A stretch of DNA of 60,179 nucleotides from the IMG/VR virus record IMGVR_UViG_3300031857_000191, positions 1-60,179 of that record; one strand, written 5' to 3'. How positions within the stretch are numbered: the first letter of the stretch is position 1; each line of letters opens with the position of its first letter. Both the position numbers and the translations under genes were made by a program. The stretch comes from a virus. Below the pieces are notes generated by a model that was not told where the DNA came from, made no database searches, and was given only the letters and a program-made list of their open reading frames with translations. Positions 1-60,179 of the stretch are shown in pieces.

Positions 1-223
1 TCTTTTCTTTGAGTTCAGGATATGACTCATAAAGATCATCTCCGATACCACATTTGAGAATTTGTATCGGAATTGTTTTGCCATTGTAATCTAAATATTG
101 ACTAATGTCTATTTTGGTTTCGAATGAGGCTTTGTACTGCTCTGTCTTTGTTGAGCCAACGGTTTGTCCTTTCACTGTCGTGAAAAGAAATATCCCTAGT
201 AATATTGCTAATAGATTTTTCAT
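1..223 (-). CDS. Exported protein, N-terminal part only
   Basis: The reading frame opens at an ATG (223) and runs off the left edge of the window, so only about 74 residues are seen. They begin MKNLLAILLGIFLFTTVKGQ, a typical Sec signal peptide with a cleavage site near GQ, followed by a polar segment with one Cys in the visible part. Function is not recognised. It is the last member seen of a run of exported and membrane proteins and lies just downstream of a terminator, so it probably has its own promoter or is read through from the gene above. Confidence 0.7.
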   Translation of the reverse strand, partial: MKNLLAILLGIFLFTTVKGQTVGSTKTEQYKASFETKIDISQYLDYNGKTIPIQILKCGIGDDLYESYPELKEK

Positions 224-245
224 TTTGATTTAACATAATTTGATT

Positions 246-273
246 TAAAAAAAAGGGAACCGAAGTTCCCTTT
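246..273 (-). terminator. Rho-independent terminator
   Basis: On the minus strand an AAGGGAAC stem, a TTCG-like loop and GTTCCCTT are followed by a run of T. It lies just after the stop of the 81-residue membrane protein and before the partial exported protein. Confidence 0.8.
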
Positions 274-279
274 AGTTAA

Positions 280-525
280 TTATTCTTTTTCTCCTTTTCT
301 CTTGTTGATAAACTTATCAACAGAAGCGATACCAAAAGCACCTAACACAATTACCATAAAACCATCAAATACAAACTCGTGAATAGGCATATTTTTACCC
401 ATTATACCAGTTACAATATCTGCTATTAATGTAACTACCATCATTATGAAGGCTGTAAAGCCAACTACTGATTTTTCATTGATTGTGTTGCTGTCGTCAA
501 ACAGATTTTTCAAGAATTGTTTCAT
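280..525 (-). CDS. Small two-helix membrane protein, possible holin
   Basis: 81 residues with two hydrophobic segments (about 20-42 and 48-68) separated by a short GKNMPIHEF turn, and a charged tail ending KRKGEKE. Size, two membrane spans and a basic C-terminus fit small phage holins, but no endolysin is visible next to it, so holin is only a guess. It precedes a terminator and follows another two-span membrane protein, which suggests a small membrane gene cluster. A generic phage membrane protein is equally possible. Confidence 0.6.
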   Translation of the reverse strand: MKQFLKNLFDDSNTINEKSVVGFTAFIMMVVTLIADIVTGIMGKNMPIHEFVFDGFMVIVLGAFGIASVDKFINKRKGEKE

Positions 526-549
526 ACTTTTAATTTTTATTATCCTTTA

Positions 550-1134
550 TTAATCTTTAATTTTACCACATTTTTGACATTCTTCTTCTCCGTCATGATC
601 ACTATCACCCCATTCATGTTCACATTGTCTATGTGCTTGATACTCGAACTCTAACTTTTCCATTTCTTGTTCATGCTCTTGCTTATCTTTAGCCATCGCC
701 TGATCATGTTCTTGTTGGTCAGTTGCTAATTCATGATTTTGTTTATTTTCAACTACAGCTAAATCTCTAGCTGCTGCTGCTCCTGCTACGAAAGCATCTG
801 GAATTAATGGAGTAAATGGTTTGTTACTTTCTTTAATGTCATTAACACTACCCATACTAACACCATCTTCCTCATCCATTTTCTGTACTAACATTTTATC
901 TTTATCAGTATCGCTAAACCAGTAGTCAATGATTTTGCCATAACTACCAATAAAAGCACCTAATAATAACATTAATAATTCTTTCCATGCCGCAGCCATA
1001 GGTGTCGCTAATCCAATAGCAGTAAATATACCTATGATTATAAGCATAAATCCACCTAATACCATTGCTGTGATGTACCATCTACGGGACATCATTTTAT
1101 TTAATAAATCTCTAAATCCTGTTGGTTGTTGCAT
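550..1134 (-). CDS. Membrane protein with coiled coil and zinc-ribbon-like tail
   Basis: 194 residues in three parts. Residues about 18-70 form two membrane spans ending in GSYGKIIDYWF. Residues about 118-168 are a charged, heptad-like helix rich in Glu, Gln, His and Lys (EHDQAMAKDKQEHEQEME). The tail has CEHEW and then CQKCGK, a pattern like a small zinc-binding knuckle. I do not recognise the family. The architecture, membrane anchor followed by a cytoplasmic coiled coil and metal-binding tip, would suit an assembly or anchoring role at the membrane, but that is inference. Confidence 0.65.
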   Translation of the reverse strand: MQQPTGFRDLLNKMMSRRWYITAMVLGGFMLIIIGIFTAIGLATPMAAAWKELLMLLLGAFIGSYGKIIDYWFSDTDKDKMLVQKMDEEDGVSMGSVNDIKESNKPFTPLIPDAFVAGAAAARDLAVVENKQNHELATDQQEHDQAMAKDKQEHEQEMEKLEFEYQAHRQCEHEWGDSDHDGEEECQKCGKIKD

Positions 1135-1152
1135 ACTTTTATTTTTTATAAA

Positions 1153-1464
1153 TTACCACTGTGGTGCTTGTTCTTTAAATTCATCACCTTCTTTCTTCTT
1201 AGTTGGAGCTGGTTTAGCCGCTGGAGCTGCACCCGCTGCTTTTTCCTTGATGATTACAGTTTTACCTGCTGATTGAGCTTGTTGGTTGCTGTTAGTAATG
1301 TTAATTACTGGAGCCGCTGCTGGAGCAGGAGCTGCTTCATCACCACCACCTGTTAATTTATTTGTAATAAATCCACCTACACCTAGTGTAACTGTACTTA
1401 CCAAACCAATGATAATGTTTTTAAACGATTTACCAGTTGATTCTTGTTCTACTTCTTCTGCCAT
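1153..1464 (-). CDS. Single-span membrane protein with Ala/Pro-rich region
   Basis: 103 residues. A short polar N-terminus (MAEEVEQESTGKSF) precedes one hydrophobic segment at about 17-37 (IIIGLVSTVTLGVGGF). The rest is low complexity: AAPAPAAAP, a basic-hydrophobic stretch and AAGAAPAAKPAPTKKK. No family is recognised. It sits 18 bases above the next membrane gene in the same direction, probably in one transcript. An N-in membrane anchor with a flexible Ala/Pro linker is the simplest description. Confidence 0.6.
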   Translation of the reverse strand: MAEEVEQESTGKSFKNIIIGLVSTVTLGVGGFITNKLTGGGDEAAPAPAAAPVINITNSNQQAQSAGKTVIIKEKAAGAAPAAKPAPTKKKEGDEFKEQAPQW

Positions 1465-1475
1465 TTTATTTAATT

Positions 1476-1847
1476 TTAAAGTTTATTAAAATCTGTTATA
1501 CCTAATTGTTTGCCACTAGCATCAAATAAAGCAATTCTATAAGCGGATGAAGGTAAAGCAGCTGTATATACTTTTAGTATATTATCACCTGCTATTACAT
1601 TAACAGTTTCTTTAGACACTACTCTATTTGAAATGTCAAATATTTTAATTGTAACTGATTGCGAAACATCACTTTTAACATTCATAGCAACTTCTGTTGT
1701 TACAAATGGTGATTGCAGTTTGATACCTACTGTTGAGGTTATTTTTAATTCAGCGTTCATTTGTGGAGGGGTTGGTGTGGGTACATCAATTTTTGTACAC
1801 CCTGCAAATAGAACGATAGCGAACGCTAATAAATATACGTTTTTCAT
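1476..1847 (-). CDS. Lipoprotein with sorting-domain-like beta module
   Basis: 123 residues. The N-terminus MKNVYLLAFAIVLFAGCTK is a lipoprotein signal peptide with lipobox FAGC, so the mature protein should be lipid-anchored. Residues about 60-123 show a strand pattern (VTIKIFDISNRVV, GDNILKVYTAALPSSAYRIALFDASGKQLG) much like the small beta-sandwich of Bacteroidota type IX secretion sorting domains, though a lipoprotein would not need that route. The neighbour just downstream has the same layout with a different sequence, so the two look like diverged paralogues. Exact role unknown. Confidence 0.7.
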   Translation of the reverse strand: MKNVYLLAFAIVLFAGCTKIDVPTPTPPQMNAELKITSTVGIKLQSPFVTTEVAMNVKSDVSQSVTIKIFDISNRVVSKETVNVIAGDNILKVYTAALPSSAYRIALFDASGKQLGITDFNKL

Positions 1848-1859
1848 TGTGTCTTACTT

Positions 1860-2195
1860 TTAATTTATTATAATGGAAGTTTTACCTATTTGTGTTCTAG
1901 TATTATCTTCCAATATCAGATATAAATATTTAACAGGTAGTGAACTAGTGTATATTTTTAACTTGTTTTGTCCTACTTTACCATTAATGCGTTCCCTTGT
2001 TATTACGTTTTGGGTTTGATCTAACATTGTTAAAGTATATACACCTGGTGATTTTAAATCAAAGTAAATATCCCCACCATTAGACACAGTTGATTCAGTA
2101 ACACTGAATATATCCTGTACTGTTGGTGGTGTTGGTGGTACGTCTACCTTTTTACAAGCTGATAATAGTAGTAATATGAATAGTAATTTTTTCAT
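1860..2195 (-). CDS. Lipoprotein, paralogue-like neighbour
   Basis: 111 residues. MKKLLFILLLLSACKK is a lipoprotein signal with lipobox LSAC followed by Lys. After a Pro-rich linker (VDVPPTPPTV) the C-terminal part (YTLTMLDQTQNVITRER, GQNKLKIYTSSLPVKYLYLIL) matches the strand order of the next lipoprotein (1476-1847). Its ATG overlaps the stop codon of the lectin-like gene upstream by one base (TAATG), implying translational coupling. A surface or periplasmic lipid-anchored module is likely; the ligand is unknown. Confidence 0.7.
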   Translation of the reverse strand: MKKLLFILLLLSACKKVDVPPTPPTVQDIFSVTESTVSNGGDIYFDLKSPGVYTLTMLDQTQNVITRERINGKVGQNKLKIYTSSLPVKYLYLILEDNTRTQIGKTSIIIN

Positions 2196-4495
2196 TATTT
2201 TACTTTAACTTTTAATTGTTTACCGTCTTTATTAACAGCATCAGTAGCACCTATTGATATTAAACCTAATATATTATCAAGTTTAGTTGTTGATGTGAAT
2301 GTTATTTTATATTCAGTAGTATTATCTAATGTAGTACTACCATCACTAATTAATGAGCCTAAGTTTATATAATTGCCCTTATTAGTATTATAGTTCATTG
2401 GACTACCTTTTGTTTTATATTCTATGCCTTCAAATTTTAATATTGAATTATCATAATTTAACTGGAATTGAGTTCCTACTACTTCTTGCTGTAGTGGATC
2501 TAAAGTAATGTAGGCATATATTTTATCACTTATCTCAGTAACAATTGAAGTATTAATTTCATTTGATGTAGGTGTATTCATTAATCCAACAGCCATAGTT
2601 GTTAGACCATTTGAAGGTGGAGTTGCTGAGTGAGATAGGTTAACATCCCCTTTCCAAGTCACAGCTAAATTATAAGTGTAATTTATTATTCCATCTGTTA
2701 GATTAAAATTATAGTCTTTACCTAAATAAGATGGAAATTGCTGCCAGTTAGATTTACCTATTGTTCCATAGGTAGTATCTAATATAACTTTCATTGTGTT
2801 GTCTAAAGTATAACTATTAACTATGTTTTTAGCACCAGTTAAATTTTGTAATAGAGCGAAGCAATCAGATTCATCAAATGCATTATCATCATTCACATCA
2901 GCATTCTTATATTGAATACCATAAGTAAATTCATTACCTGTTTGATTACCAAATATACCTCCATTAGCTAATTCTTTAAATGCTAAATAAACATCAGATA
3001 CAGTTACTATACTATTATATAGTGTTCTTAATTGTACTGAATCATATTGCTGAAATTGAAATTTATGTTGCTTGTATTCTGCTAATTGTGATATTGAAAT
3101 TGTACTTTGAAATGCGTAATCAGTATTCCAGCCATTCACATTTCTAATATATGAATTTGATGTTGATGTTCCGTCGGTTATTTTTGTTAGTGGAGATGGT
3201 ACTGTGTATATTGCCCAACCATTAGCGTCATGTGATGTGTATGTTATAGATCCATCATAAGCATCAAATATTTTTGTATTTGTTATTTTAGTTGGATCAA
3301 CAGTAACCTGTCTCATATCAATTAGTAATCTACTATTACCATTTAACCAACTAGCATTTGGGTTAGTGTATGACCATTCAACTTGACCTGGTGTTATTGT
3401 TGCTTTATATTTTTGTGGGTTTAAAATTCTTGCTGTATCTAATTGTTCAGTAAGTGTCACTCTACCTAAACCATTTAATACTTTAAATGTATTACCTGTC
3501 CAGGTTGATGATGTATCATTTCTTTTAGATAATGAACCTAAGAATCTAGTTTCATCTATAACACCACCAAAATTAAAATTAAAATTTGCTCTTAAACTTG
3601 TATTTACACCGTTAGAGTGTATTACACTATTATTATAGAATTCCGTAAATGTTTGATCATCAGGATTTGTCCAAGTTCCAAATTCAATTACATAAGCACA
3701 ACTAAAATGGGCAGGCAAATCATTCCATTGAGAACCACCACCCCATTTAGTTACCGCATAATCTTCATTACCACTATTGTTTGGTTCACCGCCCGCCCAG
3801 TTATTATATTGTCCTTGTATGTTTCCGTTTAGTTGTCCGTTTGATGTTTTGATTAAAGTTCCCGCTTCAGGTCCAGCATCAATTCTCCATTGTGCCTCCA
3901 CTACTTCATCTGTTAATGCAAACCATATATTACCTTGTGGAACATTATTAAAAATAAATGCATCTTCATCTGCTGAAGTGATTGTTACTAAATATCCTTG
4001 CTGTCCTTTAAAGGTTTGTTGTGATGAAAGTAATTTAGCGTTTGGATATGTAGCTCCAGTTGATATTGGTCTATAAAAGTGTCCGTTTGTTGGATTATAG
4101 AAAAATCCTGTTGGATTTATAGTTGCCGATACTGATATTTGAATATTACCAGCTGTAGCTGTTGTGTTAATTTTAAGTGTTGCTAAAGCGTTATTAATAT
4201 TAGCTTGTGTACCTGTGAATGCTAAACGGGTTTTATTACCTGTCATAGTGTATCCTGTTGCTGGTGTTAAACCTGTTACAGTAGTTAAATTAAATGTAGT
4301 TCCAGCTGGGGCAGTAGGTAAACCAATAGCACATAATAAAGTTGATGTTGAATTAAATCCATTTAAACTAAATCCACTTGCATTTTGACCCGCTGTGTTT
4401 ATAGTAAATTCTTTAGCATCTGGTGCGGTGACAGATTGCCCAATCGATATGATTGAGCAAACTATCAATAATAATGTAACTATTATTTTTTTCAT
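2195..4495 (-). CDS. Large exported C-type lectin-like protein with cohesin-like end
   Basis: About 766 residues from the ATG at 4495; a TTG at 4504 would overlap the gene above. A signal peptide (MKKIIVTLLLIVCSIISIGQ) is followed by a beta-rich domain (about 25-130). Residues about 140-276 carry C-type lectin hallmarks: GYLVTITSADEDAF, IWFALTD, WAGGEPNNSGNEDY and WNDLPAHFSCAYVIE. Near 535-555 a DVNDDNAFDESD stretch resembles a dockerin-type calcium loop. The last 130 residues resemble a cohesin-type sandwich (GTQFQLNYDNSILKFEG). The next gene upstream shares this end. It is probably an exported carbohydrate-binding protein. Whether it acts on the host surface or in the virion is not clear. 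Confidence 0.75.
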   Translation of the reverse strand: MKKIIVTLLLIVCSIISIGQSVTAPDAKEFTINTAGQNASGFSLNGFNSTSTLLCAIGLPTAPAGTTFNLTTVTGLTPATGYTMTGNKTRLAFTGTQANINNALATLKINTTATAGNIQISVSATINPTGFFYNPTNGHFYRPISTGATYPNAKLLSSQQTFKGQQGYLVTITSADEDAFIFNNVPQGNIWFALTDEVVEAQWRIDAGPEAGTLIKTSNGQLNGNIQGQYNNWAGGEPNNSGNEDYAVTKWGGGSQWNDLPAHFSCAYVIEFGTWTNPDDQTFTEFYNNSVIHSNGVNTSLRANFNFNFGGVIDETRFLGSLSKRNDTSSTWTGNTFKVLNGLGRVTLTEQLDTARILNPQKYKATITPGQVEWSYTNPNASWLNGNSRLLIDMRQVTVDPTKITNTKIFDAYDGSITYTSHDANGWAIYTVPSPLTKITDGTSTSNSYIRNVNGWNTDYAFQSTISISQLAEYKQHKFQFQQYDSVQLRTLYNSIVTVSDVYLAFKELANGGIFGNQTGNEFTYGIQYKNADVNDDNAFDESDCFALLQNLTGAKNIVNSYTLDNTMKVILDTTYGTIGKSNWQQFPSYLGKDYNFNLTDGIINYTYNLAVTWKGDVNLSHSATPPSNGLTTMAVGLMNTPTSNEINTSIVTEISDKIYAYITLDPLQQEVVGTQFQLNYDNSILKFEGIEYKTKGSPMNYNTNKGNYINLGSLISDGSTTLDNTTEYKITFTSTTKLDNILGLISIGATDAVNKDGKQLKVKVK

Positions 4496-4496
4496 A

Positions 4497-6131
4497 TTAT
4501 TCAACTATTAATTCTATCTTTTTACCAGTCGCATCAACTGCATCTGCTAATACTGTATAGAATAAACCTGCAGTATTATTTAAAGGTACTTTAGGTGTGA
4601 ATATTAGTTTATATGGAGTGCCAACTTTAATTCTAGCTGTCTTTAATTGATCAATTGAACCAAATGTTAATCTACCATCATTATGTGTTGAGAAATTTGT
4701 AATAGTAGACCCAGCATCAAATATAACATCTGTTAATGTTAATTTAGTACTGTCATATTGCATGATTACTTCTAAACCAGCTAAGTCAGCTTTAGTTAAA
4801 TTAGCTGATAATGTTACTTTATTATTTTCAATTGTTGAAGTTAAACTTAATGTTGCTTTCTCTAATATAGGTGCTTTGTAAGACATAGTACCAATTTTTA
4901 TAGTTTCACCTGTATTAGCTGAGTTTGTAAAAATACCACTAGCTATTCTAGCTGCAATTGTATCAGGATGAGATGAATGTGACCAATCTAGATCACCACC
5001 CCAAGCAAATACAGCATCTACAGTTTGTGCAGGTTGAGTAACATATACTCTATATTTTGAAGTACCATCTAACCAACTTTGATTTAATAAACCACTATGC
5101 CATCTCCAAGATGTAGATGTTGATGTCGGAATGAAAGCGTTAGCAGATACATCAATTCCCATCACATAAGCAAATGAATAATAAGCATCTGCTTCAGTAA
5201 ATGTCATATCGTTTTTAGTTACATTACCAATTCTTCTTTCAAGTGCAGGTCTTGTAAAAAATGTACTATTACCAGCTATATCAGTTTGAGAATGTCCTAA
5301 AAAGGCTCTATATGCGTCTGATACAGTTATTACATTGTTCATCCAACTTTTAGACGATGCATTTCCAATGAATACACCTAATGAATCACCAACTTTAACA
5401 CCTGTTGTGAATATAGCCTCACCACTACCGTCCAATGCTTTTTGTTGAAGTGGTTGTTGTGACCAATCAATATCACCACTACCATCATTTTTTAATCTCA
5501 TTAACTGAACATTATGGTCAGCGATATTATAACCCGATGGGAATAATACTCTTACTTTAAAGAAAGATGTATTGCCACTTACTCCAGTAACTGATAAAGG
5601 GCCTGATGTTGTTCTTACAAATGGAATATTGTTACCAGTTGCACTATCTAATGCATATGATAAGTCTAAATCATGAAAGTTCTCATATATATTTTGGTCT
5701 TTAAGAATATATTTTTGAGTTGCTATTACACCGTTGATTGATTGATCTGCTCTTTGAATTGCTAATTGTCCAACATTCCAATCCGCATTTACAGCATACG
5801 ACCAAGGTGTAGCTTGATACTGACCATATAATGATGTATCACTTACATTTGATTTAGGTGTAAATTTATAGTTAGTCCAACCAGTATAATAAGTTTGAGC
5901 TTGACTACCTTGTGAGAATGTAGTTGATAAATAAGTTAACGCCTTGTTATTAAATTGATACCTCAACCAAAAATAACGTGGTTTAGTTATACCTTTATCT
6001 ACTGTATATGTTACAGTTACAGTATCACCTACTTTGTAAGGTCCAGCTGAAATAGATTGGTTTACAATTATTTGAGCATTAGTTGTTATGGATACTATAA
6101 GTATTCCAATAGTTAATAATAATTTATTCAT
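4497..6131 (-). CDS. Large exported protein with cohesin-like C-terminus
   Basis: 544 residues. MNKLLLTIGILIVSITTNAQ is a Sec signal peptide. The body is beta-rich with many aromatic residues and has a segment (ITVSDAYRAFLG, TFTEADAYYSF) that parallels the dockerin-like part of the lectin protein downstream. The last 130 residues (ADLAGLEVIMQYDSTKLTL, then DAVDATGKKIELIVE) align by eye with the end of that protein (DAVNKDGKQLKVKVK). The two genes are separated by one base and are probably co-translated. Likely a pair of exported adhesion or scaffold proteins; no catalytic motif is seen. Confidence 0.7.
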   Translation of the reverse strand: MNKLLLTIGILIVSITTNAQIIVNQSISAGPYKVGDTVTVTYTVDKGITKPRYFWLRYQFNNKALTYLSTTFSQGSQAQTYYTGWTNYKFTPKSNVSDTSLYGQYQATPWSYAVNADWNVGQLAIQRADQSINGVIATQKYILKDQNIYENFHDLDLSYALDSATGNNIPFVRTTSGPLSVTGVSGNTSFFKVRVLFPSGYNIADHNVQLMRLKNDGSGDIDWSQQPLQQKALDGSGEAIFTTGVKVGDSLGVFIGNASSKSWMNNVITVSDAYRAFLGHSQTDIAGNSTFFTRPALERRIGNVTKNDMTFTEADAYYSFAYVMGIDVSANAFIPTSTSTSWRWHSGLLNQSWLDGTSKYRVYVTQPAQTVDAVFAWGGDLDWSHSSHPDTIAARIASGIFTNSANTGETIKIGTMSYKAPILEKATLSLTSTIENNKVTLSANLTKADLAGLEVIMQYDSTKLTLTDVIFDAGSTITNFSTHNDGRLTFGSIDQLKTARIKVGTPYKLIFTPKVPLNNTAGLFYTVLADAVDATGKKIELIVE

Positions 6132-6136
6132 TTGTT

Positions 6137-6787
6137 TTACTTTTCAAACAGTTTAGTGACTAATTTATCACAACCTTTTTTCAAAGCAGAACTTAATGAT
6201 GATTGATTAAATTTACCTCCTTGGTCAACTACAAGTGTAGTCATAGAGATTTCTGATGATGATTCTTCTATCTCAACTTCTTTTTGTTTTAATCCTTCTT
6301 TAAATAAAGTACCTCTTAATTTAATAACTACAGCGTTATCTGTTTTACCAAATACAGATACACCTTTTTTAGTTGTTATTTGATCTAAATGGAGGATATC
6401 AACATCTAAATAAAATTGAGCCTCTGGTGTTATATTATATCCTTTGTCTTGTAAATATTCTTCTAATACATTTTTAACTCCAAATTCTAAATTGCGGTTA
6501 CCTGCTAATTTACCTACTTTAACTAAGTTAGTCACATTTTGCACATAAATATGCTCTTCAGCGACATAATTAATATTTTTTGGATCATTTTTATAATTAC
6601 CATCAAAACGAACATAAAATTCATTTACTATTTCTCTTATTTTATCATCTTGATGTGTTGTCTCTAAATAAATGAAGTAGACTTGTGTTACTAAAGCGCT
6701 AATTACAAATACAACAGACGCGTAAAGTATACCTAGGACTAATCGATCTCTCAGACCATTAGCAATGGCCATTGCGTTTTTTAACAT
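6137..6787 (-). CDS. Membrane-anchored periplasmic-type protein
   Basis: 216 residues. One membrane span at about 18-42 (VLGILYASVVFVISALVTQVY) leaves most of the protein on the far side. The soluble part (about 85-216) has alternating strands and helices, a Ser-rich ESSSEIS stretch and ends SALKKGCDKLVTKLFEK. This outline resembles periplasmic YajG/LpoB-like folds but no diagnostic motif supports that. It is the first gene of the exported-protein run and has an ATATTTAT motif 22 bases above its ATG. Confidence 0.6.
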   Translation of the reverse strand: MLKNAMAIANGLRDRLVLGILYASVVFVISALVTQVYFIYLETTHQDDKIREIVNEFYVRFDGNYKNDPKNINYVAEEHIYVQNVTNLVKVGKLAGNRNLEFGVKNVLEEYLQDKGYNITPEAQFYLDVDILHLDQITTKKGVSVFGKTDNAVVIKLRGTLFKEGLKQKEVEIEESSSEISMTTLVVDQGGKFNQSSLSSALKKGCDKLVTKLFEK

Positions 6788-6808
6788 ACTCTTAATTTTT
6801 TATCAGAT

Positions 6809-6816
6809 ATAAATAT
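6809..6816 (-). promoter_or_regulatory. ATATTTAT motif upstream of a gene start
   Basis: Minus-strand ATATTTAT, 22 bases above the ATG of the membrane-anchored protein at 6787. It is one of a recurring set described in the findings. Confidence 0.4.
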
Positions 6817-6835
6817 GTTAATAATATAACCCAAT

Positions 6836-6864
6836 AAAAAAGAGTAACTATTTCTAGTTACTCT
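6836..6864 (-). terminator. Terminator of the tmRNA gene
   Basis: Minus strand GAGTAACT, short loop, AGTTACTC, then TTTTTT. It begins about 10 bases past the tmRNA 3' end. Confidence 0.85.
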
Positions 6865-6870
6865 CATTTG

Positions 6871-7311
6871 TGGAGATGACGGGAGTCGAACCCGTGTCTT
6901 GTTAAGTATTCATAATACCAACGTTTCACATGCTTAGATCTGATAAATCTGATCAGTAGGGGCAAACCAGTTATGGTCGACTTCCACCACTTGATTTTAT
7001 GACTATCAAGAAAACAATTTGTAAGGCTGGGGCGATGTAGTCATTACTCTGCTTTCACACCCATCACTCCTAAAGAGCTGTCAGTATCAGAGTACCTTAC
7101 TAGCTTGTAACTTCTGTTCCTAGGATGTTACACCCGATGCTAATTAAGCAGCTAATGCGTACTCGTTCGCGCCTACGAATGACATTAAGTCTTCGAAGGT
7201 CATGGTTGACATTTCGTCGTTTATTGGTTTGTAGCTTTCTAAGGCGACACTACCGAACGCCTGCATGTGGTACTATCAATCGCATAGCAATCAAATACCA
7301 AAAACATCCCC
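6871..7311 (-). ncRNA. ssrA: Transfer-messenger RNA (tmRNA)
   Basis: The 5' end GGGGATGTTTTTGG and the 3' end with T-arm GGGTTCGACTCCC and CATCTCCA form the expected tRNA-like acceptor (one G-U pair); CCA is not encoded. A pseudoknot like PK1 can be drawn with GGCG/CGCC and GTAG/CTAC at RNA positions 51-81. The tag frame ends GANEYALAA then TAA (stop at 7144-7146). At the usual distance after PK1 (RNA position about 88) the sequence AAACGACGAA matches the E. coli resume region and is in frame, so the tag may run to about 25 residues. At 441 nt it is longer than most. tmRNA with SmpB frees stalled ribosomes; no smpB is seen here. Confidence 0.9.
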
Positions 7312-7330
7312 ATAATAGTTTTTAAAGTAA

Positions 7331-7360
7331 AAAATAAGCCACCCAGTAAACTGAGTGGCT
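7331..7360 (-). terminator. Rho-independent terminator
   Basis: Minus strand AGCCACTCAG, short loop, CTGGGTGGCT, followed by a T-rich run. It follows the 50-residue lipoprotein and separates it from the tmRNA. Confidence 0.8.
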
Positions 7361-7367
7361 ATATAAA

Positions 7368-7520
7368 TTACTTAGCAGAATCAACAGTAGATACAGTTGT
7401 ATCAACAGTCACAGTTGAATCAGTAGATACAGTTGTTGAATCAGTAGCAACTACATCAGTAGAAGCATTACCGCAAGCAGTTAAAGCAGCGATAGCGAAA
7501 ATAGCGATTAATTTTCTCAT
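7368..7520 (-). CDS. Tiny Thr/Ser/Val-rich lipoprotein
   Basis: 50 residues. MRKLIAIFAIAALTACGN is a complete lipoprotein signal (lipobox LTAC). The mature part of about 35 residues is a low-complexity repeat of Thr, Val, Ser and Asp (TDSTTVSTDSTVTVDTTVST). An ATATTTAT motif lies 21 bases above the ATG and a terminator follows the stop, so it is a stand-alone transcription unit. Small lipoproteins of this type in phages sometimes block superinfection, but nothing in the sequence proves that here. Confidence 0.7.
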   Translation of the reverse strand: MRKLIAIFAIAALTACGNASTDVVATDSTTVSTDSTVTVDTTVSTVDSAK

Positions 7521-7540
7521 GTTTGTTTTTTTTGTTTATA

Positions 7541-7548
7541 ATAAATAT
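7541..7548 (-). promoter_or_regulatory. ATATTTAT motif upstream of a gene start
   Basis: 21 bases above the ATG of the tiny lipoprotein (7520), in the gap between it and the Leu tRNA. Confidence 0.4.
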
Positions 7549-7553
7549 TATTG

Positions 7554-7640
7554 TGCCTCAGGCGAGAATCGAACTCGCACTCGCGTTGCGGCGAACAAGA
7601 TTTTAAGTCTTGCGTGTCTACCTATTTCACCACCAAGGCA
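7554..7640 (-). tRNA. tRNA-Leu (anticodon TAA)
   Basis: Class II tRNA of 87 nt: acceptor TGCCTTG, Leu-type D-arm (GGTAGACAC), anticodon loop CTTAAAA, long variable arm and T-arm GAGTTCGATTCTC. CCA is not encoded. Confidence 0.9.
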
Positions 7641-7660
7641 TTATCTGTTATCTTATAATA

Positions 7661-7918
7661 TTAGAGAATATCATCATTAGATAGATTAATCTCTATTTTA
7701 TTTTTATTTCGTCTCACTTCTTCAGCTTCTTTGTAAAGCCTTATCCAAGTTAAACTAACATCAACTATAGCTAATACAGGTGCTAAAAATAGAACCATAA
7801 TCGCGTCTAATCCTGGTGCTGAGTCTAGTCCACCACCTCTTAAATTAGTTGCATTATAGCGTTTTACTAATTGATAAAAACAATAAATAACACTTACTAC
7901 ATAAATTGTCCAAAACAT
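7661..7918 (-). CDS. Small membrane protein
   Basis: 85 residues with two hydrophobic segments (about 2-18 and 38-57) and a charged C-terminus (EEVRRNKNKIEINLSNDDIL). It is embedded among tRNA genes. No family recognised; two-span membrane protein is all the sequence supports. Confidence 0.55.
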   Translation of the reverse strand: MFWTIYVVSVIYCFYQLVKRYNATNLRGGGLDSAPGLDAIMVLFLAPVLAIVDVSLTWIRLYKEAEEVRRNKNKIEINLSNDDIL

Positions 7919-7987
7919 TTCTTTATTTTTTAATTATATTAAATATAATATCTTTTTTTTGGGTCATCAAATTTATTTAACCCATTG

Positions 7988-8058
7988 TTGCCCCTCAAGG
8001 ATTCGAACCTCAACAAACAGTACCAAAAACTGTCGTACTACCGTTATACTAAAGGGCA
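7988..8058 (-). tRNA. tRNA-Gln (anticodon TTG)
   Basis: 71 nt: acceptor TGCCCTT paired with AGGGGCA, anticodon loop TTTTGGT, T-loop TTCGAAT. Confidence 0.88.
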
Positions 8059-8063
8059 ATAAG

Positions 8064-8137
8064 CTCTCTCTCTTGGACTTGAACCAAGGACCCTCTGATT
8101 AACAGTCAGATGCTCTAACCAACTGAGCTAAGAAAGA
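8064..8137 (-). tRNA. tRNA-Asn (anticodon GTT)
   Basis: 74 nt: acceptor TCTTTCT paired with AGAGAGA, D-arm TAGCTCAGTTGGTTAGAGC, anticodon loop CTGTTAA, T-loop TTCAAGT. Confidence 0.9.
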
Positions 8138-8142
8138 GTATG

Positions 8143-8230
8143 CGGAAGCTCAGGGATTCGAACCCCAGAATCGCTCATCACGATTGCTTGTTTTCAAGAC
8201 AAGTCCGTTCAACCACTCCGGCAAGCTTCC
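8143..8230 (-). tRNA. tRNA-Ser (anticodon TGA)
   Basis: 88 nt class II tRNA: acceptor GGAAGCT paired with AGCTTCC, anticodon loop CTTGAAA, long variable arm, T-loop TTCGAAT. Confidence 0.9.
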
Positions 8231-8234
8231 GTTT

Positions 8235-8307
8235 TGAAGTAGGTCACTGGAAACCTTATAACTGATATATCAGCTTATGGGTTAAGTACTCCTCTTATGC
8301 TACTTCA
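8235..8307 (-). ncRNA. Structured spacer RNA element 1
   Basis: 73 nt between tRNA-Ser and the first abnormal Leu-like tRNA. Closed by a perfect 8-bp helix TGAAGTAG/CTACTTCA, with inner hairpins CTTA/TAAG and CTGATATATCAG and an AGGT/ACCT hairpin next to the 3' strand. It is not a normal tRNA: no T-loop or anticodon arm of standard form. Confidence 0.45.
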
Positions 8308-8322
8308 TCGTACTCCAATTTG

Positions 8323-8423
8323 CAGTCAGGACAGGATTTGAACCTGTACGTCTCTTATTTTACAGTTGATTAATGAGACTACTCAACTAAGGTTAATAGC
8401 GTCTATCATTCCGCCACCTGACT
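8323..8423 (-). tRNA. Abnormal Leu-like tRNA, 101 nt
   Basis: Acceptor AGTCAGG/CCTGACT, Leu-type D-arm (GCGGAATGATAGACGC) and T-arm ACAGGTTCAAATCCTGT are all intact. The 51 nt between D- and T-arms do not fold normally. A 17-nt arm in the right place would give loop CCTTAGT, with C at position 33 and anticodon TTA, and one mismatched stem pair. An alternative is an 8-bp bulged stem with loop CTTA. The variable stem GTCTC/GAGAC then holds a 20-nt loop. It may be a decayed tRNA, one with an insertion, or a different RNA built on tRNA ends. Confidence 0.55.
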
Positions 8424-8424
8424 A

Positions 8425-8539
8425 TGTGAAGAGCTTTACAATTAAGTTGGTACTCTTCGTGATAGGGATGCTATCTTCGCCCTAAACCATCATTCGTGAG
8501 GTCTGTGTCCTCCAACGATACTCATCAGTTCTCTTCACA
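8425..8539 (-). ncRNA. Structured spacer RNA element 2
   Basis: 115 nt between the two abnormal Leu-like genes, closed by a perfect 9-bp helix TGTGAAGAG/CTCTTCACA starting one base from the 5' end of the first of them. Inside are GAGG/CCTC and two mutually exclusive stems, TAGGG/CCCTA and GATAG/CTATC. Confidence 0.45.
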
Positions 8540-8557
8540 GCAATAGATGAGAGGCTG

Positions 8558-8700
8558 TAGTCAGGACAGGATTTGAACCTGTAATACTTGCACATGCTAT
8601 GCCCAAGGCTTCTAATCGTGATAGCGACTCATTAAACTACAAGCATGTATATGTCTAATATCTACTAAAACTAAGCGTCTACCAATTCCGCCACCTGACT
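8558..8700 (-). tRNA. Abnormal Leu-like tRNA with long insertion, 143 nt
   Basis: Acceptor AGTCAGG/CCTGACT and T-arm ACAGGTTCAAATCCTGT are identical to those of the gene at 8323-8423, and the D-arm GCGGAATTGGTAGACGC is a standard Leu type. The interior is 93 nt instead of about 34 and is unrelated to that of its sister. It contains a 6-bp helix ACATGC/GCATGT and a GCCTTGGGC hairpin, but I could not draw any canonical anticodon arm. An intron, a decayed gene or a repurposed tRNA shell are all possible. Confidence 0.5.
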
Positions 8701-8704
8701 ATAT

Positions 8705-8801
8705 GGATGAGGTTTAGTTGGCCGACTAAACAATGTTACTATTAGCTGCACCACGAGTTACACGTGGCTGACGGGTGCTCCGCTTTCATATACTCTCATC
8801 C
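8705..8801 (-). ncRNA. Structured spacer RNA element 3
   Basis: 97 nt between the second Leu-like gene and tRNA-Thr, closed by GGATGAG/CTCATCC. It contains a 7-bp hairpin GTTTAGT/ACTAAAC directly against the 3' closing strand, where a T-arm would sit, and a CCACG/CGTGG hairpin with a 7-nt loop. The loop lacks U33, so it is not a normal anticodon. Confidence 0.45.
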
Positions 8802-8804
8802 TTG

Positions 8805-8877
8805 ATCCAGAAACAAGAATCGAACTTGCGACCTACTGATTACAAATCAGTTGCTCTACCTGCTGAGCTATTCTGGA
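8805..8877 (-). tRNA. tRNA-Thr (anticodon TGT)
   Basis: 73 nt: acceptor TCCAGAA paired with TTCTGGA, D-arm TAGCTCAGCAGGTAGAGCA, anticodon loop TTTGTAA, T-loop TTCGATT. Confidence 0.9.
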
Positions 8878-8880
8878 ATA

Positions 8881-8971
8881 TAGTAAAGAATCTGACTCGT
8901 GAAACACCAGATAGTACTTAATTTTGTTTTCTCACATTTTAAGTGGTCACCTATGGATGTAGTCTTTACTA
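8881..8971 (-). ncRNA. Structured spacer RNA element 4
   Basis: 91 nt starting three bases above tRNA-Thr, closed by a perfect 9-bp helix TAGTAAAGA/TCTTTACTA, with an ATCTG/CAGAT hairpin just inside the 3' strand. Confidence 0.42.
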
Positions 8972-8983
8972 ATTTATTTTAGG

Positions 8984-9073
8984 AAAGTAGAAGATGGGTG
9001 CGTGGACATCTACTTTTACGATTGGCGTTACTTTGGTTTATACCTCCTCACCTTTTTTAAGGGATTCCCAATC
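8984..9073 (-). ncRNA. Structured spacer RNA element 5
   Basis: Two adjacent helices fill the spacer next to tRNA-Glu: a long-range GATTGG/CCAATC pair and a strong hairpin AAAGTAGATG/CATC..CTACTTT with a small bulge. No T-run follows, so it is not an obvious terminator. Confidence 0.35.
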
Positions 9074-9083
9074 AACCTATTTG

Positions 9084-9155
9084 TACTCTCAACGAGAATC
9101 GAACTCGTATTACCAGGATGAAAACCTGAGGTCCTAACCGTTAGACGATGAGAGC
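9084..9155 (-). tRNA. tRNA-Glu (anticodon TTC)
   Basis: 72 nt: acceptor GCTCTCA paired with TGAGAGT, anticodon loop TTTTCAT, T-loop TTCGATT. It is the tRNA closest to groEL. Confidence 0.9.
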
Positions 9156-9174
9156 AACCTTAGTATGATTAAAT

Positions 9175-10842
9175 TTAGAATCCTAATCCTGGATTGCCAA
9201 ATTCATCTTCTTTCTTATCTTTAGTTGGTTCCTCATAAATAACTGTTTCAGTTGTTAATATAGTACCAGCTACAGCAGCTGCATTTTCAATTGCTAAACG
9301 AGTTACTTTAGTTGGATCTAAAATACCAGCATCAAGCATATTAACAAATGTTTCTGTTTTTAAATCAAATCCTTTCCATGTATTATCATATATCTCAGTA
9401 TTTGGATCTAATGATATTCTATCTAATTCATACATATAATACTCTGGATTTTGATAACCGGCGTTAATTAATATCTGAGTAAATGGAGATGATAGAGCAT
9501 TGAAAACAATTTTTTTACCTGTTTTAAAATCATTGCTTTCATCTTTACTAAATGTAATAGCATTTCTAGCATACAATAAAGCAGCGCCTCCACCTGGTAA
9601 TATACCTTCTTCATTAGCAGCACGAGTAGCGAATAAAGCATCTTCAACTCTATCCTTATACTCTTTCATATCAATTTCATTCACACCGCCAACATTAATA
9701 ATAGCTACACCACCAATTAATTTACCTAATCTTTCTTGTAATTTTTCTTTTTCAAAGAATGATTGTGCTTTATCAATTTGATCTTTAATCTCATTAGCTC
9801 TTATATCAATATCAGCCTCAGATCCTTTACCATCAATAACTGTTGTTTTATCTTTAGTTATTGTCACTGTTCTAGCTTGACCCAAGTAAGATGATAATTG
9901 AGATGGTTGTATTTTATCTAATTTTAATCCTTTTTCTTTAGATATCACTTGACCACCTGTCACAATAGCTAAATCTTCTAAAATTAGAGTTTTACGCTCA
10001 CCAAAGTCAGGAGCTTTAACAGCTACTACTTTAACAATACCTCTCATTTTATTAACAATAAGTGTCGCTAATGCTTCACCATCAATATCTTCAGCTACAA
10101 TCAATAATGATTTATTCTCACTATTTACTTTTTGTAACACATTTAATAATTCAGCGGCAGCAGTGATACGACCATCATAAATTAATACAAATGGATCTTC
10201 AAGTACAGCTTGCATTGTATTATTGTTAGTCACAAAGTAAGGTGATTTATAACCTCTATCAAACTGAATACCTTCAACTACTTCAAGTGTTGTTTCACCT
10301 GTTTTACTTTCTTCAATAGCAACAACTCCATCACGACCTACTTTTTCAATAGCAGTGGCAATTAAATTACCTGTTGACTCATCATTATTAGCTGAGATAG
10401 TAGCTACTTGTTTTAGTTGTTCTTCAGATGAAATATCTTTACTATTTTCTTTTAATGCTGTTACTACTTGTTTAACAGCAGCATCAATACCTTTTTTAAT
10501 TTCAACCGCGTTAGCACCTTCACCTACTTTATTTAAACCTTCTTTAATTAAAGCATAAGCTAACAATGTAGTAGTGGTTGTACCATCACCTGCTGTATTA
10601 GCAGCTTTAATAGCTGATTGTTTAATTACTTCAGCACCAATATTTTCAATTGGATCTTTTAAAGTGATTGATTTTGCTACTGTTACTCCGTCTTTAGTAG
10701 ACACAGGTAACTCATTTTGTTTTTCGATAATAACATTACGACCAAATGGACCTAATGTTGACACAACTGCTTTAGATAACTTTTTAGCACCTTCAGCTAA
10801 TTTCTGTCTCGCGTCGTTATTATATTCAATTATTTTACTCAT
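9175..10842 (-). CDS. groEL: Chaperonin GroEL (Hsp60)
   Basis: 555 residues, normal length for the family. The N-terminal equatorial domain has STLGPFGRNVIIEK, the nucleotide motif AGDGTTTTTLLAYAL and the catalytic Asp region; the apical domain (about 190-375) contains RGYKSPYFVTNN and KAPDFGERK; the C-terminal equatorial part has EEGILPGGGAALL. The usual Gly-Gly-Met tail is replaced by EFGNPGLGF. Its start overlaps the groES stop by eight bases, so both are translated from one transcript with Hsp20 upstream. Known role: ATP-driven folding of trapped proteins in the cytoplasm. A phage copy may fold late virion proteins or resist host limitation (inference). Confidence 0.97.
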   Translation of the reverse strand: MSKIIEYNNDARQKLAEGAKKLSKAVVSTLGPFGRNVIIEKQNELPVSTKDGVTVAKSITLKDPIENIGAEVIKQSAIKAANTAGDGTTTTTLLAYALIKEGLNKVGEGANAVEIKKGIDAAVKQVVTALKENSKDISSEEQLKQVATISANNDESTGNLIATAIEKVGRDGVVAIEESKTGETTLEVVEGIQFDRGYKSPYFVTNNNTMQAVLEDPFVLIYDGRITAAAELLNVLQKVNSENKSLLIVAEDIDGEALATLIVNKMRGIVKVVAVKAPDFGERKTLILEDLAIVTGGQVISKEKGLKLDKIQPSQLSSYLGQARTVTITKDKTTVIDGKGSEADIDIRANEIKDQIDKAQSFFEKEKLQERLGKLIGGVAIINVGGVNEIDMKEYKDRVEDALFATRAANEEGILPGGGAALLYARNAITFSKDESNDFKTGKKIVFNALSSPFTQILINAGYQNPEYYMYELDRISLDPNTEIYDNTWKGFDLKTETFVNMLDAGILDPTKVTRLAIENAAAVAGTILTTETVIYEEPTKDKKEDEFGNPGLGF

Positions 10843-11125
10843 AAATTGCTAATATTTCTGATTCTTTAGTTATGTAATAATCTTCACCATCAACACTAAT
10901 TTTAGAAGAACCCAGTTTAGGTACTAATACTTTTTGTCCAGGTGTTAATTTTGTTCTATAATACTCTCCTGTATGCCAATTGTAAGTATCACTTACATTA
11001 ACTACTTCCCCTATTTCAGGACGTTCTTTACCCATGTCTGGAATGACAATATTTCCATATGTTTGTTCTTGTTCCTCAATAGGTTTAAGGATAACATGAC
11101 CATTTAATGGTGTTAATTTACTCAT
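10835..11125 (-). CDS. groES: Co-chaperonin GroES-like
   Basis: 96 residues. The Hsp10 beta-barrel core is visible: LNGHVILKPIEE, a mobile loop region EQTYGNIVIPDMGKERPEIGEVV, GQKVLVPKLGSSKI and ITKESEILAIYE. Some roof-loop residues differ from bacterial GroES. Gene order (groES then groEL, overlapping) is that of the bacterial operon. It should cap the GroEL cavity; pairing with the phage GroEL is likely given the overlap. Confidence 0.93.
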   Translation of the reverse strand: MSKLTPLNGHVILKPIEEQEQTYGNIVIPDMGKERPEIGEVVNVSDTYNWHTGEYYRTKLTPGQKVLVPKLGSSKISVDGEDYYITKESEILAIYE

Positions 11126-11148
11126 ATTCTTTATTTTATTTTAATATA

Positions 11149-11355
11149 CTAATTTTTTATCTCATAGCCAAGCAATTCAGCTTCTTCTATTTCTTCTAAG
11201 AAAAACAAGTAACCATCTTTTCTTAACACTTTATTTGATCCTACCCATGCCATTATTAGATCTAGGTTAGGTCCAGTGTATTTAACATCATCTAAAACTT
11301 TACGTTTTAGAATGTATAGTTTGTCTTGAAACGAAATTAATTGTGAATTTATCAT
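11149..11355 (-). CDS. Small protein in the chaperone operon
   Basis: 68 residues (MINSQLISFQDKLYILKRK to AELLGYEIKN), no signal peptide or membrane segment. No family recognised. It lies between hsp20 and groES in the same direction with gaps of about 25-30 bases and so should be co-transcribed. A helper role in folding is only a guess from position. Confidence 0.55.
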   Translation of the reverse strand: MINSQLISFQDKLYILKRKVLDDVKYTGPNLDLIMAWVGSNKVLRKDGYLFFLEEIEEAELLGYEIKN

Positions 11356-11358
11356 AAC

Positions 11359-11376
11359 TGAGATTAGGTAGGTCTC
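11359..11376. repeat. Left arm of inverted repeat flanking hsp20
   Basis: TGAGATTAGGTAGGTCTC on the plus strand. Its reverse complement recurs at 11875-11894 with a two-base TA insertion. The two arms bracket hsp20 exactly. Confidence 0.7.
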
Positions 11377-11384
11377 TTTTTAAA

Positions 11385-11822
11385 TTATCCTTTTAGGATT
11401 TTTTTGTTGTTTACTTTAATCTCGATTTTCCTAGGTGCTTTTTCAGCTGCATAAGGAATATCAAGTACTAGTAAACCTTTATCTAAAGTTGCTTGTAATT
11501 TAGATAATTCAAATTTTGATGCTACCTTCCATGCTAAATCAAATGAACGTTTAGCAATACCTTTTTGTAGGTAAGATTTGATTTCTTCTGTTTCTGGTTT
11601 GTTATAAGAGATACGTAATGTTTCTCCATCTACTTGAATGTCTAGATCAGATTCAGATAAACCTACTACTGCTAGTTCAAAGCGTAACCCATCTTCTGTT
11701 TCTAAAATATCAACTGGATAGTTGATTTTGTTTTCAAATGTGTTAAATGTGCTGTTTGCGTCGAAAAAATTTTTCCAGACGATGTCAAATGGGTCAATAC
11801 CCCAATGTGCGATTCTTGTCAT
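11385..11822 (-). CDS. Small heat-shock protein Hsp20 (alpha-crystallin family)
   Basis: 145 residues. The alpha-crystallin domain spans about 35-140: YPVDILETEDGLRFELAVVG, SDLDIQVDGETLRISYNK, the dimer-loop region, AKRSFDLAWKVA and LDKGLLVLDIPYA. The end KIEIKV matches the IxI-type anchor that joins subunits. Known role: ATP-independent holding of unfolding proteins before GroEL acts. It is the first gene of a chaperone transcript. The gene is flanked by an inverted repeat, and an ATATTTAT motif lies 83 bases above the ATG. Confidence 0.93.
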   Translation of the reverse strand: MTRIAHWGIDPFDIVWKNFFDANSTFNTFENKINYPVDILETEDGLRFELAVVGLSESDLDIQVDGETLRISYNKPETEEIKSYLQKGIAKRSFDLAWKVASKFELSKLQATLDKGLLVLDIPYAAEKAPRKIEIKVNNKKILKG

Positions 11823-11874
11823 TTTGTTTTGTTTTGTGCTTCCCTAAGGTAAGCGGTTAATTAATTCATAACTT

Positions 11875-11894
11875 GAGACCTACCTATAATCTCA
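11875..11894. repeat. Right arm of inverted repeat flanking hsp20
   Basis: GAGACCTACCTATAATCTCA, complementary to 11359-11376 apart from a two-base insertion. In the hsp20 leader. Confidence 0.7.
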
Positions 11895-11904
11895 TTTTGT
11901 GTTT

Positions 11905-11912
11905 ATAAATAT
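11905..11912 (-). promoter_or_regulatory. ATATTTAT motif above the chaperone operon
   Basis: Just above the right repeat arm; a transcript starting here would carry that arm in the hsp20 leader. Confidence 0.4.
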
Positions 11913-11913
11913 A

Positions 11914-12648
11914 TTATTGATCAGAAAGACGAACAAGATAATAAATTGAATCTATTCCATCTTCAGTAAATGATATTTTCATTAATCCTTCTTGACTAAT
12001 TTGAATTTTACCATTAGTAGCATCTTCATTTGCTTTTAACACTTCCATCATCACATCAGCTGGGAATGGTATTTCTGTTAGGCCAAACATTGATTCACAT
12101 GGTGTTTTGAATTTAATTTTATTAGCGTAACCATTTCCTTCACCTATTACTATAACTAAATCCTTCATTTTCTCATCAGTCAACTCATCTTTAACAGTGA
12201 ATTGTTTAACATCACCTAATGCTTTTTTAGCATTAGTGAACTTTGAAATAAAATCAGAGTCAATATTAGCCTCAGCATCATAACTAGATGGTTCATTAAT
12301 ATTAGGTACTGTCTCAATCAGATTTAAATCAGACAAATAATAATTTAGATCATACTGGTTATCTGCTAATGTTATTTCAAGTGGTGTACCACGTTCGCTT
12401 TTATTTAACTTTAAAACCACAGTATCATTCATTATCTTAACTAGCTTATAAAATTGACTAGTATTATATATCCCTATTTCACTGTCTTCTAAATCAAAGT
12501 TAGGGCTGATTACTTTACCAACTAAATTTTTCATTGGTGTGATAAAATCAACTGTTATGGTTTTATCTTTAATTACCCATTTAACTGATTCAACTGTACT
12601 ATTCAAATAGTACTTATCAAGGACTGATGTTAATGTTTGTTTATTCAT
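11914..12648 (-). CDS. DNA polymerase sliding clamp, T4 gp45-like
   Basis: 244 residues, near the 228 of T4 gp45. Visible features: an alternating strand/helix pattern with two similar halves, FDLEDSEIGIYNTSQFYKLV (like the gp45 inter-strand helix region) and, in the second half, IKFKTPCESMFGLTEIPF and the ending IYYLVRL. Family identity is by pattern and position; no single catalytic motif exists in clamps. It sits next to the family B polymerase, separated only by a small membrane gene, as expected for a replisome gene. In T4 the clamp also drives late transcription, which could apply here (inference). Confidence 0.75.
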   Translation of the reverse strand: MNKQTLTSVLDKYYLNSTVESVKWVIKDKTITVDFITPMKNLVGKVISPNFDLEDSEIGIYNTSQFYKLVKIMNDTVVLKLNKSERGTPLEITLADNQYDLNYYLSDLNLIETVPNINEPSSYDAEANIDSDFISKFTNAKKALGDVKQFTVKDELTDEKMKDLVIVIGEGNGYANKIKFKTPCESMFGLTEIPFPADVMMEVLKANEDATNGKIQISQEGLMKISFTEDGIDSIYYLVRLSDQ

Positions 12649-12649
12649 A

Positions 12650-12988
12650 TTATTTCCAAAGTATTTGAATTAAAATTATACAAACTCCTAGGCTCAAACA
12701 AGTAAGTGTTTTAGGAGTTAAAGGCTCTCTAAACATATAATGAGACATGATAGTGAATACTATTACTCCTATCCCAAATCCAATTAATCTACTAGGCCAT
12801 ATTTGACCATCATATGCTGTTACAAAATTTTTAACAGAATACATAAACAATAATGAAATAGGAATACCCATACATGCTACTAGAAATGTATTATTTTTAA
12901 ACCACTCAATTTTCATTTGTCCTTGCAGTTGGAAGAATGTTAATACTTGAGCTAATAGACCATAAATGAAACCTTTTAATAAATTCAT
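12650..12988 (-). CDS. Four-span membrane protein, DMT-transporter-like
   Basis: 112 residues with four hydrophobic segments. The last third (GFGIGVIVFTIMSHYMFREP, LTPKTLTCLSLGVCIILIQ) closely resembles the C-terminal end of small multidrug/EamA-type transporters, where a FxEPLT-like turn precedes the last helix. It lies two bases from the clamp gene and ten from the polymerase gene. An active transporter is possible but substrate is unknown; a phage transporter inside a replication module is odd. Confidence 0.6.
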   Translation of the reverse strand: MNLLKGFIYGLLAQVLTFFQLQGQMKIEWFKNNTFLVACMGIPISLLFMYSVKNFVTAYDGQIWPSRLIGFGIGVIVFTIMSHYMFREPLTPKTLTCLSLGVCIILIQILWK

Positions 12989-12997
12989 TATTTAATT

Positions 12998-15586
12998 TTA
13001 AAATGAGAAAAATTTATTTACATAAGCATTTAATGATGGGAAAGACCATTTTAAATCTTCATAAATACCTTGTAATTTATTTAATAGTGTTGAGTTGAAC
13101 CCAGCTTCCTTATCAATAAATTTAGTGATAAACTCATTTATAAATTCTGGATCGTTACCTGTGAATCCTAATACTTCAATTTTATATGGGTTGTCTTTTA
13201 ATTGAACATAATACATTTTATCACCTTCAGTAAAACATGGATATTGTTTATCTAATTTCTTAAAGCGTAATAAGTCATTATACCAAATAGCTGCTTTAGT
13301 ATTAATAGGACATTTTAATTCTAATTTAGAAAATATTTGTCCTGATTGTGGTTTAGAGGCAATGTACTTATTAATATTCTTAACTCCAGTTGGTTTAGCA
13401 ATACTTTTAATAGGTACACTATCTAATGATTTTTTAAACTCAATAATTTTTTTATCAATATCTATTTTTGTTTTACCATACATGATATCTAATAAAATTG
13501 ACTCTCCAAATTTACGGTACATTGGATTCATGTTTGACTTCATTACATCCATACCTTTGATATCTAACTCCTCAGTTGGTACACCTTCTTTATTAACAAT
13601 AAATTGAGCGTATCTTCTCTTACCAGCGAAATAACCTCTTTCAAGTACAACCTCTTGCTTTAATTCAAAATACTCATTATTAACATTAAATAAATCTTTA
13701 CATAGATTTTGTAAGAATGGAGCTGTTTTATCTTGATATTCCTTAGTTATTTGAAGCGCGATGGGTACAACTTCTTCTCTATTATTAATATTAACATCAG
13801 GTTTACGTTTGATAATTAAATCTTTTAATTCAAAGAATAAACTATCTGTATCAGCAGTGATTACATAATCTTTCTCAACACCTAATTCTTTAGTGACTTC
13901 ACTATTTACAAAGTTAATACTTTCTTGATCTAGTCGTTGTCCTGTAAGTGTAATGGCTTTACTGATAAATAAATTCCCATCACTATACCTCCAACCATTT
14001 TGCGCAAATACACCATATACGTCATTTAATTTAATTTTAAAGGTATGTTGTAATCTGTTATAATACTCACCCATTGCTTTATCACCTGACTTATATGCTT
14101 TCTTCATTAAGTCTTTATATTGTTTTCTTTTATCAAACCAGTCATTTAATATTTCCACTACAATACTTGACTTGTCTCTTCTAAATAGAGTACCATTAGC
14201 GGATATGATGAGTTTATTTTTTTCAACTAACTCAATCATGTCTTTTACTTTGATATAAGTTAATTTTACTCTTCTATCTGGAGTTACTTTTTCAATAGGT
14301 ATTTCTTCATCTTCATCCATTCTCTTTAAATCACCTAAACCCCATTGATTATCATATTTGTCTCTATTTTGTATTCTACCTATTAATGTTTCTATACCCA
14401 TATTCAAATTACGAATAATAGATGGATATAGTGAAGTAAAGTCTAAGTCAGACACCCACTCATATAATCCTGGTACTGGATCTTTTAAATAACCACCAGC
14501 ATATTCTTCATTACCTTCTTTTAATGCTGGATTGTATGTAGTTGGCTTATTAGGTGAAACTATATCTTTTCGTTTTAGATAAGTTAATATAGCACCTTCA
14601 TTTAAGGATGTTGAGTAATAAATGTTCTCATATGGTGTATGACATAAGTGACAAATATTAACTGTTAAATTAATAAATTGTAATTTGTCATCTAATTTAA
14701 TTAATATCTCAACGTCACGTAAGTTATACTCTATAAATGTTTTAACATCTTCTCTGAATAATTTATCAAGTGAACCTTCATATTCTACTTTACCTAAATT
14801 AACATATTTTTCTCCTATGTCACCTAATTTATAAGATGACTCTTGTTTCATAATATACTTCTTATGTAACAACATATAGTCAAGATGATTAACACCTGCT
14901 ATATTAACTACAGATTCATTTGATTGACTTTTCTTATTAAAGAAATCTCTAACAGAAACAATACCTAATGGAGATAATTGTTTAGCTTGTTGTTCACCTA
15001 ATACTTTACAAATGCGGTGATACAAATATGGAATATCAAAAAACTCACTATTCCAACCACTAACAATAGTTGGATCAGTTTCAAGCCATATTGAAATAAA
15101 TTTGGATAATAAGTCAAATTCAGTATCACACGGAATAATTTCCTTATTTTCCTCTTCAGTATATTTTAGTTGTTTTTTCTCATCTAGAACTAGACAGTAA
15201 TATTTTTTCAGAGTAACATCATATAAAGCTATAGATGTTATTTTCATTGGAGCTGACTTGATATAATCAGTTGTTAATGCTCCTCCAATTTCACACTCAA
15301 TATCTAGAAATACTGTGTTATGGTATTGTGGAGCATCATCTAAGTCCTTATAAGCATCTACTAACACCCTAGTTTCCATAGGTATGTCTATTTCATAGTA
15401 TGTTAGTGGATCATTTTTATCACAAGTATTAGTTGGTGATACACGTTTACCATCTAACGTTTCATATTTGCCATTAGGATCTAGTTTATAATAAGTAGGA
15501 TAGTATTCAAAGTCTAACCAACCCTGTTTATCATCTCTTAAATGACACTTCTTAGTTCTAAAATCGTAGTATATTGCTTGATACAT
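12998..15586 (-). CDS. DNA polymerase, family B (T4 gp43-like)
   Basis: 862 residues. Proofreading domain: ExoI VFLDIECE, ExoII VSGWNSEFFDIPYLY, ExoIII EYNLRDVEIL. Polymerase domain: motif A DLDFTSLYPSIIRN, motif B KIKLNDVYGVFAQ and motif C ITADTDSLFFEL. All catalytic acids are present. The C-terminus (LNAYVNKFFSF) is where a clamp-binding tail would sit. Known role: replicative synthesis with 3'-5' proofreading, with the clamp encoded downstream. A second, family A-like polymerase protein lies at 38759-40018. Confidence 0.96.
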   Translation of the reverse strand: MYQAIYYDFRTKKCHLRDDKQGWLDFEYYPTYYKLDPNGKYETLDGKRVSPTNTCDKNDPLTYYEIDIPMETRVLVDAYKDLDDAPQYHNTVFLDIECEIGGALTTDYIKSAPMKITSIALYDVTLKKYYCLVLDEKKQLKYTEEENKEIIPCDTEFDLLSKFISIWLETDPTIVSGWNSEFFDIPYLYHRICKVLGEQQAKQLSPLGIVSVRDFFNKKSQSNESVVNIAGVNHLDYMLLHKKYIMKQESSYKLGDIGEKYVNLGKVEYEGSLDKLFREDVKTFIEYNLRDVEILIKLDDKLQFINLTVNICHLCHTPYENIYYSTSLNEGAILTYLKRKDIVSPNKPTTYNPALKEGNEEYAGGYLKDPVPGLYEWVSDLDFTSLYPSIIRNLNMGIETLIGRIQNRDKYDNQWGLGDLKRMDEDEEIPIEKVTPDRRVKLTYIKVKDMIELVEKNKLIISANGTLFRRDKSSIVVEILNDWFDKRKQYKDLMKKAYKSGDKAMGEYYNRLQHTFKIKLNDVYGVFAQNGWRYSDGNLFISKAITLTGQRLDQESINFVNSEVTKELGVEKDYVITADTDSLFFELKDLIIKRKPDVNINNREEVVPIALQITKEYQDKTAPFLQNLCKDLFNVNNEYFELKQEVVLERGYFAGKRRYAQFIVNKEGVPTEELDIKGMDVMKSNMNPMYRKFGESILLDIMYGKTKIDIDKKIIEFKKSLDSVPIKSIAKPTGVKNINKYIASKPQSGQIFSKLELKCPINTKAAIWYNDLLRFKKLDKQYPCFTEGDKMYYVQLKDNPYKIEVLGFTGNDPEFINEFITKFIDKEAGFNSTLLNKLQGIYEDLKWSFPSLNAYVNKFFSF

Positions 15587-15622
15587 ATTTTAAATATAGC
15601 AAGCATTATTTGGGTTAGCAAA

Positions 15623-17920
15623 TTAATTTTCTCTACGTTCTTCAGGCTTATAATATACTATTCTATTATGCCATACTGGAGATGCTAATAACACAGCTGG
15701 GTTTAAATTGCCTTTAGCTGTTTCTTGGTACATATAAGACATCCATGTTTGTTCATATGGGTGTGCCCACTTTGTATCAAGGAACATTTTTCTATTACCT
15801 TCTTTACCAACAATCATAGGCCAGTTGGCATAATATATGTCTCCTGAGATGTAACTTAATCCTTCAAATACTTCAATACTCTTAAATTTAGTTCTTGGAG
15901 CATTTGGATCTAATCCTGATATTGGTAATTTATCATAGTTAGGCCAATCTCTGCTTCTAATTTCTTGAGGAACATTATACCATGATACTTGAATATTATT
16001 ATCCATATACACTTCTGTATAAGATAACTTCATAAAGTCAAACTGCTCTCTAAGCATTATCTTATGAACATTATCATATAAGTTAGGTACATATTTTCTA
16101 AAACCATTTCTACAAAATTCAGTATTGTCTGTAGGATAGAATCCCATATCATCTTCAAAGAAGAAATAAAAATCACTATCTGAATTGTCAAAATGTTCAG
16201 CAGCATATTGTCTACCTCTATTGATACCTAAATTTTCTCCTGTTATAATATGTTCAAATCCATATTTTTCACAAACCACCTTATTTCCTTCTATAGCATC
16301 TGGATTATTTGAATTATCAATTAATATTTTCCTATGTGGTTTTTCTAACCAATCAGATGAACTATTTTTCCATGTTGATAAGGTATGTTCTATTTGTTCT
16401 GGGAAGTTAAAGGTAAGCATATATAGAGATGTCTTTATACCTTTCAAACTTGGATTATATGCTTTTACTTTAGCTTTTGGTTTTATTAAAGGTACTAACT
16501 CAGCTTTATCATCAAGTAATGCTTGAATATATTTTACAATCAAACCATTTCCATCTAATTCAAATCTTCTATAAACACTAGGATTGATATAAGACATAAG
16601 AGTGAATACACTCTCTTCAGTTCCCATTAATCCTCTATTCAAAGTATCTTCTAATAACTTATAATAATCACCATTTACTTCTCTAATTACTTCTTTTCTA
16701 CCACCAAATAATCCTCCTCTACAAACATAATTAACATCTGTACCTGCTATTCTATCCATTTCTTTTTTATCAAAACCATGAATTTCAGTAGTTGTTTCAT
16801 ATGGATAAGATAAGAATAAGAATGAATCTAAATGTTGATTTATTTTATCTAGTACATTATTTTCAGTTAAGAATTTATCATAAACAGTATTAGTTATACC
16901 TGCGTCTAACCAAATAAAATATTCACTGTCAAATGGATTCCAAATTGAAGCATCACTTAACATAAACATTTTAGATTGAACAATTGGATTATACCACTCT
17001 AAATGAGCTTGAGGTGAACCTACTAACCAACCTTGTTCTCCAGTTTGATTAAACCAATCTGGGTTGGTTCTTATATTTTGAGTTCGATCCCAAAATGGTT
17101 TATAAAGATTTTTCACATCTTCTAATTCCATTATTTTAACATAAGTATTTTGTTTAGATCTTTTCTTCCAAACTAAGTATTCATACTCAGCAGGAATATA
17201 GATAAACATATTAACTGGTATATCTAAAAAGTTGTTAAAATGTTCTATATAATGACTAAAATCTCTTCCTGGTCTTCCAATATTCCAAAGTCCAGTTACT
17301 ACTGTTAATTCTTTATTATTAACCTCTACCACTTCCTTTTTTGTTTTTACTATAACAATATGATTTCCTTTATTAACAATACTATATCCTTTAGTTACTG
17401 ATTCAAATTCATCTAAATATTCTATTAGTAATTCCTCAGTACCTTGATATCCTCCTATGTCTTCAATAATGTAAATGCCATTTTCTCTTAATTTAGGAAA
17501 TAGATTTTTTAATGTTTTAACTTGATATTTTGGATCATGATTTCCATCATCAATAATAACATCAAATTCTAAATTATCTAAATAGTAGTCACAATATTCT
17601 TTTTCAGCAGAATCAAACAGAAATGTCTTAATTCTTTCTTCAGTGAACATACAATCTTTAGCTATATCAACTCCATACACTTGAGCATTTGGAAAGAAAT
17701 CTCTCCAAACACGTAATGAACCACCTGGTTTGTAATGACTGAAGTGTTGTGTATTACCAGAAAAAGAACTTGGTATACTTGGGTTTAATGTTCCTAATCC
17801 TATTTCTAGGATAGATGTTGTTTTATATTTTATATTATTAAATAATTCATCATAAGTATAGGTATACTTGCTTAATGTTTTATCAGTACCATATTTTTCT
17901 ACTAATTCAAATAAATCCAT
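15623..17920 (-). CDS. Methyltransferase / HtrL-type transferase / GT2 glycosyltransferase fusion
   Basis: 765 residues in three domains. Residues 1-200: class I methyltransferase of the macrocin O-methyltransferase/CmcI type, with TSILEIGLGTLNP, VYGVDIAKD and FDVIIDDGNHDPKYQ. Residues 205-490: HtrL/WlaTC-type domain (LTVVTGLWNIGRP, YFIWLDAGITN). Residues 495-765: GT2-like glycosyltransferase (SLYMLTFNFPEQIEHTL, GENLGINRGRQYAAE, FYFFFEDDMGFYP with acidic metal site). Two bases separate it from the carbamoyltransferase gene. Likely builds and methylates a decorated glycan; the acceptor (protein, DNA or lipid) is not shown. Confidence 0.8.
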   Translation of the reverse strand: MDLFELVEKYGTDKTLSKYTYTYDELFNNIKYKTTSILEIGLGTLNPSIPSSFSGNTQHFSHYKPGGSLRVWRDFFPNAQVYGVDIAKDCMFTEERIKTFLFDSAEKEYCDYYLDNLEFDVIIDDGNHDPKYQVKTLKNLFPKLRENGIYIIEDIGGYQGTEELLIEYLDEFESVTKGYSIVNKGNHIVIVKTKKEVVEVNNKELTVVTGLWNIGRPGRDFSHYIEHFNNFLDIPVNMFIYIPAEYEYLVWKKRSKQNTYVKIMELEDVKNLYKPFWDRTQNIRTNPDWFNQTGEQGWLVGSPQAHLEWYNPIVQSKMFMLSDASIWNPFDSEYFIWLDAGITNTVYDKFLTENNVLDKINQHLDSFLFLSYPYETTTEIHGFDKKEMDRIAGTDVNYVCRGGLFGGRKEVIREVNGDYYKLLEDTLNRGLMGTEESVFTLMSYINPSVYRRFELDGNGLIVKYIQALLDDKAELVPLIKPKAKVKAYNPSLKGIKTSLYMLTFNFPEQIEHTLSTWKNSSSDWLEKPHRKILIDNSNNPDAIEGNKVVCEKYGFEHIITGENLGINRGRQYAAEHFDNSDSDFYFFFEDDMGFYPTDNTEFCRNGFRKYVPNLYDNVHKIMLREQFDFMKLSYTEVYMDNNIQVSWYNVPQEIRSRDWPNYDKLPISGLDPNAPRTKFKSIEVFEGLSYISGDIYYANWPMIVGKEGNRKMFLDTKWAHPYEQTWMSYMYQETAKGNLNPAVLLASPVWHNRIVYYKPEERREN

Positions 17921-17921
17921 C

Positions 17922-19538
17922 TTAATATTTTTTAAAGTAATAATCTTCTATAATTAAACAATCTAGTTCTGTTTTTTCAAGTATTGTGAAAGCGTCTTTA
18001 ACAGTTGATAATATTGGTTTTCCATCCACATTAAAGGATGTATTAAGTAAAACACCGATACCTGTTTTTTCTTCAAATTTAGTTAACAAATCATATAACC
18101 ACTCATTTTGTTCTCTAGTCACTGTTTGAACCCTAGCTGTACCATCTACGTGAGTAATAGCTCCTAATTTTTCTTTCCATTCTTCTCTTACCTTAGGACA
18201 AAAACTCATCCATTTAGATTCTTTATTCCATTCAAAATACTTATTTACATCTTCTAAACGAACAACAGGAGCAAATGGTCTATACCACTCCCTATGTTTT
18301 ACTTTAGCATTTAAAGTATCTTTCATTTCTGGAATAGATGGATTACATATTATGCTTCTATTGCCTAAGGCTCTAGCTCCATGTTCTGATCTACCTCTAG
18401 CTACACCAACTATTTTTCCTTCACTTAAATCATTAATTAAATCATCTTGATCTAAAAAGTTAGATGTAAATCTAATATGAGTGTTTTGAATATAATAAGA
18501 TAAACTATCTAAATCTAATAATGTTGTGCCTGAGTATGTACTATCAAATGGTTTTTCTGGTCTTAAATGATTCAACATTAAACCTAAAGCAATACCACAA
18601 TCATTCGGATCTGGGCCTACAAATACTTCTTTATCAAATTCATTTACTAAACGTGTATTTAATAAAATATTTAAACCACATCCCCCAGCTATACCAATAG
18701 GCAAATCAGGATATTCATTCATATAAGGTAAAGCTATTTCTAAAAAGCTATCTTCAAATGCTCTTTGAGTTGTAGCAGCTATATCCCAAGCTAATTTATC
18801 CTCTATTCTTTCATATATATCAAATGTTACTCCTATTTTATTACCTAATTCATTCACATATTGTTCATAATCTAATCCATTGAGATTACTTTTATAAAAA
18901 TCCATAAATGCTGGTAGCCATTCTTCTCTTACTTCTCCATAAGAAGCTAATCCCATTATTTTGCCTGGATAAACTAAATTGCCTGTTCCTAAATCTTCAA
19001 ATTTAATATCTTTAAGATAATGACCTAATGTCATATATGGAAATCCTAAGTCATAGTAAATATGAGGACTGTCAAATAAAGGACTATTTACACATTCTAA
19101 TAATTTAGGTGACTCACCTCTAATACAATGGTATATATTAAATTTACCATCATTTCCTCCTCCATCAAAAGAAAATACTAACATTTCAGGATGTGGAGAT
19201 TGATAAAAACATCCAGCTGCATGAGCTTCATGATGAAGACCATGAATAAAATTTTTAGCAGGAATATATGTTTCTAGTTCATGTTTTTCACTTATGATAA
19301 CATCTGTATTTAAAAAATAACAGTTTTCAAATTCTGTTATATTAAATTTATTCATTATCCATTGAGGAATATATTGAGCATAGAATAGTATATCTTCTGT
19401 TTTAGGACATTTATATTGAGCTAAACCACTATTTTTATAATTAAGAAATCTTTCTAGTTCTAATACTAAAAGTATTTCACCATTCTCTTCTACAACATAC
19501 GCTGCGTTATGAGATCCGTAAAAAGCTATATTCGCCAT
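17922..19538 (-). CDS. Carbamoyltransferase (NodU/TobZ/CmcH family)
   Basis: 538 residues, the normal family length. The N-terminal Kae1-like domain has the metal-binding HHEAHAAGCFY motif and the ATP loop FSFDGGGNDG; the mid part has GIAGGCGLNILLNTRL and GPDPNDCGIALGLML; the C-terminal YrdC-related domain has GRSEHGARALGNRSI and REWYRPFAPVV. Known chemistry: transfers a carbamoyl group from carbamoyl phosphate via carbamoyl-AMP to a hydroxyl, commonly of a sugar. In this cassette a sugar carbamoylation is most likely. It is one base from the HtrL-type gene and two from the fusion gene. Confidence 0.93.
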   Translation of the reverse strand: MANIAFYGSHNAAYVVEENGEILLVLELERFLNYKNSGLAQYKCPKTEDILFYAQYIPQWIMNKFNITEFENCYFLNTDVIISEKHELETYIPAKNFIHGLHHEAHAAGCFYQSPHPEMLVFSFDGGGNDGKFNIYHCIRGESPKLLECVNSPLFDSPHIYYDLGFPYMTLGHYLKDIKFEDLGTGNLVYPGKIMGLASYGEVREEWLPAFMDFYKSNLNGLDYEQYVNELGNKIGVTFDIYERIEDKLAWDIAATTQRAFEDSFLEIALPYMNEYPDLPIGIAGGCGLNILLNTRLVNEFDKEVFVGPDPNDCGIALGLMLNHLRPEKPFDSTYSGTTLLDLDSLSYYIQNTHIRFTSNFLDQDDLINDLSEGKIVGVARGRSEHGARALGNRSIICNPSIPEMKDTLNAKVKHREWYRPFAPVVRLEDVNKYFEWNKESKWMSFCPKVREEWKEKLGAITHVDGTARVQTVTREQNEWLYDLLTKFEEKTGIGVLLNTSFNVDGKPILSTVKDAFTILEKTELDCLIIEDYYFKKY

Positions 19539-20450
19539 TTATATTAAAGGTTTTAAAAAGAAATGAGAGAATGATGTTTGTTCTGGTTTAAAGATATTAT
19601 TCCATCCTTCATGATAGAATGTGTCAAAATGCCAATTTTTAAACCAGTTTCTATTAGTGGCATTTATATAAGCCATCACTTCTTGTTCAGTGCATATCTC
19701 ATCTACTTGTAAAATTTGATCTATTACTTCTTTAGACTTGGTAATATACTGTAACATTAATTCAGATTGGCCTCCAAAAAACCCAGCTACAGGAAATACA
19801 GAATCATAATTAGTACTTAAATTTAATTTAGTGTTAAATTCAAATAAATTATCATCTGATGTTTTTCTATATAAGTTGATTATTTTATCTTCAGCATACT
19901 CGTTTATTTTACTTAATACATCTGGATTAAATGCTTTATCATAATGATATACTTTATATTCATTAGCCATATATTGGTTTCCATATAATGAAGCAAATTC
20001 AGGCTCATCATTATATTTACTAGCAAAAGCAGGAAATAATCCATTGTGAGATAAACCTGAATCAATCCAATATAACTGAGTATTTGGTTCATATTCATTA
20101 GCTAAAAAAGAATATTTCATCCAATATATAACTGTTGGTCTAGTATAAAATCTAGGGTTATTAGGATCATTATAAGCAGGTTTACTTGTTCTTATTTTAT
20201 AAACTTGATCTTGATAAGGATTATCTTTGATATCATATACTTTAAGTATTAGATTTTCAAGATTAAATTTTTCTTTTAATTCAACTAATTGATTATATCC
20301 TTTATCTCCAGGATCAGTATAGCAAATTATTTCTCCCATGTTACTTATAGTAGCTAGAGAGTACTTATACCATCTATCTCTATTTAACTGTCCCCAATAA
20401 GGTTCTCCATTATGAAATGGATAATACGATGTTACTAATTTATTTTTCAT
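19539..20450 (-). CDS. HtrL/WlaTC-type putative glycosyltransferase
   Basis: 303 residues. VTSYYPFHNG at the start, KYSFLANEYEPNTQLYWIDSGLSHNG in the centre and FFGGQSELMLQYI near residue 210 fit the HtrL/YibB family found in polysaccharide loci. The YWIDSGL segment corresponds to IWLDAGI in the second domain of the fusion protein, so the two are related. The enzyme activity of this family is not well characterised; glycosyl transfer is inferred from fold and context. Its start overlaps the stop of the next GT gene by four bases (ATGA), indicating translational coupling. Confidence 0.7.
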   Translation of the reverse strand: MKNKLVTSYYPFHNGEPYWGQLNRDRWYKYSLATISNMGEIICYTDPGDKGYNQLVELKEKFNLENLILKVYDIKDNPYQDQVYKIRTSKPAYNDPNNPRFYTRPTVIYWMKYSFLANEYEPNTQLYWIDSGLSHNGLFPAFASKYNDEPEFASLYGNQYMANEYKVYHYDKAFNPDVLSKINEYAEDKIINLYRKTSDDNLFEFNTKLNLSTNYDSVFPVAGFFGGQSELMLQYITKSKEVIDQILQVDEICTEQEVMAYINATNRNWFKNWHFDTFYHEGWNNIFKPEQTSFSHFFLKPLI

Positions 20451-21691
20451 ATTGTATGTTCTATTCTTTCAGCCCAGCCTCTTTCTTTACTATAAGCCCA
20501 AGCTACCATTCGTTTAGGATCTTTATCAAAATAAGGAAAAAATTCTTCATAATGAATAGGTGTACCATTCATAAATGATTCTAATTGATGTCCTTCAATA
20601 GTTTTAGTATGGATACCAATACCATTTTCATCATCAAATGCAATTAATATAGACGCATAATCATTAGCTGGTAATTCATTTTTATGAATTGTCACTAAGT
20701 GATAAAATGATTTAGACCAAGGGCTATCAATTTGATTAGGTGGGTATTGATTATCTAGAGTATATTTTTGAACTGATCTAGTTTTAAAATTCACACCAGC
20801 ATATGTTTCATAATCTTCTATTGTTCTAGCAGTTCCTAAATCATATCCTGTTAAATCATATCCATTATCTTCTACTCTAAATAATTGTCTAATTTTAGCT
20901 CTAGCTATATTTTGTCTATTCCACCAATCAACTCCAAGTTTAGCATCATCATCCCATTTTAACATTCCGCTTCTTTCTTCTCTCATAGTTGAATGCCATA
21001 CTACTAATTTATGAGGGTGGAACATATCATATCCATGAGTATAAGATCTAACTGTTAGGTTAATTTCTTCACCACTAAAGTAAATATCTGGATCATGTTT
21101 TACTTCTCTAGCCCATTCTGTTCTAGCAAAACAAAAATGTCCTGATAAGAATCTACTAAATGGAGGTTCAGTCATATCTTTCCAACCATGTAATAAACTT
21201 GGTCTAATAAAAATAGTACCATGAGGATAAAAACAAGCAAATTGTTGTTGCCAAGGTTCCATTGAACGTCCTGCTGGATCATTAAATGGAGTATATAATG
21301 GTAAATAAGCGGCTAATATTGGTTTATAACCTTGTTTTTCTCTTTGATTATGCATTTCAATTAATGTCACATCCCAATCTTGAGCAAATCTATGATGTGA
21401 ATCAAGTTGTAAGATATAATCTTGTTTACCCATTAATTGCTCATTTATCACTGCTCTAGCCCAAGGTAAACCTTTAGCTTCAGTATATAAACATTCATAA
21501 ATGTTAAAACGTTTATCCCCTTTAAACTCAGTTAAATCATCAAATTTATCATCTGGATGATATTGTCTACAAATACCAAAATGAATACGCTTAGGGTATT
21601 TAGCATTTTTAAGAGCATCCTTAATAGTAGGTACTAATTCTGGATCTCTATAAGCTGGTAAGTGAATAAATATTGTTTCTTTTTTATTCAT
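20447..21691 (-). CDS. GT60-like protein glycosyltransferase
   Basis: 414 residues. Features match the GlcNAc-transferase family PF11397 (CAZy GT60): IFIHLPAYRDPELVPTIKDA, GICRQYHPDDK, EAKGLPWARAVI, ILQLDSHHRFAQDWD with the DxH metal motif, LSGHFCFARTEWAREV and FSGEEINLTVRSYTHGYD, then HPHKLVVWH. Known members add GlcNAc to hydroxyproline of Dictyostelium Skp1 or to Thr of trypanosome mucins. The neighbour at 21684 is a clear paralogue; the two overlap by eight bases. The mucin-like tail protein at 40080-43934 is a natural candidate substrate (inference). Confidence 0.85.
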   Translation of the reverse strand: MNKKETIFIHLPAYRDPELVPTIKDALKNAKYPKRIHFGICRQYHPDDKFDDLTEFKGDKRFNIYECLYTEAKGLPWARAVINEQLMGKQDYILQLDSHHRFAQDWDVTLIEMHNQREKQGYKPILAAYLPLYTPFNDPAGRSMEPWQQQFACFYPHGTIFIRPSLLHGWKDMTEPPFSRFLSGHFCFARTEWAREVKHDPDIYFSGEEINLTVRSYTHGYDMFHPHKLVVWHSTMREERSGMLKWDDDAKLGVDWWNRQNIARAKIRQLFRVEDNGYDLTGYDLGTARTIEDYETYAGVNFKTRSVQKYTLDNQYPPNQIDSPWSKSFYHLVTIHKNELPANDYASILIAFDDENGIGIHTKTIEGHQLESFMNGTPIHYEEFFPYFDKDPKRMVAWAYSKERGWAERIEHTI

Positions 21692-22931
21692 ATTTTATAT
21701 TTTGTTCTATTCGTTCACACCATCCTTTTGAAGTACTATGTGGCCATACTCTCCAAGATTTTGGTTGTTTATTATCATTATATTCTCTCCAAATGTGTAT
21801 AAATTGATCATTTGGATCTTGATTTAATAGCCCTTGATATTCTTGAACATCCATATCTTGTCTATAAGCATCTGTTCCATCTTCATTTAAAACTGCTACA
21901 GCGAAAGAAGTATAATCACTTTCAGTTAATGCTCCTTTCCAAACATCAATACAAATTTTAAGCTTATTAAGTAAATTATCTTCAAACTTATCTTGAGGAA
22001 CAGGGAGTGGTTTATATTCAACAGTATGTTTATGTACTTGTCTAGTAGAAAATTTAACACCAATGTAATGTTCATATTCTTCTAAAGTACGAACTTTTCC
22101 AAATCCATATTTTTCTAAATCTGTAGTTGAACCTTCTATTACACTACCCATACCATGTAAAGCTCTATATCTAGAATAAGATATTGAATTTCTTTTATTC
22201 CATTCACTATCATCATCCCATTGTTTTACTTTTCCTGATCTAGTATATTCATGCCACATAATTGGCTTATGAGGATGAAATAAATCATATCCATAAGTAA
22301 ATGAACGAGCAGCTAATGATGGTTCTTCACCATGAAAATAATATAAAGGATCATATTTAACTTCATTACACCATTTGCCTAATGTAAAAATAAAATGTCC
22401 TGATAAAAATCTAGATGGGATAGGTCCTGTAAGTGATTTCCAATCTGGAATAGAATGTGGTTTAATAAAGATAGGACCCTCAGGCATATATCTATCAAAC
22501 TCTAAACTCCAACAATCATCTTGTCTTCCTGCTGGGTCATTATTTGGAAAATATCCTGGTAGGTAAGCTGTTAAAAGTGGTTTTTTATGACCTTCTTTTT
22601 TGAGACTTTTTAACATCTTAATTAAAGTAGAGTCCCAATGTTTAGTAAATCTGTGGTGTGAATCTAATTGTAAATAATATGTTTCACCACCATATAAATC
22701 TTGTAGTAAATTTCTAGCCCAACATGCTCCTTTAGCTTGTTGGTATGGTACTTTAATAAAATGAAATCTAGAATCATTTTCAAACTCTTCTATAGACTCA
22801 TCTTCACCATACTGCCAACATACACCTATTTTTAACCTATCTGGATTTTTAGCTGTTGCTAATAAATCTCGTAATGTAGGTAATAATTCAGGATCACGAT
22901 AGCTAGCTATCGAAATAAAAATTGTTTCCAT
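21684..22931 (-). CDS. GT60-like protein glycosyltransferase, paralogue
   Basis: 415 residues, aligning along its whole length with the next gene: IFISIASYRDPELLPTLRDL, GVCWQYGEDE, QAKGACWARNLL, YLQLDSHHRFTKHWD, LSGHFIFTLGKW and FHGEEPSLAARSFTYGYD, HPHKPIMWHEYTR. All family motifs including the metal-site DSH are intact, so both copies should be active. Two divergent copies may use different donors or act one after the other (inference). First gene of the glycan cassette in transcription order. Confidence 0.85.
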   Translation of the reverse strand: METIFISIASYRDPELLPTLRDLLATAKNPDRLKIGVCWQYGEDESIEEFENDSRFHFIKVPYQQAKGACWARNLLQDLYGGETYYLQLDSHHRFTKHWDSTLIKMLKSLKKEGHKKPLLTAYLPGYFPNNDPAGRQDDCWSLEFDRYMPEGPIFIKPHSIPDWKSLTGPIPSRFLSGHFIFTLGKWCNEVKYDPLYYFHGEEPSLAARSFTYGYDLFHPHKPIMWHEYTRSGKVKQWDDDSEWNKRNSISYSRYRALHGMGSVIEGSTTDLEKYGFGKVRTLEEYEHYIGVKFSTRQVHKHTVEYKPLPVPQDKFEDNLLNKLKICIDVWKGALTESDYTSFAVAVLNEDGTDAYRQDMDVQEYQGLLNQDPNDQFIHIWREYNDNKQPKSWRVWPHSTSKGWCERIEQNIKYE

Positions 22932-22948
22932 AACTAATTCAATATAAC

Positions 22949-23962
22949 TTAAATTTCTTGATTTTCCAATAATCCTTTAGCCTTCTCATAACTCATGTTA
23001 TAAGTTTTCTTTCTTCTATTACCTGTGATAATCTCAAGTTCAGAACATAATACTATAAAGTTATTAATATCTGTTTGATTACAAGGTATTTTTGAAGTAG
23101 AAGCTAAAGCAATTAATTTAGTTTTTGGTAAAGCGGAATCTTGTTCTTTTTTTCTTCCGTTTTGATAGTATAATTTTAATAAACGTAAATTTATTTCTAA
23201 TTGTCTGAATTTAGGTGTTGTTAATAACTCCTTCATTTCATCATATGAAGTCCATGTATAATAAGAACTAAATGCTACACCTATTAAGATAATTAATTCT
23301 AAAAATACAACCATTAAAGCAAACGCAGTGTTGTTTTCTTTGAGTGTGTTAGATTGTATTTCAGTTTTTTTCGTAACTTTTGATTCAAGCTCATTAATTT
23401 TTTGTTCTTTCTGGATAGATAAAACATTAACAATCGAGTCTCTGTATAGTCTGTCAGCTTTCCTAGTACCTGGTTGATTTCTGTAGAATTGAATTTCCTT
23501 ATCATAATACTTAGCTATTGAATCTGTTTTATTAGATAATGTAGAATCCGCTTTAACTGATATAGTTTCAGATGTGTCTATCAATCTATGAGCACCATTT
23601 AATGATAAATAAAATGATCCTGCTACTAAAGATCCACACACTAGAAATCCTATAACATTGTTAAATGTTATTAATTTATTTCTAAAAATAGATAATGTTA
23701 ATTGTTCAAAAGCAAATCTCTTAAATAGTTCATATCCAGTCATAAACAAGATAATGAATATAGAAAAGAATAAATCTTGTCCTGGAAATAAATGAGGGAT
23801 ACTATTTGTTACATTCTTAATAAAGAAATAACTAAATAAAATCAAAAATATGTTACCTAAAAACGAAAAATAATATAATGTATTGCTTAGTGAGTTAAAA
23901 TTTCTCTCAAAGCTAAACGTTTCTAAATCATTTTTAAGTTTAAAGTATTTATCTAATTTCAT
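22949..23962 (-). CDS. Multi-span membrane protein
   Basis: 337 residues with hydrophobic segments at about 28-48, 63-80, 100-122 and 213-235. Between the third and fourth lies a polar, coiled-coil-like stretch (about 130-210). The C-terminal 90 residues are soluble. No family recognised. Its ATG overlaps the stop of the gene above (23959), suggesting coupling. It bridges the glycan cassette and nucleotide genes without an evident link. Confidence 0.6.
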   Translation of the reverse strand: MKLDKYFKLKNDLETFSFERNFNSLSNTLYYFSFLGNIFLILFSYFFIKNVTNSIPHLFPGQDLFFSIFIILFMTGYELFKRFAFEQLTLSIFRNKLITFNNVIGFLVCGSLVAGSFYLSLNGAHRLIDTSETISVKADSTLSNKTDSIAKYYDKEIQFYRNQPGTRKADRLYRDSIVNVLSIQKEQKINELESKVTKKTEIQSNTLKENNTAFALMVVFLELIILIGVAFSSYYTWTSYDEMKELLTTPKFRQLEINLRLLKLYYQNGRKKEQDSALPKTKLIALASTSKIPCNQTDINNFIVLCSELEIITGNRRKKTYNMSYEKAKGLLENQEI

Positions 23963-24285
23963 ATAACTTCTTCTAACAAACCATCTTTAGCTAATACAAT
24001 AACACCACTATATAAAGGATGTTTATTATCTACATTAACTATTTGTCCTTCAAAATATTGAACTCCACCATAGTTAAGTGGTTTTAAAATTTTAAATTTA
24101 CGTACTTTAGAATCATAAGGAAATAATTCATTAAGCATCTGTCTACGTTCATCACATCCACATCCTTCAGCTCCAGCTAATTTAGCGACAGCATCTGCTA
24201 CTTTATCAATACCAAAAAAATTAGTTACTTTAGCTATTGTGTCACCAATGCCTTGTGATTTTTGTTTTGGATCAAATCCTTCCAT
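23959..24285 (-). CDS. Conserved-type phage protein with GCGCDERR motif
   Basis: 108 residues: an N-terminal helix-rich part (IAKVTNFFGIDKVADAVAKL), the motif GCGCDERRQMLNELFPY with paired cysteines, and a small beta-rich end (KILKPLNYGGVQYFEGQIV). Similar GCGCxxR-containing small proteins occur in various phages and have no known function. The cysteines could bind metal or form a disulphide. An ATATTTAT motif lies 20 bases above its ATG. Confidence 0.6.
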   Translation of the reverse strand: MEGFDPKQKSQGIGDTIAKVTNFFGIDKVADAVAKLAGAEGCGCDERRQMLNELFPYDSKVRKFKILKPLNYGGVQYFEGQIVNVDNKHPLYSGVIVLAKDGLLEEVI

Positions 24286-24304
24286 GATATAATGTTTTCA
24301 TTAT

Positions 24305-24312
24305 ATAAATAT
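24305..24312 (-). promoter_or_regulatory. ATATTTAT motif upstream of a gene start
   Basis: 20 bases above the ATG at 24285, in the gap after the deaminase gene. Confidence 0.4.
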
Positions 24313-24319
24313 ATACAAA

Positions 24320-24847
24320 CTATAAGGAATTACGTTGTTTGTCTCCTTGCCATTGTCCATTATATAATTCAGCACCATTACATTCGTGGAAGTAGATTTG
24401 TGCTACTCTAGCATCTTTTTCAATGAATATTGTTTCATGTACATAAAGTAATGTACCCATATTTTCTGTTTCAAAGCCTGGATCAAATACGGGGCTATTA
24501 ATAATTGCGCCATTACGATACAATGATGAACGTTGTTTGATAAATGCTACACGATTATCAGGTATTTTACAACCTTCATTAAAAGTAATATCATAAACAC
24601 CTTCATGTAATAACCATCCTTCAACTCCATCTAAATTAATAGATTCAAATGGGGTGTATGTAGTTAATTCAGTTTTGTCTTTTAATACTTTACCAATTTT
24701 GTAATCAGCATTATTAGAAGTAGTGTTTGGAAATCCTACTTTCTGTACTGCTTTAAGAGTAATATCATAACCAACTTGTGCTGGTTTACCTTGTGTATTT
24801 TCTAATAGTAATAGACCTTCGTCTACAATTTGTTTTGCGTTTAACAT
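24320..24847 (-). CDS. dCTP deaminase / dUTPase-fold protein
   Basis: 175 residues. The trimeric dUTPase/Dcd fold is shown by AQVGYDITLK near the start, AFIKQRSSLYRNGAIINSPVFDPGFE (the RSSLxRxG and DPGFE motifs of the family) and QIYFHECN near the end. Dcd deaminates dCTP to dUTP while dUTPase hydrolyses dUTP to dUMP; RSS with the following catalytic region favours Dcd or a bifunctional enzyme, but I cannot decide. Role: dTTP precursor supply, in line with the nearby ribonucleotide reductase. Confidence 0.8.
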   Translation of the reverse strand: MLNAKQIVDEGLLLLENTQGKPAQVGYDITLKAVQKVGFPNTTSNNADYKIGKVLKDKTELTTYTPFESINLDGVEGWLLHEGVYDITFNEGCKIPDNRVAFIKQRSSLYRNGAIINSPVFDPGFETENMGTLLYVHETIFIEKDARVAQIYFHECNGAELYNGQWQGDKQRNSL

Positions 24848-24859
24848 ATTATAAATTTA

Positions 24860-25030
24860 TTAAAATTCTTCAGCGATTCCAAGTAATTCAGCTCCAATTA
24901 ATAGACCACCAGCAGCGTTAATATACCAATGATCAACATACATTAGAGCTATTCCTGCTAGTATTCTTCCTACTGATTTAATTAGACTAAGTCTAAAATG
25001 CCAGTTTGTTTTTGATTCTTTTACTTGCAT
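24860..25030 (-). CDS. Small membrane protein (56 residues)
   Basis: MQVKESKTNWHFRLSLIKSV begins a 56-residue frame ending LLGIAEEF. Two short hydrophobic segments (about 20-34 and 36-51) suggest a hairpin in the membrane. It fills the gap between the deaminase and a conserved phage protein exactly (stop 12 bases from one, start 2 bases from the other), which supports it being real. Function unknown. Confidence 0.55.
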   Translation of the reverse strand: MQVKESKTNWHFRLSLIKSVGRILAGIALMYVDHWYINAAGGLLIGAELLGIAEEF

Positions 25031-25031
25031 A

Positions 25032-25322
25032 TTATAATAAATAGTTTTGTACAGTAGGTATTTCTATTGTGTCATAAGTTGCTTCAAATATATCTGGTTT
25101 GCAAGGATAATACTCACCTTTCACCCCACGAATTATATAATCTCCTTTAGAACATTTCATATCACCTTCTAAAGTTGGAATTAACAAATATGGAGAACCA
25201 TCTTCTTCTTTTCCAATTTTAAATTTTTCTATATCACTAAGTGAGAAGATATCTAAACATCTGAAGTTTCCATCATATTGTACTGCTTCAATTACTACTG
25301 GTTTTTTTCTATACTTTGGCAT
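25032..25322 (-). CDS. Conserved phage protein of unknown function
   Basis: 96 residues. The start KYRKKPVVIEAVQYDG and the end GDYIIRGVKGEYYPCKPDIFEATY are the hallmarks of a small protein common in phages of many hosts. Function is not known. It abuts folE (gap of one base) and so is probably co-translated with it. Confidence 0.7.
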   Translation of the reverse strand: MPKYRKKPVVIEAVQYDGNFRCLDIFSLSDIEKFKIGKEEDGSPYLLIPTLEGDMKCSKGDYIIRGVKGEYYPCKPDIFEATYDTIEIPTVQNYLL

Positions 25323-25323
25323 A

Positions 25324-25959
25324 TTATTTCATTTTTGTTCCATTCACTTCAATAGCGTGTAAGAACTCTTCTCTAATTAAATTATCTTTCTCCATAAACA
25401 CACCACTAAATTTATTTGTAGTCATTGTAGATGGATGTTTGATACCTCTATGTGAACAACAAGTATGTTTACAAGCAATACTAACTGCTACAGATGGACA
25501 ATCCATTTTAGTAGATAAGTAATCATGAATTTGTTGTGTTAATGATTCTTGCATTTGTGGCCTACGAGAAAACCATTCAACAATTCTATTTAATTTACTT
25601 AACCCAATTACATTTTCACCTGGTACATAAGCTAATGTAGCAAATCCAGTAAATGCTAAGTTGTGATGAGCACACATACTAACGATAGGAATACCTGATT
25701 GGATTACTAATCCATTATAACCATCATCATTAGGGAATACAGTGATGTTTGGTTCATCAGTAATACTACCTACAATTAAATCTTTCAACCATGCTTTAGC
25801 TACACGACGAGGTGTATCTTCTGTTTGTCTATCTGCTTTATAATCAAATCCTACTGCTGTAAGAAACTGAGCATACGCCTCAGATGCATTCTCAATCATT
25901 TGCTCTACTTCTTCTGGTGTACGAGCTAAATTACCATTTGATTTTTTTAATAAATCCAT
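25324..25959 (-). CDS. folE: GTP cyclohydrolase I (FolE)
   Basis: 211 residues. Zinc and active-site motifs are present: VSMCAHHNLAFTGFATLAYVP (Cys and HH), NVIGLSKLNRIVEWFSRRPQ, QESLTQQIHDYL and the second Cys site CKHTCCSHRGI. Reaction: GTP to dihydroneopterin triphosphate plus formate, the first step to 7-deazaguanine. With QueD, QueE, QueC and DpdA nearby, the likely purpose is DNA base modification rather than folate. Compact operon: neighbours are one and two bases away. Confidence 0.95.
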   Translation of the reverse strand: MDLLKKSNGNLARTPEEVEQMIENASEAYAQFLTAVGFDYKADRQTEDTPRRVAKAWLKDLIVGSITDEPNITVFPNDDGYNGLVIQSGIPIVSMCAHHNLAFTGFATLAYVPGENVIGLSKLNRIVEWFSRRPQMQESLTQQIHDYLSTKMDCPSVAVSIACKHTCCSHRGIKHPSTMTTNKFSGVFMEKDNLIREEFLHAIEVNGTKMK

Positions 25960-25961
25960 AA

Positions 25962-26174
25962 TTAATCTTTTTTATTTTCGTTTAATTTAGCTATTTCTTT
26001 TTGATTTTCCAAAAGTTTTATAGCTACCATAGTATTAAATGTTGAGATTTGATCCCATAATTTATCTATTTCTCTTTTAGCTTTTTCTAATTGAATGTGT
26101 TGACGTATTTGTAAACCCATCAAAATAAATAAAGCTCCTATTAATAGGTGTTCTGGAGTTAATGTTATATTCAT
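25962..26174 (-). CDS. Small membrane protein with coiled coil
   Basis: 70 residues. One membrane span (about 7-23, HLLIGALFILMGLQI) then a charged helix (EKAKREIDKLWDQ, LLENQKEIAKLNENKKD). Its ATG overlaps the stop of the 31-residue gene above as ATGA. No family recognised. Confidence 0.55.
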   Translation of the reverse strand: MNITLTPEHLLIGALFILMGLQIRQHIQLEKAKREIDKLWDQISTFNTMVAIKLLENQKEIAKLNENKKD

Positions 26175-26266
26175 TTCAATTTATTTATTTGTCTAATCAT
26201 GTTTATAGCTCCAAATACTGATAGTATAGCTATAACAACATAACCCCATATAATTAATGTTTCCAT
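26171..26266 (-). CDS. Very small membrane protein (31 residues)
   Basis: The frame begins METLIIWGYVVIAILSVFGA and ends INKLK. It is essentially one membrane helix with a basic tail. It occupies the 90-base gap between queE and the 70-residue membrane protein and overlaps the latter by four bases (ATGA), the best evidence that it is translated. The pair resembles a two-component membrane unit, but its role is unknown. Confidence 0.45.
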   Translation of the reverse strand: METLIIWGYVVIAILSVFGAINMIRQINKLK

Positions 26267-26267
26267 A

Positions 26268-27104
26268 TTATACGTTTAATGTTTTATTCCAAGCTGCAAT
26301 ATGCAATCTAGTTAAACCTCTAAATCTATATTTCTTAGCCATTTCTAGACAGAATTGAGTACGCTCTTCAAAATCTTTAACATCATCTAATCCTGGCATA
26401 CAAACCACGTTGGCAAGAGGTATGCTAAATGGTATAACAAAGTCACGAAATAATTCTTTAACGTCTTCTTCATTAGATATAACAAATTTAAATTGATAAT
26501 TCTTATGTTCCATTATACGTTTAATAGCGTCAGGTACAATACGCTGTTTCTCAGTCATACCTGAATTAGCTAATTTAGGTGAACAATTGATTTGATCAAG
26601 CATAGTAAATAGCTTGTCTTCAATTTTAATAGTACCATTAGTTTCTATTTCATAGAATGGACTAACAGCATTATCAAGATGTCTAGATAACCAATAATTA
26701 GTAAAATTAACAATTGCTTCTTGATGTCCTTTAATTGTTGGTTCTCCACCTGTCCAAATAACATGAACTGTACCATTTAAAATATCATCATATACACCTT
26801 CATCTTTCCAACGATTAATTAGATAATCAAATTCTTTATCTTCACCTCTCCATAACCACTGAGATGTAGAATCACAAGTCCAAGTTGCTTTACCTTCAGC
26901 ATGTAAATCACCAACAAATATTTCTCCATCTTCTAGATTTTGATCTTTCATTAGTTGGTTAGTGAACGCTCTGCTCATACCGCAAGTTAGGTTACAAATA
27001 CCTAAACGAACAAAATATGATGGAATACCAGATGAAATCCCTTCACCTTGTATGCTATAAAAATCACTACTAATAAGTAGTTTATTTGGATCTATTTTGC
27101 TCAT
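26268..27104 (-). CDS. queE: Radical SAM 7-carboxy-7-deazaguanine synthase (QueE)
   Basis: 278 residues. YSIQGEGISSGIPSYFVRLG is the family N-terminal signature; C37 and C41 (ICNLTCGM) are followed by a third Cys only at C77 (TWTCDST), so the usual CxxxCxxC is split by an insertion of about 33 residues. WTGGEPTIKG is the SAM-binding motif; YEIETNGT and NCSPKLANSG are substrate-side motifs. Reaction: 6-carboxytetrahydropterin to CDG. The protein is co-directional with folE and queC. The inserted loop is unusual and may gate the cluster. Confidence 0.9.
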   Translation of the reverse strand: MSKIDPNKLLISSDFYSIQGEGISSGIPSYFVRLGICNLTCGMSRAFTNQLMKDQNLEDGEIFVGDLHAEGKATWTCDSTSQWLWRGEDKEFDYLINRWKDEGVYDDILNGTVHVIWTGGEPTIKGHQEAIVNFTNYWLSRHLDNAVSPFYEIETNGTIKIEDKLFTMLDQINCSPKLANSGMTEKQRIVPDAIKRIMEHKNYQFKFVISNEEDVKELFRDFVIPFSIPLANVVCMPGLDDVKDFEERTQFCLEMAKKYRFRGLTRLHIAAWNKTLNV

Positions 27105-27255
27105 TATTTTCTGTTTTAGGTGTTTCTACTTTTTTGAATTGGGCTTTATACTCAGATTTAGATGCATACTGAAATCTGTTACCTGCTTTTTGAAAAGCTT
27201 CTAGGTCACTAACTCTTGTAATAGTGCCTGTTTTTGTGTCTTTTAAACATTTCAT
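27082..27255 (-). CDS. Small protein overlapping queE
   Basis: 57 residues from the second ATG (MKCLKDTKTGTITRVSDLEA to NEQNRSK). A GGAGG sits five bases before that ATG, one of very few Shine-Dalgarno-like sites in the window, so I prefer it to the ATG at 27267, which would make 61 residues. The sequence (DTKTGTITRVSD..AFQKAGNRF) resembles short proteins found beside queE or queC in phages, but no function is known. It overlaps queE by 23 bases. Confidence 0.55.
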   Translation of the reverse strand: MKCLKDTKTGTITRVSDLEAFQKAGNRFQYASKSEYKAQFKKVETPKTENNEQNRSK

Positions 27256-27291
27256 AGTTTCCTCCATGTTTTTATATAATTAAAAATAATA

Positions 27292-27321
27292 TCAAAATTT
27301 AGGGGTTCCAAAAGGAACCCC
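27292..27321 (-). terminator. Probable terminator after queC
   Basis: GGGGTTCC/GGAACCCC stem with a TTTT loop, then TAAATTTT. The T-run is weak. It splits queC from the queE-folE group. Confidence 0.6.
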
Positions 27322-27382
27322 ATTAAATTTAAATGTGTTTTTGAGTCAGCACATAATCCTAAGGCATGTTCAATGACATGAA

Positions 27383-28213
27383 TCATATATTAGCTTTTTT
27401 ATGATCATTAAGTACTTTTTCTACTTCTGATTTTACTTCTTCCCACTTAACTATACGAATACCGTTTTCAAGTGTTTCACCATACATTACAGGATCAGGA
27501 CGGCCTAGTTTAATAAACGCTTCTACACGTTCTACTGATGCTGCTGATTTGTAATCTGATAACCATACAGTGTCTGATAGTTTAATTGGTTTATATGATG
27601 TATTTGTACGTTTATATACTTCATCAAATTCTAAGCCTAATGTGTTACATGCTGCTAATCCATCTTTTAATATACCAAACTTATCATCATTCAAATAAGG
27701 TGTATAATGGTATACTAATTCACTATCCCAGTTACCTACTTTAAATGCTTCAAAATCTACATCTCTAAATTCTTGTCTACAATCAGGATAAATAGCGTGG
27801 TCACCAGCGTGAATACCCATCGCAATAGCACATTGTTGTTTTTCACCTTTAGTTGCCTCAGATAAAGCAACAGCTTGAATTAGTGAAGAAAAAATCTTAT
27901 TACGATTAGGAACAACAGTTTCTTTCATATTGTCCTGCTCATAATGTCCCTCAGGAACATCTTTACCACCTTCAACTAAAGCTGAGTTAAGTAATTGTTG
28001 CAATCCATCTAATTTAATAATTTGATGTTTTACACTTTGTCCTTTAGAGTTTAAATATTCAACTAATGATTGTGCTCGTTCAAGTTCAATTCTATGTTTT
28101 TGACCATAATCAAAAGATAAAGCTGTTACTTGATAATCATTAGATAATAAGTGGATTAGTAATGTACTAGAATCCATTCCACCAGATAGACTTAATACTG
28201 CTTGTTTTTTCAT
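27383..28213 (-). CDS. queC: QueC-like 7-cyano-7-deazaguanine synthase lacking zinc cysteines
   Basis: 276 residues. The PP-loop SGGMDSSTLL, FDYGQKHRIE, VVPNRNKIFSS and GIHAGDHAIYPDCR identify QueC. The C-terminal metal site normally holds four Cys (SCY, then CxxCxxC before VERxEAF). Here the equivalent residues are S206, D220, S223 and S226 within TSYKPIK and SDYKSAASVERVEAF, so structural zinc cannot be bound the usual way. Canonical reaction: CDG via amide ADG to preQ0. Loss of zinc might alter stability or stop the reaction at an intermediate (inference). Confidence 0.88.
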   Translation of the reverse strand: MKKQAVLSLSGGMDSSTLLIHLLSNDYQVTALSFDYGQKHRIELERAQSLVEYLNSKGQSVKHQIIKLDGLQQLLNSALVEGGKDVPEGHYEQDNMKETVVPNRNKIFSSLIQAVALSEATKGEKQQCAIAMGIHAGDHAIYPDCRQEFRDVDFEAFKVGNWDSELVYHYTPYLNDDKFGILKDGLAACNTLGLEFDEVYKRTNTSYKPIKLSDTVWLSDYKSAASVERVEAFIKLGRPDPVMYGETLENGIRIVKWEEVKSEVEKVLNDHKKANI

Positions 28214-28223
28214 TTGTTTTAAA

Positions 28224-28523
28224 TTAAAATGGAAGAGTATTATCTTGTGTTTCGCTTACCTTCCGTTCAAGCGATTTTTTCTTTTTACTTTCATACCATT
28301 CACTATCTTCTTTAATAACAGTTCTATAGTCAGGATTGTTAAAAAATGATAATAAAAAGTTTTCAGTATATAAATTTACAGGTCCTGAATATACAGGATT
28401 TGATACTTGTCTAGTCTCGATTTTAGTTTTTTGGTTATGAGCATATGCTGCTACATGTTTACCAAGTTCTTTACCTGCTGCTCTTCCTAAGTAATCATAA
28501 AGTGAAAGCATATTATTTGACAT
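28224..28523 (-). CDS. Hypothetical protein beside DpdA
   Basis: 99 residues (MSNNMLSLYDYLGRAAGKEL to SETQDNTLPF), helical start and charged C-terminus with KKKKSLERK. No family recognised. Overlaps the DpdA gene by 11 bases, so it is coupled to it. The ending NTLPF resembles the acidic-hydrophobic tail of single-strand binding proteins, but the rest does not. Confidence 0.5.
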   Translation of the reverse strand: MSNNMLSLYDYLGRAAGKELGKHVAAYAHNQKTKIETRQVSNPVYSGPVNLYTENFLLSFFNNPDYRTVIKEDSEWYESKKKKSLERKVSETQDNTLPF

Positions 28524-29307
28524 AACTTTTAAATTTATTTACATTGAAGATAATGTCATCTAAGCGGTCAGATAAATCCATTTCAAAATAATGCTCTAGT
28601 TTATGTTCAGGTTTCCAACTAATGCCATTATCATTATATCTTTCACCTTCAGCTCCTACTAAAATTGGATTTGATGTATCTACTGATTTAATAAATTTCC
28701 AATCATTATAAGCCATAAATTCTTGTGGTAATGAACAACCTAATAAATGATGATAATAAGTAGGTCTAATAATATTACGTTCAACTAATTTTCTAATAAA
28801 CTCCATTCTGCCATACATTGATGCTTTTAATGGTTCTGTACCTGCGAATGTTGAATACATCTCTTGATAAGCACAACTTGAATGATTAAATGCTATATGA
28901 GTATATCCTAAATCAACTAATATTTGATATGTAGTGATCAACTCACCTATGTCTTGTCCTTGACAAACAGCCATTAAATTTACTTCTTCTGGGAGATGCT
29001 GTTTGTAATTAATCATCCAGCTTTTAGCATTACGAAGTGTTATTTTTGAATCATTCCAAGCATCAGGAACAATAAAAATATTAGGACGAATTAAATTAAT
29101 TTTTTCTAATAGATCTTCTGTTGTATGAGTTACTCCCTCAAACAACCCATTATCCATTATAATAAAACGTTTATCTAAACGTGATTTTTGAAAGAATAAT
29201 CTATATTGATCATACTGATCAATTAAATGAGGAAGACAATAATCATAATCATTCCATTCATACGCGTGATGCATTAAACCAAGAGGCAACTCATGACTTA
29301 CTTTCAT
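28513..29307 (-). CDS. DpdA-like DNA guanine transglycosylase
   Basis: 264 residues from the ATG at 29307; a longer frame would overlap the gene above by 86 bases. TGT-type barrel features: RFIIMDNGLFEG, FIVPDAWNDSKITLRNAKSW (with the Asp expected for the nucleophile), LMAVCQGQDIGELI (matching the VQG loop of tRNA transglycosylases) and HIAFNHSS. Known role of phage DpdA: exchange of guanine in DNA for a 7-deazaguanine base. It closes the pathway made by FolE, QueD, QueE and QueC in the same region. A tRNA enzyme would be longer. Confidence 0.75.
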   Translation of the reverse strand: MKVSHELPLGLMHHAYEWNDYDYCLPHLIDQYDQYRLFFQKSRLDKRFIIMDNGLFEGVTHTTEDLLEKINLIRPNIFIVPDAWNDSKITLRNAKSWMINYKQHLPEEVNLMAVCQGQDIGELITTYQILVDLGYTHIAFNHSSCAYQEMYSTFAGTEPLKASMYGRMEFIRKLVERNIIRPTYYHHLLGCSLPQEFMAYNDWKFIKSVDTSNPILVGAEGERYNDNGISWKPEHKLEHYFEMDLSDRLDDIIFNVNKFKSYVK

Positions 29308-29308
29308 A

Positions 29309-29521
29309 TTATTTATATTTATGTAACTTTTTTTTCCATTTATCAATCTGAAGTTGGCAATACCATTTACCCATGTTACTAGAGGCATTAGCATATCTTT
29401 TTTCCCATTCTGCTATTTTGTCAAATATAGGCCTATTAGCTTTATTAATAATATCTATATCATAATAGCTATTATTTTCAAGCATACCTTCTTCCCATTC
29501 TTCTTTTTTACTCTTACTCAT
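29309..29521 (-). CDS. Hypothetical charged small protein
   Basis: 70 residues, rich in Lys, Glu, Asn and Tyr (SKKEEWEEGMLENN to KWKKKLHKYK), no signal or membrane segment. It lies between queD (overlap of eight bases) and dpdA (one-base gap), so it belongs to the same translation unit. A small partner for base modification is possible but unsupported. Confidence 0.5.
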   Translation of the reverse strand: MSKSKKEEWEEGMLENNSYYDIDIINKANRPIFDKIAEWEKRYANASSNMGKWYCQLQIDKWKKKLHKYK

Positions 29522-29975
29522 ATATAGCTGTGTTTTTACTATTTTCCATAAATTCTACTCTCACAACTTTAACTCTACCACTAGTTTCTTCTTGAACAAA
29601 TGTGTTTAATTTCTCAAAAATATATTTTGCAAACTGTTCTGCTCCAACAGCTGGTAATACTCTAACTTGAGCTATTCCTAGTTTGTCCATTGTTTTAAAT
29701 CCACTAATACCTGGATCATCTTCAGCTACTATTAATGTATGATCAAACATATACTCCATCCATTCTTTAGGGCTCATATTATCAATAGTACCTTTAGCTC
29801 TTTTCATACCACCAAAGTCCCATACCCAATTTCTTTCATCTAATTCTCCTTCAAACCATACTCTGAATGATACACCATAACCATGAAGGAATCTACAGTG
29901 AGTACCTTCTGCTTTCCATTGACGGAATACACAACTGAATCCATCAAATAATTTTGTTGATTGAAATTTATTCAT
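29514..29975 (-). CDS. queD: QueD-like 6-carboxytetrahydropterin synthase, variant
   Basis: 153 residues. PTPS-fold motifs: SCVFRQWKAEGTHCRFLHGYG, WVWDFGGMKR, FDHTLIV and VRVEFMEN at the end. The catalytic Cys (C27) and first His of the HGH motif (H31) are kept, but HGH reads HGY and the upstream zinc His is Phe. Canonical role: dihydroneopterin triphosphate to 6-carboxytetrahydropterin. Variants of this wording may be an established sub-group; if not, metal binding is altered. Operon partner of dpdA. Confidence 0.8.
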   Translation of the reverse strand: MNKFQSTKLFDGFSCVFRQWKAEGTHCRFLHGYGVSFRVWFEGELDERNWVWDFGGMKRAKGTIDNMSPKEWMEYMFDHTLIVAEDDPGISGFKTMDKLGIAQVRVLPAVGAEQFAKYIFEKLNTFVQEETSGRVKVVRVEFMENSKNTAIYE

Positions 29976-29978
29976 ATA

Positions 29979-30464
29979 TTATTGTTTTTTAGGTCTACCC
30001 CTACGTTTTTGTATTGTTCTAAAGTCATAATTTGTCTTTATTAATGTATAAAGCTCTTTTAAGGTTCCATCAAAAGTTTCCATTTTCTTTTCCAAATCCT
30101 CTTTTTCTATTTCAAAAAGACTAGTCACAGCTTTAATGTAATCATCTAAACGTTGTGGCTCATCCTTTTCAAAATCCTTCATTAAACGTCTATAACGTTC
30201 TCTATATATAGTTTGAGATTCATGGCGTTTAGATGGATCACTAATATGGCCTGTTTTTTCTTCCATCTCAAGTAAGGCGTATTGTGCTTGCCAATAATAA
30301 GACGAAAAATCGAAATCCCCATTATCAATTCGGGCGTGTACAGCGTCCTTACTTGACAACGGAGATTTCTCTTTAAATTTTCGCCACCAGAAAAACTGGT
30401 TATATTTGAGTGGTTGTAGTTTGTTTAACTCTCTATTGATTGTTTCCTTTGAGTGTATTATCAT
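29979..30464 (-). CDS. Hypothetical protein with AT-hook-like tail
   Basis: 161 residues, helical and charged, ending QKRRGRPKKQ, where RGRP matches the AT-hook core that binds the minor groove of AT-rich DNA. The central part (about 60-120) has heptad-like repeats. One hook alone is weak evidence, though DNA binding would fit between modification and reductase genes. Confidence 0.5.
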   Translation of the reverse strand: MIIHSKETINRELNKLQPLKYNQFFWWRKFKEKSPLSSKDAVHARIDNGDFDFSSYYWQAQYALLEMEEKTGHISDPSKRHESQTIYRERYRRLMKDFEKDEPQRLDDYIKAVTSLFEIEKEDLEKKMETFDGTLKELYTLIKTNYDFRTIQKRRGRPKKQ

Positions 30465-30696
30465 AACCTGATTTAGACTTAAATATATCTATCTCTTCCT
30501 TGGTCGCCAAATATTTGTCTTGTACAATTTGGTTTCCTCGTTTATGTGTAGGTTCATATGGACAATGTCTACAACCATTGCCGCAGCATTGACCACGTTC
30601 TATATGGAAGAGAGCTGTAAATATTACTCGCTCACCTTCCGTATAGTAGTGAATATGTTCTATTAGTTTAGACAATCTCACAAGCACCTCCTGCAC
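30433..30696 (-). CDS. DUF5522-like cysteine protein
   Basis: 87 residues. TALFHIERGQCCGNGCRHCPYEPTHKRG carries four closely spaced Cys, the signature of small Bacteroidota proteins of the DUF5522 type. The cysteines probably bind metal. Function unknown. It overlaps the reductase stop by 29 bases, so the two may be co-translated, and a redox role linked to the reductase is conceivable. Confidence 0.65.
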   Translation of the reverse strand: MQEVLVRLSKLIEHIHYYTEGERVIFTALFHIERGQCCGNGCRHCPYEPTHKRGNQIVQDKYLATKEEIDIFKSKSGYDNTLKGNNQ

Positions 30697-32518
30697 AAGC
30701 TGCTTGGTCCATTAATGCTGTATTATCACTAAATTCAACAATTTTACTTAAATCAATATTATGTAAATGTTGAGCCATTTCATTGAATTGTTCTTCAGTG
30801 ATATCTTCAAATGGTGCTTGAGTATAAGTACCTCCAAAATAAGGTAATACTGATAGACCATTAAATGTGTCTTTATTATCCCACATCCATTGTCCTACTT
30901 GTTCCCATTCACCTTCTTGAATTGATACAGTTGCAGATACGTTGTTTGTGTTAGCACCTCTACGATGTCCTTTCTTAACCCATTGCATGTTAAATTTCTT
31001 AACACGCTCTAACATATCCATCACGTTTTCAGTTCTTAAAATTGATCCTTGTGGAGCACGTTGTGGTACTGAAATTACAGCTTGAATTGTTGGTTTGAAG
31101 AAATCATCTTCTACTAATTCTGGGTGGTTAGCTGCTAAGTAAGAGTAAATAGCTTCATTCTTACCTACACGAATACGTCTGATATAATAGTCATTATGCC
31201 AAGCGTGAATACCTGATGCTGTACCTAATACTAATGAACTAGTACCTGATGGTTTAACTGTAGTTACACGAGCTGCTTTATTAACACCAATTAATTCTGC
31301 TACTCTTGCATTTTCTTCTTTAGCTAAATCAGCCGCTTTCTTTAAATCGTAATTTAAAATTACACCTGATCCAATACCAGTCATACCAACACCTAATAAA
31401 GCGTCTTTTTCAGTTGTTTTTCTCCAAATATCTCTTAAATAATGGAAATCAGTGTATGCTGCTTGTAGTGTTCCTATAAATGCTCCTACTCTTACTCTTT
31501 CGTTTAAATCTTCTTGTGATTCAATATTTGAAACATTCACCTCACATAAGTTACAGAACTGATAAGAACGTAAAGCAATTTCACAGCATGGATTAGTTCC
31601 CCAATCTTTATCATTTGAAAAATAAATTCCTGGTTCACCTGAATTACTTAATTCAATTTTCTTCCATAATTTAAAAAATTCTTCTTCATCAATTTTATGA
31701 CGCATCACAACTGCTGAGTTATTTGCTCTTCCACGTTGTGGATTTTCTTCCCACCAATTTCCAAATTTGCATGTTAGCATATCTTCATCATCCAAGTTGA
31801 ATAATGAGATTAACGCTGCTCTTCTAATACCACCACTCAATACCGCATCTGCTATATGGCAAGCCATATCATGAGCTTCTACTGATGATATTCTATCACC
31901 ATTTTTCTTACGTTCAAATACTTTTTGTAAGTTAAATAAACATTCTTTTAATGGTTCAGGACCAGGTGCTTTACCACCTACAGTAATTAATTGAGCGCCT
32001 TTTGCTCTAATATCTCTAAAGTCAAATAATGGTAATGGAGCGCCTGTAAAATATGCTTTACATAACATACGAACAGCATCAGCCCATCCTTCAATACTGT
32101 CACCAATTAAGTAACGTTTTGATTTGATTGGTACTTTAATTTCTGGTAATTGTTCAATATGATGAGTTTGTACTGAGTAACCTACTCCACATCCGCTTAA
32201 CAGCAAAAACATTATTTCGCTGAAAGAACGCCAATCATCAATAGGCAGAAAACTGCAATTAAATATACGAGCATTATTAAGTTCAATGGGCTTACCCGCA
32301 AACTGTAAGCTACGCATTGACGGTAAAACCTTTTTATCATATACAAGTTTATAAGCTTCTTCAATTTCATTTTTTAACTGTGGAAATTTATTTTGGTGCA
32401 TTTCCTTGTTTCTAGTTACTAATTCTTCCCATGTTTCTCTTCTGTTTAATTCTGGTCTAAATTTGGCATACTTCATGTATGTGGTAATTTCAGATAGAAT
32501 TCCCTGTGTTACGTCCAT
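30668..32518 (-). CDS. nrdJ: Ribonucleotide reductase, class II (B12-dependent)
   Basis: 616 residues, monomeric RTPR type. RIFNCSFLPIDDW, LSGCGVGYSVQ, NPCCEIALRSYQFCNLCEVN (radical and active-site Cys with a catalytic Glu), SGGIRRAAL and TVKPSGTSSLVLGTASGIH are family motifs. The tail CAGGACEIV carries the reducing Cys pair. Known chemistry: ribonucleotides to deoxyribonucleotides using adenosylcobalamin, with no oxygen need. Its presence suggests the host makes or imports cobalamin, and the enzyme works in air or without it. Confidence 0.95.
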   Translation of the reverse strand: MDVTQGILSEITTYMKYAKFRPELNRRETWEELVTRNKEMHQNKFPQLKNEIEEAYKLVYDKKVLPSMRSLQFAGKPIELNNARIFNCSFLPIDDWRSFSEIMFLLLSGCGVGYSVQTHHIEQLPEIKVPIKSKRYLIGDSIEGWADAVRMLCKAYFTGAPLPLFDFRDIRAKGAQLITVGGKAPGPEPLKECLFNLQKVFERKKNGDRISSVEAHDMACHIADAVLSGGIRRAALISLFNLDDEDMLTCKFGNWWEENPQRGRANNSAVVMRHKIDEEEFFKLWKKIELSNSGEPGIYFSNDKDWGTNPCCEIALRSYQFCNLCEVNVSNIESQEDLNERVRVGAFIGTLQAAYTDFHYLRDIWRKTTEKDALLGVGMTGIGSGVILNYDLKKAADLAKEENARVAELIGVNKAARVTTVKPSGTSSLVLGTASGIHAWHNDYYIRRIRVGKNEAIYSYLAANHPELVEDDFFKPTIQAVISVPQRAPQGSILRTENVMDMLERVKKFNMQWVKKGHRRGANTNNVSATVSIQEGEWEQVGQWMWDNKDTFNGLSVLPYFGGTYTQAPFEDITEEQFNEMAQHLHNIDLSKIVEFSDNTALMDQAACAGGACEIV

Positions 32519-32593
32519 TTTGATTTATATATTTAAAAGTTAAGTGTACGATGTCATGCCACTTTTCAGTAGCTTTATTTTTATTTCCTTAAT

Positions 32594-32857
32594 TTAAAGT
32601 AATCGACTGTCTAATTCAGTCATCTGAATGTACAAAACAAAATCTTCAAAAATATCTTTAGGCACACCTTTAAGTGATAAAGCATGTTCTTGAAGAAGTG
32701 ATTCTGAAATCCTTTCACTAGTACCCTCTAATAATAATGGTTTAAAACCAGTAAAAACTTCATTAATTAACTTTGATTCATTCTCATCACCAAAGTCATC
32801 ATTATCTTGAAGATATTGATTCATCAATTCTTCAATTTTGGTTTTAGAGTATTCCAT
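32594..32857 (-). CDS. Hypothetical acidic protein
   Basis: 87 residues, acidic and probably all-helical (EYSKTKIEELMNQYLQDND to MTELDSRLL). No family recognised. It overlaps the next gene by 14 bases. The roughly 75-base gap to the reductase holds no clear feature. Confidence 0.5.
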   Translation of the reverse strand: MEYSKTKIEELMNQYLQDNDDFGDENESKLINEVFTGFKPLLLEGTSERISESLLQEHALSLKGVPKDIFEDFVLYIQMTELDSRLL

Positions 32858-33332
32858 TTTTATAGAGTTTTTTTACTTCCTTAATTATTTTTGTTGTTAA
32901 CTTAATGATAGCTTCTTTAAGTTTTTGTAACAACGCTTTCTTTTGTTGTCCTATACGAAGACCTTCAAAAGGTACCTCAACATTTTTCATGTGGGGTTCT
33001 AAATATTGACGATAAGCATTTCCTGCTAAAATAACAAAAGTATCTTTGTCAAGATTATAACCTTTTTGTTGTAATTGTTTTAAAACAACTTCTGACCATT
33101 TTTCACGTTCACTAGCTGGCATTTCCTTTAACGTTAAGTTATAAGGAGGTATTGTTTTATTTAATGGTACTAAATGATATTTAGCAGATATGATATATAT
33201 ATTATTTGGACTAGCTAATTTTTTAGCATACTCCATTTGTTTCTTAAACAAATCAGAATTATATAACTTTTCAGCGGGCATTGGTTTTGCCTCTTTACCT
33301 GAAGAACACGATACTAGTACAACTTTACTCAT
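32844..33332 (-). CDS. DUF6884-like protein
   Basis: 162 residues from the ATG at 33332. The core KVVLVSCSSGKEAKPMPAEKLYNSDLF, NIYIISAKYHLVPL and LAGNAYRQYLEPHM looks like the DUF6884 group, which is common in mobile elements and has a Rossmann-like outline. Function not established. The ATG is chosen because a frame starting higher overlaps dnaB. It sits seven bases below an ATATTTAT motif. Confidence 0.65.
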   Translation of the reverse strand: MSKVVLVSCSSGKEAKPMPAEKLYNSDLFKKQMEYAKKLASPNNIYIISAKYHLVPLNKTIPPYNLTLKEMPASEREKWSEVVLKQLQQKGYNLDKDTFVILAGNAYRQYLEPHMKNVEVPFEGLRIGQQKKALLQKLKEAIIKLTTKIIKEVKKLYKNGIL

Positions 33333-33338
33333 ATAACG

Positions 33339-33346
33339 ATAAATAT
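33339..33346 (-). promoter_or_regulatory. ATATTTAT motif upstream of a gene start
   Basis: Seven bases above the ATG at 33332. Confidence 0.3.
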
Positions 33347-33348
33347 GT

Positions 33349-34725
33349 TTAAGGTTTACTATTATTATTAAGTTCAAAAAACTTTCTCTTCAAAGTGTCC
33401 CGATCAAAGGTATCAAAATTTTCATTTAATTTCTTTGGTTTTTCACTTTCAAGTGTTTCTTCATCCAATTCATTACTATCAATCTGTATATGACCCGTAG
33501 ATGTGTCTATGACAGCTGCATAAGTTATACCATCCATACCATATCTATTTTTCATTATATGGAATCTACCTGTACCGCCTGCTTTATCTTGACGTCGACG
33601 TGATAATGACATTGCAAAGTCAGTAATCATCATTTTATTATAAGAACCCGCTGCTTTATCACCTTCAATAATATTATCATTAGCACCTGCTCTATTTACC
33701 TGGCTTACAGACCAAATTGGAACATTCATTTCACGTGCTAAACCTTTAGTAGCTACATAAACATCATCAATTTCTTCCTTACGTTCTTTACTTGTTCTGT
33801 TAGCACGTAATAAATCCACGTAATCAATAAGAACTAAATCTGGCGCTTGGTCTAAGTCTCTACATTTTTGTATATGCGACTCAATAGTGCTTATAGTCGC
33901 TTTACCCGTCGGATATTCTTTAATCACTAATCTACCAGGTAAAGTAGAAACCACTTTTTCAACGTCTGTTCTGTGTTCTTGTATTTGGGCTACTGATATA
34001 TTGGTAAAACAAGCATCATATCTTTTACCTACATATGCTTCACTTAATTCTAGTGTGTAGTGGTTAACATTAAATCCTGCTTTAACAGCTGCTGCTCCTA
34101 AAGCAATTAATGACCAACTCTTACCACCACCTGGGCCTCCGAATATTAATCCAAAATCACCACCCCCTAATCCACCTTGTAGTAATTCATTTACTACAGA
34201 CCAAGGTGTAGCAATTGGATTTCTATATTCAGCACGATATCTATCTTCAACATCTTTTTCATACTCATGACCTAAGTTTTTGTCCATACCTGCTTTTAAA
34301 GCTGAGTCGACAAGTGCTCTAATGTCATCATACATTCCTGATTGTAGTAAATCAACTGATGTTAATAGTGCTTTTTTTAGTTGTTGGTTTTTACAGAAAT
34401 TACTAAATTCTTGTTCTACATAATCTTGATCTTCATTTGAAGCTTTATATGCTTCTTTTAGCTGTTCAACTACAGATGTTTTTAAAACATCATTATCTAT
34501 TTTCTTTACTTCAATATGTAAAGTATCTAATGTAGGAGTTGAGTGCCATTTATCAAAATACTTGATAATAGTTTCTACTAACCATTGATGAGCTTGATTA
34601 TCAAAATAATCAGGTGTAGCTACATCTCTAATGTTAAGTAGAAATTTTTTATTTTTAAGAAGCGAGCTAATTACCTTGGTTTGAAAATTCAAACCATATT
34701 GATTCAATTTGCTAAATGCAACCAT
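33349..34725 (-). CDS. Replicative DNA helicase, DnaB/gp41-type
   Basis: 458 residues. An N-terminal helical domain (about 1-150) is followed by a RecA-like motor: Walker A FGGPGGGKSWSL, Walker B PDLVLIDYVDLL, SVSQVNRAG and MSLSRRRQDK with arginine finger region. Known role: 5'-3' unwinding ahead of the polymerase. No primase gene is recognised near it. It is transcribed after flap nuclease, recombinase and SSB genes in one block. Confidence 0.92.
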   Translation of the reverse strand: MVAFSKLNQYGLNFQTKVISSLLKNKKFLLNIRDVATPDYFDNQAHQWLVETIIKYFDKWHSTPTLDTLHIEVKKIDNDVLKTSVVEQLKEAYKASNEDQDYVEQEFSNFCKNQQLKKALLTSVDLLQSGMYDDIRALVDSALKAGMDKNLGHEYEKDVEDRYRAEYRNPIATPWSVVNELLQGGLGGGDFGLIFGGPGGGKSWSLIALGAAAVKAGFNVNHYTLELSEAYVGKRYDACFTNISVAQIQEHRTDVEKVVSTLPGRLVIKEYPTGKATISTIESHIQKCRDLDQAPDLVLIDYVDLLRANRTSKERKEEIDDVYVATKGLAREMNVPIWSVSQVNRAGANDNIIEGDKAAGSYNKMMITDFAMSLSRRRQDKAGGTGRFHIMKNRYGMDGITYAAVIDTSTGHIQIDSNELDEETLESEKPKKLNENFDTFDRDTLKRKFFELNNNSKP

Positions 34726-34730
34726 AACTT

Positions 34731-35777
34731 TTATTTTATTTTATATGCTTGAAGATATGAAAATATTTCGGTTAGCCAAATCTCTGTGTTAGGGATTGAA
34801 TTACCTAACTTATCTTCGTTGTATAATTTTAAAAATGCTAATTTTTCTAGTTTTGAAGGTTTACTAGTTAAAACCTCTTCTATCTCCTCAATACCGTTTT
34901 CAGGTATATCTACATCTGTTAAATCCATTAATTGTTGATTCAGTAAGAGTTGTTTTGAGAAATTACAAATGTCTCCATATAAACCATGTTCATTAACTAA
35001 TTCTTTAGATTTCTCTAATATACTTTCAAATGTAACAGTAGCTGTAGATTCTAATTCTGGGAATAACTTGAATAGTTTTTTAGGACCTAATCCTTTTACT
35101 CCAGGTATATTATCTGAACTATCTCCCATTAATATCTTTTGATTGATATAGTTTTGAGGATATAAATTATAGTCTTCTTTAACTAATTTAGGTGTATAAA
35201 ATTTCTTTTTAACAGGAGAATATACTGTTACTTTATCATTTACTAATTGTAAAAAATCTTGGTCAGCTGACATGATATATACTTCATCCTTAGCCTTATT
35301 AGTTATATAAGCTATAACATCATCCGCTTCTACTTTATCAATAGAAAGTAAATCAACAGGTAATAATCTTAAATAATTAACTAAACGTAATATTTGATCT
35401 TCAATCGATGCTGCTTCTTCTTCTTTGTTGTCAAAGCCATCCCAATTAGTTATACGTTGTAGTTTTCTATTGCCTTTGTAATCAGCAAATAAATTCTTTT
35501 TGTTTGTTGTACTGCCTGTACCATCAAATACTAGAATTACTCTAGTAGGTTTAATATGTCTAATTGCAAAACCGATCGACTTTAAGAAACCAGTGAGCCC
35601 ACCAATGTGGGCTCCTCCTGGATTCATATGATTGATCATGGCAAAGCTTCTTAGAAATGTGTTCATTGAATCTACTAGTAGTATTCTACTATTTAAATGT
35701 AATGGATCCTCTTGTGAGTTTTGTATACCATCAAGTATTTGCTTAAGCGTCTTGTTCATCGTCATTGTCAATTTCAA
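34731..35777 (-). CDS. 5'-3' exonuclease / flap endonuclease
   Basis: 348 residues. RILLVDSMNTFLRSF and RVILVFDGTGST (first acidic sites), KVEADDVIAYI and MSADQDFLQLV (second set), then GDSSDNIPGVKGLGPKKLF (helix-hairpin-helix with Asp). This is the FEN/T4 RNase H fold and should remove RNA primers. The start is uncertain: ATGs at 35777, 35765 and 35759 all overlap the uvsX end. Confidence 0.9.
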   Translation of the reverse strand: MKLTMTMNKTLKQILDGIQNSQEDPLHLNSRILLVDSMNTFLRSFAMINHMNPGGAHIGGLTGFLKSIGFAIRHIKPTRVILVFDGTGSTTNKKNLFADYKGNRKLQRITNWDGFDNKEEEAASIEDQILRLVNYLRLLPVDLLSIDKVEADDVIAYITNKAKDEVYIMSADQDFLQLVNDKVTVYSPVKKKFYTPKLVKEDYNLYPQNYINQKILMGDSSDNIPGVKGLGPKKLFKLFPELESTATVTFESILEKSKELVNEHGLYGDICNFSKQLLLNQQLMDLTDVDIPENGIEEIEEVLTSKPSKLEKLAFLKLYNEDKLGNSIPNTEIWLTEIFSYLQAYKIK

Positions 35778-36852
35778 TCATTGGTGATATTTTACTACTT
35801 TCTTCCCATTCACTATTGTCTTCTGTAACTTGAATTTCTTCAATTTTTACATTTTCACCAAACCACTCATGTGCGTGAGCTGCCTTATAAGCTTTCTCAT
35901 CGTCTTTAGTGTCAGGAATAAATCCATGTGGTGTAACAATTACTGTTGATGTTGTAGCAATACCACAATCAGCGTGAATCTTGTCAATTGATATTTTGGT
36001 ACGTTTAGCAAACTCTACTTTTTTACCTTTATTTTGAGCGTGTATTTTAGATGTACCACTATTTGTAACATTACCAAATGTAATTACTAATGAAGCATCC
36101 CAATACATTGTATTACCACCTTTATTAGTCATTCTTGGTTGACTCATAGGTGTAAGTGCTGGTTGAACTCCTACTTTATTAATTACAAAGAACGTGTTAG
36201 TGAATTGGTAACTTTCTTTACGTGACATTGGAAACTTCTGGTTAATGAAATTACCAAATTGTGTCGACATAGCACCTGCATTCCACATTGGATTATTTTT
36301 TCCTTGTTCAATACTCATATCACATGGTATAGAACCTACTGAATCCCATAAGAATAACAAGTCATGAGGTAAGTTACCTTTCTTTTGCTCATCTAAAATG
36401 TCAGCGATAAATGCTGCTACATCCTCAATTGAATTTAGAGTTGATCTGTCAACATATAAGAAGAAACCACTATAGTTTAATACTTCTCCTGTTGCTTCAT
36501 CAGGAACAGCTTCACAACTGAATCCCATTTTTTGAGCGTGAGCGAAATCCCATTTCATCTCAGTAATAATGAATACAGGTAACACTCCCATTTTTTGGGC
36601 AGCTACTGCTGCTTCAATCATTAAAGTTGTTTTTCCTGTATCCGATCCACCTCTAGCAATTGTGATATGACCCATTGGTATACCAGGAATTGAAAGTGCA
36701 TCTTGTACTGCAGGTGAGAATGGAATCCACTTCTGCGCTTTAAAATTTGATGATTGATCTAGTTTTTTAGTTTTCTTAAACTTATCAAGATCAAATGTAC
36801 CTTTAATAGCTTGAGAAACACTAGCGTTTACGCTTTTTGCTGTTTTAGCCAT
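35743..36852 (-). CDS. Recombinase, UvsX/RecA-type
   Basis: 369 residues. GHITIARGGSDTGKTTLMIEAA is Walker A, HDLLFLWDSVGSIP is Walker B, and the DNA-loop regions (NPMWNAGAMSTQFG, QPRMTNKGG) follow. The tail is acidic (IEIDNDDEQDA). Role: strand exchange for repair and recombination-primed replication, aided by the SSB just upstream in transcription order. It overlaps the flap nuclease start by up to 35 bases. Confidence 0.92.
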   Translation of the reverse strand: MAKTAKSVNASVSQAIKGTFDLDKFKKTKKLDQSSNFKAQKWIPFSPAVQDALSIPGIPMGHITIARGGSDTGKTTLMIEAAVAAQKMGVLPVFIITEMKWDFAHAQKMGFSCEAVPDEATGEVLNYSGFFLYVDRSTLNSIEDVAAFIADILDEQKKGNLPHDLLFLWDSVGSIPCDMSIEQGKNNPMWNAGAMSTQFGNFINQKFPMSRKESYQFTNTFFVINKVGVQPALTPMSQPRMTNKGGNTMYWDASLVITFGNVTNSGTSKIHAQNKGKKVEFAKRTKISIDKIHADCGIATTSTVIVTPHGFIPDTKDDEKAYKAAHAHEWFGENVKIEEIQVTEDNSEWEESSKISPMIEIDNDDEQDA

Positions 36853-36859
36853 TGTTTAG

Positions 36860-37663
36860 TTATTTTTGGAATAATTCATCAAATTCATCTTCATCAAACC
36901 CTTTTTTCTTAGTGTTAAGAGTGTAGTTAGTTTTAGGTGCTTCTACTACTGGTGTTTCAGCGACTTCTTCAGTTGTTTCTTCACCACTGTCTTCACTTGG
37001 TTCTAACCATTCCATTAACATGGTTTTCATTTCATCAAACTCATACTTCTTATAAAGTGAAAGTACGTCTGGTTGTTCTGAAATCCATTTTTTAATCAAC
37101 TCATTATCTTCTGATAATGGTGATGTTTTTGGTTTGATACGAATAGATGATTTGTTGAATTTAGTACCTGTAACTTCAGGTCCAACTGTATCAACTGTTA
37201 AGTCTCTACCATCCATAATGTCTGTGTAATCTCCGATATCATCATCTTCAGCAATACCTAATAGTTCAAGATACATTTCCTTACCAAATTGCCACATGCG
37301 AACACCTTTGTCTTCTTCGCCTTTAACAATTACAGGAACAAATACTCTCATTTTAGGTTCAATCTTTTTAGCTAATGACCAATTTTCTTTGTCACTAGTT
37401 TTACGTAGTTGTTGTGCAAATTCAACAATTGGATCTTTTTCACCAAAGTTAGTTAATGACAACATGGTTTTGTTTCCAATACCATAATGGAACATTACTT
37501 CTTTGAATGGATTTGATTTGTTGAACTTAGATGGAACAATACGAATCACTGATTTGCCTACTGGTGGTATCCAGAAATTTTTAGCACGGTCGTCATTCTT
37601 GGCGCCGCCTTTGCCTTTGTTTTGCAACGATTGCATACGTTGCTTAATTGCATTTAAATCCAT
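36860..37663 (-). CDS. Single-stranded DNA-binding protein, gp32-like
   Basis: 267 residues. The ATG at 37663 is preferred; a higher one would read through the homing endonuclease gene. The fold core includes NFWIPPVGKSVIRIVPSK, PFKEVMFHYG and VRMWQFGKEMYLELLG. The C-terminus is strongly acidic (EPSEDSGEETTEEVAE) and ends DEDEFDELFQK, the partner-binding tail of phage SSBs. Abundant coating protein for replication and recombination. Next gene is uvsX. Confidence 0.85.
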   Translation of the reverse strand: MDLNAIKQRMQSLQNKGKGGAKNDDRAKNFWIPPVGKSVIRIVPSKFNKSNPFKEVMFHYGIGNKTMLSLTNFGEKDPIVEFAQQLRKTSDKENWSLAKKIEPKMRVFVPVIVKGEEDKGVRMWQFGKEMYLELLGIAEDDDIGDYTDIMDGRDLTVDTVGPEVTGTKFNKSSIRIKPKTSPLSEDNELIKKWISEQPDVLSLYKKYEFDEMKTMLMEWLEPSEDSGEETTEEVAETPVVEAPKTNYTLNTKKKGFDEDEFDELFQK

Positions 37664-37728
37664 GTTATAACTTTTATTGTTTAAATTGTATATAGTAAAT
37701 ATAGCATCAAAATTCTTAGATGCCAAAC

Positions 37729-38286
37729 TTATTTCCATCTCCATGTAAAACCTCTAGCTATTTTTAATTCTCCACGACAACACCTTCCTATATTATCATT
37801 ATAATAACCATACATTTTTACAGCGGCATGTTTAGATGATTCCCATTCTTTAACAAATTCTCCTTGTTTAGTGAATTGAAGAACTGGTTTTCTTATTTTG
37901 TTAATAAATTTAGCTGTTTTAGGTCTAGAATTAGCTTTAGTCATTTTTTGTTTTGATGACTCTGAGAATTTGCGACCTAAAAGACGTTTACTTATTTTTT
38001 GTTTAGTACTATCAGTATGATATTCAGGACCGCCTCCACCTTTTTTGTTAGGATTCATTATAATAAATCCCCATTGTCTAAATTGTTCTATCCAATATAT
38101 TTCTAATGGCGTCCAATCTTTACGATCTAATGAATGTATTTCATCAATATAATCAAAGGTAATTTGAGGACCAAATTTAAATTTATGGTCCTTTTCACGG
38201 GAATTGTTTTTAGTCTTACCTATATAAACTTTATTAGGATTATTATCTATATTAGTAATTAAATATATTTTAGTGACATCTGTCAT
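37729..38286 (-). CDS. GIY-YIG homing endonuclease
   Basis: 185 residues. KIYLITNIDNNPNKVYIGKT is the GIY-YIG core, then EIYWIEQF, TKQKISKRLLGRKFSESSKQ (NUMOD3-like) and KPVLQFTKQGEFVKEWESS (NUMOD1-like DNA binding). Free-standing mobile gene, inserted between SSB and a hypothetical gene, with no intron seen. Start has an ATATTTAT motif six bases above. Confidence 0.9.
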   Translation of the reverse strand: MTDVTKIYLITNIDNNPNKVYIGKTKNNSREKDHKFKFGPQITFDYIDEIHSLDRKDWTPLEIYWIEQFRQWGFIIMNPNKKGGGGPEYHTDSTKQKISKRLLGRKFSESSKQKMTKANSRPKTAKFINKIRKPVLQFTKQGEFVKEWESSKHAAVKMYGYYNDNIGRCCRGELKIARGFTWRWK

Positions 38287-38291
38287 CTATT

Positions 38292-38299
38292 ATAAATAT
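38292..38299 (-). promoter_or_regulatory. ATATTTAT motif upstream of a gene start
   Basis: Six bases above the ATG of the GIY-YIG gene. Confidence 0.3.
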
Positions 38300-38331
38300 C
38301 CCCGTGTGTTACGAAGGAGGCCATTTATAAC

Positions 38332-38751
38332 TTAGAGATTAACTATCTTGTAAATAGTTGTTTCCAACTTACGAAGATCAGGGCCATTAGTGAGTAAAAT
38401 GGTGTTTTTATAATCATTCCATTCTACTTTGTAATTAGGATCAGCATAACCGTTATTCAATGTTTTGATTAAAGTATTCAAAGCATTAATTGTATATAAA
38501 GTATTTGACTCTTTTTTGCGATGCAATAAGATAGTATTAGGCAAAACTGAGGTTGTGCTCAGATTTCCTGGATCGATGTTGTAAGTACAAATGAACTCAT
38601 CACTATCTTTAGATTCTAAGATGAAAACCTTATTATATAAGATGTTATAACGTCCAGTTATAGTTTCAAGCGTTTGCTCTATGTCTTCCTTCTTTGAGAA
38701 GGTTGCGAATAACTTGTTTGCCAATTCCTCTATTGTTAAATTCCAGGTCAT
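38332..38751 (-). CDS. Hypothetical protein
   Basis: 139 residues (MTWNLTIEELANKLFATF to LETTIYKIVNL), soluble, mixed alpha/beta. No family recognised. The ATG lies within a TATTTATG sequence, which may make the leader extremely short. It is co-directional with, and eight bases from, the family A polymerase-like gene. Confidence 0.55.
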   Translation of the reverse strand: MTWNLTIEELANKLFATFSKKEDIEQTLETITGRYNILYNKVFILESKDSDEFICTYNIDPGNLSTTSVLPNTILLHRKKESNTLYTINALNTLIKTLNNGYADPNYKVEWNDYKNTILLTNGPDLRKLETTIYKIVNL

Positions 38752-38758
38752 AAATATG

Positions 38759-40018
38759 TTATTTTTTTATTAAAGCGCCATAATTCTCGCCAACACTCAT
38801 ACGAGTTGGAAAACCATCAGCTTCTAGTTCTTGTTTAATTTTTGGTAATAATGTTTTAACGTCCTCCTTAGCCACATCTAATAGAATTGAATCGTATGTA
38901 TATAATACTATTTTAGTTTTTTTACCATCTAATAATTTTAACACACGATCTAATGTTAATGTATTATAATATGTTTCGTATGCCTGGATTAGATAACTTA
39001 ATATTTTATTTTTATTTGGATTTTCTATTTTAGTTTTATAGATATTAGTTCCCCATGGTAATTTTAATCTATTTGTAGAGTTAAATTCTTCCCATTGGCT
39101 TTCTAACCATTCACTTAATTTAGCGAAAAATGGAAACCAAGCATATTCGTCTCTAATACCACCATATAAATTTTGAAACATTATTTCTTTAGGTACTTCA
39201 TCATATGGATCAATTTCAAAATCATACCCTATAGCTTTACCAATGATGCGGGGATGATAAGCACTGTAATCAAATTCAACAAACATGTAATTATTTGGTT
39301 CAAATGACTCACGCGGTACACCCTTAGGAAGTGCGGCGAAATTAACACTATTAAAGGCGTTTGACGGACGATAAGTTAAATTATATAGATTGTATTGAGT
39401 AAAAACTGTATTCCCGTAAATCGAATTATCTTTCCAAGTTACTTCAAAATGTTTATTAAATTTACGTGGATCAATGCCTATACCATTTTTTTCAATTTGA
39501 TAAAATACATTAGTGAAATTATAATTTAAAAATGTACTAGCTACTTGCCATTTAGAAATTAATCCTCTTTCTTTTATATTCCTGTGTATTTTTTCCCATT
39601 TCTCATAATGTTTAGGGATAGGAATAAGTGTACTTAATTCTTGTATATAATATTTTTCACGATTGAAATCAATGTGTACTTTAGTATCAAATTGTGATTC
39701 ATCTATGTAACTGTAAAAATTTACATCAATTAAATTATGTCCTGGTAGAAAATACAAATGGAATTTTTTATCTAAAACATAAACTGTGTTAATGTTAGAT
39801 ATAAATTCCTTAACTGTTTCCCAATCTAATTTAAATGCTTCACTATGGTCGATAGGTAATATATAACCTTTTTCTCCATCATTATAATATACTAAACATG
39901 GTTTAGTTAGAGATGGATGGCGATTATCATTTGTAGTGATGATATTAACAAAACACTTATCATGTTCTGGTTTACCTAGATAATCTAATTGTTCTTTTGT
40001 CTCTATTATATAAAACAT
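38759..40018 (-). CDS. Reduced family A DNA polymerase-like protein
   Basis: 419 residues. The C-terminal half has family A motifs: YRPSNAFNSVNFAALPKG (like the SSxxPNLQNIP region), motif A FVEFDYSAYHPRIIG, a motif B remnant EIMFQNLYGG, a palm helix SYLIQAYETYY and motif C LYTYDSILLDV, where HDE is replaced by YDS. The catalytic Asp residues of A and C remain, but the fingers Arg/Lys of motif B are not evident. It may be a specialised or degenerate polymerase beside the complete family B enzyme. The N-terminal half shows no clear exonuclease. Confidence 0.65.
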   Translation of the reverse strand: MFYIIETKEQLDYLGKPEHDKCFVNIITTNDNRHPSLTKPCLVYYNDGEKGYILPIDHSEAFKLDWETVKEFISNINTVYVLDKKFHLYFLPGHNLIDVNFYSYIDESQFDTKVHIDFNREKYYIQELSTLIPIPKHYEKWEKIHRNIKERGLISKWQVASTFLNYNFTNVFYQIEKNGIGIDPRKFNKHFEVTWKDNSIYGNTVFTQYNLYNLTYRPSNAFNSVNFAALPKGVPRESFEPNNYMFVEFDYSAYHPRIIGKAIGYDFEIDPYDEVPKEIMFQNLYGGIRDEYAWFPFFAKLSEWLESQWEEFNSTNRLKLPWGTNIYKTKIENPNKNKILSYLIQAYETYYNTLTLDRVLKLLDGKKTKIVLYTYDSILLDVAKEDVKTLLPKIKQELEADGFPTRMSVGENYGALIKK

Positions 40019-40079
40019 AACCTTTATTATTAGGTTAAATATATAGTAGAGATTTTAGGACACCAAACTTAGATATTAT

Positions 40080-43000
40080 TTAAATACATGTTCCATCACC
40101 AGCTGTTAATACTGGGTTTACAGATCCGTTTATTACAACATTAGAGAATGTCATGCTATTAAATCCAGTTAATGTGTTATTACAATATACATTATAGTCA
40201 CTATCAACTAAAGATATATTTTGTCCTGATATAGTAGAACTATATACTACTACTATATCATATGTTCCTATTTGATTTGTATCAACAGTTGCACCATTGC
40301 CTGGGACGTTTGGATCTACTCCTGTAACATTTGTCACTCCAACACCATTCACTGTTATACTAGATAAGTATATTTCTACATCTAATGATATATTAGTTGC
40401 TATTTGTATTGTAACTGTTGAAGCTGCTGGTGATGAGCTAGGACATGGTGTAGGATCAGGTGTAACACTAGGTGTAACACTAGGTGTAACACTAGGTGTT
40501 CTAGTTGGTGTTGGGGTGAATGATGGTGTAGGGGATGGATCTTGACTACATGTTGAACCTTGTGTTAATGTTATATATGGACTAGTAAAGAATACTGTAC
40601 CTTCTCTAGCACAAACATATCTTTGGTATCCATTAACTACTGAGCCTTCTCTAAATGTTCCTCCACAATCTATATAGCTAAAGTCATAAGCATTTCTATT
40701 TGAAGTGCCATCATCAGCTGATAATTCATATGTGTAACAAACTATAGGAGGTGTTGTAGTTGGTGTTATACTTGGAGTAATACTTGGTGTAACACTTGGT
40801 GTCACACTAGGTGTAGAGGTACTTGTTGGTGTGATAGACGGAGTCACACTAGCAGTTCTAGTAGGTGTTATACTAGGTGTTGGTGTATTTGAAGGAGTTA
40901 TACTTGGAGTTACACTAGCAGTTCTAGTAGGAGTTATACTTGGAGTAACAGTATTACTTGGAGTAACACTAGGTGTAGCTGTGTTACTTGGAGTAGCTGT
41001 TATACTAGGTGTAGCTGTATTAGTTGGTGTAATACTAGGTGTTCTAGAAATACTAATACTAGGTGTTACACTTGGTGTAGCTGTATTAGTTGGTGTAACA
41101 CTAGGTGTAGCTGTGTTACTTGGTGTTGCAGTAATACTAGGCGTAGCAGTGTTAGTAGGTGTAATACTAGGTGTTCTACTGATGCTAATTGATGGAGTAG
41201 TACTTGGAGTAGATGTGTTAGTAGGTGTAATACTAGGAGTATTAGAAATACTAATTGATGGAGTTATACTTGGTGTAGCAGTAATACTAGGCGTAGCAGT
41301 GTTAGTAGGTGTAATACTAGGTGTTCTAGAAATACTAATACTAGGTGTTACACTTGGTGTAGCTGTATTACTTGGAGTAACAGTGTTACTTGGTGTAACT
41401 GTATTTGATGGAGTAATACTTGGAGTAGCAGTGTTACTTGGAGTAACAGTATTACTTGGTGTAGCTGTTATACTTGGTGTTATACTCGGAGTATTAGATA
41501 TACTAGTTGAAGGTGTTATACTTGGAGTACTACTAATTGAAATACTTGGTGTTACACTAGGTGTAGCTGTATTACTTGGGGTAACAGTATTGCTTGGTGT
41601 AACTGTGTTACTTGGAGTAATGCTAGGAGTATTACTAATTGAAGTACTAGGTGTTATACTTGGAGTACTACTAATAGAAGTACTTGGAGTGATACTTGGA
41701 GTAGCTGTTATACTTGGTGTAACTGTGTTACTTGGAGTGACAGTGTTACTAGGTGTTATGCTTGGAGTATTAGATATACTTGTTGATGGTGTAATACTTG
41801 GAGTACTACTGATAGAAGTACTTGGTGTGATAGAAGGTGTCGCACTAAAGCTAGTACTTGCTGTAACACTAGGAGTAGTACTAATACTAATACTTGGTGT
41901 CGCAGAAGGTGTAGCAGTATTACTTGGTGTAACTGTTACTGTTGGAGTGAAACTAATACTTGGAGTTATACTTGGAGTAACACTAATACTGATACTTGGT
42001 GTTGTACTAGGTGTAGATGTTAAACTTGGTGTTATTGAAGGTGTTGCTGTTATACTAGGAGTAGCAGTTACACTTGGAGTCATAGATACACATACTCCAC
42101 TTCCTACAACAATAGCATCTCCTGTACCATGACTTCCACTAACTATTAAATAATTTCCTGATGCTATACCTGGACCTGTTAAATAGAATGCATCTAATGA
42201 ACTTCCTACTAATGTTTGAATTTCAGCTATAGTCCATTTATCTGTTCCATTTGGTACTTGATATAAAAATTCTCCTATTTCTAGTGGCTGATCAGCATCA
42301 TAAACTAATATTTGTATTGTTGGATTATAACAAGTATTATATGAATTATCAGATATGTAATAGTATTCTCCATCTAATGGATTAGAAGTAGAAGGTGTTA
42401 CTGTTACTGATGGTGTTGCAGATACAGTAATTGAAGGTGTTCCACTAGGTGTAATACTTGGAGTTGTTGTAGCTGTTATTGATGGAGTAACAGTATTTGT
42501 TGGTGTTATTGAAGGTGTTAAACTTGGTGTTTCACTAGGTGTGATACTTGGAGTAACTGTATTACTTGGAGTTATAGAAGGAGTAATACTTGGAGTAACA
42601 GTGTTACTTGGTGTTATACTAGGTGTGACTGTAGAAGTTACACTTGGTGTTGGTGTTTCACTAGGTGTAGCAGTAATACTAGGTGTGTTAGATATACTAA
42701 TAGATGGTGTTGTTGAATTTGTTGGAGTAATACTTGGAGTATTACTTATACTAATACTTGGAGTAGCTGTAGTGGTAGGTGTTAATGATGGTGTTCTACT
42801 TACACTTATAGATGGTGTTGTAGAGTTTGTTGGAGTAATACTAGGTGTATTACTAATAGAAATACTTGGGGTAATACTAGGTGTATTACTCATTGTTGGA
42901 GTAGAAGTTACAGTTGGTGTAACACTTATACTTGGTGTTTCACTTGGTGTAGCTGTAATACTTGGAGTAACACTAATAGAAATACTAGGCGTTATACTTG

Positions 43001-43934
43001 GAGTAGTAGATATACTAATAGATGGAGTAATACTAGGTGTGTTACTTATACTAATAGATGGAGTAGCACTAATAGAAATACTAGGAGTAGCAGTTATTGA
43101 AGGTGTGTTACTGATAGAAATACTAGGAGTAGCACTTGGTGTTTTACTAACACTAAATGATGGTGTTAAACTAATAGTAGGAGTTATACTAATAGTAGGT
43201 GTAATAGATGGAGTAATACTTATTGTAGGTGTTACACTTGGTGAAGGCATTTCAGCTATGCTCATATCTATTTCTTCACGAATAGATCCAAAATCCACTA
43301 TTTTTGGTCCAATAGATACTAAATTTGATATTACACGAGTATATTGTAGAGGATCATTTAAATAAATAGATAAACCTGGTATTGTTCTTTCAGCGTTTTG
43401 GATTGATCTTAAATTAGTATCTTTAACTCCAGATTCAATTCTAACGTTGTTATCATATATGTCATTTAATGGTCCTACTAGTTTCCATATAATCTCAACT
43501 ACATTGTAAGAAATAATAGCAACACTATTATTGATTATTCCATCATATGTTGCTCTACTTATCTCAACTATATAAGGAGATACTGATGCTTTTAATTGAG
43601 CAAAGTATCTAGTAAAATATTTTAAAGCGTAATTAGATTCTGTTGGTGGAATATATTCTCCTGTAATTAAAGGAGTATTTAATAAATCACCAAACCTTTG
43701 AGTAAAACCTCCTGATATGACATTATTTTTCAATAAAAAGTCACTACTCATAGGTGTGTCAGATGTCACACGGGTTAGAAGTATTGATGTGGAAGTATGA
43801 TTTTCTCCTGTCCAATAATTATTATTTTTATCTTTATGATAAAAACCAGAATAAGATTCATTAGATGCGGCGGTAACAAAGTTTCCACCTTGATCGTATC
43901 CTCTCTCTATAATATATGATTCTGGTATGAACAT
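40080..43934 (-). CDS. Mucin-like Thr/Ser/Pro-repeat tail protein
   Basis: 1,284 residues. Residues 1-225 form a globular start that probably attaches to the virion. Two long low-complexity blocks (about 230-515 and 615-1075) repeat TPSITPSISISNTPSI with small variations; Thr, Ser, Pro and Ile make up nearly everything. A short domain (about 515-615) separates them, and a Cys-rich domain (VCYTYELSADD, YIDCGGTF) plus a final beta-rich part end the protein. The gene's stop side faces the replication genes; its ATG overlaps the stop of the baseplate gene by one base. Likely a rigid, possibly O-glycosylated fibre (inference). Confidence 0.75.
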   Translation of the reverse strand: MFIPESYIIERGYDQGGNFVTAASNESYSGFYHKDKNNNYWTGENHTSTSILLTRVTSDTPMSSDFLLKNNVISGGFTQRFGDLLNTPLITGEYIPPTESNYALKYFTRYFAQLKASVSPYIVEISRATYDGIINNSVAIISYNVVEIIWKLVGPLNDIYDNNVRIESGVKDTNLRSIQNAERTIPGLSIYLNDPLQYTRVISNLVSIGPKIVDFGSIREEIDMSIAEMPSPSVTPTISITPSITPTISITPTISLTPSFSVSKTPSATPSISISNTPSITATPSISISATPSISISNTPSITPSISISTTPSITPSISISVTPSITATPSETPSISVTPTVTSTPTMSNTPSITPSISISNTPSITPTNSTTPSISVSRTPSLTPTTTATPSISISNTPSITPTNSTTPSISISNTPSITATPSETPTPSVTSTVTPSITPSNTVTPSITPSITPSNTVTPSITPSETPSLTPSITPTNTVTPSITATTTPSITPSGTPSITVSATPSVTVTPSTSNPLDGEYYYISDNSYNTCYNPTIQILVYDADQPLEIGEFLYQVPNGTDKWTIAEIQTLVGSSLDAFYLTGPGIASGNYLIVSGSHGTGDAIVVGSGVCVSMTPSVTATPSITATPSITPSLTSTPSTTPSISISVTPSITPSISFTPTVTVTPSNTATPSATPSISISTTPSVTASTSFSATPSITPSTSISSTPSITPSTSISNTPSITPSNTVTPSNTVTPSITATPSITPSTSISSTPSITPSTSISNTPSITPSNTVTPSNTVTPSNTATPSVTPSISISSTPSITPSTSISNTPSITPSITATPSNTVTPSNTATPSITPSNTVTPSNTVTPSNTATPSVTPSISISRTPSITPTNTATPSITATPSITPSISISNTPSITPTNTSTPSTTPSISISRTPSITPTNTATPSITATPSNTATPSVTPTNTATPSVTPSISISRTPSITPTNTATPSITATPSNTATPSVTPSNTVTPSITPTRTASVTPSITPSNTPTPSITPTRTASVTPSITPTSTSTPSVTPSVTPSITPSITPTTTPPIVCYTYELSADDGTSNRNAYDFSYIDCGGTFREGSVVNGYQRYVCAREGTVFFTSPYITLTQGSTCSQDPSPTPSFTPTPTRTPSVTPSVTPSVTPDPTPCPSSSPAASTVTIQIATNISLDVEIYLSSITVNGVGVTNVTGVDPNVPGNGATVDTNQIGTYDIVVVYSSTISGQNISLVDSDYNVYCNNTLTGFNSMTFSNVVINGSVNPVLTAGDGTCI
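40440..43250 (-). repeat. Codon-level repeat tract inside the mucin-like gene
   Basis: Degenerate repeats encoding TPSITPS-type units, in two blocks separated by a non-repetitive part at about 42080-42390. Repeat copies differ at synonymous and some coding positions, so the tract is not freshly expanded. The same repeats open long plus-strand frames that are artefacts. Confidence 0.85.
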
Positions 43935-46900
43935 TATTGTGGTTTTTCAAATCTAATAACTCTGAAATTAGCTGTGCTAGTACCAACACCACCACTTAAT
44001 AGTGGTCCCCCATAAATACTTAATCCAGGTATATAATTATTAGATGCGTTTGCTTGTAAAAGATTATAAAATGTTAAAAATAATTGATCAAAAGAATTAG
44101 CTGGAAATAAATAGTATGTTGATAAGTCTGTACCATCATTTGCTATTTGATAATCATCCATTGATGTATTGACATGCAAAATAGCAGTATTTATTTTACT
44201 ATTATCAATATGATCTATTTTTGATATTTGATTAGATGAACTTCCTATAGTTGTAGATGCTGTAAATGTTTTTATGTTTATAAAACTTTCAACTTGTCCA
44301 AAATATGTTTTACTATAAGCATCTTTAAGTCTAGTGATATCATTATCTCCTCTGTTAACAGCATCTATATTTCCATTAGAATCTTGTCCTAATAATAATC
44401 TACTAACAGTTTGATATAAGGATGAAGAACTACCACCTCCAGAAGGTGTTATAAAAGTATTATAATCAGCAGGAAAGTTTGGAGCAGTTCCTCCATATCT
44501 AGAAAGTGCTACAGCATGCCAGTTTCTTAAATAATATTCTATAGATGCTGTATCATAAAGAAAATCTAATATTTGTCTAATATAATTACCTTTTTCAGTA
44601 GCACTTGCTCCAGAATTTAAAAAATTATTTATACCTAAACTAAATTGTTTATATAAATCAAAATCAAACTCTGGTTTTTTATTTCCTGTTCTTCCAGAAT
44701 TATATTTAGAAATAATATAAGTATATTGATTAACCATATAGTCAGCTATAGCACATAATAGATATCCATTTTTTGCTTGGTCAACCCTAGCAGCTGATAT
44801 TATTGATTTTAGTCTTGTTTTATCAACAATATATTTGTCTGTTATCTTATCATTATCTAATAAACAAATTTGAGTTCTTACAGTTGTAGTCCAATCATTA
44901 TTTTGTAAATTATGATTAATACCTGTTATAATAAATCCTAAATTTTTGTTATAATAATCTCTAGGCAATATTGATTTATCAATAGTGAAAATTTGTCCTA
45001 TAACTAAACCACCTATACCATCAAGAGTAATTTCTAATTCAAAAGGAATTAAAGCTTTAAAATCAACATCACTTCCATTTAATTGATAATGCATTGTTTT
45101 TAATAAACTACCAGCATTTATTACTTCATTTTCTTGAGGTACTGATGTTACCATCCATCCACTTCCTCCTGTTGGTTTTCCTAATACATTTACATTTAAA
45201 TAACTAGATAAAGATTCTAAGTTTTTAAATATATTATAATAATAAACATCACTTCCGCTAATAATTGTAGTTCCTAAAGTGAGGGTAGCTGGTGCTGTAG
45301 GATCGTCAAATGTAGGAGACATAATTCTATCAGTCAATCCTCTATTAAAGTATGTTTGAGTAGATGAATATATATCACCTAAGTTTCCAGTATCAGAGCC
45401 AGCGGTACCAGCACCAATAGCTATCATAGTTGATTGCTCAGCAAATATACGAGAGTTTATTTTAACATCTCTACAAATACTTTTTAAACCAATTAAATCA
45501 AATTTAAATTTACTATTTTTACTTGAATTTTCAAGGTATTTAGCATCAATAATTTGGACAAAATTTCTATCAGTATATAATTTAAAGTCATTTATACCAC
45601 CTAAAGCTAAAGAAACAGCGTCTAAAACTTCTTGTAATAATTGAATAATATCAACTCCATCTGGTCCTCCATATAAACTTCTATATAACTGAATAATTTT
45701 ACTCATTGATACAAATATATTTCCTACTAAACCAACACTTGTTGTACCTGGGGCTAAAAATTCAAATTTACTTATTGAAGCAGGAGTAGCTGTAGCTCCT
45801 AATGTTAAACTAGTGGTATCTAATTGTGAGTACACAACTGGAGAAAACCCAGTTGTTTTGTCTGTTATGAATGTAGCTTGAGAATTTTGAATTAAACATG
45901 TTGTAGGATCAATACTCACAGAATCAATACTAGCTAAACATGGAGTGTTATATGGTATTGCTATAGATACAGCTGGTTTATTGTTTTTTTTATTTTTATA
46001 TATAAAAAATTCATTAATGATAGCTATAAAAGCATTCATACTAATGTATTCTATACCAGTACCTTGAGTTTTACCATCACTTAATTTTATAATAACTTGT
46101 GTATCTAAATCTATACCAGTACCTCCAGTAGTATCTACTATGTAATTATCCCATGGACCTTTAATATAAGCGGATACATTTTTGGTTAATCTGGTTTTAA
46201 TGTCTGCATATATAGCATCCGCTTGGTCACGTAATATTTTTTGGTCATCAGTTGTTGAACCAGATATATATAATTCTCCTTGTATATTTCCACCACCAAA
46301 TGAATAAGATTTTACCCATTCACTTTCATTAATTTTTCCAATAATATTTAAAAATATTTTTTCAAAATTGCTAAGTACTGGTTTTGGAGGAACTGAGGAT
46401 GATAATGATGGTGGAGTGTAGCTAGATCCTAAAATAATATTTGGGTTACCACTAGCTTTTAAAGTTTCAATTATTTCTCCTCTTGATATTAATGTAGTAC
46501 TACATTGAAAACCTCCATTAGGCATTAATTGCCAAGAAAAGTTTTTAACATATCCTAATAAAGCATCATAATTACCATTAGTTTTGTCAATATCACTATC
46601 AATTTTAGTGTGTATTTTATCATCATTGAACCTAGCATCAAATACATCTATTGTTGGAATTTTAAATGTTGTTACTTCCTTAATGTTAGGATAGTCATTT
46701 AAATTAGTTGGAACATCATGATCAATATATTGAGACCAACCCCATTCTAAAAGAACAGTATATCCTGTTCTCATAAATAAAATTTCCAATTCTTCAAGTT
46801 GGTGTTTATCCCAAGCCATAAATTGTATAGTGGCTTCTCTTAAAGAACCATAAGCGCTTTTATTAGTGATAGTTACTCCTGTGATACCAGGCATTGGTCT

Positions 46901-47296
46901 TAAACCAAATGATCTACTTACACCTAGTCCTTGCTTAACATCAAATTTTTCACTAGCGTTATTAAAATCTATATTACTACCATAGATACTATCAGAATTA
47001 CCTACTCCTGATCGTAAAGAAAATCCACTTGATCCACTATATAATGTACCTCCTTCTAAAATATATTTTTTAGCTAATTGATCACCTGTATATTTTCCAT
47101 CATTAACTAATTTTCCTGTTTTAGCATCATAAACTTTAGAGTTATAATTAACAAATGATGCCATTCTAACCCATGAATTTTTACCAGTAGTATATCTTAA
47201 AAAGTCAGATCCTCTAACTTCTGATGATATTAATTTTTCACGAGCTTTTAATTGAGCTGCTATTTTAGGTTTGAGAGTACTTTTAAATATAGACAT
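43934..47296 (-). CDS. Large baseplate-like structural protein
   Basis: 1,120 residues. YGSLREATIQFMAWDKHQLE and TGYTVLLEWGWSQYI near residue 160-200 and, later, FELEITLDGIGGLVIGQIFT followed by GFIITGINHNLQNNDWTTTV resemble baseplate hub or spike-associated proteins of T4-type marine phages. No lysozyme motif is seen. It is next to the gp53-like wedge gene and the mucin-like gene, so a baseplate role is the best reading. Specific subunit cannot be named. Confidence 0.6.
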   Translation of the reverse strand: MSIFKSTLKPKIAAQLKAREKLISSEVRGSDFLRYTTGKNSWVRMASFVNYNSKVYDAKTGKLVNDGKYTGDQLAKKYILEGGTLYSGSSGFSLRSGVGNSDSIYGSNIDFNNASEKFDVKQGLGVSRSFGLRPMPGITGVTITNKSAYGSLREATIQFMAWDKHQLEELEILFMRTGYTVLLEWGWSQYIDHDVPTNLNDYPNIKEVTTFKIPTIDVFDARFNDDKIHTKIDSDIDKTNGNYDALLGYVKNFSWQLMPNGGFQCSTTLISRGEIIETLKASGNPNIILGSSYTPPSLSSSVPPKPVLSNFEKIFLNIIGKINESEWVKSYSFGGGNIQGELYISGSTTDDQKILRDQADAIYADIKTRLTKNVSAYIKGPWDNYIVDTTGGTGIDLDTQVIIKLSDGKTQGTGIEYISMNAFIAIINEFFIYKNKKNNKPAVSIAIPYNTPCLASIDSVSIDPTTCLIQNSQATFITDKTTGFSPVVYSQLDTTSLTLGATATPASISKFEFLAPGTTSVGLVGNIFVSMSKIIQLYRSLYGGPDGVDIIQLLQEVLDAVSLALGGINDFKLYTDRNFVQIIDAKYLENSSKNSKFKFDLIGLKSICRDVKINSRIFAEQSTMIAIGAGTAGSDTGNLGDIYSSTQTYFNRGLTDRIMSPTFDDPTAPATLTLGTTIISGSDVYYYNIFKNLESLSSYLNVNVLGKPTGGSGWMVTSVPQENEVINAGSLLKTMHYQLNGSDVDFKALIPFELEITLDGIGGLVIGQIFTIDKSILPRDYYNKNLGFIITGINHNLQNNDWTTTVRTQICLLDNDKITDKYIVDKTRLKSIISAARVDQAKNGYLLCAIADYMVNQYTYIISKYNSGRTGNKKPEFDFDLYKQFSLGINNFLNSGASATEKGNYIRQILDFLYDTASIEYYLRNWHAVALSRYGGTAPNFPADYNTFITPSGGGSSSSLYQTVSRLLLGQDSNGNIDAVNRGDNDITRLKDAYSKTYFGQVESFINIKTFTASTTIGSSSNQISKIDHIDNSKINTAILHVNTSMDDYQIANDGTDLSTYYLFPANSFDQLFLTFYNLLQANASNNYIPGLSIYGGPLLSGGVGTSTANFRVIRFEKPQ

Positions 47297-47304
47297 AACA
47301 CTTT

Positions 47305-47622
47305 TTAACTATTTAATTGTTCAAAATCACTTAATATCTGAGTTATATTACCTGGTATTCTAAGTTGAAAACCAAGTGTTGGATATAAAGAATCATTTGG
47401 TAGATCTGGGTTAGCTATTTGTATAATCCACCATAATGATGAATCACTATAGAATTGAAATGCTAAATTATCTAATCTATCTCCACGTATTGTACTTAAA
47501 AATACATCAGCATCAGATAATGGTATATCTGGGTAACGTGTGGATGAACGGTATCTAATAACCTTTGGGTATTGAACCGTTGGTTTAGTTTGAATTATTG
47601 GAATATTATCATAGCGATCCAT
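47305..47622 (-). CDS. Baseplate wedge protein, gp53/LysM-like
   Basis: 105 residues. The C-terminal part (GDRLDNLAFQFYSDSSLWWI, IQIANPDLPNDSLYPTLGFQLRIP) is the LysM-like fold of T4 gp53-type baseplate proteins. The N-terminus has a short arm with PYPKVIRYRSSTRYPDIP-type residues. It likely binds the wedge complex. It is nine bases above the large baseplate gene. Confidence 0.7.
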   Translation of the reverse strand: MDRYDNIPIIQTKPTVQYPKVIRYRSSTRYPDIPLSDADVFLSTIRGDRLDNLAFQFYSDSSLWWIIQIANPDLPNDSLYPTLGFQLRIPGNITQILSDFEQLNS

Positions 47623-47626
47623 GATA

Positions 47627-47634
47627 ATAAATAT
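47627..47634 (-). promoter_or_regulatory. ATATTTAT motif upstream of a gene start
   Basis: Five bases above the ATG of the gp53-like gene. Confidence 0.3.
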
Positions 47635-47651
47635 GACCTTTATTAAGAATT

Positions 47652-49541
47652 TTAATCTAAGTACTTGTTAGATGCTGGAGTTAATAACTTTTTTGTATCT
47701 GGATCATATTTTTCTCCAGCTTGAGTAGGATATGCTTTTTTATCAAGTGTAACAAATGGTGCATTTGCAAATTTATCCTTTTGTACTTTTCTAGGTAAGA
47801 ATGTATGAATTGGTTTAAATGATAAATTAACAGTAATATGTTTAGGTACTTCATATTGTGTTTTATCAATAGGATTATTTTTATCTAATGATATTTCCCA
47901 ATTTGATTCTAACATTCCTGATAATTTAATATCAGTGAATATACCTGGTTGTCTATAAATGTAGTCACCAACTGTTAAGTAACCTATATTTCCTCTCATT
48001 TTATTAGATGCAGTATAGTCAGGAGCGAATGAAGACATTAAATAGTTTAATTTACTATAAATAGGTTTCATTTCTTCAGGTGAATGAGCATATAGTGTGA
48101 ATCCAACAGATATATCTCTTGTGAATCCATCATATACATAAAAATCTTCACCTCTACCCATGTAACGATATGAGTTCCATCTAGCATTCATTCCATCACT
48201 AAATTCATTTAAATATGCTCTAAATGCTAAAACATCTGTATTAATAGTATTATTTGCTATAGGAGTATCATTATTTAAAAATTCTATTCTAAATTTAATA
48301 ATATCACGACCAAAATATCCATCTACTTCTTTATCGCCTTTATTTAATAATTCTTTTGGTAGATTTGGATCATTATTTGGTTTTAATGAATTATCATAAA
48401 ATGTAGAACTATTAGTTACATTAATGACATTTATAGAATCAACTTTAGACTTGAATTTAATATTGTTAGGACCATACTTACTAGTTGAAGTACCTATTCT
48501 TGATTGAATATTTTTATTTCTGTATGATGAATGATTAAAAATATCAAAATCATTATCTGCTATATTATTATTTAACTCATCAATTGCTTTTTGTCTAGCA
48601 TCTGCTTCAAGTTCTATTTCTGATGCTTTTCTATTTAAGCGATCAATTGTATTTCTATCTACATCACTTGTGTCAACTGTTTCTCCTGTAGATGGATCTA
48701 TTTCATTAGAAATATTACTACTAATAAAATTAGAAAGACCTCTATTAATAATAGCTTCATTTCTTAATCCTGATATTAGATTTTGTTGATCAGGTATGTA
48801 ACCAGAACTAGTTTTAGTTTTATAATCATCAAAATAATTTAATATACCGTTATATGATAAAGTAGATAAAGTTGGTTTATTAGTATGTAGTGTAGTGGTA
48901 GTAATAAATGTTTTACCAATACCATAAACTGAAGAAGCACCACCATTATATGAGTTTAATCCAATAACATTTGTATCACTAGCATCTATACTTTTTATTT
49001 TATCAAGGTAACCAACTAATCTATTTTTATTATTGTTATTATTGTCTATAGTTATGTTTTCATAATTATAACCTTTAATATTAGTTAAACTATCACCTTC
49101 TAAAAATCCAACACCACCAACTGGAAGAATACCATGACGAATAATATGACCTCCAAATGCGTTTAGAGGTACTTGAGCTAAAGTGTTTATACCTAAATTA
49201 TATAACTGAGTGTTGTTGTTACTTAGAGCTCTAAAATCTTCTGGTTGTTCTAATCTTGGGTTTGATTTTTGTAATCCAACTTGCTTAGCTATCCATACAA
49301 GACCTTTAGGTGATTTTAAAAAATTACCTACACGAGCTGTGTCTCTAAGTGATGCTAACCCAGCATTTACAACACCTCCTCTTACAAGACCATCATCAAA
49401 TGAAGTGAACTTAAGTCTTGGTTGTTCTGGTTTTTGAGTATAAGTAACATTATTAGGACTAGAAAAAGATCCATTACTATTAACAGAGTTATAGTATGGG
49501 GCTAAATTAGACCATGCACTATTTAAGTTTGAAAAGGGCAT
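47652..49541 (-). CDS. Tail or baseplate structural protein
   Basis: 629 residues. The C-terminal third is the informative part: YVYDGFTRDISVGFTLYAHS, PIYSKLNYLMSSFAPDY, IGYLTVGDYIYRQPGIFTDI and PKHITVNLSFKPIH resemble a beta-rich tail tube or baseplate domain. The first half is Asn/Ser-rich with a coiled stretch (about 280-320). Its ATG overlaps the stop of the next gene by one base. Role beyond tail structure unknown. Confidence 0.55.
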   Translation of the reverse strand: MPFSNLNSAWSNLAPYYNSVNSNGSFSSPNNVTYTQKPEQPRLKFTSFDDGLVRGGVVNAGLASLRDTARVGNFLKSPKGLVWIAKQVGLQKSNPRLEQPEDFRALSNNNTQLYNLGINTLAQVPLNAFGGHIIRHGILPVGGVGFLEGDSLTNIKGYNYENITIDNNNNNKNRLVGYLDKIKSIDASDTNVIGLNSYNGGASSVYGIGKTFITTTTLHTNKPTLSTLSYNGILNYFDDYKTKTSSGYIPDQQNLISGLRNEAIINRGLSNFISSNISNEIDPSTGETVDTSDVDRNTIDRLNRKASEIELEADARQKAIDELNNNIADNDFDIFNHSSYRNKNIQSRIGTSTSKYGPNNIKFKSKVDSINVINVTNSSTFYDNSLKPNNDPNLPKELLNKGDKEVDGYFGRDIIKFRIEFLNNDTPIANNTINTDVLAFRAYLNEFSDGMNARWNSYRYMGRGEDFYVYDGFTRDISVGFTLYAHSPEEMKPIYSKLNYLMSSFAPDYTASNKMRGNIGYLTVGDYIYRQPGIFTDIKLSGMLESNWEISLDKNNPIDKTQYEVPKHITVNLSFKPIHTFLPRKVQKDKFANAPFVTLDKKAYPTQAGEKYDPDTKKLLTPASNKYLD

Positions 49542-50104
49542 TAGTATCTTCCTTCTTTAGGTCCTTTATTTTTATAGACATTACCTATTGGTAATCCGTT
49601 TCCGTCTAATTGAGACGCAGGTACAAATACTGTAAATCTTCCTTTACCATATTTTCTACCAGTTAATAAATCTTGAGATGATATTATTTTATTATTTTGG
49701 GCTCTTGCTTGAATATCTGAAGTAGACATTTGACTTACACTTTCAAAAGATGGTTGGGTTTTACCTTGTAAACCTAACCCACTAAGAGGTAATCTTTTTT
49801 CAAGTACAAATCCAGTACCTGTAGCTGAATTAAAAGTAGGACCAGAGTTAGTTGTACCTGAAATTCTAGTATATTCTTTAGGGGTAATACCACCTAAATC
49901 TAAACCAGAAGGTGCCACTTTAACTCTATTTGGAGCTTGACCATATGTTCTTCCAAGAGTCATATCTTGAGAAGAAACTATTTTATTATTTTTAGATAAG
50001 GCTTGAATATTTGATGAAGTACGTTGCCCTTCATTTTCAAAATTAGGTCCTGGTTGCCCTTTTAAACCTAATAAGCCTGTTTTTAATTTATCAAATAATG
50101 CCAT
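49541..50104 (-). CDS. Tail-module protein with internal duplication
   Basis: 187 residues. Two copies of a roughly 50-residue block are visible: LGLKGQPGPNFENEG..NKIVSSQDMTLGRTYG and LGLQGKTQPSFESVS..NKIISSQDLLTGRKYG. Low hydrophobicity and no signal. It lies between the tape measure and a tail protein gene. The repeated unit could line a symmetrical structure (inference). Confidence 0.55.
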   Translation of the reverse strand: MALFDKLKTGLLGLKGQPGPNFENEGQRTSSNIQALSKNNKIVSSQDMTLGRTYGQAPNRVKVAPSGLDLGGITPKEYTRISGTTNSGPTFNSATGTGFVLEKRLPLSGLGLQGKTQPSFESVSQMSTSDIQARAQNNKIISSQDLLTGRKYGKGRFTVFVPASQLDGNGLPIGNVYKNKGPKEGRY

Positions 50105-50120
50105 GATGTTATTGTTTTAT

Positions 50121-50128
50121 ATAAATAT
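50121..50128 (-). promoter_or_regulatory. ATATTTAT motif upstream of a gene start
   Basis: 17 bases above the ATG at 50104; the sequence continues ATAAAACAAT. Confidence 0.4.
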
Positions 50129-50129
50129 G

Positions 50130-52553
50130 TTAAGCAAATGAGTTATTAGCACCGTTTTGGCTAGAATATGTATTCCATTTACCAATGGTTTCATTAGTAA
50201 CATTTAATTCAATAGGTCTAATAGCCATTTGTTCTAATGCTTCTTGTGTTCGTTTTTGAGCTTCATCTCTAGCAGCTTTATTAGCTTCTTCTTTTTCTCT
50301 AGTGGCTTGCATTTCAGTTACTAAACTACTAACACCTCCAAGTAATCCACCAATAATAGCCCCAGCAGCTGTTCCAAGACCTGGTATGACAGAGCCCATA
50401 GCAGCTCCAGTTAAAGCACCAGAAGCAGCTCCTCCTACTGTGCTTACAGCTGTTTTGCCAGCTCCTGTATCCATATTTGAAGCAATAGCTGAAGTAGCTA
50501 ATCCAACACCCATACCAGCTAAACTTAATCCTAAACCACCACCAAATCCACCACCACCAGTTCCTGCTTTGTATTGTTTAAAAGCAGCAGCACGCTGAGC
50601 AGGAGTCATTCCTTTTCCAGCTACAGATGTTTGGAATTGATTCCAATTCATCATTCCGCCTCCTCCAAACGCACCTCCTCCCATTCCTCCAGCTAACATA
50701 GGTCTAGTCACCATTGGATTAGCATCAGTACCACGTTGGAATAGTAATCCTTTTAAACCACCAGCCATTAATCTAGTAGCACCTATCAATAATGGAGCTC
50801 CTAAAATAGCAGCTCCTAAAGCATTACCTAATCCTCCACCTGTCATTTTGCTAAAAGCACCAAGTATACCTTCAACTCCTTTTAAACCTTTTTCTATATA
50901 CTTGTATATAGTAGCCATTGGACCAGAAGCTATTTTTGATAAAATAGATGATATTTTTTCAAATGTATATTTTTGTAATTCAGCTAATGATTTTGCTTCA
51001 AGATCTTTCTTAACACTTTCTTCAATTGTTATACCTCTTTCTTTAGCTAATTTAAGTTGTTCAGTTGCTGTTTTTGAAGCATCTGCTCCTAATTTATTTT
51101 CAAACTCACGTTTACGAAGCATATCACCCATTTCTGAGGCTGACATTCCAAATGCTTCAGCGTATGCTTGTCTTTGAAGAACATTCATTCTTTCAAACTT
51201 ATGAATGTTGCCTACTTCCTCAGCTATAGCCGTGGTTAATTTAGCTGTATCACCACTTAAAGCAGCTGATCTGGCTTTTTCTAGGTTAATAGCTTTACCA
51301 GTTAATAATTCAGCTTTAAGTTCAGCTTCAATTGATTGTTCAAAATTAAGTAATGACTCACCAATTTTATCTACTTGTTCTAATGTTAATCCTAATCTAT
51401 CAGCTTGCATTACAGCTTTAGTTAGTTCACCAACATTACCTTTAAATTTAGTTAATATTTCACCACTAACTGAACTTACTTTTTGCAATATTTTTTGTTG
51501 ACTTAATGTACCACCAAATTGTGATTTTTGATTTACAGTTGTTTTAATAACTGTATTTAAAATATCATCATTTGTTTGTCCTATTTCTCTGGCTAGTACA
51601 GCTAAATGAGCATTTTGTTCTTCACTTATACCGTAGTAATGAGATAATTTTTCAGCTGTGATTGCTTCTTTATTAGTGAATGCAATTGATGTACCTAATG
51701 CTTCATTTAATTTATATCTACCTTCTAGTATTCTAGCTTCAGTAACAAAAGCATTTCTTTGTTCAGCAGCATATTGATAAGCACTCTCATATAAAGCTTG
51801 AGATTGCTCTTTACTTATATTTAATTGTTTACCTTGCTCAACTATTCTTTTATTAACACCACCATATAAATCAAAAAATTTCTTAATTAAACCTATTTGG
51901 GCTGTAAATAAAACTACAGGATCAGTTAATTTTTTACCAATCTGACTAAATGTAGTAGTTAAACCTGAGCCAAATGCTGCCCATTTATTACCTGTGTTAG
52001 CAGCTGTTTCATAAACATTTTCTAGTATTTTTTCAGTGTCAACTAATTTTCCTAATAATGGAATTTGAGATATACCTTCAAATATCTTACCTGTTAAACC
52101 AGCTGTTTTTTCAATTTGTTTAGCTCTAGTTAACTGAGCAGTTAATGTAGCTACTTGTTGTTTAGATGCTTCTAGAGCATCATTTCTCCATTGAGCTTCT
52201 TCTTTAGTTAAAGTACCAATTTCTTGCTCTAATAATTCAAATGTAGCAGCAGCTTTATTTTGCTCTTTTAATGCTTTAGCGATCTGAGTTTGAATAGTAT
52301 TTGATCTTAAAGCACCACGATTTAATGACTCTTGATTTTCTGCAATTGTGAAAACATCTTTAGCAGATGCTTTAAGTGTTTTGGCTAGATCTTTATAGTA
52401 ATCATTAGCAGTTTGTTCAACTTCCTTACCAATCTTCTGCTGTAATTTAAACTGCTCAGCTAAATTATTAGCAATTGAGTTAAGAGTATTATTAGTTATC
52501 TTTAACTCATCATTTAATTTATCTTGTAATTGTACTTCTTCTGGGGTAGCCAT
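50130..52553 (-). CDS. Tape measure protein
   Basis: 807 residues. A long helical, coiled-coil N-terminal region (about 1-500) is followed by hydrophobic Gly/Ala-rich segments (about 570-730, for example GAAMGSVIPGLGTAAGAIIG) typical of tape measure proteins that enter the host membrane. The position just after the tail chaperone pair matches the standard order. Its length sets tail length; at about 1.5 Å per residue, 807 residues predicts a tail near 120 nm (rule of thumb). Confidence 0.8.
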   Translation of the reverse strand: MATPEEVQLQDKLNDELKITNNTLNSIANNLAEQFKLQQKIGKEVEQTANDYYKDLAKTLKASAKDVFTIAENQESLNRGALRSNTIQTQIAKALKEQNKAAATFELLEQEIGTLTKEEAQWRNDALEASKQQVATLTAQLTRAKQIEKTAGLTGKIFEGISQIPLLGKLVDTEKILENVYETAANTGNKWAAFGSGLTTTFSQIGKKLTDPVVLFTAQIGLIKKFFDLYGGVNKRIVEQGKQLNISKEQSQALYESAYQYAAEQRNAFVTEARILEGRYKLNEALGTSIAFTNKEAITAEKLSHYYGISEEQNAHLAVLAREIGQTNDDILNTVIKTTVNQKSQFGGTLSQQKILQKVSSVSGEILTKFKGNVGELTKAVMQADRLGLTLEQVDKIGESLLNFEQSIEAELKAELLTGKAINLEKARSAALSGDTAKLTTAIAEEVGNIHKFERMNVLQRQAYAEAFGMSASEMGDMLRKREFENKLGADASKTATEQLKLAKERGITIEESVKKDLEAKSLAELQKYTFEKISSILSKIASGPMATIYKYIEKGLKGVEGILGAFSKMTGGGLGNALGAAILGAPLLIGATRLMAGGLKGLLFQRGTDANPMVTRPMLAGGMGGGAFGGGGMMNWNQFQTSVAGKGMTPAQRAAAFKQYKAGTGGGGFGGGLGLSLAGMGVGLATSAIASNMDTGAGKTAVSTVGGAASGALTGAAMGSVIPGLGTAAGAIIGGLLGGVSSLVTEMQATREKEEANKAARDEAQKRTQEALEQMAIRPIELNVTNETIGKWNTYSSQNGANNSFA

Positions 52554-52579
52554 TTGTATACTTGCAGTTTATATCACGT

Positions 52580-52587
52580 ATAAATAT
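52580..52587 (-). promoter_or_regulatory. ATATTTAT motif upstream of a gene start
   Basis: 27 bases above the ATG of the tape measure gene, touching the end of the terminator hairpin upstream. Confidence 0.4.
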
Positions 52588-52612
52588 CAAAAGCGCCTAT
52601 TTTTTAGGCGCT
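52583..52612 (-). terminator. Terminator between tail chaperone and tape measure genes
   Basis: GCGCCTA/TAGGCGC stem with an A-rich loop followed by TTTT. The stem overlaps the stop codon of the chaperone extension frame. Confidence 0.75.
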
Positions 52613-52896
52613 CTTGCGTTAAATGCGAAATCTGGTATTGGTGGACGTTCTTTAGTGGTTTTATTTGGTTGCGCCATTTCTGCGCCGCCACTCACATTGA
52701 ATCTTTTATCTATTTCTTCTTGTTGTTTTTCAATAAGTTCTGATAGTTTTTGTAAGTAATATTGTCTATATCTTATAGGCATATTATATACTTGATCATG
52801 AGTGAATCCACCTTGACTATGATAACAAAGTAAAAATACTTCGTCTAGTATTATTTTCTTATACTCCGGAGTCAGGCCAAAAAAAGCTAACCCCAA
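52597..52896 (-). CDS. Frameshift extension frame of the tail chaperone
   Basis: The frame has only a TTG near its start and no good initiation site. The part after the slippery run reads FGLTPEYKKIILDEVFLLC, then YHSQGGFTHDQVYNMPI and QKLSELIEKQQEEIDK, similar to the accessory half of tail assembly chaperones. It overlaps the upstream gene by 38 bases and follows a run of seven T in that gene, so it is most likely translated by frameshift (+1 or -2), giving an about 350-residue fusion. It lies directly before the tape measure gene. Confidence 0.6.
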   Translation of the reverse strand: MGLAFFGLTPEYKKIILDEVFLLCYHSQGGFTHDQVYNMPIRYRQYYLQKLSELIEKQQEEIDKRFNVSGGAEMAQPNKTTKERPPIPDFAFNARAPKK

Positions 52897-53626
52897 TTGG
52901 TAAATCGATGCCCTCCACTACATCGCCGTTAGATTTAACCGCGTTAACTTTCATGTCAACATCTGGCATTACTTTGTTAATCTGTTCGCGTAAAGCTTTT
53001 ACGTCTCTAGCTAACATATTTTCAGCAAATTCTCTAACCGCTGCTGTTTCTCTATCACCATTAACTGCTACAATAGTGTGTTTCAAACGAGTTGTAACAT
53101 CATATGAACCTTGAGCATTGATTTTTTCTAAACCTTTAATTTCTTTATCTATTTTTTGCTCATCACCATGTGTTAATAACTTGAATGTAACCATAGTTTT
53201 AGAGAATGGTAATTCAAAATTAAATTCATTTTTACCTGGTGTGAATAGACTTTCATCGATTTTCTTAGTATCTAATGTTGTTAAATCAACAGTAGCTTTT
53301 TCAGCTCTACCTGTATTAGGATCAACAAAGGTAAAATCATAATCTTTACCATATCCTAAAATACGTGCTGCTATCAAAATAGCGTTTTTATCACCATTTA
53401 ATAACATATTATAGTCTATACCTGTTGTCACAATCATTGATTGTAATAACTTATCAATAACTGTTCCTTGACGAATAAAGTTAGCATTAGATAGAATATC
53501 TTCTTCTTTTGCAGTCATGTACTTCATTTCAATAACACCTTTTGATAATGGTGATTCAGGAGGGTAAATTAAACCTTTAGAAGGTAAATCGATTTGTTCA
53601 GTAGGATACTTAAACTTTTGTTCCAT
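52859..53626 (-). CDS. Tail assembly chaperone (main frame)
   Basis: 255 residues from the ATG at 53626. FKYPTEQIDLPSKGLIYPPES, MKYMTAKEEDILSNANFIRQ and VIDKLLQSMIVTTGI match a tail chaperone or hub-assembly type protein of contractile phages. The C-terminus LPIGVSFFWPDSGV contains the slippery T7 site. It lies between tube and tape measure genes, the classic place for this pair. Confidence 0.7.
   Translation of the reverse strand: MEQKFKYPTEQIDLPSKGLIYPPESPLSKGVIEMKYMTAKEEDILSNANFIRQGTVIDKLLQSMIVTTGIDYNMLLNGDKNAILIAARILGYGKDYDFTFVDPNTGRAEKATVDLTTLDTKKIDESLFTPGKNEFNFELPFSKTMVTFKLLTHGDEQKIDKEIKGLEKINAQGSYDVTTRLKHTIVAVNGDRETAAVREFAENMLARDVKALREQINKVMPDVDMKVNAVKSNGDVVEGIDLPIGVSFFWPDSGV
52879..52885 (-). 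promoter_or_regulatory. Probable frameshift site (run of seven T)
   Basis: Zero frame AGC TTT TTT TGG. The downstream frame is one base later, so either a +1 slip (TTT to TTT) or a -2 slip is required; both keep pairing on the T run. Confidence 0.55.
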
Positions 53627-53650
53627 AACGTTTATATTGTTTTTATATAT

Positions 53651-53658
53651 ATAAATAT
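53651..53658 (-). promoter_or_regulatory. ATATTTAT motif upstream of a gene start
   Basis: 25 bases above the ATG of the tail chaperone gene, followed by ATATATAAAAACAAT. Confidence 0.45.
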
Positions 53659-53669
53659 ACAAAGATAAA

Positions 53670-53698
53670 AGAAGTCATCCTCTCGGATGACTTTCTTA
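53670..53698 (-). terminator. Rho-independent terminator after the tail tube gene
   Basis: AAGTCATCC / GGATGACTT stem with GAGA tetraloop followed by CTTTTATCTTT. Confidence 0.8.
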
Positions 53699-53718
53699 TT
53701 AAATATATGGATGAACGA

Positions 53719-54204
53719 TTAGTAGTTCAGGATACAATAATCCATTGCTATTGTTAAGCTGATTGAAACATATGCTTCGTTAGCCCAATCGTATTCACCA
53801 AAGTTAGCTTCTTTAACAAAAGAACCTTTAACTATCCACTCACCAACTACATCACCAACAGGACCTAAAATGTCTAAACGTAAATCTTTTTTATAGAAAT
53901 CACTATAGCCATCACGTCCAGTTACTGATTCGTGAGCCAAACGAGCCCATTCCATTACAGCTTGAGCGCCACTTGGAGTTACAGGATCATAAAGTTCTAA
54001 AGTCATATCATTCCAACGAACTTTACCCTTAACTTTACGGTAAACGTTGATATGATCTAATACGATTTCACCAGCGTTGAAAGACGGAGTTGAAGCTTTT
54101 CTAATTAAATATGAAGGGATACCGTCAATATACATTAAAAAGCGATTCTGAACTTTTGGTTCAAAAGCGGTGAACATAATTTCGGTAGGATCTAATACTG
54201 CCAT
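53719..54204 (-). CDS. Tail tube protein, gp19-like
   Basis: 161 residues. VQNRFLMYIDGIPSYLIRKA, INVYRKVKGKVRWNDMTLELYDP and the end YVSISLTIAMDYCILNY follow the two-sheet tube monomer pattern of T4 gp19. The size is normal. It comes after the sheath gene, as in other contractile phages, with a terminator behind it that should let it be made in large amounts. Confidence 0.88.
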   Translation of the reverse strand: MAVLDPTEIMFTAFEPKVQNRFLMYIDGIPSYLIRKASTPSFNAGEIVLDHINVYRKVKGKVRWNDMTLELYDPVTPSGAQAVMEWARLAHESVTGRDGYSDFYKKDLRLDILGPVGDVVGEWIVKGSFVKEANFGEYDWANEAYVSISLTIAMDYCILNY

Positions 54205-54220
54205 TGTATTGTTATTTTAT

Positions 54221-54228
54221 ATAAATAT
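54221..54228 (-). promoter_or_regulatory. ATATTTAT motif upstream of a gene start
   Basis: 17 bases above the ATG of the tail tube gene, followed by ATAAAATAACAATAC. Confidence 0.45.
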
Positions 54229-54237
54229 TAATAGTTA

Positions 54238-54525
54238 TTATTTTTGCGCAACTGGATTTTCAACTGGTTTCTTTTCAGTTTCAGCGTCTGATTGCATTTT
54301 ATTTAAGTAACTCAATACCATTTTATAGTTTGGGTTACTATCAAGACCAGATAACTGAGAACCTTTTTTATTTTTTAGCCACATCATTAATGCTTCAATC
54401 ACTCTAGAGTAATCTTTTACATTAGTTACTGCTGATGCTATTTTTGTTAAAGAAGGGCCAACGCCAGCAACCGAAGTATCGGCTGCTGCGTCGTCCTTGA
54501 ATTCTTTTATTTTTTTATTTTCCAT
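54238..54525 (-). CDS. Small protein between sheath and tube genes
   Basis: 95 residues, helical and soluble (MENKKIKEFKDDAAADTS to VENPVAQK). YSRVIEALMMWLKNKKGSQL may form an amphipathic helix. No family recognised. Gene position suggests a tail part or assembly helper. Confidence 0.55.
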   Translation of the reverse strand: MENKKIKEFKDDAAADTSVAGVGPSLTKIASAVTNVKDYSRVIEALMMWLKNKKGSQLSGLDSNPNYKMVLSYLNKMQSDAETEKKPVENPVAQK

Positions 54526-54544
54526 TATTTAAATTATAATTTTA

Positions 54545-56314
54545 TTAACTTCCAAATTCTACACCAGTTGGTAAGATGTTGAAATCTAATAAGATAAATT
54601 CAGCTGTACGAGTTGGTTGTAAGTAAATTTGACCTACTAATTGATTTCTATCAATTACATCTGGAGTGTTATTTGTGTCATCCATTACTACTCTGAAAGC
54701 ATATAAACCTTGTCTTTGTTGTACACTTTCTAAGTATGGAGTAACTTGAGATAAGAATCTGTTTCTTGTTACAGTTGTGTTTTGTTCAAATACTAATGTC
54801 TTAGAAACATTACCAATGTAACGCTTAAGAGCAATTAATAATCTACGAACGTTAATTCTATCTAAAGCACTAGCTTTTTGTTGTAATGTCTTTTGACCAA
54901 ATGCTGTAACACCTACGTTAGGGAAAGTAGCGATTGGGTTAACTTTACCAGCATATAAATTATCACGATTTGTTGGAGATAATTTTCTTTCTGCTTGAAT
55001 AACACCACCTAAACCACCACGATTTAAACCAGCAGGAGCAAACCATTCAGCACTTACATTATCGTTGAAAGCATAAACACCAGCCATAATTGTTGAAGCA
55101 GGTACCCATACGTTTCTACCAGTTTCTTGAGATACAACTTGAACCCAAGGCCAATAAGCACCAGCATAGTTAGTATCTAAACCTTGTGCTTCAGTTACTG
55201 GAGTGTTAATAGTTGAACCATATGGAGTTAAATCCATAATATAGAAATGATCACCTCTTTCTTCAGCATTTGAAATATAATTTGTTTGAGCTGTAGCGTG
55301 ATCAGCTTGTTGTAAACCTGGAGTGATTAGTAATTCATAATCATAATCATCTTTGTTACTTAAAATGTTACTTGCAGTAGCATAGTTAGCAACTGGAACA
55401 CCTTGAGGAGCAGTAGCTGAGTTGTTTTGGAATAAACTGTTTCCAATAAATGGAATGTCATTACCAATAGCACCACTAAATGCACCACCAAATGAACCAC
55501 TACCAATTTGAGGTAATGAAGCTGAATAGCTTTGGTTATTTGAATCTGTAGCAACACCACCTACGTTATTAAAATATGATGGAGTATCTCTAACAGATTT
55601 AACTCTTACATAGCGGCTATTGTTTGGATAGCTACCAGATAATTGAATATAATATCCACCCATATCAACATCATAAGATACAGTTCTTGATTGATCACCA
55701 ATTACTGCGGCGATATAGTTAGGTTGTAATGGATCTAAAGATACATTAGAATAAGTTTCTAAAACAACTTTAGTATTTGTATTGTCATCACCACGACGAA
55801 CTAATACTGTGAAAGTACCTTGTTGTAAATTTACATTTGATACTTCCCACTTAACGTTATCTTGAGTTCCAGTAGCTAAAGCACCATTACTTAATAAAGA
55901 ACTAGTGTTGTTGTTCATTGTACCAACATTGATTGTTTCTAAAACAAACGATGCAGTAAATCCACTGTTACCTGGAATTCCACTTGTACTAGCAGTTGTA
56001 GCACAACTAGCTGTAGCAGCGGTGAATGAACCACTTGGTACTCTTGTTACTAAAATTGATTCACCACCTTGTAAAAAGTAGTTGTAAGCAGCAATGCTTG
56101 TTAAAAACTCATAATTAGCACCTCCGCTAATAAATGAACCACCAAATCTGTTTTTAAAGTCACTATATGAAGTAACTACAGTTGGGATATACGGTTGACC
56201 TTTAACAGTCGGACCTACTAATGCCAAACCCACAGTTGGAGGTAATTGGGTTATTTGAGATAAGTCATTCTCACGTGTTAGTACACCTGGAGAAATTAAT
56301 GTTTCTTGCGCCAT
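54545..56314 (-). CDS. Tail sheath protein, gp18-like
   Basis: 589 residues. The N-terminus SPGVLTRENDLSQ is the sheath start; the C-terminal domain has PNVGVTAFGQKTLQ, ALDRINVRRLLIALKRYIGN and AFRVVMDDTNNT, followed by the strand IYLQPTRTAEFILLDFNI that interlocks neighbouring subunits. Together they identify the contracting sheath. The variable middle region (about 130-330) is Ser/Asn-rich and likely faces outwards. It proves the phage is a myovirus. Confidence 0.95.
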   Translation of the reverse strand: MAQETLISPGVLTRENDLSQITQLPPTVGLALVGPTVKGQPYIPTVVTSYSDFKNRFGGSFISGGANYEFLTSIAAYNYFLQGGESILVTRVPSGSFTAATASCATTASTSGIPGNSGFTASFVLETINVGTMNNNTSSLLSNGALATGTQDNVKWEVSNVNLQQGTFTVLVRRGDDNTNTKVVLETYSNVSLDPLQPNYIAAVIGDQSRTVSYDVDMGGYYIQLSGSYPNNSRYVRVKSVRDTPSYFNNVGGVATDSNNQSYSASLPQIGSGSFGGAFSGAIGNDIPFIGNSLFQNNSATAPQGVPVANYATASNILSNKDDYDYELLITPGLQQADHATAQTNYISNAEERGDHFYIMDLTPYGSTINTPVTEAQGLDTNYAGAYWPWVQVVSQETGRNVWVPASTIMAGVYAFNDNVSAEWFAPAGLNRGGLGGVIQAERKLSPTNRDNLYAGKVNPIATFPNVGVTAFGQKTLQQKASALDRINVRRLLIALKRYIGNVSKTLVFEQNTTVTRNRFLSQVTPYLESVQQRQGLYAFRVVMDDTNNTPDVIDRNQLVGQIYLQPTRTAEFILLDFNILPTGVEFGS

Positions 56315-56338
56315 GTTTTGAATAGATTTTGTCTAATG

Positions 56339-56346
56339 ATAAATAT
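56339..56346 (-). promoter_or_regulatory. ATATTTAT motif upstream of a gene start
   Basis: 25 bases above the ATG of the sheath gene, immediately behind the terminator upstream. Confidence 0.45.
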
Positions 56347-56365
56347 GTAAGATAATTTATAAAAC

Positions 56366-56400
56366 GAAGAAACCCCGGCAATTACTGCCGAGGTTCTCTT
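56366..56400 (-). terminator. Rho-independent terminator above the sheath gene
   Basis: AACCTCGGCA / TGCCGGGGTT stem with a GTAAT loop then TTCTTCGTTTT. It closes the fibre-side transcript before the sheath promoter motif. Confidence 0.8.
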
Positions 56401-56432
56401 CTATATTAACTCCTAACACCTAACAATACATA

Positions 56433-56660
56433 TTATGAATTTACTTCACCTGTTTCAAGATTAATAGAACCTTCACCATATTTATCTTGTAATTTTTTAG
56501 CTAAAACTAATTCAGCGTCGCTTAAATTTTTACGGTATTCAAGTAAACGAGATTTTTCAATCTCTAATTCACCTAATGATATAGCTAAATCGTTGTAACT
56601 AGCTTTAATCTTTTTAATTTCGTCTAACTCTTCAATAGTTAGTTTTTTAACTTCACTCAT
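56433..56660 (-). CDS. Small coiled-coil protein
   Basis: 75 residues; EELDEIKKIKASYNDLAISL and ELEIEKSRLLEYRKNLSDAE form heptad-like helices. Its ATG overlaps the stop of the next gene by one base. Phages often carry such short helical proteins near fibres, without known function. Confidence 0.55.
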   Translation of the reverse strand: MSEVKKLTIEELDEIKKIKASYNDLAISLGELEIEKSRLLEYRKNLSDAELVLAKKLQDKYGEGSINLETGEVNS

Positions 56661-57118
56661 TATTCAGGTTTTACAAGTTTAAAGAAAGTAACATAAACTC
56701 CTTCTGATTCTACATTTTCAAAATCAACGAGTTTAAATTCTTTATGTTCTAATTCTTTTTCTTCTTGTAAAAGTGTATTGAAGTCATTTTGAAATTCTAC
56801 AAACTTTGGATTTACTTCTCTGCTTGTTATTTCACCTTCTTCATTAGTAACAACGTTGATATACATTGGAATACTGATATTACCAGTTTCGTCAGTTTCA
56901 CCGTGTTTTTTAATTAATTCTTCTTTAAGTTTCTCAACAGATTCTTTTTCAGTTGTTACTTTTTTAGCTAAATCTGATAACCAATATTTAGTTGATAACT
57001 TAATTTTTTCAGTTAGTAAGCCTTTAGAAAGTACTTCACCAGTCTGATTATTCACAACACCATTAAGTTCAGCTTCTAAAGCATAAAACTCATGTAATTT
57101 TAATGTAACTTTTTCCAT
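56660..57118 (-). CDS. Hypothetical helical protein
   Basis: 152 residues with a first helical part rich in Lys/Glu (KLSTKYWLSDLAKKVTTEKE) and a second with beta character (PMYINVVTNEEGEITSREVN). The end matches a small beta motif (GVYVTFFKLVKPE). No family recognised; sits in the same transcript as the coiled-coil protein. Confidence 0.55.
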   Translation of the reverse strand: MEKVTLKLHEFYALEAELNGVVNNQTGEVLSKGLLTEKIKLSTKYWLSDLAKKVTTEKESVEKLKEELIKKHGETDETGNISIPMYINVVTNEEGEITSREVNPKFVEFQNDFNTLLQEEKELEHKEFKLVDFENVESEGVYVTFFKLVKPE

Positions 57119-57123
57119 ATATA

Positions 57124-57351
57124 TTATTTAGATTTTTTCGCTGGTTTTTTAACATCTTTTTTTGCAGGTGCTTTTTTAGCTACTGGTTTTTTCTCAGTTG
57201 GTTTTTTAGCTATCTCCGCCATAATAGTTGGTGGTGGAGTTGATTCAGGAGCTAACTCTTCAACATGATTTACTGATGTTTCTTTTTTCTTGTTGTTAAT
57301 AACAAATGCTACTACTACAGCAGCAATTAATAAGATAATAATTAAAGCCAT
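57124..57351 (-). CDS. Single-span membrane protein with Lys/Ala/Pro tail
   Basis: 75 residues: one membrane helix (about 2-18, ALIIILLIAAVVVAFVI) and a strongly basic tail (KKPTEKKPVAKKAPAKKDVK). The tail resembles histone H1-like ends and could bind DNA or acidic polymers at the membrane. Membrane anchor plus basic tail is the only firm statement. Confidence 0.55.
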   Translation of the reverse strand: MALIIILLIAAVVVAFVINNKKKETSVNHVEELAPESTPPPTIMAEIAKKPTEKKPVAKKAPAKKDVKKPAKKSK

Positions 57352-57376
57352 TTTATTTAATTTTTGTTTTATATAT

Positions 57377-57384
57377 ATAAATAT
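57377..57384 (-). promoter_or_regulatory. ATATTTAT motif upstream of a gene start
   Basis: 26 bases above the ATG of the basic-tailed membrane protein, followed by ATATATAAAACAA. Confidence 0.45.
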
Positions 57385-57434
57385 ATAGTAAGTTTAGAAA
57401 ACAACCAAATTTATTTTTATATTATGTAAATATT

Positions 57435-57710
57435 TTAAGGTTTTGGGTTATTATCTTTTACTTCTTTAACAGCGGCGAACCACTCACTTGTTTTAGCATT
57501 ATTACCAAAAAGACCATTATTAATATCATGCCATAATAAATCTAATTGTTCTCCTATTTTAGGATATTCTTTTGCTTTTTTATCCTTACACTGATTTTCT
57601 AATATTTTTATTAAGTCTCCTTCAGGTAAATTCCATTCAATAGTTTTATCAGTGATAAACTGTTCTTTGTTTTCTGCTTCTAAATAATAATTGTATGCTG
57701 TTTTTTCCAT
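57435..57710 (-). CDS. Small fibre-associated phage protein
   Basis: 91 residues. YPKIGEQLDLLWHDINNGLF and a C-terminus VKDNNPKP match a short protein that often follows tail fibre genes in phages, possibly a fibre assembly helper. It begins 12 bases after the fibre gene stop. Confidence 0.65.
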   Translation of the reverse strand: MEKTAYNYYLEAENKEQFITDKTIEWNLPEGDLIKILENQCKDKKAKEYPKIGEQLDLLWHDINNGLFGNNAKTSEWFAAVKEVKDNNPKP

Positions 57711-57721
57711 TTTAATTTATT

Positions 57722-60179
57722 TTAATATATTGCTACACCACCCCATCTATTGTACATTACATTACCAGTGCTGCTACCATATCGGTTATTAACCACCCAG
57801 TAAACATCTCCCACTCTACCATTAGCAACCATCCAGAAGTGATTTGGATCTGTTCCTCCATCAGGGTTATATTCATAAAGAATATTATCATTTACTGTTG
57901 TTCCATTTGTTATTTGCATTACACCACCTGTAGAACCGTGGGAATTAGGGAAATAAGCAGTACCTGTATTACCATCTGAACTATTAAAAGTTCCTGTGAA
58001 TTGGGTAGAGTTATATTTGTTTGTAAATATTAAATTGTATTGTGTTGTGGTTGGTCCTGTAAATGCAACCCAGTTAAAATAAGAAGCTCCTGTAATACCA
58101 CCCGCAGCGCTACCTCCTGTTCTTGCAAAAACAGCTAATTTTGTTACTCCATAATTTGATATCATTGCAGTTGGGCTAATTTGATATTCAGTATCCCATC
58201 CTGCTGTTGATATTGTTGAACTAGCAAAGCTTGTATTACTAGGACCAGTTTCAGCTCCTGTAAAATATTGATTGAATATTATTGCATATCCAACACCACC
58301 ATCCATTGTAAAATCACAATAACATTGGAAAGCATTACCACTATTAACATTTGGTATTTGTAACCAGTAAACTCCACTTGTTGGATTACCTACTATTTGT
58401 TTAATAGCTTTAGCTGATGTAGCTGGAGAAGATGAGGTTGAACCATCACCACTTCCTCCTACATTCACCCAAACAGTACCATTATAGAATTCTGTTCTAG
58501 TTGTTGATGTATTAAATCTACCCATACCTGCTGTAGGAGAGGATGGTCTTTGTGCTGTAGTTCCGTTTGGTAAACGTATTGCATCTGTTCTTGATCCTAC
58601 ATCTAAAGAACATCCTGGGGATGTAGTACCTATACCAACATTACCATTAGGAAACCATTGATTTGTTGTATTAAACTGTAATCTATTTAAATCAGCATAA
58701 TAAAATGATAATAAATCATCTGTTGGGTTGTTTGTTAATATAAAGTCTCTTTCTTCGTTTGTAAGTCTTAACCTAACAGCGTTTTGACCAGTATTTTGAA
58801 CCATTAATGTTGTATCAGTTGCTCCTCCATTAACATGTAATTTGTAGCCTGGGGATGTAGTACCTATGCCAAGATTACCATTACTATCAATACGAGCTCT
58901 TTCTGAGTTTGCTATTAGAAATTGAATAGCAGATGCACCCCCTAAATGTGTATTCCATGAACTTGTAAAATCACCTACTCTAATAATATTATTAGAGTTC
59001 ATTCCAATTAAATCTTGAGGAGTTGCTGAACCACCACTAAATCTAGCTCTATAATAATTTCCATTTGGAATTACAATATTACCACCTACAACTTCTAATT
59101 TCTCACCTGGTGATGTAGTTCCTATTCCTATATTATCAGCGACAGTTATAGTGCCTGAGTTGGCATAGAAATATCCTTCAGAACCTGTTATGGATTTCTC
59201 ATTAGTTCCTGTTCCAGGAGTTCCTATGGTATTAACAACAGCAAATCCACTGTCAGTACCATTGTATGCTTGCCACTGAAATGTTGTATTTGATCCTCCG
59301 TAATCACTACCATAACGAACTTGCATCCATACCTGACATTGTCCACAACCGCCTGTCATTCTTGCTCTCACTTGAATAACCATTGCATTGTAAGTATTTC
59401 GTTGCCATTGTATAAAAGGTAAAGAACAAGTATTTGATACAGTGATTTCACCTTCTTCTTCTGAAGTATTAGTTCCGATACGATAATAAATCTTATCTGT
59501 TGTAAATGCACCGCATGTACCTAAATGTATCCATACAGTGCCAAATGAAACAGAGTTAGGAATTGATAATACATTATTACCATATCCATAAATTCTTTCG
59601 TGTTGACTTGTTCCAACTAGTGAAAAATTTCTAGAGGGTGATGTAGTACCTATACCTACATTACCTCCAAAATAAGCAGCATGTGTATTACCTCCTACTC
59701 TAACATCTAAAGAAAAACCAGAAGTGGGAGAGGAATTGTTAATACCAACCTGACCTCCTGATGTTGAAAATAAAGTGTTGCTAAAGTATGTGTTACCACT
59801 GACTCTAGTGGCACCAACAATATCTAATTTATATGCTGGAGATGTAGTACCTATGCCTACGTCACCTCCACTTGTTATACGCATTGCCTCAGACTCATTA
59901 GTACGGAAAATCATTGCTCTAACAGAAGAAGTATTATCATAATCAATAAATCCTCTATTGTTTCCTGATGTAGTACCAAAAATTAATCTTGATAATCCTG
60001 TACTTCCTGCTGTAATGTTTATTGATGTATTTCCTGATGTAGATACATCTAAATTACCAAGAGGTGATGTAGTACCTATACCAACACTACCCGCGGCGTT
60101 AATACGCAAAGCTTCTGTCATGGTATTAGATGTATTATTCACAGCTATAGCAAATTGAGTACCTGTTGTTGAAGCATAA
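57722..60179 (-). CDS. Tail fibre with GIGTTSP repeats and fibrinogen-like end (partial)
   Basis: The frame enters from the right edge without a stop, so the true start lies outside the window; at least 818 residues are visible. VGIGTTSPxxxLDV-type units recur (GIGTTSPLGNLDV, GIGTTSPAYKLDI and others), a shaft repeat known from Bacteroidota and phage fibres. The C-terminal 230 residues are fibrinogen-like: PTSGVYWLQIPNVNSGNAF, YCDFTMDGGVGYAIIF, HFWMVANGRVGDVYWVVN. This tip would bind a surface glycan or protein. The gene order (fibre then small helper) is usual. Confidence 0.8.
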   Translation of the reverse strand, partial: YASTTGTQFAIAVNNTSNTMTEALRINAAGSVGIGTTSPLGNLDVSTSGNTSINITAGSTGLSRLIFGTTSGNNRGFIDYDNTSSVRAMIFRTNESEAMRITSGGDVGIGTTSPAYKLDIVGATRVSGNTYFSNTLFSTSGGQVGINNSSPTSGFSLDVRVGGNTHAAYFGGNVGIGTTSPSRNFSLVGTSQHERIYGYGNNVLSIPNSVSFGTVWIHLGTCGAFTTDKIYYRIGTNTSEEEGEITVSNTCSLPFIQWQRNTYNAMVIQVRARMTGGCGQCQVWMQVRYGSDYGGSNTTFQWQAYNGTDSGFAVVNTIGTPGTGTNEKSITGSEGYFYANSGTITVADNIGIGTTSPGEKLEVVGGNIVIPNGNYYRARFSGGSATPQDLIGMNSNNIIRVGDFTSSWNTHLGGASAIQFLIANSERARIDSNGNLGIGTTSPGYKLHVNGGATDTTLMVQNTGQNAVRLRLTNEERDFILTNNPTDDLLSFYYADLNRLQFNTTNQWFPNGNVGIGTTSPGCSLDVGSRTDAIRLPNGTTAQRPSSPTAGMGRFNTSTTRTEFYNGTVWVNVGGSGDGSTSSSPATSAKAIKQIVGNPTSGVYWLQIPNVNSGNAFQCYCDFTMDGGVGYAIIFNQYFTGAETGPSNTSFASSTISTAGWDTEYQISPTAMISNYGVTKLAVFARTGGSAAGGITGASYFNWVAFTGPTTTQYNLIFTNKYNSTQFTGTFNSSDGNTGTAYFPNSHGSTGGVMQITNGTTVNDNILYEYNPDGGTDPNHFWMVANGRVGDVYWVVNNRYGSSTGNVMYNRWGGVAIY

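Follow-up and report, generated by a model that had tools for sequence, protein, structure and literature searches.

The DNA analysed here is IMG/VR virus record IMGVR_UViG_3300031857_000191, a stretch of 60 kb (the window), which carries a tmRNA gene (ssrA) of 444 nt on the minus strand at 6868..7311, identified by ARAGORN, by Rfam (RF00023) and from the sequence itself. ARAGORN and Rfam agree on a complete tmRNA at 6868/6870-7311, and the covariance model, which a preliminary description of the locus had proposed as a check, matched over its full length (1-374) with a score of 61.8 bits against a gathering score of 47 (E 9e-22). The acceptor stem GGGGATG/CATCTCC keeps the alanine identity pair G3-U70, direct reading finds the T-arm GGGTTCGACTCCC in the tRNA-like domain, and the 3' CCA is not encoded, the gene ending in ACAA. 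Upstream of the tag frame, as in tmRNA generally (RF00023), lies pseudoknot PK1 (7231..7262, minus strand; RNA 50-81), composed of stem 1 AGGCG/CGCCU and stem 2 GUAG/CUAC. Its two helices covary among 11 relatives, with the ten pairs formed in 95.5% of cells as compared with 32-62% in slid controls, and with both-side changes at 6/10 pairs. Directly 3' of the gene stands a terminator-like stem-loop (6840..6865, minus strand). The acceptor, T-arm, PK1 and terminator previously described for this tmRNA have thus all been recovered, using ARAGORN, Rfam, covariation and sequence.

A cluster of tRNA genes (Leu, Gln, Asn, Ser, Thr and Glu; 7553..9155, minus strand; ARAGORN) lies upstream of the tmRNA, and beside it on the same strand are genes for GroEL (9175-10842), GroES (10835-11125) and Hsp20 (11385-11822), all assigned by Pfam. 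These chaperone genes provide a suggestive context for the tRNA-tmRNA cluster, their joint action with the tmRNA being only putative. Between tRNA-Leu and the tmRNA there is also a small ORF (7380-7521) for a lipoprotein-like product with many T, S, V and D residues, followed by its own terminator-like stem at 7360-7337. Elsewhere in the window, positions 40080-43934 encode a 1284-aa protein made mostly of TPSITPS-type repeats, adjoining tail genes.

Four candidate resume codons were considered, AAC at RNA 91, GAC at 94, GGC at 139 and GCG at 142. With PK1 ending at RNA 81, the spacer amounts to 12 nt for GAC, in line with the 11-12 nt or so usual in tmRNA, 57 nt for GGC, as had been estimated before, and 60 nt for GCG. 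The 12-nt single-stranded linker AAACCAAUAAAC (7219..7230, minus strand), conserved in homologues, puts U(-5) and A(-4) before GAC; GCG, in the context GUAGGC-GCG, also has U(-5)A(-4). In E. coli, A86, four bases ahead of the resume codon, is near-essential for resumption and U85 is preferred (PMC2481249). Every tmRNA copy of the pattern-derived set described below has A at -4 of GAC, and 18/48 unique sequences of that family have U or C at the same position before the rival Ala codon. A Bacteroidota tmRNA (L284) has a resume context, AATAAACGACGAA, identical to that of the window and a tag DEYNYALAA, so that GAC is the homologous first codon; AAC was rejected in this role because spacing and host contexts favour GAC. 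Given this spacing, A(-4) and the L284 context, translation is predicted to resume at GAC and the tag is therefore DEMSTMTFEDLMSFVGANEYALAA, 24 residues (7144..7218, minus strand), with the UAA stop at 7146-7144. The frame ends NEYALAA-UAA, a proteolysis signal and a stop codon, and a conserved core STMTFEDLMSFV (7174..7209, minus strand), delimited by invariant residues, codon selection and host comparison, lies between a host-like head (DE) and tail (NEYALAA). The preliminary description had relied on an 11-base match to the E. coli resume region, AAACGACGAAA, at about RNA 88, and had proposed a tag of about 25 residues beginning NDEMSTMTF. The match is present and in frame with GANEYALAA, and the long tag holds, but the positions are RNA 91 for AAC and 94 for GAC, and with GAC as first codon the length becomes 24. 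Its usual tag length of 8-12 residues was too narrow, as the published range is 8 to 35 (PMC8012679).

Two pattern scans of viral contigs returned about 108 copies, and in most of those that it recognised ARAGORN called the long tag unprompted, with resumption at about RNA 89-96. We also assembled a tag-blind set, by collecting records related to the window through its DNA polymerase (PolB), searching them with the tmRNA model and only then reading the tags. All of the tmRNAs obtained in this way (29/29) carry tags of 23-35 residues, so that the comparison with related phage ssrA genes suggested earlier upholds the long tag. The tags fall into three sequence classes. Class A variants, including DVELSTMTFEDAMAFVGADYAVAA, AEELSSFTFEDAMSFVGADYAVAA and DNSELSDWTFDDAMAFIGADEYALAA, differ by whole codons at the start and share the motif ST[MFW]TF[ED]DxM[SA]F[VI]GA ahead of the degron; the core residues S, F, M, F and G are invariant among 16 distinct class A tags (tag-blind set plus window), and this core is more constant than the C-terminal residues. 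Class B (L256, L412 and L414), represented by DNKIARQEEGASIINMAFANVAMAA and its kin, aligns with class A in its tail, where MAF..A..A.AA is kept in register, an agreement equalled by 0 and 1 of 200 shuffles. In class C (L407 and L409) the tag, GKNTNGVVSQGDNAQIEANMNTVFSLLRNEVLAAA, reaches 35 residues, the upper limit of the lengths published so far, and follows a resume context of Bacteroidota type, ATTAAATGGC. The C-termini vary across the family (YALAA, YAVAA, EYAYAA, ATFA, LAIA), most ending in AA. Among named phages, the tag had no tblastn match and the gene no close match, and no isolate of the family was found.

Whether the additional codons are translated can be judged from how they evolve. 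The search pattern fixed the residues of codons 1-8, which a small hairpin around the resume codon may constrain as well, so that clean evidence of translation comes only from the codons that follow. We therefore used the eight codons (24 nt) after MTF, all of which lie upstream of the start of the short tag. Across 43 distinct 24-nt family sequences, with a minimum spanning tree standing in for a full phylogenetic model, the synonymous fraction in the predicted frame was 0.543 against 0.225 expected (p about 1e-10), and 57/86 changes fell at third positions. Control frames +1 and +2 gave no signal, with 22% and 10% synonymous changes against 24-25% expected. The tags of homologues, moreover, differ in length by whole codons. 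On these sequence comparisons, the extra codons evolve as a peptide under selection and are predicted to be translated. The long-tag reading put forward in the preliminary description is accordingly borne out on four counts: codon selection, an A(-4) that is constant at the upstream site only, unprompted ARAGORN calls and the tag-blind set.

The host is probably a member of the Bacteroidota, since Shine-Dalgarno-like sites precede only 2/40 window genes and the window GroEL matches Bacteroidota (56%, 571 bits) better than Pseudomonadota (51%, 523 bits); this assignment is drawn from composition and similarity. A host tmRNA with the same long spacer had been named as the finding that would speak against a long tag. 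We looked for such tmRNAs, and ARAGORN gave Bacteroidota tags of 9-10 residues in 49/49 cases, with resumption at RNA 90-103. A scan for the core pattern in 84,980 bacterial and archaeal species, which did not extend to variants such as ELSTMTF, found no tmRNA, and host tmRNAs with the same core were set aside, the pattern having matched 10 bacterial contigs, 0 of them with a tmRNA. The host-like tag DEYNYALAA stands behind exactly the resume context found in the window, so that the phage tag resembles a DE...NxYALAA host tag that has gained about 15 codons by insertion. A second, degenerate tmRNA-like sequence (GENNYALAA) was seen at L311:5761-6172 in the Bacteroidota genome G146, which also has a normal tmRNA; it was rejected as a second tmRNA, having no ARAGORN call and a short tag. 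In Maribacter phage Panino (L448), a phage of Bacteroidota, ARAGORN reported with low confidence a permuted tmRNA with the tag GKVMNVSFAPTVRQFA.

We consider this to be a working, phage-encoded tmRNA in one piece, with a tag extended by the insertion of about 15 codons, and put the probability of this reading at roughly 0.8. Its structure, resume context, translation of extra codons (by selection) and family are supported by sequence, whereas charging, use of SmpB, delivery to ClpXP and the role of the motif are our extrapolation. In the scheme that we propose, a tag of Bacteroidota type gained these codons between its head and its tail. During infection the phage tmRNA would be charged with alanine and would enter stalled ribosomes with host SmpB, a likely partner since a search of this phage and its relatives (30 related records, some of them near 180 kb) turned up no SmpB gene, although incomplete records could miss one. 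Resumption at GAC would then add A-DEMSTMTFEDLMSFVGANEYALAA to the unfinished protein, and the YALAA at its end would direct the tagged protein to the ClpXP of the host, as is known for ssrA tags (PMC9382460). The conserved motif may serve as a second contact, with an adaptor, a chaperone or the protease itself, and thereby set the speed or route of disposal; such a contact through the core motif is plausible from its conservation.

Potential partners were sought among the neighbouring genes. Nine relatives carry, as part of a conserved gene block, a ClpP-like gene (in L278 at 9428-9964) that shares the strand of the tmRNA, lies about 3-4 kb upstream of it and encodes what looks like a Ser-His-Asp triad. 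In PHROG the gene is best matched by a head maturation protease. It is missing from the window and from many records that do have a tmRNA, and it occurs in records in which no tmRNA was detected; as a tmRNA partner it was rejected, there being no clear association apart from proximity. A 107-aa gene stands immediately upstream of the tmRNA (within about 15 bp) in L278 (6293-6616) and also in L316, L317, L319 and L324. It was tried as an adaptor in the ClpP-type relatives and discarded, its AlphaFold model being of fair quality and having no PDB match below E 0.1. A distant possible relative of this gene adjoins the ClpP-like gene. Taken together, the GroES, GroEL, Hsp20 and ClpP-like neighbours suggest a proteostasis region, though a link is not proven by proximity.

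One alternative places the resume site downstream, at GGC or GCG, so that the tag would be GANEYALAA or ANEYALAA and the preceding 57-60 nt an untranslated spacer. ARAGORN itself calls ANEYALAA for the window copy and short tags for some relatives, U(-5)A(-4) do precede GCG in the window, and the resulting peptides resemble host tags. Nevertheless, this would require a spacer of 57-60 nt in place of 12, it is at odds with the frequent U or C at -4 in view of the importance of A86 in E. coli, the supposed spacer evolves as codons in one frame only, and host resume contexts match the upstream site; we regard it as highly improbable. The short ANEYALAA call for the window is an artefact, ARAGORN having probably chosen GCG because U(-5)A(-4) happen to stand before it. 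Short calls such as ANEYALAA, ADYALAA and ADEYAYAA were made on long-tag tmRNAs in the window, L036, L055, L061, L097, L247, L250, L254 and L410, and it is likely that automated annotations of phage tags are truncated. Hardly more probable is the explanation that the extra sequence is retained for RNA structure, as a resume-codon hairpin comparable to helix m of E. coli (PMC1168896), with the peptide incidental. Short hairpins with differing stems (UGAC/GUCA, GUAGA/UCUAC, UGACAA/UUGUCA and UGAAGA/UCUUCA) do recur at the resume codon, but for most sequences their folding energy is no better than that of synonymous recodings, so that RNA structure can account for conservation at the tag start in part at most, and the hairpin stops short of the codons with the clearest synonymous excess.

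Where the long tag is accepted, its purpose can be read in several ways. The extension could be a passive flexible handle that eases ClpX engagement and has no partner of its own. The quite different long tags of classes B and C in related phages suit a simple length requirement, as does the long but unrelated tag of Mycobacterium phage ET08; on the other hand, the invariant class A core is tighter than a spacer needs, and the class B tail stays in register with it, so that we entertain a passive handle only tentatively. It appears unlikely that the extension diverts proteins to a different protease, after the manner of Mollicutes, whose long tags are read by Lon. The length is similar to that of the longer Mesoplasma tag (PMC9382460), and both the variable C-termini and the ClpP-like gene of nine relatives would fit, but most tags retain a ClpX-type AA terminus in place of NYAFA, and the ClpP-like gene has the distribution and the PHROG match given above. 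It is also possible, if doubtful at present, that the extension is a phage-specific docking element which redirects trans-translated proteins through an adaptor, chaperone or protease that the host tag does not use. Were docking to prove right, the phage would take charge not only of rescue but also of what becomes of the rescued proteins.

Tag length alone is not new, since tags of 8-35 residues are known and ARAGORN reports 25 residues for ET08. What is new, by sequence comparison, is a large phage family in which the conserved motif ST[MFW]TF[ED]DxM[SA]F[VI]GA, of only putative role, precedes the degron; a full-text literature search found no mention of this motif. To our knowledge, why phages carry a tmRNA is unsettled. 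In this family a tag of host type has been lengthened and the added peptide is better conserved than the degron end, which suggests an altered fate of rescued proteins. The family further offers a ready set of natural tag sequences for testing, and it illustrates how automated calling can overlook the greater part of a tag. A tmRNA is present in about 2% of phage genomes (PMC9004378).

Among the closest known systems, the Bacteroidota host tmRNA (RF00023; tags such as DEYNYALAA and GENNYALAA) is likewise in one piece with PK1, resumes with the same spacing at RNA 90-103, and has the same kind of head and NxYALAA tail, in L284 behind an identical context; its tags of 9-10 residues, however, lack the insert of the 24-residue phage tag. 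The tmRNA of Mycobacterium phage ET08 (Bixzunavirus Bxz1) is also phage-encoded, with the ARAGORN tag ATDTDATVTDAEIEAFFAEEAAALV, but belongs to a different host phylum. Its tag has no significant sequence similarity to that of class A (shuffle p 0.08-0.13), and convergence of the two was rejected on these shuffles. The Mollicute Mesoplasma florum has an ssrA tag, read by Lon, that is also longer than that of E. coli and has its own recognition properties (PMC9382460); it is cellular, ends in NYAFA and is linked to the loss of ClpXP, whereas the phage tag ends in EYALAA. The tmRNA of phage Melnitz and SAR11 phages likewise belongs to a myovirus and lies near other expression genes, but it is two-piece and of alphaproteobacterial type, and the available part of that report describes no long tag (PMC9004378).
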